Below, piece by piece: positions 1 through 36,476 of a stretch of 36,476 nucleotides of DNA (within the stretch, counting starts at the first letter, position 1; each line of letters begins with the position of its first letter). A program made the position numbers and the translations under genes. Source of the DNA: a virus; the IMG/VR virus record IMGVR_UViG_3300050023_000032, positions 1 to 36,476 of that record, one strand, 5' to 3'. The notes beneath the pieces were generated by a model, which did no database searches, had not been told where the DNA came from, and worked only from the letters and a program-made list of their open reading frames with translations.

Positions 1-156
1 TACTTACGATCAGAAAATCTTGAGTGTGCCAAATCCTGTGCTTCCAAGGATGGCGAGCTAACCCTGGCGCCAGACTTGAAGGCAGTCATAGGCGATGACC
101 TCTATCAAAAAGTCTGTATGGTTTTTGGCGGCATGAATATCAAGGTGACCGGATGA
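1..156 (+). CDS. 3' end of an unknown protein (partial)
   Basis: The first 51 codons of the window read openly from base 1 to a TGA at 154-156; the true start lies upstream. The visible C-terminus contains two cysteines close together (ECAKSCASK) and a third near the end, and no membrane segment. I do not recognise the family. It is followed by a GGTATATAT motif and a membrane protein gene, so it seems to end one transcription unit. The reading frame is plausible because it ends cleanly before the next unit and the opposite-strand ORF here has no supporting start signals. Confidence 0.6.
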   Translation, partial: YLRSENLECAKSCASKDGELTLAPDLKAVIGDDLYQKVCMVFGGMNIKVTG

Positions 157-172
157 AACAAGACTTAGGTCG

Positions 173-181
173 GGTATATAT
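173..181 (+). promoter_or_regulatory. GGTATATAT motif, copy 1
   Basis: GGTATATAT followed by TCTAGA, ending 15 bases before the ATG at 197. The same nine bases recur at 10277, 12724, 17766, 21477 and 31073, nearly always just upstream of a gene that follows a gap. Candidate phage promoter element. The short distance to the start codon would leave almost no leader if it acted as a classical -10 box. Confidence 0.45.
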
Positions 182-196
182 TCTAGAGGCATATTC

Positions 197-520
197 ATGG
201 ATACTACGATTTCAACCGATTTCTTGATTGCAGTCAACATACTTATCGGTTTAGCAATTGCTTATTTATCGTTTCGTACGGGTATTAAGCAGCCAAATAG
301 TTCGTGGCATTGGGTAAACATCTTGCGTGGTATAATTGGTATATTGTGGACGGTTGTTTATATAGTAGTGATATCAAATGATCAATATAAAGTCACGTCA
401 TTTTTTGGTATGATCGTCGTACGTCCTGCAATTACATTAACGCTTGGACTATTGCTTGCTAATTCCATTCTATTCTGGTATGCTGGCAGAGGAAATCCTG
501 ATGGTAAAGGTAAGACATAA
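197..520 (+). CDS. small integral membrane protein, holin-like
   Basis: 107 residues with three hydrophobic stretches (about residues 8-26, 43-60 and 70-93) and a charged C-terminal tail ending GKGKT. This size and topology fit class I holins, which form pores in the host inner membrane at lysis, but no family signature is visible. A GAGG sequence sits about seven bases before the ATG. It is the first of three consecutive membrane protein genes, and a muramidase lies further on at 11791; together these could form the lysis apparatus. The holin role is inference from topology and context only. Confidence 0.5.
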   Translation: MDTTISTDFLIAVNILIGLAIAYLSFRTGIKQPNSSWHWVNILRGIIGILWTVVYIVVISNDQYKVTSFFGMIVVRPAITLTLGLLLANSILFWYAGRGNPDGKGKT

Positions 521-1022
521 TATGACTATTGTAGAAATATTTCAAGGTATAGCAACTCTAGCAGCATTCATATTGGCACTTGTTGCTATACTAAAAGGTA
601 AGGCTGAGCGTACCAATCTTGATGCTACAGCAGCAGCAGCTTATGCCAAAGCAGCTACTGATATAGCAAATATGTACGAGTCGCAATTCAAAGACTTGAA
701 GGAACGGTTGATTAGGCAAGATAACGAACGTATCATATACGTAAAACGTTTCCAAGACTACGAGACTGAACATGCTGCATATATACAGCAATTACAAGCA
801 CAGAAAGATGAGCAAATTGCTTATGTGGCACGCTTTGCTGAATATGAAACAGGCAGGATAACCTTGATTGCTACGGTATCAAAACTTGAGACTCATGCCA
901 ATGCTCAAGATGTGGAAATGGCGGAGGTGAAATTAGAAAATAGACGATTGCGACTTTGGATTAGCGAATTATGCGAACAGATTAAGGCAGCAGGTAAAGA
1001 GCCTGTGCCGTGTCCAGATTAA
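501..1022 (+). CDS. membrane-anchored coiled-coil protein
   Basis: 173 residues. I chose the ATG at 501 because AGAGGA lies seven bases upstream; an ATG at 522 is a weaker alternative. A hydrophobic segment near the N-terminus (VEIFQGIATLAAFILALVAI) is followed by a long, charged helical region with heptad-like spacing that runs nearly to the end. One N-terminal membrane anchor plus a coiled coil is the architecture of i-spanins and of XhlA-type lysis proteins, but it is not specific. It overlaps the upstream membrane gene by 20 bases, indicating translational coupling. Confidence 0.5.
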   Translation: MVKVRHNMTIVEIFQGIATLAAFILALVAILKGKAERTNLDATAAAAYAKAATDIANMYESQFKDLKERLIRQDNERIIYVKRFQDYETEHAAYIQQLQAQKDEQIAYVARFAEYETGRITLIATVSKLETHANAQDVEMAEVKLENRRLRLWISELCEQIKAAGKEPVPCPD

Positions 1023-1049
1023 GTAGTTTATTCAAGAATGAGAGGAAAC

Positions 1050-1556
1050 ATGAAATTGAAACTTTTGTGGTTTATTGGCTTGCTACTGATTACGATGCTG
1101 TTATCGGCATTCGTACAGGCGCCAACGGTTGCATCATCTCCTGGTACCTTCATCGTGGCTTCGCCACCTGCTCAGGAGCCTGAGCCTATTGAAATTCCTA
1201 AAACGTTCATGGCAGTGGTGCAACTGCTTGGATCTCCTATACTTCTTGGCGTGGTCCTATCCCTCATGTTTAAGGAATGGGTCTGGTTCATAGGTCAGAA
1301 GACCTGGGTAAAATGGGTAATGACCCTAGGCCTGTGCGTATTCTTACCAATAATCAGTCAAGCGTTGCAACTGTATCTGCCAGCAGCAGCGTGGCAATTT
1401 CTTGAGCAGTGGTGGCCTATCGTAGCCAGTGGTCTTGCCGTATGGGTCGCCAGTCAGGTATGGAACCAAATCTACAATAAAAAGATTGATCGCCAGTATT
1501 CTGTATTCGAGACTGCGGCTACCGCCAAAGAAGATGTCAAAAATTCTAAGCTATAA
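1050..1556 (+). CDS. multi-pass membrane protein, holin-like
   Basis: 168 residues. The ATG at 1050 is preceded by AGAGGA at good spacing, so it is preferred over the ATG at 1038. The N-terminus (LKLLWFIGLLLITMLLSAFVQA) looks like a signal peptide or signal anchor. A Pro/Glu-rich linker (PPAQEPEPIEIP) follows, then three further hydrophobic segments, and a charged C-terminus. The topology fits a phage holin or other lysis membrane protein. It is the last of a three-gene membrane cluster and is followed by a hairpin. The holin assignment is inferred. Confidence 0.45.
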   Translation: MKLKLLWFIGLLLITMLLSAFVQAPTVASSPGTFIVASPPAQEPEPIEIPKTFMAVVQLLGSPILLGVVLSLMFKEWVWFIGQKTWVKWVMTLGLCVFLPIISQALQLYLPAAAWQFLEQWWPIVASGLAVWVASQVWNQIYNKKIDRQYSVFETAATAKEDVKNSKL

Positions 1557-1581
1557 GGCTGTGTGAGCCTGTTTGGTCACG

Positions 1582-1609
1582 ATGCCTGGTAGCGTCAACT
1601 GCCAGGCAT
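1582..1609 (+). terminator. intergenic hairpin after the membrane gene cluster
   Basis: ATGCCTGG and CCAGGCAT form a perfect 8-bp stem around a 12-base loop. Only TTTAGG follows rather than a strong T-run, so it may be a weak terminator or an mRNA-stabilising hairpin. It ends 12 bases before the next ATG. Confidence 0.5.
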
Positions 1610-1621
1610 TTAGGATAAATT

Positions 1622-2308
1622 ATGAAAATAATCGTCACACTCAAGTCATTTCCTGATCATAAAGGCATTCCTGGACATCAAGGAGGTTCGTTGCCAGAAA
1701 ACGTTGCGCCAGGTTATTACTATCTCAATGATGATAGGACTGTAAATGCTGATAAAATTGCAGCAAGTATCAAATCTGCAATACAGGAACACTCTGGCAG
1801 AGCCACGCATGGAAATACTGCTACGAATGCTTTCGTACTGATTGAAGGTAAAATAGTGCCGTGGGACAAGCAACATGAATATTCCATGACAGACCGTAGA
1901 CATGCCATACCTGTTCACTCTCATGGTGGAGAGAATTGGCAAGAATATGCTGCGCAGCAAGGTAAGCCAATTGATTTTCAGCCATTAAACAATGAAGATA
2001 TTCACATATGGTTGGATGGTGTAAAGAAAGGATATTTTGGCATGGCAGATGTTATAATCATGCCAGACGGACGTATGGAAATCATATCTATTACATCTAA
2101 AACTAATCCAAGCATATTCAGTATGAGTGCTAAAAAGTTAGATACTTTGTTGAGCTCTAGCTACGCTGACCATGGCACGTATTATCAAGCACATAAAAAT
2201 GATCCTAATCATGAGCCTTATGCATTAGAGCGCATAAAGTTACGTGATTTTTGCAGCACTTATGGGCTACAGTATAGTGAAAAGTTGGTATGGGATGTGC
2301 ATAAATGA
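1622..2308 (+). CDS. tagged protein with a JAB/JAMM-like domain
   Basis: 228 residues. Residues 7-25 are the shared tag (LKSFPDHKGIPGHQGGSLP), the first of eight copies in this window. Further on, IPVHSHGG at 97-103 supplies an HxH pair and NNEDI at 123-127 supplies an Asp followed by a helix and a strand (ADVIIMPDG). That spacing resembles the HxH...D zinc site of JAB/JAMM metallopeptidases, which cleave isopeptide or peptide bonds, but the usual Pro after the second His and the Ser before the Asp are missing. Catalytic activity is therefore uncertain. It overlaps the small terminase gene by four bases (ATGA). Confidence 0.45.
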   Translation: MKIIVTLKSFPDHKGIPGHQGGSLPENVAPGYYYLNDDRTVNADKIAASIKSAIQEHSGRATHGNTATNAFVLIEGKIVPWDKQHEYSMTDRRHAIPVHSHGGENWQEYAAQQGKPIDFQPLNNEDIHIWLDGVKKGYFGMADVIIMPDGRMEIISITSKTNPSIFSMSAKKLDTLLSSSYADHGTYYQAHKNDPNHEPYALERIKLRDFCSTYGLQYSEKLVWDVHK

Positions 2309-2997
2309 GCGTTGAGTTTTCATCAGTCAAGTCTAGCAATATTCGAGTAGAGGAAGGCACTCCCGGAGGTAGGACCTACCATGTGGTGCTGCCTGGCAAG
2401 GGACAGTACGAACAGACAGTCTGCTTCAGACGTATGCATAAGGCTCCTAACATGCGTTGTACCAACAGGGCAGGAGCCGGCACATATCACGTTTCGACAG
2501 GTGCATGTCGCTTCCATGGGGGAAATAATGGAGCTAATGGTCAGAGCATAACCACCGGACGTAATGCCAAGATTACCAGGCTACGCCTAAAGGATTCCAT
2601 AGAGTCCTATTTGAATACCGATCGTGCTTCATTGCTTGACCTAAACTACGAGCTGGCTTGTGCTAAGGCAATCTTCGATGAGTTTATGTCCGTGTCTCCC
2701 GATCCAAGACAGAACGAATATGGCATTTTCCTTAATCGTTTTCTTACTATCATTTCTTCGATGAGTAACCTGGTTGATCGCATGAGCCGAGTGGAGAACA
2801 GGAACACATTAACGGCAGCACAAGTTTTATATCTTAGGGCAACTGTTGCGGACATCATTATGAAATATTTGCCTGAGCCTATGGACCGTGAACGTGCAGC
2901 ACGTGAGATCGCAAATAGAATGGGTGGCAATCAAGATATGTCGTTGCAGTTATCACCTAGTGAAGTGAGGATGATCGATGCCGACACTGATTCTTAA
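2305..2997 (+). CDS. terS: putative terminase small subunit
   Basis: 230 residues. The N-terminal part has a potential zinc-binding set (C40, C52, C68, H71) in the form GACRFHGG, followed by a Gly/Asn-rich turn and then an all-helical region. Phage proteins with a CRxHGG element next to a terminase gene are often annotated as small terminase or DNA-recognition subunits, which bind the packaging site and load DNA onto the large subunit. The large subunit starts at 5287, separated by three tagged genes. The role is inferred from the motif and neighbourhood. It overlaps the next gene by 20 bases. Confidence 0.5.
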   Translation: MSVEFSSVKSSNIRVEEGTPGGRTYHVVLPGKGQYEQTVCFRRMHKAPNMRCTNRAGAGTYHVSTGACRFHGGNNGANGQSITTGRNAKITRLRLKDSIESYLNTDRASLLDLNYELACAKAIFDEFMSVSPDPRQNEYGIFLNRFLTIISSMSNLVDRMSRVENRNTLTAAQVLYLRATVADIIMKYLPEPMDRERAAREIANRMGGNQDMSLQLSPSEVRMIDADTDS

Positions 2998-3928
2998 GAA
3001 AGATTTTCCCGATCATAAAGGCATTCCAGGCCATCGAGGAGGCAGTCTTCCTAGAGGTGTTGTCACGTATGGAGTTATTCATACTCCTGAAGAAATGATT
3101 CAAAGGCATCGTCATGCCAGGATTCATCACAAGACTCCAGACTTGGTAAAAGATTATGGCGAGTTGAGCGATTGGATGACTTATCATTATCCAAAATGTG
3201 GTTTTGATATGGACAAGGCAGATTTTGCCTTAGCAAAACGTACGATTATGCGATTTCATCAATTAGCACAGGAATATCCAGAAGTAGGACAATCATTCAG
3301 ATCTATATATTCGCACGATTTTGTAGCAGGAGATAGTAATTTTTGGGGACGAGAGTATAGCGAAGAACGTAGTGATGGCATTCCTACACATGTCCTTGAA
3401 TTGAATAATCATTGGTTTAGCAATCCACTAGAATTGGACAATGCTGTGGCAGCTTGTGGAAATAATGGATGGCATCCTACAGGATGTGATACCATAGAAT
3501 CTGTAATTACGCACGAATTTGGTCATGCCGTTAGAGATCGTTATATATACGATACTACTGATACGGCATTCTTACCAGTAGTAAGAGCTTCAGGATTTGG
3601 TTTGATGCCAGATTTAATTAATACGTTTGAGAAAGATAACATAGATTATCTTGATCCGGCATATCTATATCCTTCCCAATATGCTAAAAGCAATCGTAAT
3701 GAATTATTTGCAGAAAGTTTTGCCAGTTTGTATCATACACCTGCTATAAAACAATTGCCGTATGTCAAGAATGTTGGAAAACTTCTTGATGTTATCAAAA
3801 CTAGTGCTAGATACACAAAGACAAATTGGCACTGGTTTGAGCCTGGCAGCTGGGAACAGAATAAGGCTATATACGAACCTATTATGGCTAAGTTGCGTGG
3901 TGCTGGCATTAAGGTTGATAAGCTATGA
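2978..3928 (+). CDS. tagged zincin-like metalloprotease
   Basis: 316 residues. The first 25 carry a variant of the shared tag (DFPDHKGIPGHRGGSLP). HEFGH at residues 179-183 matches the HExxH zinc site of zincin metallopeptidases, and NELFAESFA at 241-249 provides the downstream Glu expected as third ligand, as in gluzincin-like proteases found in phage and conjugative-element polyvalent proteins. The likely activity is peptide-bond hydrolysis of a host or virion protein; the substrate is unknown. It starts inside the terS 3' end and is coupled to the next gene by ATGA, within the packaging block. Confidence 0.75.
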   Translation: MPTLILKKDFPDHKGIPGHRGGSLPRGVVTYGVIHTPEEMIQRHRHARIHHKTPDLVKDYGELSDWMTYHYPKCGFDMDKADFALAKRTIMRFHQLAQEYPEVGQSFRSIYSHDFVAGDSNFWGREYSEERSDGIPTHVLELNNHWFSNPLELDNAVAACGNNGWHPTGCDTIESVITHEFGHAVRDRYIYDTTDTAFLPVVRASGFGLMPDLINTFEKDNIDYLDPAYLYPSQYAKSNRNELFAESFASLYHTPAIKQLPYVKNVGKLLDVIKTSARYTKTNWHWFEPGSWEQNKAIYEPIMAKLRGAGIKVDKL

Positions 3929-4785
3929 CAATCGGACCTGCTCCTATCTGTATGTTATGCAAGCACTTCAATAAGGATGCGCCAACGTTAGTATGTGCTG
4001 CATTCCCAGCCGGCATTCCAGAAGACATTCTTGATAATACTTTTGATCATCATAATCCTCATGAGGGGGATCAAGGCATTCAATTCGTTCCCACACCAAC
4101 CGATCCCACGTCTCCAGAAGTGTCAAACACGGACAAAATCGGTCGTAATGCCGGAACGGGCAAAGTTACCAGGGTGGGCGTCCTAAAGAGCTTTCCAGGA
4201 CACAAAGGACGTAAGGGACAGCAAGGAGGCAGCTTACCTAGAGGACCACTCCCGGCTGATCCAACAAGCCATGAATATTCAGGACTGAAATTGTTTGAGC
4301 AGTTAAATCTAGACAATCCATATCACATTCCTGTTTACGTCAGAGCAAGCCAACTACCTCCTGTTAAAGAAGGCTACGAGCGTATTTATCATGGCACTCA
4401 AAACTATCTTGCACAAAACATCATGCGTTATGGTTTAATGCCTGGCAAATATTCTGGCTTTGGCGAACGCTTACCAGCATTCATGGCTACCACCAAAGGC
4501 ATATCGACGTTTGGGGACGTGAATTTCGTAGTAGACTTGCCTAAAGCTGACGTCCATCACGTTAACGAAGATTGGGTAGAAGTAGGCAAGATAATTGAGC
4601 CTAAAGACATCACAGCCATCATTCCAGCTGGCATGAGCACGCAGGACATTGTTGGCTTACTTAAGATTTATGACGACTATAAGGCAATATATGGCGATAA
4701 GTTTGAGATTATTACCAAGCCTAAGAAGGTTATCAAATCATCCAAGAAGCTCACTGGCACTCTCAAGCCTATGCCAAAACCATAG
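3925..4785 (+). CDS. Cys/His-rich domain, internal tag and ADP-ribosyltransferase-like domain
   Basis: 286 residues in three parts. Residues 9-54 contain a CxxC pair, CAAFPAGIPEDIL and DHHNPHEGDQGIQF, a Cys/His-rich element I associate with phage head-region proteins. Residues 87-105 are the shared tag in an internal position (LKSFPGHKGRKGQQGGSLP). The C-terminal part has IYHGT at 154-158, then an AxxIMRYGL segment at 163-171, a pattern of ADP-ribosyltransferase or KptA-like folds that bind NAD. Catalytic residues beyond the YHGT strand cannot be assigned with certainty. This is the only copy with the tag inside the protein, which suggests the Cys/His domain was added in front. Confidence 0.6.
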   Translation: MTIGPAPICMLCKHFNKDAPTLVCAAFPAGIPEDILDNTFDHHNPHEGDQGIQFVPTPTDPTSPEVSNTDKIGRNAGTGKVTRVGVLKSFPGHKGRKGQQGGSLPRGPLPADPTSHEYSGLKLFEQLNLDNPYHIPVYVRASQLPPVKEGYERIYHGTQNYLAQNIMRYGLMPGKYSGFGERLPAFMATTKGISTFGDVNFVVDLPKADVHHVNEDWVEVGKIIEPKDITAIIPAGMSTQDIVGLLKIYDDYKAIYGDKFEIITKPKKVIKSSKKLTGTLKPMPKP

Positions 4786-4788
4786 TGT

Positions 4789-4835
4789 CATCATGGTCTG
4801 TCGTGGCACGTGCCTTACCATAGCAAACCATGATG
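4789..4835. repeat. inverted repeat in the gap before the nucleotidyltransferase-like gene
   Basis: CATCATGGT (4789-4797) and ACCATGATG (4827-4835) are perfect complements. Between them lies the 10-base palindrome GGCACGTGCC, and a second, imperfect pairing of TCGTGG with CCACGA overlaps the outer stem, so two alternative folds are possible. There is no T-run. It could be an attenuator, an RNA-processing hairpin or a protein-binding site. Confidence 0.4.
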
Positions 4836-4883
4836 GACCACGATGACCAATAAGAAATCAGTTCACTATCCAAGGACACTAAG

Positions 4884-5294
4884 ATGAAAGCAATCGTTCG
4901 ACTAAAATCCTTTCCAAACCATCAAGGCATTCCTGGACATCAAGGAGGAAGCCTTCCTAAGAATGGTCCTAACATTGATAAGGAGATTGCAATCATATCA
5001 GATGAATTGAATAAGCATAAGGATACGTTTGAGTCCGCTTATATTGTAGGTAGCTGGGCTGCTATGGATCCACGACGCATGCCTGATAGACATGGTCCTA
5101 AGACGTCGGACATAGATTTAATGCTTCAGGAGAAATGGAAATTACATGGCAATTCTATTATGGAAGCATGGGACGTAGCAGCTAAACTTGAGCCTATGCT
5201 TACTAAGAAATTAGGACGTCCTGTGCATCTTAACGTAGCACCAGTATCAGGTGGTAATCCATCGAAGAAGATATGGAGTAGTAGTAATGTTTAA
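4884..5294 (+). CDS. tagged nucleotidyltransferase-like protein
   Basis: 136 residues. Residues 7-25 are the shared tag. The remaining domain has VGSWAA at 55-60 and SDIDLML at 75-81, the GS...DxD signature of the nucleotidyltransferase superfamily (MNT, kanamycin nucleotidyltransferase and related AMP transferases). The third acidic strand appears as VHLNVAP, with His where Asp is usual, so the protein may be inactive or divergent. Activity would be transfer of a nucleotide to a protein or small molecule. AAGGA upstream supports the ATG. It overlaps the large terminase start by eight bases. Confidence 0.55.
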   Translation: MKAIVRLKSFPNHQGIPGHQGGSLPKNGPNIDKEIAIISDELNKHKDTFESAYIVGSWAAMDPRRMPDRHGPKTSDIDLMLQEKWKLHGNSIMEAWDVAAKLEPMLTKKLGRPVHLNVAPVSGGNPSKKIWSSSNV

Positions 5295-7620
5295 GACGTC
5301 AGCTCCACCAACTAATCTTCAAGAGTTAGCTATAGGCATCCAGCAAGCCGTCCATATCTCTGGTGGCTATAAGCGTTTCCAAAGGATGTATGCCAACGAT
5401 CGTGTGGCATTCGCATATGATTGCTTTGGCAAGGTAGGCAAGACTTTAACGTTTTACCAAGAAGAGATCCTATCCTATTTCGATGAAGGCTTTACACGTG
5501 TGGCAGTACGTGGTCCGCATGGCCTTGGTAAGACCTATCTGGCATCTATCTTGGTTCATCATGGCGTGCTGACGGCAGAGGACGATGCCAAGGTTATCAC
5601 TACAGCAAGCGCATGGCGTCAGGTAGAGAAGTACTTATGGCCTGAGATCAAGAAGCTATCCAAATCCATCAGTTGGGACATGATAGGCAGAGAGCCATAT
5701 GATCCAAACCATGAGTTCCTTCAGATGTCAATCAAGCTAAACTATGGCACCGTCGAGGCCTTTGCCGTCGTATCTGATGACTATCAGACTATCGAGGGTG
5801 CTCATGCCAAGAAGCTTGTCTACATCTTCGATGAGGCCAAAAGTATTCCAAGAAACACCTGGAACGCTGCCGAGGGAGCATTCTCTAACGCATCCGTTGG
5901 TAAGTCAGATCATCCGCTTGAGTTAATCGATAGGGGAGAGATAGGCTTGATTGAGGAGAACGTGCCTTACTTCAATGAGGACAAGCCTATAGCAGATGTC
6001 TGGGACATGATTATGGCAGGACAGGATCCTGACGTGGGAACTGACGTAGCTTATAACCAGGGAATCAAGTTCGATAGTCCGCTTGCAGTTTATCAGCCAG
6101 GAGCCAAAAAGAATAAATCAGAGCCTATCAGATCCCCTATGGCTAAAACCATGATCGATCAGCAATCAAAAACATCAGTCGTTGATAATAAATCCCCTGA
6201 GGACGTTTACTACGATGATAGTGTAAGGGACGTAGTCATGGATAAGTGGGGAGAGGAGATTAGGAGGATAGAGCAGGATGATTTAGAGGGAGGGAATAAT
6301 TTAGACGTAGAGAATGACCTATTAGATAGTGACGTCGAGTCTGATAGGGATTCAGATAGTAGCACGCATAGGCAAGGGAAAGCACGTCAGTCATCAGTTA
6401 GCGATAGGGATTATGTAAATGGAGAGGAAGAGAATTCCCGACGGTCCGGTCGTGCCTCAGGACGTGCAGAATCTCTGCCCATAGCGTCCCACGATGCTGC
6501 CGTGTCTCCCTATGCGGAGCATGATGGAGCACGTGCACTGCGTGGCGATCGTGCTCCTGACGTAACTGACGTGCCCAGCGTGCCTACCTATGCTTCTGAT
6601 AGTAAGGCACGTAAGGACTATGCTGTCCCTATGGGGACACGTGCTAATGATAGCAATCCTATGCTTGTGCCCAAAGGGCCTATCACTCATCGTGGTGGCA
6701 CACAGGAGCACGTATTCCCTATCACTGATCAAGCACAAGCATTCGCTATCAGTACACCAGGAAATCCTGATGGGCAGTTCTACGATATACACACGCATGC
6801 TCCTGGCTACGAGGATTGGCACGTAAGGCACGTCACACTCGATGACGCTATACGTGCGGGACGCATCAGTCGTGCGTGGGCAGATCAGCGTGCACGTCAG
6901 TGGGGACAGGATAGCGCTCTCTTCAAGAATAGAGTACTAGGAGAGTTTGCTGATAGCAGTGAGGAGGGCATGATACCCCTATCGTGGGTGCGTGCTGCTA
7001 ACGAGAGATGGAAAGCATGGCGTGATCGTGGCTTTCGTGGGGAGGAAGGATACAGAAGCATAGGCGTGGACGTGGCACGGTCGGGCGACGACAAAACCGT
7101 GTTTGCCGAAAGACAACGCTCCGGGGTCCGAAATATCCGTGTATTCTCAAAACTTTCCACCACGACTGTCGCAGAGCGACTGACGCAATGCCACGATGGA
7201 CGCTACCTCCATATAGAAATGGACGGTGGCTTAGGTGCTGCCGTCTATGATATATTGAAGCGTGGTAAGGATGGACGTGGAGGTCTTGCCTCTCGATTGC
7301 TTAAGCCTATCACCGTAGGTGCTCCTACTACCTGGAGAGACCGGTCGAAAATGATGAAATTCCTTAACGTTCGTGCCGCTATGTGGTGGAACATGCGTGA
7401 CCTGCTTGATCCCTATTATGATAGCTCGATTATGCTGCCTCCCATTGAGGAACTGACAAAGGACTTGACTACACCTCAGTACATCGATAAAGGAGATAAT
7501 GTCATCGTGCTTGAGTCGAAAGATTCCATTCGATCGAGACTAGGTAGGAGTACGGATTTCGGGGATGCGGTCTGTCTTGCTTTTTGGGGACAGACTGGTG
7601 GTGGAGGAGTAGTTATTTAG
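5287..7620 (+). CDS. terL: terminase large subunit with a long acidic insertion
   Basis: 777 residues from the ATG at 5287, chosen over an upstream GTG at 5251 because GGAG lies eight bases before it. The ATPase domain has Walker A RGPHGLGKT (about 76-84) and Walker B LVYIFDEAK (177-185). AFAISTPGNP at 485-494 resembles the coupling motif and is followed by the conserved stretch leading to the RNase H-like nuclease, with acidic positions GVDVARSGDD (593-602), HIEMD (642-646) and STDFGDA (755-761). Residues about 204-482 are an extra charged, Asp/Ser/Arg-rich, low-complexity segment that separates Walker B from the next motif. The motor packages DNA into proheads and cuts concatemers. Confidence 0.93.
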   Translation: MFKTSAPPTNLQELAIGIQQAVHISGGYKRFQRMYANDRVAFAYDCFGKVGKTLTFYQEEILSYFDEGFTRVAVRGPHGLGKTYLASILVHHGVLTAEDDAKVITTASAWRQVEKYLWPEIKKLSKSISWDMIGREPYDPNHEFLQMSIKLNYGTVEAFAVVSDDYQTIEGAHAKKLVYIFDEAKSIPRNTWNAAEGAFSNASVGKSDHPLELIDRGEIGLIEENVPYFNEDKPIADVWDMIMAGQDPDVGTDVAYNQGIKFDSPLAVYQPGAKKNKSEPIRSPMAKTMIDQQSKTSVVDNKSPEDVYYDDSVRDVVMDKWGEEIRRIEQDDLEGGNNLDVENDLLDSDVESDRDSDSSTHRQGKARQSSVSDRDYVNGEEENSRRSGRASGRAESLPIASHDAAVSPYAEHDGARALRGDRAPDVTDVPSVPTYASDSKARKDYAVPMGTRANDSNPMLVPKGPITHRGGTQEHVFPITDQAQAFAISTPGNPDGQFYDIHTHAPGYEDWHVRHVTLDDAIRAGRISRAWADQRARQWGQDSALFKNRVLGEFADSSEEGMIPLSWVRAANERWKAWRDRGFRGEEGYRSIGVDVARSGDDKTVFAERQRSGVRNIRVFSKLSTTTVAERLTQCHDGRYLHIEMDGGLGAAVYDILKRGKDGRGGLASRLLKPITVGAPTTWRDRSKMMKFLNVRAAMWWNMRDLLDPYYDSSIMLPPIEELTKDLTTPQYIDKGDNVIVLESKDSIRSRLGRSTDFGDAVCLAFWGQTGGGGVVI

Positions 7621-7622
7621 GA

Positions 7623-7638
7623 TGCAAGTTTAGTATGT
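7623..7638 (+). promoter_or_regulatory. TGCAAGTTTAGTATGG motif, copy 1
   Basis: TGCAAGTTTAGTATGT, one mismatch to the consensus, lies directly after the terL stop and 17 bases before the next ATG. One of seven copies, all oriented toward the next gene or RNA. Candidate phage promoter. Confidence 0.6.
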
Positions 7639-7654
7639 TAGGAAGAACTAAACA

Positions 7655-7954
7655 ATGACTTACAAATTTTCAGGCGAATGCTCGTTAGTTGTGACTGAAG
7701 GCACGAAAGAGTTCGATGGTCAGATAATCATCGGAGAGTATCGGTCCATAAGCGATGACGTCAGTTTCGATGAGATTGTGCAAGATTACTTTGCTGAACG
7801 AGATGACTACAAGACATTAGCCGATGGCGTCTATCAGGTATACTTCACGGGCACGCTGACGTGGGATGGCTCATACAACTACGAGTATGGCATCACTGAG
7901 TACGATGCCATCATTGAAATTGACTATGTCAGCTTTAATGCCGTACCACGATGA
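7655..7954 (+). CDS. hypothetical protein, acidic, beta-rich
   Basis: 99 residues, rich in Asp, Glu and Tyr, with alternating hydrophobic positions suggesting beta strands, and no membrane segment or Cys motif. I do not recognise the family. AGGAAGAA lies before the ATG. It is the first gene after terL behind a TGCAAGTTTAGTATGG-type motif, so it probably belongs to a transcription unit distinct from the packaging genes. Its stop overlaps the next start (ATGA). Confidence 0.65.
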   Translation: MTYKFSGECSLVVTEGTKEFDGQIIIGEYRSISDDVSFDEIVQDYFAERDDYKTLADGVYQVYFTGTLTWDGSYNYEYGITEYDAIIEIDYVSFNAVPR

Positions 7955-8199
7955 AGCACGGTCCGTACGTCACACGGCTGATGATGCGATGCGTAGCTCG
8001 CGAAGCAGTCCCTAAGGGTGGCGGCATGAGCGATGCCATCCAGTTCTTTACTGACGAAAAGCATAGGAAAGCCGTGCTTCAGCGTGCCGAGACTGCTGCC
8101 ATGAACATGCTGGTGGCAGTCAAGCAAGCTCGAGACAATCCCTATGGCGAAGATAATGAAGCCATAGCGGAAGCCATACTTGCCAAACTGCCTAAATAA
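7951..8199 (+). CDS. hypothetical helical protein
   Basis: 82 residues from the ATG that overlaps the previous stop. A later in-frame ATG (MSDAIQFF, residue 26) would give a 57-residue protein that starts at the more protein-like part, and GGGTGGCGGC just before it could act as a ribosome site. The remainder is helical and ends with an acidic AIAEAILAKLPK segment. The family is not recognised; similar short helical proteins are common in phage accessory blocks. It is followed by the long non-coding region. Confidence 0.6.
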   Translation: MKHGPYVTRLMMRCVAREAVPKGGGMSDAIQFFTDEKHRKAVLQRAETAAMNMLVAVKQARDNPYGEDNEAIAEAILAKLPK

Positions 8200-8207
8200 T
8201 TTAGCAC

Positions 8208-8222
8208 GCAAGTTTAGCATGG
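8208..8222 (+). promoter_or_regulatory. TGCAAGTTTAGTATGG motif, copy 2
   Basis: GCAAGTTTAGCATGG, one internal mismatch to the consensus, lies nine bases after the preceding stop. No start codon with an open frame follows; a structured region does, so this copy probably drives an RNA. Confidence 0.55.
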
Positions 8223-8550
8223 CAGTACCTTAACAAAGCAATTACTGGCAACTCCTCTAATGGGCACCTTACTTGTAAGGCAGCATTAGGAGAATGTACC
8301 AGGTTGCATCCACCCATCACTATAGTGATGCAGTAACAGCCGTTGAAATAGTACGGTGGTTGTTTTGACTGGAATGCATCGAAAGATCGTTCCTTTGGTG
8401 GGTTATGGCAATTACCGTCACCTGGCCGACGGATTGCGGCGCAGATTGCAGACAGGATAGTTTGGTGGAGGATGTTAATAACATCTGTTGAAGCTGGCTA
8501 TATAAATCTGCAACCCGAAATGACCACTTCTATAAACGAGGTGGTCATTT
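8223..8550 (+). ncRNA. putative structured non-coding RNA 1
   Basis: About 330 bases without a credible ORF, between two copies of the TGCAAGTTTAGTATGG motif and ending in a terminator. Visible helices: CTAATG/CATTAG (8257-8262 with 8284-8289) enclosing CCTTACTTGTAAGG (8267-8280); a perfect 16-base palindrome CATCACTATAGTGATG (8315-8330); a GGAA-AUC stem capped by a GAAA tetraloop (8371-8393); GGTTAT/ATTACC (8401-8416); GCCG/CGGC (8425-8440); and GCAGATT/AATCTGC (8441-8447 with 8505-8511) enclosing GATGTTA/TAACATC (8471-8485). This density of helices is the evidence; no known RNA family was recognised. The exact ends are estimates. Confidence 0.55.
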
Positions 8551-8552
8551 TG
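8518..8552 (+). terminator. rho-independent terminator after ncRNA 1
   Basis: AAATGACCAC and GTGGTCATTT form a perfect 10-bp stem around a 13-base loop; the 3' arm runs into TTTTGTT. The A-run/T-run symmetry also permits termination on the opposite strand. Confidence 0.8.
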
Positions 8553-8570
8553 TTACACATTTTCTTTGAT

Positions 8571-8585
8571 ACAAGTTTAGTATGG
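8571..8585 (+). promoter_or_regulatory. TGCAAGTTTAGTATGG motif, copy 3
   Basis: ACAAGTTTAGTATGG lies 18 bases after the terminator tail and 18 bases before the ATG at 8603. A terminator directly followed by this motif supports the idea that it restarts transcription. Confidence 0.65.
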
Positions 8586-8602
8586 TAAGGGAGAACCATG
8601 AA

Positions 8603-8788
8603 ATGAATGCAATTTTGAGAGTACTGCTAATCTTAGTTGGCTTCGTAATTTTTCTTATCAGTCTACCGCTGACAGCAACTGGCATAAGCACTGCCGATGG
8701 TACGATCGTGGCATTAGGCTTATTCCTCATGCTTGTTGGCATAGCCATGGTTGTATGGAATATTGTATTCTTGGCAGCTGAACGATGA
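8603..8788 (+). CDS. small two-pass membrane protein
   Basis: 61 residues. The ATG at 8603 follows GGGAG by nine bases; an earlier in-frame ATG at 8582 lies inside the promoter-like motif and is rejected. Two hydrophobic helices (about residues 5-27 and 35-57) are joined by a short polar turn. The family is not recognised. It starts a cluster of small membrane proteins and overlaps the next start (ATGA). Confidence 0.65.
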   Translation: MNAILRVLLILVGFVIFLISLPLTATGISTADGTIVALGLFLMLVGIAMVVWNIVFLAAER

Positions 8789-8913
8789 TCAAAGTAGCAT
8801 TCTACATGACGTTAGTTCTGACTGGCATGGCGATTCTGTTCGTGGCATTGCTTTGGGTGTGCGACAACTGGTCGACGCTTATGCCATACATAATGATGAA
8901 AGGCACGTGGTAA
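8785..8913 (+). CDS. small single-pass membrane protein
   Basis: 42 residues. An ATG overlapping the previous stop opens a frame with one hydrophobic segment (residues 5-26, FYMTLVLTGMAILFVALLWV) and a short polar tail. It is too small for family recognition. Support comes from the ATGA coupling and from the hydrophobic character shared with its neighbours. Confidence 0.55.
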   Translation: MIKVAFYMTLVLTGMAILFVALLWVCDNWSTLMPYIMMKGTW

Positions 8914-8914
8914 C

Positions 8915-9004
8915 ATGGATACTCTTGCCGTAGTCGTAGCAATCCTCATCATGCTCGTGCTGACCGGCATAGTCGCGCTGGCAGGAAAGGGAGATAAGAA
9001 ATGA
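8915..9004 (+). CDS. 29-residue membrane peptide
   Basis: The ATG lies one base after the previous stop and the TGA overlaps the next ATG (ATGA), so the frame fits the tight coupling seen throughout. A hydrophobic core of about 20 residues (LAVVVAILIMLVLTGIVALA) is followed by GKGDKK, a typical cytosolic anchor. The function is unknown. Such peptides can modulate membrane complexes; that is only a general possibility. Confidence 0.5.
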   Translation: MDTLAVVVAILIMLVLTGIVALAGKGDKK

Positions 9005-9489
9005 ATATAGCCAACATCAAAGCTAGGCTTGCTGAGTTAAACGTGACTGCTCCTATCGAGTTTACGTGGGAGCATAGCCAGCCTATAGCACGAGTGCATG
9101 GCATAGCCACTGCCATACCAGTTGATGACAATCAAGACGCTGCTTTTGCAGAGCATGTTGCTGACATAGCCGCACATCCAGAACGTTACAGAACGGAAGC
9201 TGAAGCCTATGGTCATAGGATAGTACAGATTGAATATACCGAGCGCATAGTCTTGAGTTTGTGCAAACAGAATCTGCATTGCAAGCCATCCCATATAGTT
9301 CACGTGCCTGAGGGCACGACTGTATGGAGATTAAGTCGAGTTCAGCGTTATCCTGGCAAGCCAATACACGATGAGTTCGTCACTATACAATTGTGGAAGC
9401 TTGCAGATGGTGGCACGGTTACATTCGGCATGTCTGACGACTTCGATACGGTGGTGATTGCAGGTAACTATAAAGGAGATAAACAATGA
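9001..9489 (+). CDS. hypothetical soluble protein
   Basis: 162 residues. GGGAGA precedes the ATG. The sequence has no membrane segment; an N-terminal acidic/hydrophobic part is followed by a middle helical stretch (HVADIAAHPERYRTEAEAYG) and a beta-rich C-terminal half. I do not recognise the family. It lies between small membrane protein genes with 4-base overlaps on both sides, suggesting joint expression with them. Confidence 0.65.
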   Translation: MNIANIKARLAELNVTAPIEFTWEHSQPIARVHGIATAIPVDDNQDAAFAEHVADIAAHPERYRTEAEAYGHRIVQIEYTERIVLSLCKQNLHCKPSHIVHVPEGTTVWRLSRVQRYPGKPIHDEFVTIQLWKLADGGTVTFGMSDDFDTVVIAGNYKGDKQ

Positions 9490-9731
9490 AAGGTTTAATG
9501 ATACTCTGTTCGTTGGTTGCAGTACTTAGTGCAGTCCTGTTCGTCAGTCAGGCAACTATGGGTGTTTTCCTGGTGGGATGTGCTTGCTGGCTTGCCATCA
9601 ATGCTCGTCTGTATCAGGCTGATGAGCATCAGAAAGATTTGCTTGCCAAACAGCAGGAAATTCGTCAAGCTGCTGTGTACATATGTCAATATTTGGCTAA
9701 CCATAATGATAAACCTTCAAGCTCAGTATAG
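9486..9731 (+). CDS. small membrane protein with charged tail
   Basis: 81 residues. Two closely spaced hydrophobic helices (about residues 3-21 and 24-42) precede a polar, helical C-terminal half rich in Gln, Lys and Asp. AAGGAGA lies just before the ATG, which overlaps the previous stop. The family is not recognised. The next gene probably starts within its last 26 bases. Confidence 0.6.
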   Translation: MKGLMILCSLVAVLSAVLFVSQATMGVFLVGCACWLAINARLYQADEHQKDLLAKQQEIRQAAVYICQYLANHNDKPSSSV

Positions 9732-9915
9732 AACGTTTCTTGCCACGAACGTCACTTTAGCTGCCAGATCCACACTGGCTTGCTTCAAGGCAGCAACGTC
9801 CGATCCTGCTAAGAAACATTCATTAGATTTAGCTATGGCTGTGTTTAATGAAATGATACTGGATATGAATGACAAACACATTGCCATGGACGCTAAGAGG
9901 AGCCTTGTAAAATGA
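9706..9915 (+). CDS. hypothetical helical protein
   Basis: 69 residues from an ATG inside the end of the previous gene. The open frame extends further upstream, but that part only mirrors the overlapping membrane protein gene, so the short form is chosen. The protein is amphipathic and mostly helical (TLAARSTLACFKAAT, LDLAMAVFNEMILDM). No motif is seen. The start has no strong ribosome site, consistent with coupling to the upstream gene. Confidence 0.5.
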   Translation: MINLQAQYRTFLATNVTLAARSTLACFKAATSDPAKKHSLDLAMAVFNEMILDMNDKHIAMDAKRSLVK

Positions 9916-10100
9916 CCGCAATTCCAGTCATTATCGGCATCATTTTGCTTATAATAGTCATAATTATCGTTAAAAAGATCCTAAAAGCACGAATTATCGG
10001 CTATAAATGCGATAGCTGTGGCGAGGACATTAGGTACGCTGGCATATGCCAGGATTGCCAAGACTTGTCAGATCAGGACACGTGCCAGATGGGAGATTAA
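9912..10100 (+). CDS. membrane-anchored zinc-ribbon peptide
   Basis: 62 residues: a strongly hydrophobic N-terminal helix (IPVIIGIILLIIVIIIV), a basic stop-transfer segment (KKILKAR), then CDSC and CQDC pairs spaced like a small zinc ribbon in the cytosol. A membrane-tethered zinc ribbon may bring a protein or nucleic acid partner to the membrane; the partner is unknown. ATGA overlap with the previous gene. Confidence 0.6.
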   Translation: MTAIPVIIGIILLIIVIIIVKKILKARIIGYKCDSCGEDIRYAGICQDCQDLSDQDTCQMGD

Positions 10101-10101
10101 G

Positions 10102-10257
10102 ATGTCTACAGAAACATGGCGTTTGATTGCTTCATTTGCTTGTGGTGCCTCGTGCATCGTCGTGCCATCACTTATCATATTCTTGATGACTATAAGATAT
10201 TGCATAAAACCTGAACCAACATGGGAAGAACGCTCAGGATTGTATCACGTTAAGTAA
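10102..10257 (+). CDS. small single-pass membrane protein
   Basis: 51 residues. GGGAG precedes the ATG at 10102; the longer open frame from 10018 is out of frame with the genuine zinc-ribbon gene and is rejected for the upstream part. One hydrophobic helix (about residues 8-31) is followed by a charged tail. It is the last gene of the small membrane cluster; a GGTATATAT motif follows. Confidence 0.55.
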   Translation: MSTETWRLIASFACGASCIVVPSLIIFLMTIRYCIKPEPTWEERSGLYHVK

Positions 10258-10276
10258 CAGCTGTCGATTATTCCAG

Positions 10277-10285
10277 GGTATATAT
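10277..10285 (+). promoter_or_regulatory. GGTATATAT motif, copy 2
   Basis: GGTATATAT followed by TCTCAGA, 22 bases before the ATG at 10308 and directly before its ribosome site AGAGGA. It opens a new unit after the small-protein cluster. Confidence 0.5.
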
Positions 10286-10307
10286 TCTCAGAAAAGAGGA
10301 TATTACT

Positions 10308-11264
10308 ATGGCATGGAATGATTTGCTTGTAGATTTAAACAGGAGCCAGAAGGGTGTTGACTTAGCCCTAATGGCTCCATACGTTGCTGGCGTGCTTGTG
10401 CATCTTGGTTCGGCAAACCTGGACGATCCAGCTTTCCCAATTTACGATCCTGAAGCTGCCAATCACATTCAAGAAGCTGCCACTGCCAAGATTCCATTGG
10501 TTGGAATTTCAGTGGACATGAACGCTTCCATGTGGGGATCCGGTGGATGGCAGGTTCCTCTTCCGGACGTGAAGAGTCAACCTCGCACTAAGAATCCTAT
10601 GTACATGTTCGTCAAGAACTTCCTGACTCCCATGAAGACAGCTCAGTTCATCGTCCTGGTGCTTGGAGCATCGACAGAATCTGCTGCCTGGAACGTGGGC
10701 GAACTGCAAGCCATGATTGCTGCGTTGGAAGCTGGCATGAAGGCTGGAGAGATCCAAAAGCTGAAGATCATGGTAGCCAGTACACCTGCGTTCGTGCGAG
10801 ATCATTGCTACGATGCAGTGCAGAAGCTAAACCTGTTCGAAAACATGTTCTATAAGGAAGATGGCAGCTGCCCATATGGCATCATGGTGCAAGAGCCGGC
10901 ATCCATTTCCGGAACGTACACCTGGCAGGTAATGCAAGCAACTCCTCCGCTCAGCAAGGCTAAGCCTTCAGCGTACTTGGGAGCGTATCCTAATCCTATG
11001 CTTTGGCAGTGGCTGTTAGGTGGAGTGTACCTTCCCTTTAATGCAACAACCAACAGGCAGTTTGGCATCAGCTCGATGTGGAACGGCAAAGCTGCCTTCT
11101 ACAAATGGGCAGGTGTGACTGTTACTGACGATGACAACCCTGATCCTAATCAGCCTCCAGCATTGCCAGGAACAGTTGAGGCAAAGATCGACGCTCTGAC
11201 CGTAGAATTGGCTGCCTTACGTGCAGATGTTAAGAAATTGACGTGGTTGGGAAAAGATGCATGA
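10308..11264 (+). CDS. unknown protein, possibly a divergent GH25-like barrel
   Basis: 318 residues. Strong ribosome site (AGAGGA, seven bases). The first half alternates strands and helices in a way that recalls the GH25 muramidase barrel (LVDLNRSQKG at the start, AGVLVHLGS, IPLVGISVDM), and a real GH25 enzyme lies 0.5 kb downstream. The catalytic DxE pair is not visible, so any activity is doubtful. A Pro/Asp linker (DDDNPDPNQPPALPG) leads to a C-terminal coiled coil (AKIDALTVELAALRADVKKL) that could trimerise it, as in tail appendage proteins. A virion or receptor-binding role is inference. Confidence 0.45.
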   Translation: MAWNDLLVDLNRSQKGVDLALMAPYVAGVLVHLGSANLDDPAFPIYDPEAANHIQEAATAKIPLVGISVDMNASMWGSGGWQVPLPDVKSQPRTKNPMYMFVKNFLTPMKTAQFIVLVLGASTESAAWNVGELQAMIAALEAGMKAGEIQKLKIMVASTPAFVRDHCYDAVQKLNLFENMFYKEDGSCPYGIMVQEPASISGTYTWQVMQATPPLSKAKPSAYLGAYPNPMLWQWLLGGVYLPFNATTNRQFGISSMWNGKAAFYKWAGVTVTDDDNPDPNQPPALPGTVEAKIDALTVELAALRADVKKLTWLGKDA

Positions 11265-11764
11265 AAGCAGTTATCAGACTGAAATCCTTTCCAGATCATC
11301 GTGGTATTCCTGGTCATCAAGGAGGTAGCTTACCAGAGCATGCTTTCCCTATCGATATCCACGATGCTGGCAAAGAAGACGTCATCACGCATGCCATAGG
11401 TGGGACGTGGCCTACCGTGGATAGCGATCACTACTATCATGCTACCAGATTAAGCAATTTAGAAGGCATTCGTGCCAATGGACTGCAACCCACGAAACAA
11501 GGCACGTTCACAGGATACTCTCATGGTAAGGACGTGTCACTGACGACAGGTGATAGTGGTAACGTCGAGTACTGGACAGGCATGGCAGCATGGGCAGCCT
11601 ATGACAAGTCAGGACATACTGCCGTGCCTTACATGACTGTGCTGCGTGTCAAGAAGAGCGACGTCACCAATCCCACATCCTATAGGTCAGACGAATTTAA
11701 CACAGCCAGTATAGCATCAGACAAATTGGAATATTGGACTGGCAAGACGTGGGAATCGTTGTGA
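11261..11764 (+). CDS. tagged ADP-ribosyltransferase-like protein
   Basis: 167 residues. Residues 7-25 are the shared tag. The next domain begins with HYYHAT (57-62) followed by LSNLEGIRANGLQPT, the YHxT...I...GL pattern of ADP-ribosyltransferase and KptA-like folds; a later strand (YMTVLRVKKSDV) fits the same fold. The expected product would modify a host protein or RNA using NAD; a catalytic Glu cannot be placed confidently. Its ATG overlaps the previous stop, and a muramidase follows. It is the second ART-like cargo behind the tag. Confidence 0.55.
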   Translation: MKAVIRLKSFPDHRGIPGHQGGSLPEHAFPIDIHDAGKEDVITHAIGGTWPTVDSDHYYHATRLSNLEGIRANGLQPTKQGTFTGYSHGKDVSLTTGDSGNVEYWTGMAAWAAYDKSGHTAVPYMTVLRVKKSDVTNPTSYRSDEFNTASIASDKLEYWTGKTWESL

Positions 11765-11790
11765 AGCACATAACTATAAGGTAATCAATT

Positions 11791-12576
11791 ATGAGCACTG
11801 AGCGTACGCTTATTTGCGACATATCATTCTATCAGGACGCTGCATCGACTGCCGTTAAGCCTGAGCTTGGTAAGATGAAGTCGGCCGGCATCGAGGGAGT
11901 CATCCTCAGAGCATCACAAGGCATTGTAAGAGATCGGCTGTTTGAGTATTACTGGGGTGACTGCGATGCCCATAGCATTCCACGGATGGTTTATGGATTT
12001 CTAGAGTACTGGAATGGCAGTCCAGAGGCTGGCAACCAAGGCAAGTTTATGGCCGACTGGTTTGTTGGCAAGCAGCGTACTCGAGGCTGGCTGGATTTTG
12101 AGCGACCTAACGCCAATTATCCAGCCTTACCTCCTCGTCAAAACTGCCTGGACATGATACAAAACTGGATGACCAAAGTCGATGCTGGCTTGGGCACTGA
12201 GAGCGGACTGTACACCAATCTGTCCACGATCGAGTACCTGTCTCCTATCCCAAGCTGGCTAATCAACCGTCCGTTCTGGCTGTCGTGGCCTCCAACCGTG
12301 CCATCCGGCAAGACTGCTATCGAATATACTGCAACGTTGGCGCCTCCCAAGATAGCCTTCACAAACATGAAAGTTTGGCAGTTTGCTTGGAACGGTCCTG
12401 GCTTAGCAGCCGGCATGGAAAGCCTTGGATTGGACATCGATTGGTTTATGGGAAATGCTGACGAGTTTCGAGATTTCAGCAGCGGAGGAGTGACTCCTCC
12501 TGTACCCGAGCTAACTGCAAGGCAGAAACTGTTAGTCATCATCGACGAACTGACTGCACTTAGCAGAACGCTATAA
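11791..12576 (+). CDS. GH25 muramidase, probable endolysin
   Basis: 261 residues. CDISFYQD at the start (Asp10), GVILRASQG, and GWLDFERP with Asp102 and Glu104 match the GH25 lysozyme barrel, in which the DxE pair hydrolyses the beta-1,4 bond between N-acetylmuramic acid and N-acetylglucosamine. LDIDWF near residue 215 fits the conserved acidic strand near the end of the barrel. A Pro-rich linker (GGVTPPVPELTARQ) and a short C-terminal helix follow. No signal peptide is seen, so export would need a holin. It could be the lysis enzyme or a virion hydrolase; position away from the tail genes favours lysis. Confidence 0.85.
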   Translation: MSTERTLICDISFYQDAASTAVKPELGKMKSAGIEGVILRASQGIVRDRLFEYYWGDCDAHSIPRMVYGFLEYWNGSPEAGNQGKFMADWFVGKQRTRGWLDFERPNANYPALPPRQNCLDMIQNWMTKVDAGLGTESGLYTNLSTIEYLSPIPSWLINRPFWLSWPPTVPSGKTAIEYTATLAPPKIAFTNMKVWQFAWNGPGLAAGMESLGLDIDWFMGNADEFRDFSSGGVTPPVPELTARQKLLVIIDELTALSRTL

Positions 12577-12684
12577 CTATCTCGGTGCTCCCGAAGCTAC
12601 GCAGATCAGCATCAACACGATGACCGCAAACAGGCACACAGCCACAACTTCTTGAGAGTGATTGGCTAACCAGTTGTTTCCCAT
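12577..12684 (-). CDS. 35-residue membrane peptide on the opposite strand
   Basis: The only convincing minus-strand gene. From the ATG at 12684 it reads a polar N-terminus (MGNNWLANHSQE), one hydrophobic helix (VVAVCLFAVIVLMLICVA) and ends SGAPR. GGGAG lies eight bases upstream, and a perfect minus-strand copy of the TGCAAGTTTAGTATGG motif sits 24 bases before the start. A longer open frame reaching 12915 runs through the divergent gene and is not needed. It abuts the muramidase stop tail-to-tail. A role in lysis timing or membrane modification is possible but unproven. Confidence 0.65.
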   Translation of the reverse strand: MGNNWLANHSQEVVAVCLFAVIVLMLICVASGAPR

Positions 12685-12707
12685 AGTTTTCTCCCTTTGA
12701 ACGGTTA

Positions 12708-12723
12708 CCATACTAAACTTGCA
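12708..12723 (-). promoter_or_regulatory. TGCAAGTTTAGTATGG motif, copy 4 (minus strand)
   Basis: Perfect consensus on the minus strand, pointing at the small membrane gene at 12684. With the plus-strand copy at 12742 it makes a 16-base perfect inverted repeat around 18 bases, a divergent promoter arrangement. Confidence 0.7.
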
Positions 12724-12732
12724 GGTATATAT
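12724..12732 (+). promoter_or_regulatory. GGTATATAT motif, copy 3
   Basis: GGTATATAT lies in the 18-base spacer between the two divergent copies of the other motif. It may be a true second element or an AT-rich part shared by both promoters. Confidence 0.3.
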
Positions 12733-12741
12733 TTTCGACAT

Positions 12742-12757
12742 TGCAAGTTTAGTATGG
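12742..12757 (+). promoter_or_regulatory. TGCAAGTTTAGTATGG motif, copy 5
   Basis: Perfect consensus, 11 bases before the GTG start at 12769 and immediately before its ribosome site AGGAG. Confidence 0.7.
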
Positions 12758-12768
12758 CAGGAGCATCC

Positions 12769-13431
12769 GTGATTTATATCATTTCTTATGCAAGCAGCGA
12801 TTATTATGAACATCTTAGGCGACGATTGCTTGCAGATTGCAATAAGTTTGGCTTGACTAATATCCGCTCTTACGATAGGCAATGGCTTGAAACAACTTGG
12901 TTCTATAGGGATCATACAGACATTCTAAACATCCCAAGAGGATCAGGTGTGTGGAGTTGGAAGCCATATATCATTCAAAACATGCTGTCCAAATGTGCTC
13001 CTAACGATATCGTGGTTTACCTGGATGCTTCCACAACCATGAAGGTCGATCCAACTCCTGTTATCGAGAGCGTTCAGGACGTGCTTGTTTGTGATAGCAG
13101 TTGGGCCAGCAAGGACTGGACGAAAAGGGATGCATTTTATTATATGAACTGTATGTCTGACTATTATCTGAATTCCAATCAGGTGTGGGCAGGAGCCGTG
13201 CTCGTGCGAAACACTGAGGTCGGCAACGACCTTGTGAATGACTGGCTGAAGTATTGCTGCGACAGACGCATTATCAGTGATGATAAGAGCGTAAGCGGAC
13301 CGGAGAGAAAGGCATTTCAAGATAATCGCCACGATCAAACCGTACTTAATTTACTAATTCGCAAGTATATTCACGAGTATGAGATGACTGGTGTACAAAC
13401 TGTTCCAACAATGCCTTTTATAGATGAGTGA
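12769..13431 (+). CDS. glycosyltransferase-like protein (GT-A type)
   Basis: 220 residues from a GTG preceded by AGGAG; the frame is open further upstream but that part runs through the promoter motif. RGSGVWSWKPYII at about 57-69 and DIVVYLDAS at 80-88 match a group of polysaccharide-locus glycosyltransferases with a conserved GxGxWxWKP box and a DxD-like metal site. The enzyme would transfer a sugar from a nucleotide donor to a glycan, protein or modified base. It leads a run of glycosyl- and methyltransferases, so a phage glycan-decoration pathway is likely; the acceptor is unknown. Confidence 0.65.
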   Translation: MIYIISYASSDYYEHLRRRLLADCNKFGLTNIRSYDRQWLETTWFYRDHTDILNIPRGSGVWSWKPYIIQNMLSKCAPNDIVVYLDASTTMKVDPTPVIESVQDVLVCDSSWASKDWTKRDAFYYMNCMSDYYLNSNQVWAGAVLVRNTEVGNDLVNDWLKYCCDRRIISDDKSVSGPERKAFQDNRHDQTVLNLLIRKYIHEYEMTGVQTVPTMPFIDE

Positions 13432-14089
13432 GGATAAATTGAATCTTTCTGACCTGGCTACCAAGCACGAAACGGACAAAGGTCCTAAGCATCACAACTA
13501 TGCCGAGATATACGACAGGTACATGGCTCCCTATCGGGAATCAACCAAAGCTATACTGGAAGTAGGCTTGCTTTATGGCAGTTCGGCAAAGATGTTCCTA
13601 GAATACTTCCCTAATGCTAAGATGTACGTCATCGAGTACAATCAAGAGCTTATCGATCGAGCGCTAAACGATAGCCAATTTCCTAACAAGGACAGGCTTG
13701 TCATCATTCATGGCGATCAGAACGATCCATCCGTATGGAAAGACATTCCCATGGACAGCCTTGATTGGATTGTTGACGACGGCAGTCACGTGCCAAATGA
13801 TCAGCTAAACACGCTCATCTATGGCTTCCCACATCTAAAGCCATCAGGACTATATATTCTAGAAGATATGCATTGCAGTCTGCATCCTAACTTCAATCCT
13901 TCAGGAGAGAACACTGTGTACGAGTGGGTCTTCGAGAAGATCATGGATCAGCAGAAGATAGGCATCATGACCGGCAACTTCTATCTTGAGCGTGACAAGT
14001 GCATCACTCCTCTTACATGGCTTACTAAGCACATTGTTGCCTTTCACTTCTACAAGTCAATAATTATGCTGGAACGCACAAATGATTAG
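13424..14089 (+). CDS. class I SAM-dependent methyltransferase
   Basis: 221 residues. LATKHETDKG and HNYAEIYDRY near the N-terminus, then ILEVGLLYGSS (44-54, motif I, binds S-adenosylmethionine) and DWIVDDGSHVP, resemble sugar O-methyltransferases of the macrocin/mycinamicin type and cephalosporin-hydroxylase-like proteins. It probably methylates a sugar hydroxyl. It starts inside the end of the glycosyltransferase gene and overlaps the next one, so the three enzymes are likely made together and act on one product. Confidence 0.75.
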   Translation: MSEDKLNLSDLATKHETDKGPKHHNYAEIYDRYMAPYRESTKAILEVGLLYGSSAKMFLEYFPNAKMYVIEYNQELIDRALNDSQFPNKDRLVIIHGDQNDPSVWKDIPMDSLDWIVDDGSHVPNDQLNTLIYGFPHLKPSGLYILEDMHCSLHPNFNPSGENTVYEWVFEKIMDQQKIGIMTGNFYLERDKCITPLTWLTKHIVAFHFYKSIIMLERTND

Positions 14090-14852
14090 CATCGTACTAC
14101 CGGTCTACCAACGTCAGGATATGATCGAACGAGTGCTTCAAGGCATTTGGGACAACTCCTCTTCATTGGTTAAGGAGATTGTGATTGTGCTGGATGGCTG
14201 TACAGACAATTCAGAAAAGATTGTCATGGACTTCATAGCCAATCATTATCAGCGCATGCAGTGGCAAGTTTTGTGGACAAATAATGTTTGGGAAGTGCGT
14301 GCGTGCAATAAAGGCTTGAAGGCTTGCCATGAGGAATATTGCGTATCCATCCAGGACGATATGATTGTCGACTATCTGAATTGGGATAAGCGTCTTATTA
14401 TACCTTTTCAGATGTGGTACGATGTCTTTGCCGTCACTTCCTTGTGTGCAGTAAACCTTGGATCGGATGGCTATCACTTAGCATGGTACGATGCCGTAAA
14501 CGATCACAATTCTCCTCGCAACAAGTTTGTGATTAGGGACGTAGTAAACCGTGGTCCGCTCATGTTCCGCAAGTCCATGCTTGAAGAACTTGGATATCTA
14601 GATGAAGCCTTCGCTCCGCAGGGTATGGACGATATGGACATCTGCCTACGTGCCTGGCAGCACGGCTGGGTCAGCGGAGTTTACCCGATGCCAGCGTTCT
14701 TTGATCCTGCGGATGGCACCACTCGCAAGGATCCTAATAGCCAGCAAGTCACTCAGGCAGCTTGGATTAAGAACGAAAAGATTTTGCTTGAGCGACATAT
14801 GGCAGCTATCGTAGGTTCAAAACATTCTGAGGATAGGCTATTAGAGGCATAA
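14082..14852 (+). CDS. family 2 glycosyltransferase
   Basis: 256 residues. ISIVLPVYQRQD at the N-terminus, VIVLDGCTDNS at 34-44 and SIQDDMIVD at 89-97 give the GT-A nucleotide-binding fold and the DxD-like metal site of GT2 enzymes. GYLDEAFAPQGMDDMDICLRAW in the second half is the acceptor-side ED(x)D-type region (residues about 170-190). It transfers a hexose or related sugar from a nucleotide sugar. No membrane helices, so soluble. It is translationally linked to methyltransferases on both sides. Confidence 0.85.
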   Translation: MISIVLPVYQRQDMIERVLQGIWDNSSSLVKEIVIVLDGCTDNSEKIVMDFIANHYQRMQWQVLWTNNVWEVRACNKGLKACHEEYCVSIQDDMIVDYLNWDKRLIIPFQMWYDVFAVTSLCAVNLGSDGYHLAWYDAVNDHNSPRNKFVIRDVVNRGPLMFRKSMLEELGYLDEAFAPQGMDDMDICLRAWQHGWVSGVYPMPAFFDPADGTTRKDPNSQQVTQAAWIKNEKILLERHMAAIVGSKHSEDRLLEA

Positions 14853-14854
14853 CT

Positions 14855-15499
14855 ATGGACTTTTATCCGACATCTGACTCGTGTCAGATCCAATGTCTTT
14901 CAGAACTATACGAGAAATATTTCGGCAAGAAAACTGATGGCGTGTTCGTAGAAATTGGCGCTTACGATGGCATGGGTTTTAGCAATACGTGGGGACTTGC
15001 TGAGAAGGGTTGGCGTGGACTCGCGTTCGAGCCTGTGCCCGAGTATATGCTTGCGTGCATGAAGCTACACGAGGAACATAATCATAACGTCACAACCATT
15101 CTGTCAGCAGTTGGCAATGCACAAGGTCTGGTTAACCTATACCTTGGTGGAGTGGATTCCACTATCGACAAGGAGACGCTAGAGAAGTCTCCGTTCGGAT
15201 TTACCTACGATCCTGACAACTACATCGTGGCTTGCATAACGACCTTGAACATAGAATTGCCACATTATGGCATTCAGCCGGGATTTGACCTCATCTCAAT
15301 CGATGTCGAAGGTGCAGAGTTGGCCGTGCTAGACGGCATGGATTTAGATTTTTGGCATCCAAAAATGATCATTTGCGAAACACATGTTGGAGTGCCAGGT
15401 CGTGATTATCATGCCAAGGCAATCATAGATCGTATACTAAGCCATAGCTATATTCACATCAATGCAGACGCCTTAAATAGCATTTTTTGGAAGGACTAA
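14855..15499 (+). CDS. FkbM-family methyltransferase
   Basis: 214 residues. FVEIGAYDGMGFSNT (31-45) is motif I of the SAM-binding fold, followed by GLAFEPVPEY (acidic residue contacting the ribose) and FDLISIDVEGAELAVLDGM, the hallmark SIDVEGxE segment of FkbM-type methyltransferases. These enzymes O-methylate sugars or polyketides. Only two bases separate it from the preceding glycosyltransferase. With the methyltransferase at 13424 it would give the glycan two methylation steps. Confidence 0.85.
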   Translation: MDFYPTSDSCQIQCLSELYEKYFGKKTDGVFVEIGAYDGMGFSNTWGLAEKGWRGLAFEPVPEYMLACMKLHEEHNHNVTTILSAVGNAQGLVNLYLGGVDSTIDKETLEKSPFGFTYDPDNYIVACITTLNIELPHYGIQPGFDLISIDVEGAELAVLDGMDLDFWHPKMIICETHVGVPGRDYHAKAIIDRILSHSYIHINADALNSIFWKD

Positions 15500-15501
15500 T
15501 C

Positions 15502-15885
15502 ATGGACTTACCTAAGGTAGATGGCCGACGTACTATTGCCATAGATTTCAATGGCGTTCTAGATACATACCAAGGCTGGAATGGCTCAGCCACCTCCTAT
15601 CCTCCACGAAAGGGAGTGGAGCAGTTCCTTAATACCTTGCTTGTGAGAGGCTTTAAGATCATAGTGTACACAGCCTCAAACATTCAGGAAGTCGCACAAT
15701 GGCTTATTAAGTATGGATTGGACGTGTTTATCGACGACGTAGTAAATACTAAGCCTCCGGCTATCGTTTATCTTGACGATCGTGCCATCACATTTAAGGG
15801 CAATTTTGCTGAAGCCTTGGATGCCATAGAACACTTCAAGACATTCTGGGAGCCTGACAACATCAAGACAGGAGATCTGTGGTGA
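15502..15885 (+). CDS. HAD-like phosphatase-fold protein
   Basis: 127 residues from the ATG at 15502, preceded by GGAAGGA. TIAIDFNGVLDTY (11-23) is a motif I of the HAD superfamily in which the second acidic residue is Asn (DxN instead of DxD), IIVYTASN corresponds to motif II, and IVYLDDRAITF to the acidic motif IV. The Asp-to-Asn change may lower phosphatase activity. It may act on a nucleotide or sugar phosphate linked to the neighbouring glycan enzymes. The next gene starts with a GTGA overlap. Confidence 0.7.
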   Translation: MDLPKVDGRRTIAIDFNGVLDTYQGWNGSATSYPPRKGVEQFLNTLLVRGFKIIVYTASNIQEVAQWLIKYGLDVFIDDVVNTKPPAIVYLDDRAITFKGNFAEALDAIEHFKTFWEPDNIKTGDLW

Positions 15886-16094
15886 TTACAGGAACGTTTA
15901 AGTTCCAATGCATTTGCTGTACAGAATGGTTCGAGGCGCCAGTGGCCGTAAGAGAGCCAGTAACAGTGTGCTGTCCAAACTGCAATACTGAATACAATAT
16001 GCAGTTTATCCCATCCGAACGTAAGACTATGATCAATAAATTGGAGGTAATCCGTGCCCATTCCACAAATCAGCATGCCGTACATCAGCGATGA
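15882..16094 (+). CDS. small zinc-ribbon protein
   Basis: 70 residues from a GTG overlapping the previous stop (GTGA). It has an N-terminal Cys cluster (CICC) and a later CCPNC, spaced by about 20 residues, typical of a zinc ribbon that binds nucleic acid or protein. The C-terminal third is basic and overlaps the next gene by 41 bases; the true stop at 16094 is in a region better explained by that next gene. Not assigned to a family. Confidence 0.55.
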   Translation: MITGTFKFQCICCTEWFEAPVAVREPVTVCCPNCNTEYNMQFIPSERKTMINKLEVIRAHSTNQHAVHQR

Positions 16095-16329
16095 AGTTTT
16101 GCATTCATACGAGGCAATTAGGCGATCAGGCTTAGCCAACATGCACGAGCGTCTAACTGTACGCAGCATTGCCATTGCTGCTGGCTTCAGCGTGCTTGCA
16201 GAGATTGCCAAAACTCCTCAAGAATATTCACGAGTGATCATGGCATGGCGAGAGGTAGATACTAAGAAGTATGCGGATTGGTGTGCTAAACAAAATCCAA
16301 CAGTTAGAGATGCGTTAAAAATTTCTTGA
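16054..16329 (+). CDS. hypothetical helical protein
   Basis: 91 residues from a GTG with a very strong ribosome site (GGAGG, six bases upstream). The sequence is mostly helical with a hydrophobic middle segment (RSIAIAAGFSVLAEIAKTP) that is probably a buried helix rather than a membrane span. Not recognised. It is the last gene before the second structured non-coding region. Confidence 0.6.
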   Translation: MPIPQISMPYISDEVLHSYEAIRRSGLANMHERLTVRSIAIAAGFSVLAEIAKTPQEYSRVIMAWREVDTKKYADWCAKQNPTVRDALKIS

Positions 16330-16330
16330 A

Positions 16331-16346
16331 TGCAAGTTTAGTATGG
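16331..16346 (+). promoter_or_regulatory. TGCAAGTTTAGTATGG motif, copy 6
   Basis: Perfect consensus starting two bases after the previous stop. The closing helix of the following RNA begins two bases after the motif ends, which suggests transcription starts near its final GG. Confidence 0.7.
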
Positions 16347-16522
16347 TGTGAACGGCTATACTGAGAGTCAATGTCATTTCTATAACAAGAAGTGTGGATT
16401 GAAACAGTATTGTGTGAGGCGCTGCTGTCTATTGAGCGTAGCAAGTAGCTAATCTAACTGTCAGTTAACCGTTCACCCTTATTTGGTAAGTGCCTCCAGG
16501 AACTAGAGCAGCCTGGAGGCAC
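16345..16522 (+). ncRNA. putative structured non-coding RNA 2
   Basis: No credible ORF. GTGAACGG (16348-16355) pairs perfectly with CCGTTCAC (16469-16476), and inside it ACTGA (16360-16364) pairs with TCAGT (16461-16465). GCTGC near 16422 can pair with GTAGC near 16438. A long-range two-part closing stem starting at the promoter-like motif, plus a perfect hairpin at the end, is the typical outline of a stable small RNA. No known family or tRNA features were recognised. Ends are approximate. Confidence 0.6.
16490..16522 (+). terminator. perfect hairpin after ncRNA 2
   Basis: GTGCCTCCAGG and CCTGGAGGCAC form an 11-bp perfect stem with an 11-base loop. TAAAGG follows instead of a T-run, so it may be a 3'-end stabiliser or processing signal rather than an intrinsic terminator. 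Confidence 0.55.
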
Positions 16523-16607
16523 TAAAGGAGAGTGGCTCAAGGTAATTATAATCTAGTTTTATGCAAATGAGGTCATAGCGTGGCCTTGCTTGTGAGGAGG
16601 AAATTTT

Positions 16608-17720
16608 ATGATATACAACAATGCTCAAGAGGCTTTTGTTGACTTAAGCACAATGTTGCTTGGATCACCAGAGCAACAGTCTCGTGTTGGAACTACACGG
16701 GAAATGATTCTCAATACTATCACGATCAAGCATCCGGAACAAAGAATATATTGCTTGCCACATCGGAACGACAACATATTCGCCAAGATAGCGGAGACGG
16801 TTTGGGTACTTGCGGGACGCAACGACCTTGCTTTCCTATCCAAATACTTGCCTCGTGCCGTAGACTTTAGTGACGATGGCAAGACCTGGCGTGCTGCCTA
16901 TGGTCAACGCATGCGCAATTTTATCGACTACGACTGGTATCAGGGTGCAGATCAGCTAAAGAACATCGTGAAACTGCTTCAGAAAGATAGATATACACGT
17001 CGTGCCATAATATCCCTATGGAATCCTGAAGTCGACTACGAAGACTCTAAAGACATCCCATGCAACAATTGGCTAAACTTTATCATTCGTCCAAACAAAC
17101 AAGGCATCGACGAACTGCATCTGAATATAGCTCAGCGATCATCGGATATCATGTGGGGATTATCAGGAATCAATACTTTCGAATTTGCTACCTTACAAAT
17201 CTTACTTGCTCAATGGCTTCAGTGCAAAGTTGGCACGCTAAATTACAACATTACTTCCTTACATGTTTACGAAAAACACTTCACTCGCCTTGCCAAGATC
17301 ATCGAATCCTATACTTACAAAACCATATATCACTACGATATTCCTATCGTCGGATTACATCCACAATCCATGCCACATGACAGTCTTGCCATGTTTGACA
17401 ACTCACTGCCAGCTTTCTTCTTGCGTGAACACGATTTGCTAAAGCCATTCGATGGCAACTTAAATAACATCATCACTGATAACTTTCTGTATCGCAGCTT
17501 TAACATGCTTATGGCATACGACCTATGGCGTGCGTGCCAACCAAACCTATCAGGTGATCTTATCGATTGCCTTGATGCTATGCCTGATGATGACTGGAAG
17601 TTGGCGGCTATCGAGTACGTCGCACGTGATAACAAGGCAGTTCTCGACGAGGTTAAGATGTCTGACGCTATCATGACAGCCTTGCTGTACTGCATGCCTC
17701 ATCTACGAGACGATCGGTAA
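16608..17720 (+). CDS. thymidylate synthase superfamily enzyme
   Basis: 370 residues with strong ribosome site GAGGAGG. YGQRMR at 98-103, two arginines at 131-132 before LWNP, DIPCNNWLNF with Cys152 as candidate nucleophile, QRSSDIMWGLSGIN (176-189) and LHVYEKH (218-224) align with ThyA landmarks (phosphate-binding Arg pair, catalytic Cys, RSxD box, Asn contacting the base, HxY). The usual His after the catalytic Cys is Asn here. ThyA-family phage enzymes make dTMP or 5-hydroxymethylated pyrimidine nucleotides, the latter a step to hypermodified DNA. Which product is made cannot be decided from sequence alone. Confidence 0.8.
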   Translation: MIYNNAQEAFVDLSTMLLGSPEQQSRVGTTREMILNTITIKHPEQRIYCLPHRNDNIFAKIAETVWVLAGRNDLAFLSKYLPRAVDFSDDGKTWRAAYGQRMRNFIDYDWYQGADQLKNIVKLLQKDRYTRRAIISLWNPEVDYEDSKDIPCNNWLNFIIRPNKQGIDELHLNIAQRSSDIMWGLSGINTFEFATLQILLAQWLQCKVGTLNYNITSLHVYEKHFTRLAKIIESYTYKTIYHYDIPIVGLHPQSMPHDSLAMFDNSLPAFFLREHDLLKPFDGNLNNIITDNFLYRSFNMLMAYDLWRACQPNLSGDLIDCLDAMPDDDWKLAAIEYVARDNKAVLDEVKMSDAIMTALLYCMPHLRDDR

Positions 17721-17765
17721 AATTTTTGGCATACACGTGCATCCGTGCGCATTGCAGCACTCTAA

Positions 17766-17774
17766 GGTATATAT
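17766..17774 (+). promoter_or_regulatory. GGTATATAT motif, copy 4
   Basis: GGTATATAT followed by CTTAGA, at the left edge of the AT-rich palindromic region and 167 bases before the portal start. The long leader would contain the palindromes. Confidence 0.4.
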
Positions 17775-17782
17775 CTTAGAAC

Positions 17783-17899
17783 ATTAATACTTAAGTACTT
17801 AATACTATTAATACATTATATAATATTAAGTATTAATAACTAATTAATAATATACTCTCGCTACGCTCGAGTCATTATTAATTAGAGCGGCGATGCCGC
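17783..17899. repeat. palindrome-rich AT island upstream of the portal gene
   Basis: A cluster of nested inverted repeats: ATTAATACTTAA (17783-17794) with TTAAGTATTAAT (17826-17837); the self-complementary TTAAGTACTTAA (17791-17802) and ATTATATAAT (17815-17824); CTAATTAATAAT (17840-17851) with ATTATTAATTAG (17874-17885) plus inner ACTC/GAGT; and a GC hairpin GCGGC-GAT-GCCGC (17887-17899). The first 80 bases are almost purely A/T. Such a region could be an origin with an unwinding element, a packaging or regulatory site, or a strongly folded 5' leader. Confidence 0.6.
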
Positions 17900-17941
17900 A
17901 ACCACGACAAAAACCACGATACTATACTGGACATAACTTTT

Positions 17942-20548
17942 ATGACCGTATTTACCAGATTAGTCAAAGCAAGCAAGGCATTCAGACGAGAAATCACACG
18001 CCAGCCTCTAAACTTCAAACAGGCTGAAGCCATGATCGACGCAAAAATTGCGTCAGGTCAGTTGCCGACTGAGAGTAAGGAACGCTCCTCCAAACTCGAC
18101 GTCCGTAAGACTGACCACGATCTTGGATATGCGTTTATGTATAGCAATCTAAGGAATTGGCTATACAAGTCCACGTCCAAGTGGAAAGAATTGCCACCAC
18201 GAGATAGTCCAGACCGGGACGTGTTCCTTGCCGACTCTTGGAAGCTAGAGCCGATTTTAGCAGGTGCTGTTTACAGCATGACTGCCAAGATGGTGGCACT
18301 GAAGTGGACGTGCACTGGCAAGAAACTACAAGCACTACGCTGTGCCAAGATGTTCTCTCGTGCAGCTCACATGGGAGGATATGATTGGGGTGGCTTCATT
18401 TCGCCAGTGGCAGAAGACTTCTACTCGACCAATCGTGGCGTGTTTATCGAGACAGCCAAAGATGGCGATCCACTATACTCTCCTATGGTTGACTTAGGAC
18501 ACATCGACGCTCTGTGCTGTGGCCTAACAGGCAATTCTCGTTATCCAGTCATCTATCAGTCCGAGATGGTTGGGCAGACGTTGCGATTCGCACCAGGAGA
18601 GTTTATCCACTTTTGCTCCTTACCGTCGCCACGAGAGCGTGACCTTGGTTCAGGCTTCTGTGCTGTAGATCGTGCCTATCGTGCGGCAGCCTTGCTCATG
18701 GGTCTGCATGATTACGACGATCAGAAGCTTGACAACCTGCCGCCAGAAGGCTTAGCTGCCATCAGTGGCTTGACCATGGATGAGTTCCAAGATGCCTTGA
18801 ACATGTGGATGATGAAGCGTCGTGAAGACGATAGCCTGACTTTCCCGCAGGTGCTATGGTTGCTTGGTGCAGATCCGTCGGCAAAGATTACTGTTAATCT
18901 GACGTCATTCTCGCAGTTGCCTGAATCCTTTGACCGTCGGACGGTTGTCGAGCAGTATATCAATACCATAGCCTTGGATTTTGGCGTGGACGCTCGAGAA
19001 TTCTGGAGCATTTCGGCCGGAGGGTTAGGCACGGCTGGCGAGTCGGAAATTCAGCATCTGAAAGCCAAAGGCAAGGGACCAGGCGAATTCATATCGACGT
19101 TTGAGAGACACATCAATGGCGAACTTCCGGATGGTGTGGATTTCGCATTCGATACTCAGGACATCGAAGAAGACGCCAATTTTGCTGCCGTAACCAAGGC
19201 TTGGATAGATGCTTATTTCCCGTTGTACAATTTGCCTCCTAAGGAAGACAAAGGCAAGGCATCCGATGCCAACTCGAATGCGGATGTTGTAGCCAAGGCT
19301 AAAGGCAATCCTCGTCCTGACAAGCCGAACGGACAGCCATCCTTGCCTACGTCCATGCTTCCCAAAGTCGACACTGGTGGTCCTTTAGGACTTAATCAAG
19401 GTGGACAGAAGCAGCAAGCTGAACAGGTGCTGACTAAAGATCAATTCTTACGATTGCTTGCCGATCGTGGCGTACTTCCAGACTATCTGGTAAACGACGA
19501 CCGCATCGTGATTGACGACAATGAAGTGCACAACCAGGGCTATAAGTCATTAAGCGATGATGATGACGTCATTAAGATGACCTGGCACAATGGCGTCTTG
19601 AAGCAGGAGCGAGTTTACCTTGGATCGTTTACGTCGCAAAAGCCTTCACAAGTCGCTCCTAATTCTGGAGCGTGGATTGAAACACAGCCTATAGCCGACG
19701 TGCCTGAAGCCTTGCTTGTTGAAAAGGAAGATATGGACTTTCAGTCCGTTCAGCAAGCATTGGAATATTTGAAAGAGAAAGAGCAAGAGATTGTTGCCGG
19801 TGCACGAAATATCCACGGTGAACCTATCCCGGAACAGGAAAGCGTACGTGGTTCACGTGTCAACAAGAAGACATTGCAGGATGAATTAAAGCGATGGAGA
19901 GACAATCCGATATTGGCTCCGTACGCATTAAGCGTCGATGAAGAGAATAAATTGTTTGGCTCATTAAAGCCTGTTGCTGAAGTTAGTGTCGCCAAAGCTT
20001 ATCCTGATGAAGATGCAAAACTAATTCAAGTTATAACTCCAACAGACAGAATGGAATTAGCCATCAAGGATCTTCAAAACACAGTTCAGCAAATGGCACT
20101 ATCGGCTAGTGATAATCGTGCTAATACTGTTGCAGAACGCTTTATGGCAGCTTTGGCAGATAGACAGCAATCTGTGGTAAAAATTGAAATTCCTCCTATA
20201 ACCATGGTGGCTCCCGAATCTAAGCCTCCAGTTATCACAATCAATATGCCTGAGCAGAAGACTCCGCAAGTGAATATTGATATGCCGGAGTATAAAGATT
20301 ATCCAACTCCTACATTCACATTCTCGCCAAAGATAGACGTTCCAACTCCTGTTGTGAATGTGAACGTTCCTCCTTCCCAAGTTACAGTGGAGAATACTGT
20401 GCCTGTTCCAGAGGTTACGGTAAACAATAACGTGGTGCCACCTGACATCAAGATTGATAATTCAGTGTTACTTCCAGAAGAAGGCACTGAAACAATTGTG
20501 GTGCACCGGGATGAAAACGGTAAAATTGATAGCATGACAAAGGTGTGA
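17942..20548 (+). CDS. portal protein with Pro/Val-rich C-terminal extension
   Basis: 868 residues. The N-terminal 480 residues carry features of the HK97/SPP1-type portal: DSWKLEPILAGAVYSM, a central wing domain, FAPGEFIHFCSLPSPRERDLGSGFCAVDRAYRAA (residues about 219-252) and the long helical stem region with IALDFGVDAREFWSISAGGLGTAGESEIQ. The portal is the 12-fold ring through which DNA enters. The last 350 residues add a charged linker and a segment dominated by repeated P-x-V-x-V and N-V-x-V units (about 720-850). No good ribosome site precedes the ATG, unlike most genes here. MuF-like, protease and capsid genes follow. Confidence 0.85.
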   Translation: MTVFTRLVKASKAFRREITRQPLNFKQAEAMIDAKIASGQLPTESKERSSKLDVRKTDHDLGYAFMYSNLRNWLYKSTSKWKELPPRDSPDRDVFLADSWKLEPILAGAVYSMTAKMVALKWTCTGKKLQALRCAKMFSRAAHMGGYDWGGFISPVAEDFYSTNRGVFIETAKDGDPLYSPMVDLGHIDALCCGLTGNSRYPVIYQSEMVGQTLRFAPGEFIHFCSLPSPRERDLGSGFCAVDRAYRAAALLMGLHDYDDQKLDNLPPEGLAAISGLTMDEFQDALNMWMMKRREDDSLTFPQVLWLLGADPSAKITVNLTSFSQLPESFDRRTVVEQYINTIALDFGVDAREFWSISAGGLGTAGESEIQHLKAKGKGPGEFISTFERHINGELPDGVDFAFDTQDIEEDANFAAVTKAWIDAYFPLYNLPPKEDKGKASDANSNADVVAKAKGNPRPDKPNGQPSLPTSMLPKVDTGGPLGLNQGGQKQQAEQVLTKDQFLRLLADRGVLPDYLVNDDRIVIDDNEVHNQGYKSLSDDDDVIKMTWHNGVLKQERVYLGSFTSQKPSQVAPNSGAWIETQPIADVPEALLVEKEDMDFQSVQQALEYLKEKEQEIVAGARNIHGEPIPEQESVRGSRVNKKTLQDELKRWRDNPILAPYALSVDEENKLFGSLKPVAEVSVAKAYPDEDAKLIQVITPTDRMELAIKDLQNTVQQMALSASDNRANTVAERFMAALADRQQSVVKIEIPPITMVAPESKPPVITINMPEQKTPQVNIDMPEYKDYPTPTFTFSPKIDVPTPVVNVNVPPSQVTVENTVPVPEVTVNNNVVPPDIKIDNSVLLPEEGTETIVVHRDENGKIDSMTKV

Positions 20549-20549
20549 T

Positions 20550-20699
20550 ATGTCCAAAGTAGCGCTAAAAATCAAAGGTCAAGGTTGGATCATCCTGGAC
20601 GACGACACCGGGCAGACGTATGGCATTTGGGCGAAATCAGCCCTCAATCAGACTGTCAATCAGGATACTGCCTATCCCTCCCACTCCTCATCATCGTGA
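20550..20699 (+). CDS. small hypothetical protein after the portal
   Basis: 49 residues from an ATG one base after the portal stop. It contains IKGQGWIILDDDTGQTYGIWAKSALNQTVNQ, given here as two parts: KGQGWIILDDDTGQTYG and IWAKSALNQTVNQ. Such short ORFs commonly follow the portal in this type of phage. The Ser-rich end (SHSSSS) precedes the TGA. An overlapping +1 frame continues past this stop with better-looking acidic sequence. Confidence 0.55.
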   Translation: MSKVALKIKGQGWIILDDDTGQTYGIWAKSALNQTVNQDTAYPSHSSSS

Positions 20700-20799
20700 G
20701 GAGGAGCACGGTGGTGCCACATACTTCAGACCTATATTTCCGTGGGAAATATTAGAAGACGATGAAGAAGTATTATTGATTGCCGGTGCATTACTATGA
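20620..20799 (+). CDS. small acidic protein in an overlapping frame
   Basis: 59 residues from an ATG inside the previous ORF in the +1 frame; the second half (PHHREEEHGGATYFRPIF, WEILEDDEEVLLIAGALL) looks like a genuine phage protein, and its TGA overlaps the next ATG. The ribosome site for this ATG is weak. Alternatively the ribosome shifts +1 near the TCG-TGA of the upstream ORF and joins the two. Either way the region 20700-20799 is coding. Confidence 0.5.
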   Translation: MAFGRNQPSIRLSIRILPIPPTPHHREEEHGGATYFRPIFPWEILEDDEEVLLIAGALL

Positions 20800-21461
20800 T
20801 TGAATTAAAGCAGCTTCCCATTGATGATATCTCACGTGCACGCTTGATTGACGTACGCACTAATATATTTAACGATGACGTGGACAGTCTTGCAGCACGT
20901 GTATATTCGGGCGAGTTGTCGCTCGGAGCATGGGAAGAGGCTATGAAAGCAGAAATCCGTGGCTTACATACTGCTGCGGCAGCTATTGGGAAGGGTGGGT
21001 TTGAAAACGTAACGCAAAGCGATTGGGGCAGGGTCGGCAGTGAAGTCAAGCAGCAATATCGTTTCCTTCATGGCTTTGCTGAGAAAATTGCCGAAGATCG
21101 AGAAAGTATCTCGTTGGCAGCCATTCAAGCACGTGCAAAACTATATGCTGATGCTGGCAAGACTACGTCCGTGCTTATGCAAGCTGGCGAATGGGCTGGT
21201 GGCACCAGGCGTCAACCAGGACGATTTCCGGCACTTCCTTGGATGCCACGAGATGGCTCAAGCGAATGCCTATCGCATTGTCGATGCAAGTGGGAATTAA
21301 CAGAGGTAGATTGTACTAAGGTTTGGAAACTTATACGGGCTATATGGGTAGTAGATCCGCAAGCAGAGTCGTGCAATACCTGTATAGATAGAGATGGTCA
21401 TGTCGAACTACGCAAAGTTCCTCTGGACGTGGTGACGCCTGATGCGATAGGTGGGTATTGA
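20796..21461 (+). CDS. minor head protein, MuF-like
   Basis: 221 residues. The mainly helical N-terminal part is followed by a Cys/His-rich end: LPWMPRDGSSECLSHCRCKWEL at about 147-168 and AESCNTCIDRDG at 190-201. This ordered motif is typical of the C-terminal part of Mu gpF / SPP1 gp7-like head morphogenesis proteins encoded next to portals, which line the prohead and may be injected with DNA. It is shorter than many relatives and lacks the fused toxin domain often found at the end; the separately encoded tagged genes may fill that role. Confidence 0.7.
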   Translation: MIELKQLPIDDISRARLIDVRTNIFNDDVDSLAARVYSGELSLGAWEEAMKAEIRGLHTAAAAIGKGGFENVTQSDWGRVGSEVKQQYRFLHGFAEKIAEDRESISLAAIQARAKLYADAGKTTSVLMQAGEWAGGTRRQPGRFPALPWMPRDGSSECLSHCRCKWELTEVDCTKVWKLIRAIWVVDPQAESCNTCIDRDGHVELRKVPLDVVTPDAIGGY

Positions 21462-21476
21462 TTTTTGCATGACACA

Positions 21477-21485
21477 GGTATATAT
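21477..21485 (+). promoter_or_regulatory. GGTATATAT motif, copy 5
   Basis: GGTATATAT ends 20 bases before the GTG at 21506 and is followed by GTTTATAGGAAC. It starts the protease-capsid unit, which is likely transcribed at high level. Confidence 0.55.
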
Positions 21486-21505
21486 GTTTATAGGAACATA
21501 TTATC

Positions 21506-22939
21506 GTGCCATATGATAGCAAGTCCCAAGCAAGAATAAAGAAATTAAATGGCGTCGAACTGACGTTAGCACAGATAAATGCTATAGCACGCATGGCTGA
21601 TGCCATAGGTGGAGATTTTGGATGGCCTACGGCAATAAGCAAGTTCAAGAAATCGCATAGCATTAAAGACGGTGCTTGGGTCGAAAGTGCTGAGAAGAAA
21701 GAAGTTCAAGACGTCTATATTGAGAAAGAAGCTGACGGTCGCTGGAAGATAACGACTGTTTCAACTGCTGACGTTAAGGACTTGGTTGGCGAAACTTTCG
21801 ATAAGGCATCTATTGACTATGATGCCAAGCTTGCTGAAACTACTGGCGAATATCCCGAATATCGTTTGTTCCATAAGGAAGCTTTAGCCATAGGCAAGGT
21901 TACCAAAATGGGACGTTCTGGCATATTTGCTGTAGATGAAGGCTATGCTTATGATGATCCGTTCTCTCAGGCAGTTGCAGAAAATATGCTTGCCAAGAAT
22001 GATGGCAAGTGGCGATGCTCTCGTGGCTTTTATGTTCTAGAAGCAAAGGGAGGCTGTCCTAAGTGTGGTGAACAGCTTGTCCTTCATAAAGAGCATATGC
22101 TATCCGGTTTTAGGTGCCCGACTTGTAAGTCGGTTCAGCTTAAGTACAAAGGGACGCTAAATGATCTGCGTTTCTTGAAGACCAAGACTTTCGACATTAC
22201 AATTACGGACATACCTTGTATGCCGTGGTCGGGGGTCGGTGCAGTGAAAGAATCTACAAACGTGGAGGTTAAGGAAATGGATAAAACCGTGTTGAAGCAA
22301 AAGTTGCTTGACGCTGGTCTTGAAGAGGCTGCCATCGATTCCCGGCTGAAGGACGTCACTGAAGCTCAGCTAAAAGAATATGATGGGATCCCGGAAGCCA
22401 AGCTGTTCAAGGAATTGGGAGTTGAAGAAGCGGTAGAAGAAGAATCCGCTGCTGAGACTGAGGAACAGCAACCTTCCTCAGAAGAACAGACCTTTGTCTT
22501 AGATGAGACGGTCCTCAAGGAATTTTCCAAGATTGTTGCCGATCAGCTTACTGAACGGTTAGATGGCTTGACCATTGATTTGGGAACCGATCCGACCGTC
22601 AATCTTAAGGAACAGCCTGAGTTCGTGCAGATGCAGAAAGACGTTGCTGAGCTGAAAGAGATGCTTTCGACGTTGGTTAAGACCGATGTGCAGCGTCTCA
22701 AAGAACTGAATGCCGATACGCCTCGCAACGGTCAGTTGCGTGTGATGCGTTTCAAATCGAAAGCCAAGAAAGTCGATCCGGCTGTCGATGACGAAGAAGA
22801 CGCTGCCGACAATGGCGACGATGAGGCAGCTGAAGGCGAAATGCCCATGAAGCGCAAGAAAGAGTTCGTTGCTATCAAGGATGCTTCTGGCAAGAGCTAT
22901 CCGAACCTGACTAGTTTTGTTACCGGAGGTGCGAAGTGA
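21506..22939 (+). CDS. prohead protease/scaffold fusion with a zinc ribbon
   Basis: 477 residues from a GTG behind TAGGA. The middle region has YPEYRLFHKEALAIGKV (His123) and KWRCSRGFYV (Ser172), positioned like the catalytic His and Ser of XkdF-like / HK97-type prohead proteases, which trim the capsid after assembly. A CPKC...CPTC zinc ribbon (184-207) follows. From about residue 255 on, the protein is acidic and coiled (MDKTVLKQKLLDAGL, then Glu-rich), as expected for a scaffold. The GTGA link to the capsid gene supports the role. Protease activity is inferred. It is the obvious candidate for cleaving the shared tag. Confidence 0.65.
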   Translation: MPYDSKSQARIKKLNGVELTLAQINAIARMADAIGGDFGWPTAISKFKKSHSIKDGAWVESAEKKEVQDVYIEKEADGRWKITTVSTADVKDLVGETFDKASIDYDAKLAETTGEYPEYRLFHKEALAIGKVTKMGRSGIFAVDEGYAYDDPFSQAVAENMLAKNDGKWRCSRGFYVLEAKGGCPKCGEQLVLHKEHMLSGFRCPTCKSVQLKYKGTLNDLRFLKTKTFDITITDIPCMPWSGVGAVKESTNVEVKEMDKTVLKQKLLDAGLEEAAIDSRLKDVTEAQLKEYDGIPEAKLFKELGVEEAVEEESAAETEEQQPSSEEQTFVLDETVLKEFSKIVADQLTERLDGLTIDLGTDPTVNLKEQPEFVQMQKDVAELKEMLSTLVKTDVQRLKELNADTPRNGQLRVMRFKSKAKKVDPAVDDEEDAADNGDDEAAEGEMPMKRKKEFVAIKDASGKSYPNLTSFVTGGAK

Positions 22940-24369
22940 GTGAGAAATTTGGTATGAGTGCCGAACAAATTGGGCAGCTTGGTGCCTCGATCGGTATGGC
23001 TATGTCCAAAGCCAACAACCAGTATGGACAAGGTGTATTGCCGAGGGAATTCAAAGCCTATACGGACATGACTCCCTCCACGACCAATATCTACGGTCGC
23101 TATTCCATCTTCGATCCCTGTTCCAATGGGGACGTGTTCGGTTTGCAGGTTGCAACGGTTGGCCTGATGAACTGGATCGGATGGCGTCCTAATCAGTTCT
23201 ATCGTCGGCACGTGGACTTTATCACCTGGATGGGTCCTGAAGGGACCGCTGCCGGCTCTCCGAGAACTGGTGCCATTGCTCCTTGCGACGATCCTTACTC
23301 CTGGGAATATGGATACTGCGGCTATGACTTGCTGCATACCTCCTGGTATGGCATCGCTGGGCAGTCTTTGGATCCTCACACCATCACTCAGGTGCGCTGC
23401 GAAACGACTCCTCGCTATCGCCTGAATGGCGTTCAGATCATGGATGATGTCGAGTGGCAGATGAATGGCATCCTCAATGTGTTGCAGCAGCAGCTACGGC
23501 ACGCTCTGGTTACCGGCTCTCACGACAATGCCCACGAGATGAATGGTCTCGAAAGCCTTATCAAGACTGGTTACACTGGCGACAATGGCGAGAACTGCGC
23601 CGAACTTGACAGTATCGTCAAAGCCTGGAACGATAACCTGGATGGTGCGGTAAACAATCTAGGCAATTTCTTTGACTACTTGGATGAAGTAGTCACGGAA
23701 ATCGAGTATCGCTCTTCAGCCATCGGCACCATTTCCGAAACTGACATGGTGCTGTTTACCAGTCGGTTCATGGCGACCTGCCTGTTGGATGCCTATGCTT
23801 GCTACACCACTTGCGGTGTGACTGACACTGGCGACGTCACTGATCAGGCTCTGCGTGCACAGCAACGTGCTGCTCGCATGGCTCTCAATGGTGGTCCTCT
23901 GTACGATGGTGCAGCTGCGGTTGGCTTCTTGAATCTGAAATCCGGTCGTCGTCTGCCGATCATCGTTGACGATACCTTCACCATCACCAAGCCTGTTGCG
24001 GACTACTGCACGGACATCTACCTGCTGACTCGTCGGATCGGTTCCATCGACGTGCTGTATGGCGAGTACCTGGACATGCGCATCTACGAAAATCGTGTCA
24101 AAGCTCAGATGCCGATGTTTACCGCTCGTGCGGACGCTGCCGGTCGTTTTGTAACCAAAGGCAAGGAAGACAACTTCTGCGTTCAACTGATCATGGGCAC
24201 CTCTCCTGAAATCTACCTGAGTGCTCCTTGGGCTCAGGTACGTTTTGAGAACGTGTGCTGCTCTCGCAAACGCCAGCCTATCTCGAGCAATGTGTTCTCG
24301 CCCAAGTACCTTCCTGGCGGGACGCCTTTGCACAAAGTCGTCGTAAATGATGAAAACGACTTAGCCTAA
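22936..24369 (+). CDS. major capsid protein
   Basis: 477 residues from a GTG overlapping the protease stop. It directly follows the protease/scaffold and is followed by a strong terminator; it uses a more GC-rich, restricted codon set than its neighbours (many CTG, CGT, ACC, ATC), typical of the most highly expressed gene. Sequence features of an HK97-fold capsid are compatible: N-terminal helical arm, then alternating strands and helices, and a C-terminal strand. No residue-level signature is diagnostic, so the identification rests on position, size and codon use. About 13 cysteines are an unusually high number. Confidence 0.75.
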   Translation: MSEKFGMSAEQIGQLGASIGMAMSKANNQYGQGVLPREFKAYTDMTPSTTNIYGRYSIFDPCSNGDVFGLQVATVGLMNWIGWRPNQFYRRHVDFITWMGPEGTAAGSPRTGAIAPCDDPYSWEYGYCGYDLLHTSWYGIAGQSLDPHTITQVRCETTPRYRLNGVQIMDDVEWQMNGILNVLQQQLRHALVTGSHDNAHEMNGLESLIKTGYTGDNGENCAELDSIVKAWNDNLDGAVNNLGNFFDYLDEVVTEIEYRSSAIGTISETDMVLFTSRFMATCLLDAYACYTTCGVTDTGDVTDQALRAQQRAARMALNGGPLYDGAAAVGFLNLKSGRRLPIIVDDTFTITKPVADYCTDIYLLTRRIGSIDVLYGEYLDMRIYENRVKAQMPMFTARADAAGRFVTKGKEDNFCVQLIMGTSPEIYLSAPWAQVRFENVCCSRKRQPISSNVFSPKYLPGGTPLHKVVVNDENDLA

Positions 24370-24410
24370 GCGTGGGTTCGACTAAGGATATCGCTCAGCT
24401 CCTTAGAGAT

Positions 24411-24447
24411 GAGAGCCAGGATGACCATCTCCTGGCTCTCTCATTTA
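24411..24447 (+). terminator. terminator after the capsid gene
   Basis: GAGAGCCAGG and CCTGGCTCTC form a perfect 10-bp stem around a 10-base loop and are followed by TCATTTATTT. Good rho-independent candidate ending the capsid unit. Confidence 0.8.
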
Positions 24448-24454
24448 TTTCAGA

Positions 24455-24470
24455 TGCAAGTTTAGTATAG
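24455..24470 (+). promoter_or_regulatory. TGCAAGTTTAGTATGG motif, copy 7
   Basis: TGCAAGTTTAGTATAG, one mismatch, right behind the capsid terminator and only three bases before the next ATG. If transcription starts at the motif end, the mRNA would be nearly leaderless. Confidence 0.6.
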
Positions 24471-24473
24471 CAA

Positions 24474-26192
24474 ATGAATAATCCAATTGTTTCCATCGTG
24501 TCCGGAACTTATAACCGTATCGATCATTTGAAAGCGATGATCGAGTCTGTTCGCTTATCAATAGGCGAAGGCTTAGACTACGAGATAATTTTGGTTGATG
24601 GAGGGTCGACCGACGGCACGCAGTCGTGGTGCAAAAAGCAGCGTGATATTGTATTGATTGAGCAGGGAAAGCTCCTTGGAGCCTGTAAGGCATTCAATGC
24701 CGGATGCGAAGCAGCGTCAGGACACTACGTTGTGCTTGGAAATGACGACGTGACGTTCGTCGACGAGAGTATCAGGTCAGCTATAGCCTTCATGGACGAT
24801 AATTCAAGATGCGGAGTTGGATGCTTCTATCAGGATCGTGAAGGACAGTCGTGGCACGTTTCACTGATGAGTGCCATAAAAGGCAATAAGCAGGTAGCTA
24901 TTTACTATGGGCAAGTCTGCATCGTGCCCAAATGGCTAGGCGATAAGGTAGGCTGGTGGGGCACTGAGTACCACACGTACGCTGGCGACAACGAGTTATC
25001 ATGTCAGGTTGCAGAACTAGGATATGAAATCTTACCGGTGCCGTGTGCCGCAATACACGATGTAACCGTGGCTGATGAACTGCGTGTCATCAATTCCACA
25101 ATTAACGGATCCAACTCTAATGGGCATAGCGACTCACTGAAGTGGGTGGCTAAGTGGAAGAAGCCAAATGGCTTACTTGGTCCAGTCATCCCCTTCAATG
25201 CTAATCCCATCCGCAGTGATATGTCCGATATGGAACGCATGACTTATGCTCCTATCTACGAGGCAGCCTTTCCAGGACAGAAGCAATCCAAACGTGGACT
25301 GAAAGAGGCCTTGCAGAAATATTTCTTAGTAGATGAAGTAGATTATGTGCCTGAGCCACTGTACCTGTTGGATGAAGCTAACGCTTGGAAGCCTCATATC
25401 ATCCTAACGCAGTTTCATGGAAGCAGCGGAGCAGTCAATTCGCAGTTAGTTAGGGAATTACGTAAGGAACATAAGCAATCCATCTTAATTAATTGGAATG
25501 GCGATTATTTTCCGGAAAACTTTCTAGCTAATGACTACATAGAGATGATGCGCTATTATGACCTTGCAACTTTTGTAACGGATGACGTTAAGGAAGCCTA
25601 TGACAAAGCTGGCATTCGATGGCGTTACTGGCAGATAGGGTGGGAATCCCCGCTCCACAGGTCACCAGAAGTCACCAAACGACCCAGGACAGGTCATGAT
25701 GTACTATTCCTAGGTAACGGCCATTATCCCTTCAGAATAGAGCTTGGGAAGGTTCTGAGGAGTTTTAAGAAAATTGACGTTGGCTTGTATGGCTCATGGC
25801 AACCAGCTTTTCGTGCCAATGGCAGCAATCTGTACGATTATGATGCTGGATATGCGTTATATGCTTCATCCAAAATAACTATTTCAGACTCGCGTCCGCA
25901 GGCTTCAGGCTTTGTATCCAACAGGGTTTACCAGGCCATGGCTGCCGGCTGTTTCGTGCTTCAGCAGTGGTTTAGAAATATGACTGAGCTAACAGGATTT
26001 GTGGATGGCAAGCATCTGATTGTGTACAAGGATACTGAAGAGCTTTACGACCTTATACCTTACTGGCTCAGTCCCGAGCACGAGTTGGAACGCAAGAAGA
26101 TAGCCAGGCAAGGTCAGGACTATTGCTTGAAATATTGTTCGTTTGATGCACGTGTAAATGAGTTGCTAGGATGGCTAAAGGAGTTAAGATGA
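24474..26192 (+). CDS. two-domain glycosyltransferase (GT2 plus GT-B)
   Basis: 572 residues. The N-terminal half is a GT2 domain: VSIVSGTYNR, IILVDGGSTDGT (38-49) and VLGNDDVTF (87-95, metal site). The C-terminal half, from about residue 300, looks like a CgeB / group 1 GT-B enzyme: HDVLFLGNGHYPFR, DVGLYGSW, and SDSRPQASGFVSNRVYQAMAAGCFVLQQ (about 470-497), the donor-binding segment. Two catalytic domains in one chain could add two sugars in sequence. No ribosome site is visible before the ATG. It opens the second glycan block, placed between the capsid and neck genes. Confidence 0.8.
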   Translation: MNNPIVSIVSGTYNRIDHLKAMIESVRLSIGEGLDYEIILVDGGSTDGTQSWCKKQRDIVLIEQGKLLGACKAFNAGCEAASGHYVVLGNDDVTFVDESIRSAIAFMDDNSRCGVGCFYQDREGQSWHVSLMSAIKGNKQVAIYYGQVCIVPKWLGDKVGWWGTEYHTYAGDNELSCQVAELGYEILPVPCAAIHDVTVADELRVINSTINGSNSNGHSDSLKWVAKWKKPNGLLGPVIPFNANPIRSDMSDMERMTYAPIYEAAFPGQKQSKRGLKEALQKYFLVDEVDYVPEPLYLLDEANAWKPHIILTQFHGSSGAVNSQLVRELRKEHKQSILINWNGDYFPENFLANDYIEMMRYYDLATFVTDDVKEAYDKAGIRWRYWQIGWESPLHRSPEVTKRPRTGHDVLFLGNGHYPFRIELGKVLRSFKKIDVGLYGSWQPAFRANGSNLYDYDAGYALYASSKITISDSRPQASGFVSNRVYQAMAAGCFVLQQWFRNMTELTGFVDGKHLIVYKDTEELYDLIPYWLSPEHELERKKIARQGQDYCLKYCSFDARVNELLGWLKELR

Positions 26193-26557
26193 AAGCTAAA
26201 ATTGTATTGAAATCATTCCCAAATCATTTAGGAATCCCAGGCCATCAGGGAGGGTCGCTCCCCATGGGAGCCGATAAGGGAGGTGGCGAGGGAGGTACTA
26301 ATCCGTATCGTAAGTCATTATCCAAACAACAGTTGATAGATTCTGTGAGAGTTGGCATGCGATACAGAATTGATGATCCGTTGCATACTGCTGTAATAAC
26401 GAATGTGATGGATGATGCTACATATAGTGGCGGCAAGCATGTATATTACATAACTACGGATGGCTATAAATCTGAAGATTACGCAGAGAGCATTGACAGC
26501 TTTGTAAAAACAATGAGGACGTTGAAAGCCAAATTACATCCAGGGCAGGGTGCATAA
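26189..26557 (+). CDS. tagged small protein of unknown function
   Basis: 122 residues. The N-terminal 25 residues are the shared tag, followed by the Gly-rich MGADKGGGEGG also found in the protein at 30442; the DNA of these two tags is nearly identical, so one is a recent copy of the other. The rest (about 85 residues) has beta-rich character (RYRIDDPLHTAVITNV, KHVYYITTDGYK) and no recognised motif. ATGA overlap with the glycosyltransferase gene. Confidence 0.6.
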   Translation: MKAKIVLKSFPNHLGIPGHQGGSLPMGADKGGGEGGTNPYRKSLSKQQLIDSVRVGMRYRIDDPLHTAVITNVMDDATYSGGKHVYYITTDGYKSEDYAESIDSFVKTMRTLKAKLHPGQGA

Positions 26558-26739
26558 TGTCTGAATTACAATTAGTGTATCGTGAAGAAGGCAATTTTCG
26601 ATATTATCAGATGATTGTTGATGGCAAACCTGTAACTAATGTACTTGCAGTGGAGGTAAAGGAAGATTTATCTAGCATTGGTATACAGGAACATAGAGTT
26701 CGTGTAGAGTTCTCTATCGAAAAGAAGTATGTAAGATGA
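26557..26739 (+). CDS. small hypothetical protein
   Basis: 60 residues, starting at the last base of the previous stop codon (TAATG) and overlapping the next start (ATGA). It is beta-rich with alternating charged and hydrophobic residues and no motif I recognise. The tight coupling on both sides is the main evidence that it is real. Confidence 0.6.
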   Translation: MSELQLVYREEGNFRYYQMIVDGKPVTNVLAVEVKEDLSSIGIQEHRVRVEFSIEKKYVR

Positions 26740-27986
26740 GTAAATTGTCGGACGTAACTATCGTGGTTCCCATTTACGTAACTACGCCAGAGGCTTTGGA
26801 TTGGCTGAAGGAGTGCTTAGCGTCCGCATTTGCACAGAAGTGCAATGTCGTCGTGTATGATGACGGTAGCACAATCGATATAGCACCAGTGTTGGGTATA
26901 TATTTACATGATTACGAATTCAGTCAAGTGGAAAACCATGGTGTAAGTTATGCTCGCAATCGTGCCATCGAAGCGGCAACTACTGACCTCATACTTCCTC
27001 TTGATTGCGACGATCGACTCAAAGACGGTGCAGTTGAGGAAATGGTGGCATATTGGAACTTGCATGGCGTGCCGGTTTATCCGGATATTGCTAAATTCGG
27101 CACGGAAACAGTTCCGCACTACGTCTTGCTCGACTTTGCCTGCGCTCATATCACTGAGCACGTCGGATTTACCAGTGTCAATGTCCTACATTCCAAGGCA
27201 ATGTGGAAGCAAATCGGAGGCTACGACGAGGGCATAATTTTCTACGAAGATGGCGAGTACAACGCCAGATTGTTAGGCACGTTTTGCGGAGTACGCTGTC
27301 CAAAGCCTTTAGTAGAATATAGGATGCATGCAAGTCAGAGAACCAAAACTTACGAGAAGCAATCGGCATATTATGCTAAATTAGTTACTGAGAAAGTGAG
27401 GACTTACGAGATGGGATGCCCAGGATGCAGAGGAAGACGGACTCATGGTCTGAATAATAGCGTGGTGGTACAGTCAAACCAAAGCATGAATGTTCAGCAA
27501 AATCCAACTGACATGCCTTTGATGGATGATAAAGGCTACGTGCTTGTGCAATACAATGGCGGCAACGGTCGTGGCACGCATTGGTACAATGGCCTGAGTA
27601 CAGGTAATGCCTATCGTGTGAAGTATGGCGTTTACCTGTACGTCGATAAGAACGACTCACGGGAGCCAACCGATACGCATTCGCATTCGTTCTTCATCAG
27701 AGTCGTGCGTGAAGAGCCAGTTATGGCTAAGAAAGCACCTGCCGTTAAGGCACCTGTTGCTGAAGTAATGACTGCCATGGCACCTGCTAGACGTACGGCA
27801 GTTACTACGTCAGTGGCACGTACGCCAGTATGGGAGGCGCCAAACCTTTCCAAGATGCGCCTGGTCGATATCCAAAATCTGGAACTGACTCCTAAACAGG
27901 CAGCTGAGCTGCTGGAGCAGGAAGAGACAGGCAGGACTCGTGCCAAGGTTATCGAATGGCTTACGCTGAAGGCTGAAGAGAAATGA
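26736..27986 (+). CDS. GT2 glycosyltransferase fused to a phage-type C-terminal domain
   Basis: 416 residues. Residues 1-220 form a GT2 domain: VTIVVPIYVTT, VVVYDDGST (38-46), ILPLDCDD (86-93, metal site) and FYEDGEYNARLL (169-180). Then comes GCPGCRGRR (227-235) and a domain with VLVQYNGGNGRGTHWYNG and TGNAYRVKYGVYLYVDKND (289-307), of a kind I associate with short phage structural or connector-region proteins rather than with glycosyltransferases. An Ala/Pro-rich linker and a SAP-like helical end (LTPKQAAELLEQEE) finish the chain. The fusion suggests the sugar transfer happens on the virion or that the enzyme is attached to it. Confidence 0.7.
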   Translation: MSKLSDVTIVVPIYVTTPEALDWLKECLASAFAQKCNVVVYDDGSTIDIAPVLGIYLHDYEFSQVENHGVSYARNRAIEAATTDLILPLDCDDRLKDGAVEEMVAYWNLHGVPVYPDIAKFGTETVPHYVLLDFACAHITEHVGFTSVNVLHSKAMWKQIGGYDEGIIFYEDGEYNARLLGTFCGVRCPKPLVEYRMHASQRTKTYEKQSAYYAKLVTEKVRTYEMGCPGCRGRRTHGLNNSVVVQSNQSMNVQQNPTDMPLMDDKGYVLVQYNGGNGRGTHWYNGLSTGNAYRVKYGVYLYVDKNDSREPTDTHSHSFFIRVVREEPVMAKKAPAVKAPVAEVMTAMAPARRTAVTTSVARTPVWEAPNLSKMRLVDIQNLELTPKQAAELLEQEETGRTRAKVIEWLTLKAEEK

Positions 27987-28321
27987 TCAACTTGCTTGCA
28001 GCAGTCGTGCTGAATGGCCTATGCGTGTTTACCGTAGCTTTCATGCTTGTAACCTTGAATGGTCCATGGGACGTATTCAAGTTATTGCGAGAGAAGGCTG
28101 GCATACAACACGATGCTGACGGCAATCATATCGTTGTAGCAAACAAGTTCTTTGCCAAATTATTGGATTGTGTGTGGTGCACCGGCACGTGGGTATCGGC
28201 TGGCGTCAGCTTATTTACTATAATGATCATGGGTGAGAAGTGGTATTTATGGTTTTACGTGTGGTTGGCGTCGATAGCAATTGCTGGATTATGGAATAGG
28301 ATGGTGATGCATGAAGGCTAG
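27983..28321 (+). CDS. DUF1360-like membrane protein
   Basis: 112 residues with an N-terminal hydrophobic helix, a cytosolic part (GPWDVFKLLREKAG), the CVWCTGTWVS motif (about 65-74) and two further hydrophobic segments. GPxxxxxxLR...CxxCxGxW resembles DUF1360 proteins, found in phages and spore-forming bacteria, whose function is not established. It overlaps both neighbours, linking the glycosyltransferase fusion with a tagged gene. Confidence 0.65.
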   Translation: MINLLAAVVLNGLCVFTVAFMLVTLNGPWDVFKLLREKAGIQHDADGNHIVVANKFFAKLLDCVWCTGTWVSAGVSLFTIMIMGEKWYLWFYVWLASIAIAGLWNRMVMHEG

Positions 28322-28820
28322 AATCGTACTTAAGAGTTTTCCTGGGCATAAAGGCATTCCAGGTCATCAAGGAGGCAGTCTGCCTGATGATGCTGTACAG
28401 TCAGCCAGATCATCTGATCCAAAAGGACGTATGGCTGCGAATGAGAATCAGGAAGGTAAGGATTCGTTTGGGACAACTGGTAAGCCACCCAAGGCTAAAG
28501 TTGGAGGATGGAAGGATGATTCCAAAGGCATGATGCATTCCATGGTTAAAACTGTGGATTATAAAGGCACGAAAATACAAGTCACGGCTGTGATGAATGA
28601 GCGAGATCATCCTAACGATCGTGCCTGGGCAGTATCATATTCCAATGGCGATCGTGTCATTTGGGGTGGCAATCAATTTGATGCCAATGATACTGGCAAA
28701 TCCGAATTGTTGAAATGGGCAGATGACAATTTTGAACGTATAGCTGCCAAACTGGTTACTAAGCCAAAACGTTCTCCTAAACGCAGAGGACCTGGAGAAT
28801 CGTATTCAGTATACGATTAG
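28311..28820 (+). CDS. tagged protein of unknown function
   Basis: 169 residues. Residues 7-25 are the shared tag (LKSFPGHKGIPGHQGGSLP). A polar, flexible stretch (about 26-60) leads to a compact domain of about 90 residues with TVDYKGTKIQVTAVMN, RAWAVSYSNGDRVIWGG and ELLKWADDNFERIA, and a basic tail (KPKRSPKRRGPG). Not recognised. It starts within the end of the membrane protein gene, directly before the neck genes. Confidence 0.6.
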   Translation: MKARIVLKSFPGHKGIPGHQGGSLPDDAVQSARSSDPKGRMAANENQEGKDSFGTTGKPPKAKVGGWKDDSKGMMHSMVKTVDYKGTKIQVTAVMNERDHPNDRAWAVSYSNGDRVIWGGNQFDANDTGKSELLKWADDNFERIAAKLVTKPKRSPKRRGPGESYSVYD

Positions 28821-28828
28821 GATAAACT

Positions 28829-29902
28829 ATGGCTCGAACGACTGAAGGCTTCCTTCCAATCGGAGTTTCGCTCTCCTTGTTCCTTGATCGTTATCAGGAG
28901 ATCATGCGATTGCCTATATCGGCATTCAATGGCTTGAACAATCCGCTTGAGTTGCGCAGGTACGCATGCGATACCATATGGCAGCAGTCACAGCGTGACA
29001 ACGTTGCTCAGTTCCTGGCGTCCGCAGAGGAAATGCGTGAGAAGGAGCTTGGTTACTATCTTGGTCCTAAGTATGTTGAGGACGAGAGGCACGAGCTTGA
29101 GCATTATCCGTATAATCCGCACTTGCTAAACCATAAGCATCTGATTGCCATAGGCAGTGAAGCCTTCTCTGACATCTCGTTAGGCGAAGCGTTAACGCTA
29201 TCCAACATGGGAGTGATAGTCGATCCTGTCATAATCGTGGTTGCCACGACCGTCACTAAGCCTGAGGAAATCGTGGTTTGCTATCCTGGCGAATCGGAGT
29301 ACATTCATCCAAGCAGCGTGGTAATTGCTGGCGGCAATGCCACAATCAAGATCCCACGAGCCAGGCTTGTCGATCCTACATTAAATGATGACCGGGAAGA
29401 TCCACTGGCTTACGATGATGATAACAACTTCCTTGATGAAGTGGACATCAAGCGTCGTTATACGGACATATCCAAAGGAGTTTACTTCAAGTACTATGAT
29501 AACAGTTTGGTTGAACAGTCCCATGATGGCTATGGGCAGGTGCTTTATGAACGTATAGCTGCTATGGATGCCTATCCCGTATCGTGGTCAGGACTGACGC
29601 CAACGTTGGATACGGTAAATCCGTTCTGCGGATGCCAGGTGCAATACCTGAAGATTTCGTACTTATCGGGTATCCAATATACCGTCAAGATGCAGTTAGA
29701 GACTGCACGGTTGGCACACACGCTTATGCCTTATGAGCCATGCTCATGTGACTCAGTTAAGCAATTTTGGTTGAATGACAATAACGTCACTGACGGTGCC
29801 AGCATGACGCCTTATGGCGATAAGACTGGTGCGTTGAACGCATGGCTAACTGACAGTCGCAGCAAGATAGGGTTTGGCGGGAAGTTTCCTAGGTCACGTT
29901 AA
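28829..29902 (+). CDS. probable head-tail connector or neck protein
   Basis: 357 residues, preceded by AGGAT. It lies between the capsid region and a gp10-like neck gene, where adaptor/connector proteins are encoded. The N-terminal 90 residues are helical; the rest is beta-rich with an internal Cys cluster (FCGCQ, and PCSCDS near 308-313). No family signature recognised; it is larger than typical gp6-type adaptors, so it may combine the adaptor with another domain. The assignment is by gene order. Confidence 0.5.
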   Translation: MARTTEGFLPIGVSLSLFLDRYQEIMRLPISAFNGLNNPLELRRYACDTIWQQSQRDNVAQFLASAEEMREKELGYYLGPKYVEDERHELEHYPYNPHLLNHKHLIAIGSEAFSDISLGEALTLSNMGVIVDPVIIVVATTVTKPEEIVVCYPGESEYIHPSSVVIAGGNATIKIPRARLVDPTLNDDREDPLAYDDDNNFLDEVDIKRRYTDISKGVYFKYYDNSLVEQSHDGYGQVLYERIAAMDAYPVSWSGLTPTLDTVNPFCGCQVQYLKISYLSGIQYTVKMQLETARLAHTLMPYEPCSCDSVKQFWLNDNNVTDGASMTPYGDKTGALNAWLTDSRSKIGFGGKFPRSR

Positions 29903-30445
29903 ATGCTTACACTAAGGCTTATTCGCAGACCACGAGCAGCTAAGATGTTCCAAAAGGATATACAAGATGAGGTACGTAAGGCATTAAACACGCTAGGCGA
30001 TACTTCCATTAAGGACTTGAATGAACAGATTGCCGATTGGGATGAGAAGCCAAAGTTTGATAAGAAAGTGTCCATAGGCACTAAGGTATGGACACTGCAA
30101 GTCAAAGTGGATGCACGTACCAAGGCTGGCAAGATCTATAATTGGGTAGACAAAGGTACAGGCAGTCGTGGTGGGCATAAGGACTATGTCATCAAGCCTA
30201 AAAAGAAAAATGGCATGCTACGCTTTAGCTGGCCTAACAAGCCTAAGAGTATGCCTAATCCAACCATACCTGGCTTCCCACAGTCAGATGTCGTACGTGG
30301 CGTCGTAACCAAACAGGTTATCCATCCAGGTATATATCCCAGGAACTACACTAATCGTATGTTGGCTAAACTGAAGGCTAACAAGTCAGGCGGTTTTCGA
30401 TATAGCATTGAGGCAGCAATCAAGCGTGCCATGAGGCGAAGATGA
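29903..30445 (+). CDS. HK97 gp10-like neck / tail completion protein
   Basis: 180 residues. The arrangement of an N-terminal helix, KIYNWVDKGTGSRGGHKDYVIKPKK (about residues 77-101), FSWPNKPK and KQVIHPGIYPRNY matches the HK97-gp10 fold, in which a VxxGT..H.I.PK strand and a HPG turn are typical. These proteins form a ring at the head-tail junction that terminates or joins the tail. The start directly abuts the previous stop; the tagged gene overlaps its end. Confidence 0.7.
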   Translation: MLTLRLIRRPRAAKMFQKDIQDEVRKALNTLGDTSIKDLNEQIADWDEKPKFDKKVSIGTKVWTLQVKVDARTKAGKIYNWVDKGTGSRGGHKDYVIKPKKKNGMLRFSWPNKPKSMPNPTIPGFPQSDVVRGVVTKQVIHPGIYPRNYTNRMLAKLKANKSGGFRYSIEAAIKRAMRRR

Positions 30446-31041
30446 AAGCAATTATAAAACTAAAATCATTTCCAAATCATCTGGGTATCCCAGGCCACCA
30501 GGGAGGATCGCTCCCTATGGGAGCCGATAAGGGAGGTGGCGAGGGAGGACAAAGCAATACTAGCATTGCTGCATTAAATGCTATGTTCGATGCAAATGAA
30601 CGTGTTAAAACTATACAAACTGAAGTTGGAGCATGGGATAGCACTTCAAAACGTTATTACAAATTGTCTTCAAAACCAAACAGTCCTCCAGGCAATAGAA
30701 AACAGTACGAAGATGCCATGACAAAATATTATGCAGCTAAAGAAAACTTGCGCAAAGCCAAAGAAGACTTGAAATTGGCATCAAAAGATACAAAGGCACC
30801 AGGCTATGGCGAATGGAAATTATTAAATACAGAAAAGGCCATTGGTGGAGGTTGGAGATATTATACTCATCCTGATCATCCTGAGTACGGCAAAGTTGGT
30901 ATTAATCATTTTGGTGGTTGGCACATGCAACATGTTGCTGCTAGCAGTGCAGTTGAATATAACGGCAAACAATTTGAGTGGAGCGGTAGCGGTGCCAGAA
31001 GTGCAGCCAATAAATTTGTTACAACTGTGTTTGGAATATAG
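30442..31041 (+). CDS. tagged protein of unknown function
   Basis: 199 residues. The tag and the adjoining MGADKGGGEGG nearly match the gene at 26189. A charged helical segment (about 45-115, DAMTKYYAAKENLRKAKEDL) precedes a compact C-terminal domain with GYGEWKLLNTEKAIGGGWRYY, HPEYGKVGINHFGGWHMQH (about 150-168) and FEWSGSGARSAANKF. The several His residues could bind a metal. Not recognised. It sits between the neck and tail tube genes, in the middle of morphogenesis genes. Confidence 0.6.
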   Translation: MKAIIKLKSFPNHLGIPGHQGGSLPMGADKGGGEGGQSNTSIAALNAMFDANERVKTIQTEVGAWDSTSKRYYKLSSKPNSPPGNRKQYEDAMTKYYAAKENLRKAKEDLKLASKDTKAPGYGEWKLLNTEKAIGGGWRYYTHPDHPEYGKVGINHFGGWHMQHVAASSAVEYNGKQFEWSGSGARSAANKFVTTVFGI

Positions 31042-31072
31042 CGTGCCATTAGACGACGTTAGCAAGATCTAA

Positions 31073-31081
31073 GGTATATAT
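31073..31081 (+). promoter_or_regulatory. GGTATATAT motif, copy 6
   Basis: GGTATATAT ends 15 bases before the ATG at 31097, with the ribosome site GGAGG in between. It opens the tail unit. Confidence 0.5.
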
Positions 31082-31096
31082 CACTGGAGGATTACT

Positions 31097-32596
31097 ATGA
31101 GCAATTACTATAAATTTAAAGACGGACGAGTGTGGCTTCAGACTAAAAAGTTCCAGCCATATGAGTTACTGTTGCCTTATGGTTTAACTGGCGTCACGGA
31201 TCCAGCTGGCAACTTGAACGCTATTCGTGAACCATCCCCAAGCAAGCGTGGCGATTCAGTCATCGTCGACGTGGTACGTGGCGAGCCTGGTTTGCCAGCG
31301 TTCCAACTCGAGACACGGTTACAGAAAACCAAGAACTTACTGTTTGGCCTGAAGGACTGCAACTCCAACGTCCAGGATCATCTTGGTACGTGCGATCGGC
31401 CGGACAACTACTTCGCCTCAAGCATGGTGTTCCACTGGGAACGCTCGCATCGTGGTGATCTGAGTGTGAATACTCTTGCCATTATGGAAGGCGATAACAC
31501 TGCCGTGGGCATGACTGCTCCTTTTGTGGCTGAAGTCGGTCCCATGTTGTTTGATATGAATGCACAGTTCCTTTCGCTGCGAACCATTCTGGAGACTGAA
31601 GCCATCACTGCCATGTCGTTCCTTGGGCACGAGTGCTTCGAGGACTGCAAGGCTCAGGAAGCTGCTGGCGAGAATGGCTATGTGGCGACTGGAGCCAAAG
31701 TCGGATCAGCTGGCAATGTGGCAAATGTTTGGTTCACCGAGGATAGTGGTCAGAATTGGGCAGGACTGTCGTCTAATCCATTCGCTGGCGGTATGGATAT
31801 TAGCGACATTGTGGCTCTTGGATCTAAGCATAATCATCGTGTGTTGGCATCCAATGGCACGACTCGTGCCGGACAACCTGCTCAGATTGCTTATGCTGAC
31901 GTAACTGATCTTGGAACTGCGACGTGGGTAACTGTGAACGTTGGAGCAGTCTTAGGCCAGTATATCAAAGCATTGCTGGTGCTTGATTGGCGGCACTGCT
32001 ATGCTGTGACTGATGATGGTTACATCTATCTTAGCAAAGATGGTGGAGCCACTTGGACTGCCAAATTCACGACTGGTGCTGTGGATTTGAACGATATTGC
32101 CGGACTATCCAATGGTGAAATTTGGGCTGTTGGTAATTCGGAATTGATCGTGCATAGCAATGACTATGGCGAGTCGTGGACGGTTATTACTGGTCCTACT
32201 GGTGGCATAGGCAATGACTGCACAGCAGTTTGTGTAACGCCAGATGGCACCATGCTGATGGGCAACAATGCCGGCGAGCTTTATGGCACCTACGATGATG
32301 GCGATGAGTGGACTACGTTGAGTGCCCAAGGCATCACGGCTGCTAGCATCATAGCTATCAAGTGCTGGGGAGATAGCGATATCTTCCTGGTTGCTGATCT
32401 GGCAAGCGGAGCGTCACGTGTGCTACGTAGCATCGATGGTGGAGCTACCTTCAGGCTGTGGTCGCTGGCTGTCCCTACCAATTCAGGTCTGACTTCTCTG
32501 GAAGTAGTTGATCCGAACGTAGTGTGGGTTGGTGGTAATGTGCAAGGCACGTACGCTGCTATCACTCGCACGCAGTCGAACCTGATTGGCCTATAG
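31097..32596 (+). CDS. probable tail tube protein with Asp-box beta-propeller
   Basis: 499 residues. Position between neck and tail chaperone genes is that of the major tail protein, and residues 1-180 would be the tube domain. From about 195 on there are five Asp-box-like repeats (TEDSGQNW 214, SKDGGATW 313, SNDYGESW 354, TYDDGDEW 398, SIDGGATF 445), the S-x-D-x-G-x-x-W turn of sialidase/BNR propellers, with the usual beta blade between them. A propeller on each tube subunit would decorate the tail and may bind glycans. A hairpin follows. The tube assignment is by context; the propeller is visible in sequence. Confidence 0.7.
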   Translation: MSNYYKFKDGRVWLQTKKFQPYELLLPYGLTGVTDPAGNLNAIREPSPSKRGDSVIVDVVRGEPGLPAFQLETRLQKTKNLLFGLKDCNSNVQDHLGTCDRPDNYFASSMVFHWERSHRGDLSVNTLAIMEGDNTAVGMTAPFVAEVGPMLFDMNAQFLSLRTILETEAITAMSFLGHECFEDCKAQEAAGENGYVATGAKVGSAGNVANVWFTEDSGQNWAGLSSNPFAGGMDISDIVALGSKHNHRVLASNGTTRAGQPAQIAYADVTDLGTATWVTVNVGAVLGQYIKALLVLDWRHCYAVTDDGYIYLSKDGGATWTAKFTTGAVDLNDIAGLSNGEIWAVGNSELIVHSNDYGESWTVITGPTGGIGNDCTAVCVTPDGTMLMGNNAGELYGTYDDGDEWTTLSAQGITAASIIAIKCWGDSDIFLVADLASGASRVLRSIDGGATFRLWSLAVPTNSGLTSLEVVDPNVVWVGGNVQGTYAAITRTQSNLIGL

Positions 32597-32615
32597 TAGC
32601 TTGCTCATCGGTTGA

Positions 32616-32652
32616 GAGGCAGCACAGTACATCCTTCCACTCGTGCTGCCTC
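32616..32652 (+). terminator. hairpin after the tail tube gene
   Basis: GAGGCAGCAC and GTGCTGCCTC form a perfect 10-bp stem around a 17-base loop, followed by TAAGGAA, which is the ribosome site of the next gene. No T-run; probably attenuates or stabilises the abundant tail-tube mRNA. Confidence 0.55.
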
Positions 32653-32665
32653 TAAGGAATCATAA

Positions 32666-33262
32666 ATGATTAATAACGATCTGCATGGCACGCAATTCAC
32701 GCTGACATCAGGCTTTACTATTGTGGTAAAGCCTTTGCCTCCGTATTATAACGATTTTATCGAAGATGCGTTGCCATTGGTTGAACTGCCAAAGCGTAAG
32801 TTACATCTCAAGGCTGGCGATTCCATCGACGTGGAATATATCGAGCCTAAGGAATTTCCTACAGACATTGATGAGCAGGAATTATACCTACGTTACAAGA
32901 CGGCAGTCAAGGACAATGAGCTTATTGATAAGCAACGAGCACGTACCAAGATCAACTTCTTGCTTACCAATTGCATCGACGTAGTTTCAGGACCTATAGA
33001 AGAAATGGATTATGCATGGAAGGACAGAATAGCCTTATCGTTACCTAACTACAAGCTTCCTGTCGATCCTGCCATGCTTCACATAGCTTTTATCAAGAGT
33101 CAGGTGATAACCACGCAAGTGGAACTAGATGCCGTACTGTCGGCATGTTTCTATCCGGAGGTCAATATCCAGGGCATTATCAATGCTCTGGGACACTTTC
33201 AAGATAAAGTTTCAGGACCAAAAGTTGTTGGAGTTGATAGAGCAGCGTCAGGAACAGGGTGA
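32666..33262 (+). CDS. tail assembly chaperone, gpG-like
   Basis: 198 residues. It lies between the tail tube and tape measure genes, the universal place of the tail assembly chaperone pair. The protein is mixed alpha/beta and ends with QDKVSGPKVVGVDRAASGTG, a poorly structured tail that is an out-of-frame reading of the next ORF. A second ORF overlaps it in the +1 frame, as expected for the frameshifted gpGT form that links the tail tube to the tape measure. Function inferred from position and the overlapping frames. Confidence 0.7.
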   Translation: MINNDLHGTQFTLTSGFTIVVKPLPPYYNDFIEDALPLVELPKRKLHLKAGDSIDVEYIEPKEFPTDIDEQELYLRYKTAVKDNELIDKQRARTKINFLLTNCIDVVSGPIEEMDYAWKDRIALSLPNYKLPVDPAMLHIAFIKSQVITTQVELDAVLSACFYPEVNIQGIINALGHFQDKVSGPKVVGVDRAASGTG

Positions 33263-33440
33263 CAGCGATTTTGATATTAGGATGTTCGAAGCGGAAACTG
33301 CAAAGGCTTATGGAATACTATTTGATGAACACTGGTATTCCATTCCTTTATATACAAGGGAAATCATGATTGCTGTGAGGCTCGGACGTAATTGGATTGA
33401 CATGCTTAGCCAAGAAGAAGCTATGAGGCACATGAAATGA
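33129..33440 (+). CDS. tail assembly chaperone extension, frameshift product
   Basis: Open in the +1 frame relative to the gene at 32666; the part after about 33197 is protein-like (FKIKFQDQKLLELIEQRQEQ, then AKAYGILFDEHWYSIPL), while the part before mirrors gpG. No internal ATG has a good ribosome site, so a +1 (or -2) ribosomal shift is likely. Candidate slips: CAC-TTT-C at 33194-33200 (TTT to TTC, both Phe) and CCA-AAA-G at 33218-33224 (AAA to AAG, both Lys). The product would be the gpT-like C-terminus. It overlaps the tape measure start (ATGA). Confidence 0.65.
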   Translation: MPYCRHVSIRRSISRALSMLWDTFKIKFQDQKLLELIEQRQEQGDSDFDIRMFEAETAKAYGILFDEHWYSIPLYTREIMIAVRLGRNWIDMLSQEEAMRHMK

Positions 33441-35899
33441 GCGATCAAGCTGCTGATACCTTTTCTGACAATGACCTGCTGTTTCAAGCTGACGTTAAGG
33501 ACAATACTCAAGCGTTCTTCGACAAGTTCGATGCCAATGTCCAGAAAGCTGATCAGACGGCACAGACAGGCTTTAATGGCGTATCTACGTCTGCAAATAA
33601 ATCCAACACGGCATTGGCAGCAGTTGCAGGTGTGGTGGCTGGCATAACCACATTCTTGGTTGGTATGGCTAAGGCAGGTGTGGAAGAGTTTGCCAACATG
33701 CTTCAGGAAGCCTATAAAGTTACTGAAGCATATGACAAGATGGCAGCCACAATGTACATTGTCGGTCAGAATGCCGGCTATAATAGTAAGCAAATGGATA
33801 CTTTTGTAGCTGGCATGAAGGCTGCTGATATGTCGTCCATGGGTGCTGTGCAATCTCTTACCAAGATGGCTCAGGCACAACTAGATCTTACTAAGTCTCA
33901 AGCTCTTGCCACAGTGGCTGCGGATGCTAGTGCTGTGTCCGGTCAGACGCAAGCAGCTGCCATGGATGAGATTGTACGGTCTATTGAAGTTCTGTCGCCA
34001 AGACTTCTACGTACTATGGGCATTTACGTGGACATGACCAAGGAAGAGAAGAAGTATGCTGAGGCACACAACACCACGGTTGCTGCCTTGGATCAGAGTA
34101 CCAAACAGCAAATCATGCTGAATGCCATCTTGGATCAAGGCAAGAACATTCAAGGTGCTTATGCAGCAGCCATGCAGACAGCTGCCGGTCAAGAGATGAA
34201 ACAAGCACAATTGACTGATGAGTTCAATCTTGCCATAGGTAGATTGGTTCAGCCTGTTTTGTTGCAATGGCTTAAGACAGCTAATGGTCTATTGTCTGAT
34301 TTGTTAGGATGGCTTGATAAAAATAAAACTGGTATTGAAGCATTCTCAAATGATTTTGGAAATTCATTTGCACTATTGATAAAATCATTGACAGATTTTG
34401 TTAACAGTGCTAATACAGGTACGACAGATGTAATGAATTTCTTTGATAGAATGGTCAAGAGCATAGTTGCTGGTAACAAGACTGCTGAGAATAGCGTAGA
34501 CGATTTCTTCTCAAGATTGACTAACTTGCATACGGCTGCCGATTCACTGAACAAAGTGTTCATCATGTATGAAGCCACTGCCAAAGGTATGTACATGGAA
34601 GTAGGTGCTGTAGTTGCAGCATGGGCTATAGCATTTTCCAATTTAGGTAAGGTAATGCAAGGCACCATGTCAGTTTCAGATTATGCAACCAGTCTGAAAC
34701 AGTTGTTTGCCGTGGTCACATCTGGTGACGTTGCTTATAACGAATTCAAGAAATCTGTGGCAGAACAGATTCCATTGATGCAAGACGTTACCAAAGTTAC
34801 TAACGATGCAGCAGCAGCTGCTGCGGCACAAGCCAATGCCTTGAAGCAAGAAGGCGATGCGGTTGATGCACTTGATCAGAACCTTACCGACTTGCAGAAG
34901 AAGCTAGAGGAAGACAAGGCCACTGCTGCAATCAAAGCACAACGAGACGTTATCGAAGCCGAACTGCGTGACAGTTGGGCACGTCAGGACATGGCTAAGA
35001 ACCTTGCCGACAATATCACTCAGATTGAGCAAAACTCTCAAGATCAACGTGTACAGTTAGTACAGCAGTATGCAGATCAGCGATGGCAGATTGAGCATAA
35101 TTATCAAATAGCACTCAAGCAATTGGAAGAGCAATTTGATTACGATACTAGTGAAGCTGCCAGACGTAGGGATGCGGTAAGCATGCTAGCACTTGTTCGT
35201 AAGAATGAGCAAGACGTCAAGAAGCTAAAGGAAGGCAAGACTCAGCAAGAGGACGATGCCAAGCGTAGCTTTGATAAGCTGATGAAGGATCAGACCGATG
35301 CTCTGGCAAAGCAGATTAAGCAAGCCAACGATTCTTACAATAAACAGTTAGCTGATTTTGCACAATCGAAAGATCGTGAGAAACAGATCCAAGACTTGCA
35401 CGATAAGTGGGCACAGGAAGATATTCAGCGAGCCACTGACAAGCAGTTACAGACCTTCATCGATCAGTACAATGGCATGGATGGAGCAACCAAAGATGGA
35501 TTGAAGCAAATACTAACTGACTGGGGATCTTATTTCACTGATTTGTGGAAGCTAATAAATGCTAATGCCCCTGGCATATCCAACACCATCAATAATATGC
35601 TTAGACCTGGCGAGCGTAATCCATATACTCCTGTAACTCCGTCTAATCCACGACCTGGCGAGCGTGGAGGTAGTGTAACAGGGCAGGCTGGTTTGGTAAC
35701 AAGCATGCTTACTCCTTATGGGATGCGTGCCGCAGCTTTGGATACGGCATCTACTTCACGTGTGCCATCGGTGCATCCTCAATCTGATAAGAGTGGGCAT
35801 AGGAGTGTGGACGTGAACGTGGCTGGCAATGCCTTGGATCCGTATATTCAGCGCATCATGGTACGTGATTTGATGGAAATTGAGAGGAACGCTTCATGA
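33437..35899 (+). CDS. tail tape measure protein
   Basis: 820 residues, long and mostly helical. A hydrophobic segment (ALAAVAGVVAGITTFLVGMA) lies near residues 55-75, and a second region (KTANGLLSDLLGWL) near 285. From about 475 to 690 the sequence is a charged coiled coil (TDLQKKLEEDKATAA, DVKKLKEGKTQQEDDAKRSF). Tape measure proteins set tail length by stretching inside the tube and help DNA entry. Using the usual rule of about 0.15 nm per residue the tail would be roughly 120 nm. Position after the chaperones supports the call, as does the disordered Gly/Pro segment near residue 735. Confidence 0.85.
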   Translation: MSDQAADTFSDNDLLFQADVKDNTQAFFDKFDANVQKADQTAQTGFNGVSTSANKSNTALAAVAGVVAGITTFLVGMAKAGVEEFANMLQEAYKVTEAYDKMAATMYIVGQNAGYNSKQMDTFVAGMKAADMSSMGAVQSLTKMAQAQLDLTKSQALATVAADASAVSGQTQAAAMDEIVRSIEVLSPRLLRTMGIYVDMTKEEKKYAEAHNTTVAALDQSTKQQIMLNAILDQGKNIQGAYAAAMQTAAGQEMKQAQLTDEFNLAIGRLVQPVLLQWLKTANGLLSDLLGWLDKNKTGIEAFSNDFGNSFALLIKSLTDFVNSANTGTTDVMNFFDRMVKSIVAGNKTAENSVDDFFSRLTNLHTAADSLNKVFIMYEATAKGMYMEVGAVVAAWAIAFSNLGKVMQGTMSVSDYATSLKQLFAVVTSGDVAYNEFKKSVAEQIPLMQDVTKVTNDAAAAAAAQANALKQEGDAVDALDQNLTDLQKKLEEDKATAAIKAQRDVIEAELRDSWARQDMAKNLADNITQIEQNSQDQRVQLVQQYADQRWQIEHNYQIALKQLEEQFDYDTSEAARRRDAVSMLALVRKNEQDVKKLKEGKTQQEDDAKRSFDKLMKDQTDALAKQIKQANDSYNKQLADFAQSKDREKQIQDLHDKWAQEDIQRATDKQLQTFIDQYNGMDGATKDGLKQILTDWGSYFTDLWKLINANAPGISNTINNMLRPGERNPYTPVTPSNPRPGERGGSVTGQAGLVTSMLTPYGMRAAALDTASTSRVPSVHPQSDKSGHRSVDVNVAGNALDPYIQRIMVRDLMEIERNAS

Positions 35900-36330
35900 T
35901 TTATCCAGACGATCTGTATGGAATTGGCTTTTATCCTAATGCTATCGTGTCCTTTAGGATGCTACGCATACCAACTCCCGATCAGGTCACATGGCAAGCA
36001 GCGTCGCAGTACTATGCCAGATCAGACTTATCGAGAGTGGGTGATGGCTTCTCAATCGTAAGCATGATTTATGACGTCATTTCATATGAGAGCATTGCCA
36101 GGTTCTTGGATCATTTGGATGGCAAGGAATCTGCCGAGCTTTACGTGCGCACGGACGTGCGGGATGGCACGTTTGCCATAGCTGCCAATGCCTTCAAGAT
36201 ATATAAGGCAACTATGTGGAAGCCTTTGCTGTTTGGGCAAGAGGGCGAACCTATAGTTAGGACGTCGAAAGCTTATCAGACCGTTCAGATAAAATTCATT
36301 AACGCAGTTGAGCAGATTGGATACCTATGA
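35896..36330 (+). CDS. probable distal tail or tail tip protein
   Basis: 144 residues, beta-rich, no membrane segment. It follows the tape measure gene with an ATGA overlap, where siphophages encode distal tail (Dit-like) or minor tail proteins of the tip. Segments such as SIVSMIYDVISYESIARFLDHLDGK (about residues 53-77) and the final strand YQTVQIKFINAVEQ are compatible with a short tail-tip component, but no signature is decisive. The assignment is by gene order. Confidence 0.5.
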   Translation: MIYPDDLYGIGFYPNAIVSFRMLRIPTPDQVTWQAASQYYARSDLSRVGDGFSIVSMIYDVISYESIARFLDHLDGKESAELYVRTDVRDGTFAIAANAFKIYKATMWKPLLFGQEGEPIVRTSKAYQTVQIKFINAVEQIGYL

Positions 36331-36476
36331 GCCTGACTGCACCTCAGCAAGCCATACTGCGTGATGGGCATCCGCATACTTCCAGATTCTTTCTGAGTGT
36401 GCTAAAGCCAACACAGGTTTACTGTGGCACTATATCAGGCAGTCCATCCAAAGGCGATAGAACGCTTACTATGGTG
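36327..36476 (+). CDS. start of a tail protein (partial)
   Basis: 50 codons from an ATG that overlaps the previous stop, open to the window end. The visible N-terminus (APQQAILRDGHPHTSRFFLSV, residues 5-25 in part) contains no recognisable domain. By position it would be another tail tip or baseplate protein. The frame continues beyond the window. Confidence 0.6.
   Translation, partial: MSLTAPQQAILRDGHPHTSRFFLSVLKPTQVYCGTISGSPSKGDRTLTMV

Follow-up and report, generated by a model that had tools for sequence, protein, structure and literature searches.

In phage lambda, the tail assembly chaperones gpG and gpGT are a short product and a longer, frameshifted one, which bridge the tape measure and tail tube proteins (PMC5009743), and the shift is in the -1 direction. 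The preliminary description of the sequence analyzed here held that most such pairs use -1 slippage and that +1 and -2 are rarer. This is correct in outline, as far as the accessible portions of three sources go (PMC3498833, PMC5009743, PMC10885494): protein sequencing proved a +1 shift for Tsh in Listeria phages and in SPP1, and the only natural -2 case known by 2012 was that of Mu (PMC3498833), arterivirus -2 frameshifting being a later addition (PMC5009743). The training set of PRFect contains 350 forward and 2368 backward sites, counted irrespective of gene type (PMC10885494), and HSTV-2 likely uses a +1 shift (PMC5009743, PMC8211752).

The slip site considered here resembles that of influenza PA-X, UCC_UUU_CGU, in having UUU in the P site followed by C, and UUU_C was predicted from PA-X as a class of +1 sites (PMC3498833). 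PA-X belongs to a eukaryotic virus, however, and is described in the available text as having no evident stimulator and a very low level of shifting (PMC5009743). Where structure is concerned, the counterpart is yeast ABP140: a conserved stem-loop, its base placed two codons upstream of the slip, brings +1 frameshifting from ∼40% up to 60%. The effect is lost when one codon is added, and when other heptamers were tried, the stem-loop helped only the one at which the P-site tRNA can re-pair (Fenton et al. 2025, PMC12661321). Engineered hairpins also favor +1 from a position by the E site when the A site is slow. One placed beside the E site gives +1 in 70S ribosomes at ∼60% of the effect of a Shine-Dalgarno (SD) duplex, and only without RF2 (PMC6321510); another, placed upstream, stimulates +1 in yeast (PMC3639245). 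The SD spacing for +1 is given as 3 nt (PMC5009743). In T4 gene 60, a 5' stem-loop whose pairing is completed at the mRNA exit draws the mRNA in the 5' direction (PMC5009743), but this serves a 50-nt bypass that also involves nascent-peptide and stop-codon elements (PMC11194080). In the literature found, as far as its text was accessible, natural forward slippage through structures behind the ribosome is so far known from the one yeast gene and T4 bypassing, alongside the engineered constructs.

The putative chaperone locus and its homologs

The window is the whole 36,476-base virus record IMGVR_UViG_3300050023_000032; the features of interest are collected in Table 1. Directly 5' of the tape measure (TMP) gene, an overlapping pair of ORFs is found in the window and, in the same order, in five homologous loci. 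In the window, frame B is open from 33129 to 33440 (stop at 33438-33440), lies in the +1 frame relative to A and overlaps it by 134 nt, and the start of the TMP gene (33437) overlaps the stop of B. The predicted A-B fusion has 257 residues.

Table 1. Positions of the features discussed, on the coordinates of the window.
Feature	Position	Strand	Remarks
Putative major tail protein (MTP), C-terminal BNR/Ycf48-like repeats	31097..32596	+	assigned to the tail from its position alone
ORF A, putative tail assembly chaperone N-domain	32666..33262	+	zero-frame product 198 aa, TGA 33260-33262; five homologs, precedes TMP
GGAGG, SD-like	33157..33161	+	35 nt 5' of slip; GGAG in 6/6 loci
5' hairpin CCAGGGCATT-ATC-AATGCTCTGG	33169..33191	+	-12.7 kcal/mol; base 5 nt before UUU; proposed +1 stimulator
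UUU_C slip site (candidate)	33197..33200	+	P-site tRNA-Phe would re-pair UUU -> UUC (+1); A-site codon CAA; 6/6 loci
Slip contexts, first three loci			CAC_UUU_CAA (window), GGG_UUU_CGG (L011), GGA_UUU_CAA (L012)
Slip contexts, other three loci			UCC_UUU_CAG (L013), GGU_UUU_CGG (L030), AUG_UUU_CGG (L031)
Transframe part B	33198..33440	+	80 aa counted from UUC Phe, plus stop; B-frame similarity to homologs back to this Phe
Tape measure protein gene	33437..35899	+	phrog_339 tail length tape measure protein, E 1.7e-5

A and B gave no match in Pfam, PHROGs or NCBIfam family searches. An AF2 model of A built from 6 rows reached a pLDDT of 77.8 and a pTM of 0.57, and fold searches with it against PDB and BFVD gave no hits at E <= 0.001. 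By position and architecture, A and B form a putative tail chaperone pair; we infer this role, as we do the occurrence of the +1 shift and its rate. The likeness to gpG/gpGT is thus one of a short and a long product, whereas lambda shifts by -1, the window would shift by +1 at UUU_C, and A is without a family or fold match to known chaperones. The +1 shift of Listeria phages and SPP1 shares with this locus its direction and its place in phage tail genes, but it lies in Tsh, the tail tube protein, and not in chaperones as here. No tRNA gene was detected within the window. BNR/Ycf48-like repeats of the kind found in the putative MTP are also visible by eye in the ORFs preceding A in L011, L012, L019, L030 and L031.

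The homologous loci were reached through the capsid protein of the window (22936-24369), named major capsid protein (MCP) on grounds of conservation and position, which retrieved 14 related viral contigs. Five of these carry homologs of A: L012 (contig G002), L011 (G005), L013 (G006), L031 (G008) and L030 (G009). No A homolog was found in six contigs searched whole (G001, G003, G004, G007, G010 and G011), which may be fragments; for L039-L041, the search for A covered the retrieved loci and not the whole contigs. Together with the window, the five homologs make up the six loci compared below, of which the window, L011, L012 and L030 form group 1 and L013 and L031 form group 2. The A proteins are 39-47% identical inside group 1 and 36% inside group 2, and those of the two groups are related to each other by profile comparison (probability 92, E 6e-7). 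In all six loci, B lies in the +1 frame of A, so that the frame relation noted earlier for the window extends to its homologs.

Other queries added little. Searching viral_contigs and phages with A returned the source record only, and the window TMP found no useful relatives in the same two collections; nor did MCP searches of phages and genome_contigs, and the MTP search gave known records only. The group-2 TMP had weak matches in 511 phage records, and among the matches listed, the best were mostly T5-like TMPs. In G006 (IMGVR_UViG_3300032118_003132), the MCP lies at 23.2-24.6 kb and the TMP gene begins at 63.4 kb, ∼39 kb apart as deposited, compared with 9 kb in the window.

The candidate slip site and the probable entry into frame B

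UUU_C occupies the same aligned position in all six loci, its UUU encoding a Phe close to the C-terminus of A; in the window this is F178, one of eight residues invariant across the six A proteins. TTT followed by C makes up 5.9-12.1% of the Phe codons in the ORFs of these records, and the product of these chances over the six loci is 4e-7, a value that ignores the relatedness of the loci. Among homotriplets in the overlaps that could slip in the P site, TTT_C alone recurs at a single aligned position throughout the six loci, and the overlap of L030 contains no other homotriplet slip. The similarity in frame B reaches the same point: the transframe part starts with F-x-[IVML]-x-[WF] in every locus, and B-frame BLAST alignments start at residue 1, the Phe of UUC, in five of six group-1 pairs. 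Since the B query sequences began at this Phe, these alignments bound the slip from one side only; the limit on the 5' side comes from L012, whose frame B opens only 2 nt ahead of the slip.

Both TTT to TTC and AAA to AAG had been put forward as candidate slips that keep tRNA pairing. The first is the one that is conserved at a single aligned site, while the second is confined to a minority of the loci. In the window, AAA_G occurs at 33206-33209 and at 33221 (a further homotriplet, GGG_T, is at 33257), tRNA-Lys could re-pair there from AAA to AAG, and L031 also contains AAA_G at other positions. However, the overlaps of L011, L012, L013 and L030 have none, and the conservation of frame B extends 5' of AAA_G to the UUC Phe. 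We rejected AAA_G as the slip on these two grounds, and consider it very improbable that ribosomes slip at either AAA_G instead of UUU_C or besides it. The statement that both slips give the same downstream peptide is correct from FQDQK onward, but the junctions would differ: GHF/KIKFQDQK for TTT_C and GHFQDK/FQDQK for AAA_G (the slash marks the point of the shift).

Other shifts fit the locus poorly. The same frame could be entered by a -2 step, as the preliminary description allowed; from our reading of the sequence this is unlikely, because tRNA-Phe would be unable to re-pair two bases back. A -1 shift on an X_XXY_YYZ heptamer does not fit the window: B lies in the +1 frame, and the third frame closes two codons past the slip in four of the six loci. 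The stop codon of A lies 21-93 nt 3' of the slip across the loci, so the predicted shift would not reflect a stop-codon pause. The A-site codon is CAA in the window and L012, CAG in L013 and CGG in L011, L030 and L031. When codons were ranked over ORFs of at least 200 aa, all frames counted, CGG was the third-rarest of the six Arg codons in L011 and the second-rarest in L030 and L031; CAA is not rare in the window.

We also considered that no fusion is made and that B is a gene in its own right, its translation beginning at an internal start codon. In frame B, the window offers two ATG codons (33129 and 33183) and, 28 nt past the slip, a TTG with AGGA upstream, and SD-like sequence likewise precedes an ATG at +7 in L011 and a GTG at +49 in L013. 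Neither ATG of the window is preceded by SD-like sequence, however, the positions of B-frame starts are not conserved among the loci, and the first ATG, GTG or TTG comes only 40 nt (L012) or 88 nt (L030) past the slip, at a point where the B protein is already conserved. The late starts of L012 and L030 and the lack of positional conservation therefore speak against translation of B solely from its own start, the outcome that the preliminary description had set against a frameshift, and an independent B seems to us highly improbable. Because SD-like sequences precede some of the B starts, extra internal initiation of B may occur besides the fusion. As for the fusion itself, the conserved site, the conservation of frame B back to its Phe and the unconserved B starts make it very probable that ribosomes enter B through a +1 step at UUU_C.

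A predicted stem-loop 5' of the slip site

A stable stem-loop approximately two codons 5' of the slip, which the preliminary description did not mention, is clear in the four group-1 loci, and the picture is mixed in L013 and L031. The group-1 hairpins have predicted energies of -12.7 (window), -14.3 (L011), -15.8 (L012) and -13.5 kcal/mol (L030); the stem base lies 4-5 nt 5' of UUU and the CAG/CUG core exactly two codons 5', the base of the core being 6 nt before UUU in the window. When all codon positions of A and B are compared, the hairpin at the slip ranks 2/242 (window), 2/246 (L011), 1/248 (L012) and 2/239 (L030), the tied position in L011 and L030 being the next codon. For the window, L011, L012 and L030, respectively, p was 0.0127, 0.0147, 0.0013 and 0.0027 against protein-preserving recoding and 0.0087, 0.0075, 0.0012 and 0.0037 against within-gene synonymous shuffling, values that are flattering because the hairpin was first spotted by eye in these same sequences, the 4-7 nt spacing window was chosen only after that, and the group-1 rows share ancestry.

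Folding energies give a related picture. For the 35 nt before the slip, p was 0.016 (window), 0.0047 (L011), 0.0007 (L012), 0.049 (L013), 0.0007 (L030) and 0.006 (L031), so that this energy is nominally low in the two group-2 loci as well. The 80-nt folds of group 1 have z values of -1.90 (window, matched by 7 of 200 shuffles), -5.06 (L011), -2.73 (L012) and -4.75 (L030), and those of group 2 have z values of -1.06 (L013) and -0.85 (L031).

Codon usage was compared at residues shared by all four group-1 proteins: codons are identical at 4 of 6 such residues inside the element versus 1 of 29 upstream (p 0.0014). Leaving out the slip Phe gives 3 of 5 (p 0.006), and the stem residues alone give 2 of 4 (p 0.033). 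Two of the eight stem pairs are altered on both sides (C-G versus G-C, and G-C versus A-U, with G-U in the window); with four rows, this covariation is not significant (60 of 500 shuffles were as high).

These observations bear on the possibility that the +1 shift at UUU_C is real while the hairpin arose as a by-product, through coding and common descent; the site would then act unaided or together with effects of the codons in the E and A sites, much as proposed for PA-X. The lack of significant covariation fits this possibility, as do the use of UUU_C by group 2 with mixed hairpin support only and the example of PA-X, where the source consulted describes no evident stimulator and a very low level (PMC5009743). 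The recoding and codon-identity tests go against it, and the stem-loop occupies the position that is active in yeast (PMC12661321). We regard a by-product as a real but lesser possibility, and our analyses tip modestly toward the hairpin as a stimulator of the +1 shift in group 1.

In group 2, small hairpins appear at the corresponding place in the folds of both loci. With the same spacing window, the hairpin of L013 gives p values of 0.045 (recoding) and 0.094 (synonymous shuffle) and ranks 12/236, and that of L031 gives 0.13 in both tests and ranks 45/262. A covariance model of the group-1 hairpin strongly finds its four training members only, and on this ground we rejected a hairpin of similar sequence shared by both groups.

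An SD duplex of the kind acting in RF2 was considered in two forms. As the common stimulator of all six loci it was rejected: anti-SD pairing near the slip is unremarkable, ranking 26-89 of 236-262 codon positions across the loci. It could instead replace the hairpin near the E site in L031 and L013, where AGGAG and AGGA end 4 nt and 5 nt, respectively, before UUU, and engineered hairpins are reported to mimic SD duplexes for +1 in 70S ribosomes, if less strongly (PMC6321510). The anti-SD pairing of these two loci ranks just 26/262 (L031) and 58/236 (L013), however, and the spacing differs from the 3 nt given for +1 (PMC5009743), so we consider such a replacement unlikely. Farther upstream, the GGAG found in every locus has probabilities of 0.08-0.64 per locus under a synonymous null. 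RNAalifold also pairs GAGG with UUUC, through pairs that are invariant across rows, and GGAGG may pair with UUUC in the free mRNA.

Relatives that shift by -1 and a proposed mechanism

The group-2 tape measure search led to ten further viral contigs, two additional loci being the group-2 records themselves. In all ten, by raw count, the second chaperone ORF lies in the -1 frame and the overlap contains an X_XXY_YYZ heptamer. Six relatives in bacterial genomes, read from the ORF list, comprise five -1 arrangements and one locus (L059) without a clear pair, so that 15 of the 16 distant tape-measure relatives are in the -1 frame. At their own slip sites, the ten viral -1 relatives have hairpin ranks of 23-210 of 210. 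In a poorly resolved TMP tree of 23 rows, the +1 users fall in two places, an arrangement compatible with one origin of +1 or with more. Two distant MCP relatives, L040 (18217) and L064 (1945), have a -1 arrangement at C_CCU_UUC. They use the UUUC tetranucleotide mirror-wise, with UUC in the zero frame and UUU in the shifted frame; profile comparison detected no kinship between their chaperones and A.

We propose that most ribosomes would translate A through to its own stop (33260), whereas a minority would pause while the P site holds UUU (33197-33199). The peptidyl-tRNA-Phe would then re-pair one base forward on UUC, and translation would continue in the +1 frame to give the 257-residue fusion, a minor, gpGT-like chaperone product whose synthesis would immediately precede that of the tape measure protein. 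In group 1, refolding of the hairpin at the mRNA exit would draw the mRNA in the 5' direction and favor the forward step, and a slow A-site codon (CGG in three of the six loci) may assist. This account as a whole, a +1 step at UUU_C yielding an A-B fusion with the group-1 hairpin as proposed stimulator, appears likely to us from the sequence comparisons.

The group-1 element is laid out as the yeast, 70S and T4 studies would lead one to expect. The likeness to ABP140 lies in a stem-loop whose base is two codons 5' of a P-site codon able to re-pair in the +1 frame (PMC12661321). The slip differs (CUU_A in ABP140, UUU_C in the window), the mRNA is that of a bacterial virus and presumably read by 70S ribosomes, and the hairpin is known from sequence, clear in four of six loci. 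The engineered constructs are artificial, built on CUUUGA or CUUCGGC (PMC6321510, PMC3639245), whereas the sequence of the window is natural. With PA-X, the comparison extends beyond UUU_C: three of the six loci have CGG in the A site, where PA-X has CGU, and L013 shares UCC in the E site (PMC3498833).

A stronger reading is that a natural +1 frameshift in a bacterial virus is driven by a hairpin that refolds co-translationally 5' of UUU_C, an independent counterpart of ABP140, and that the direction of the shift and the type of stimulator differ together from those of the more distant relatives, whose -1 heptamers lack a 5' hairpin of this kind; we rate its chances as even. As +1 shifts in phage tail genes were already known, what would be new is a 5' hairpin of natural origin at a +1 site of a phage, resting on four sequences; our search of the open-access literature, within the text it made available, found no paper describing one. 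If this reading is true, a compact phage element of hairpin, two-codon spacer and UUU_C extends the effect of 5' structures to bacterial viruses, and provides a small natural test case for 5' refolding that sets the direction of a shift. The UUU_C site also fits the class of +1 sites predicted in PMC3498833, and annotation tuned to -1 heptamers can overlook such +1 fusions.

Elsewhere in the window, eight ORFs (starts at 1622, 2978, 3925, 4884, 11243, 26171, 28311 and 30442) contain a similar stretch of approximately KSFPxHxGIPGHQGGSLP. In seven of the eight it lies at the N-terminus or close to it, and the proteins behind it otherwise differ. Six of these ORFs have no Pfam match at E <= 0.01 and two have weak ones. 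One of the eight, at 2978-3928, contains a zincin-like HEFGH motif, and its sole Pfam match is weak (PF07737, E 0.00068, below the curated cut-off). The shared stretch is perhaps a signal for packaging, processing or delivery. The large terminase (5251-7620) has no Pfam match at E <= 0.01 and matches phage terminases in two pieces that cover ∼58% of it, which suggests that it contains a long insertion.
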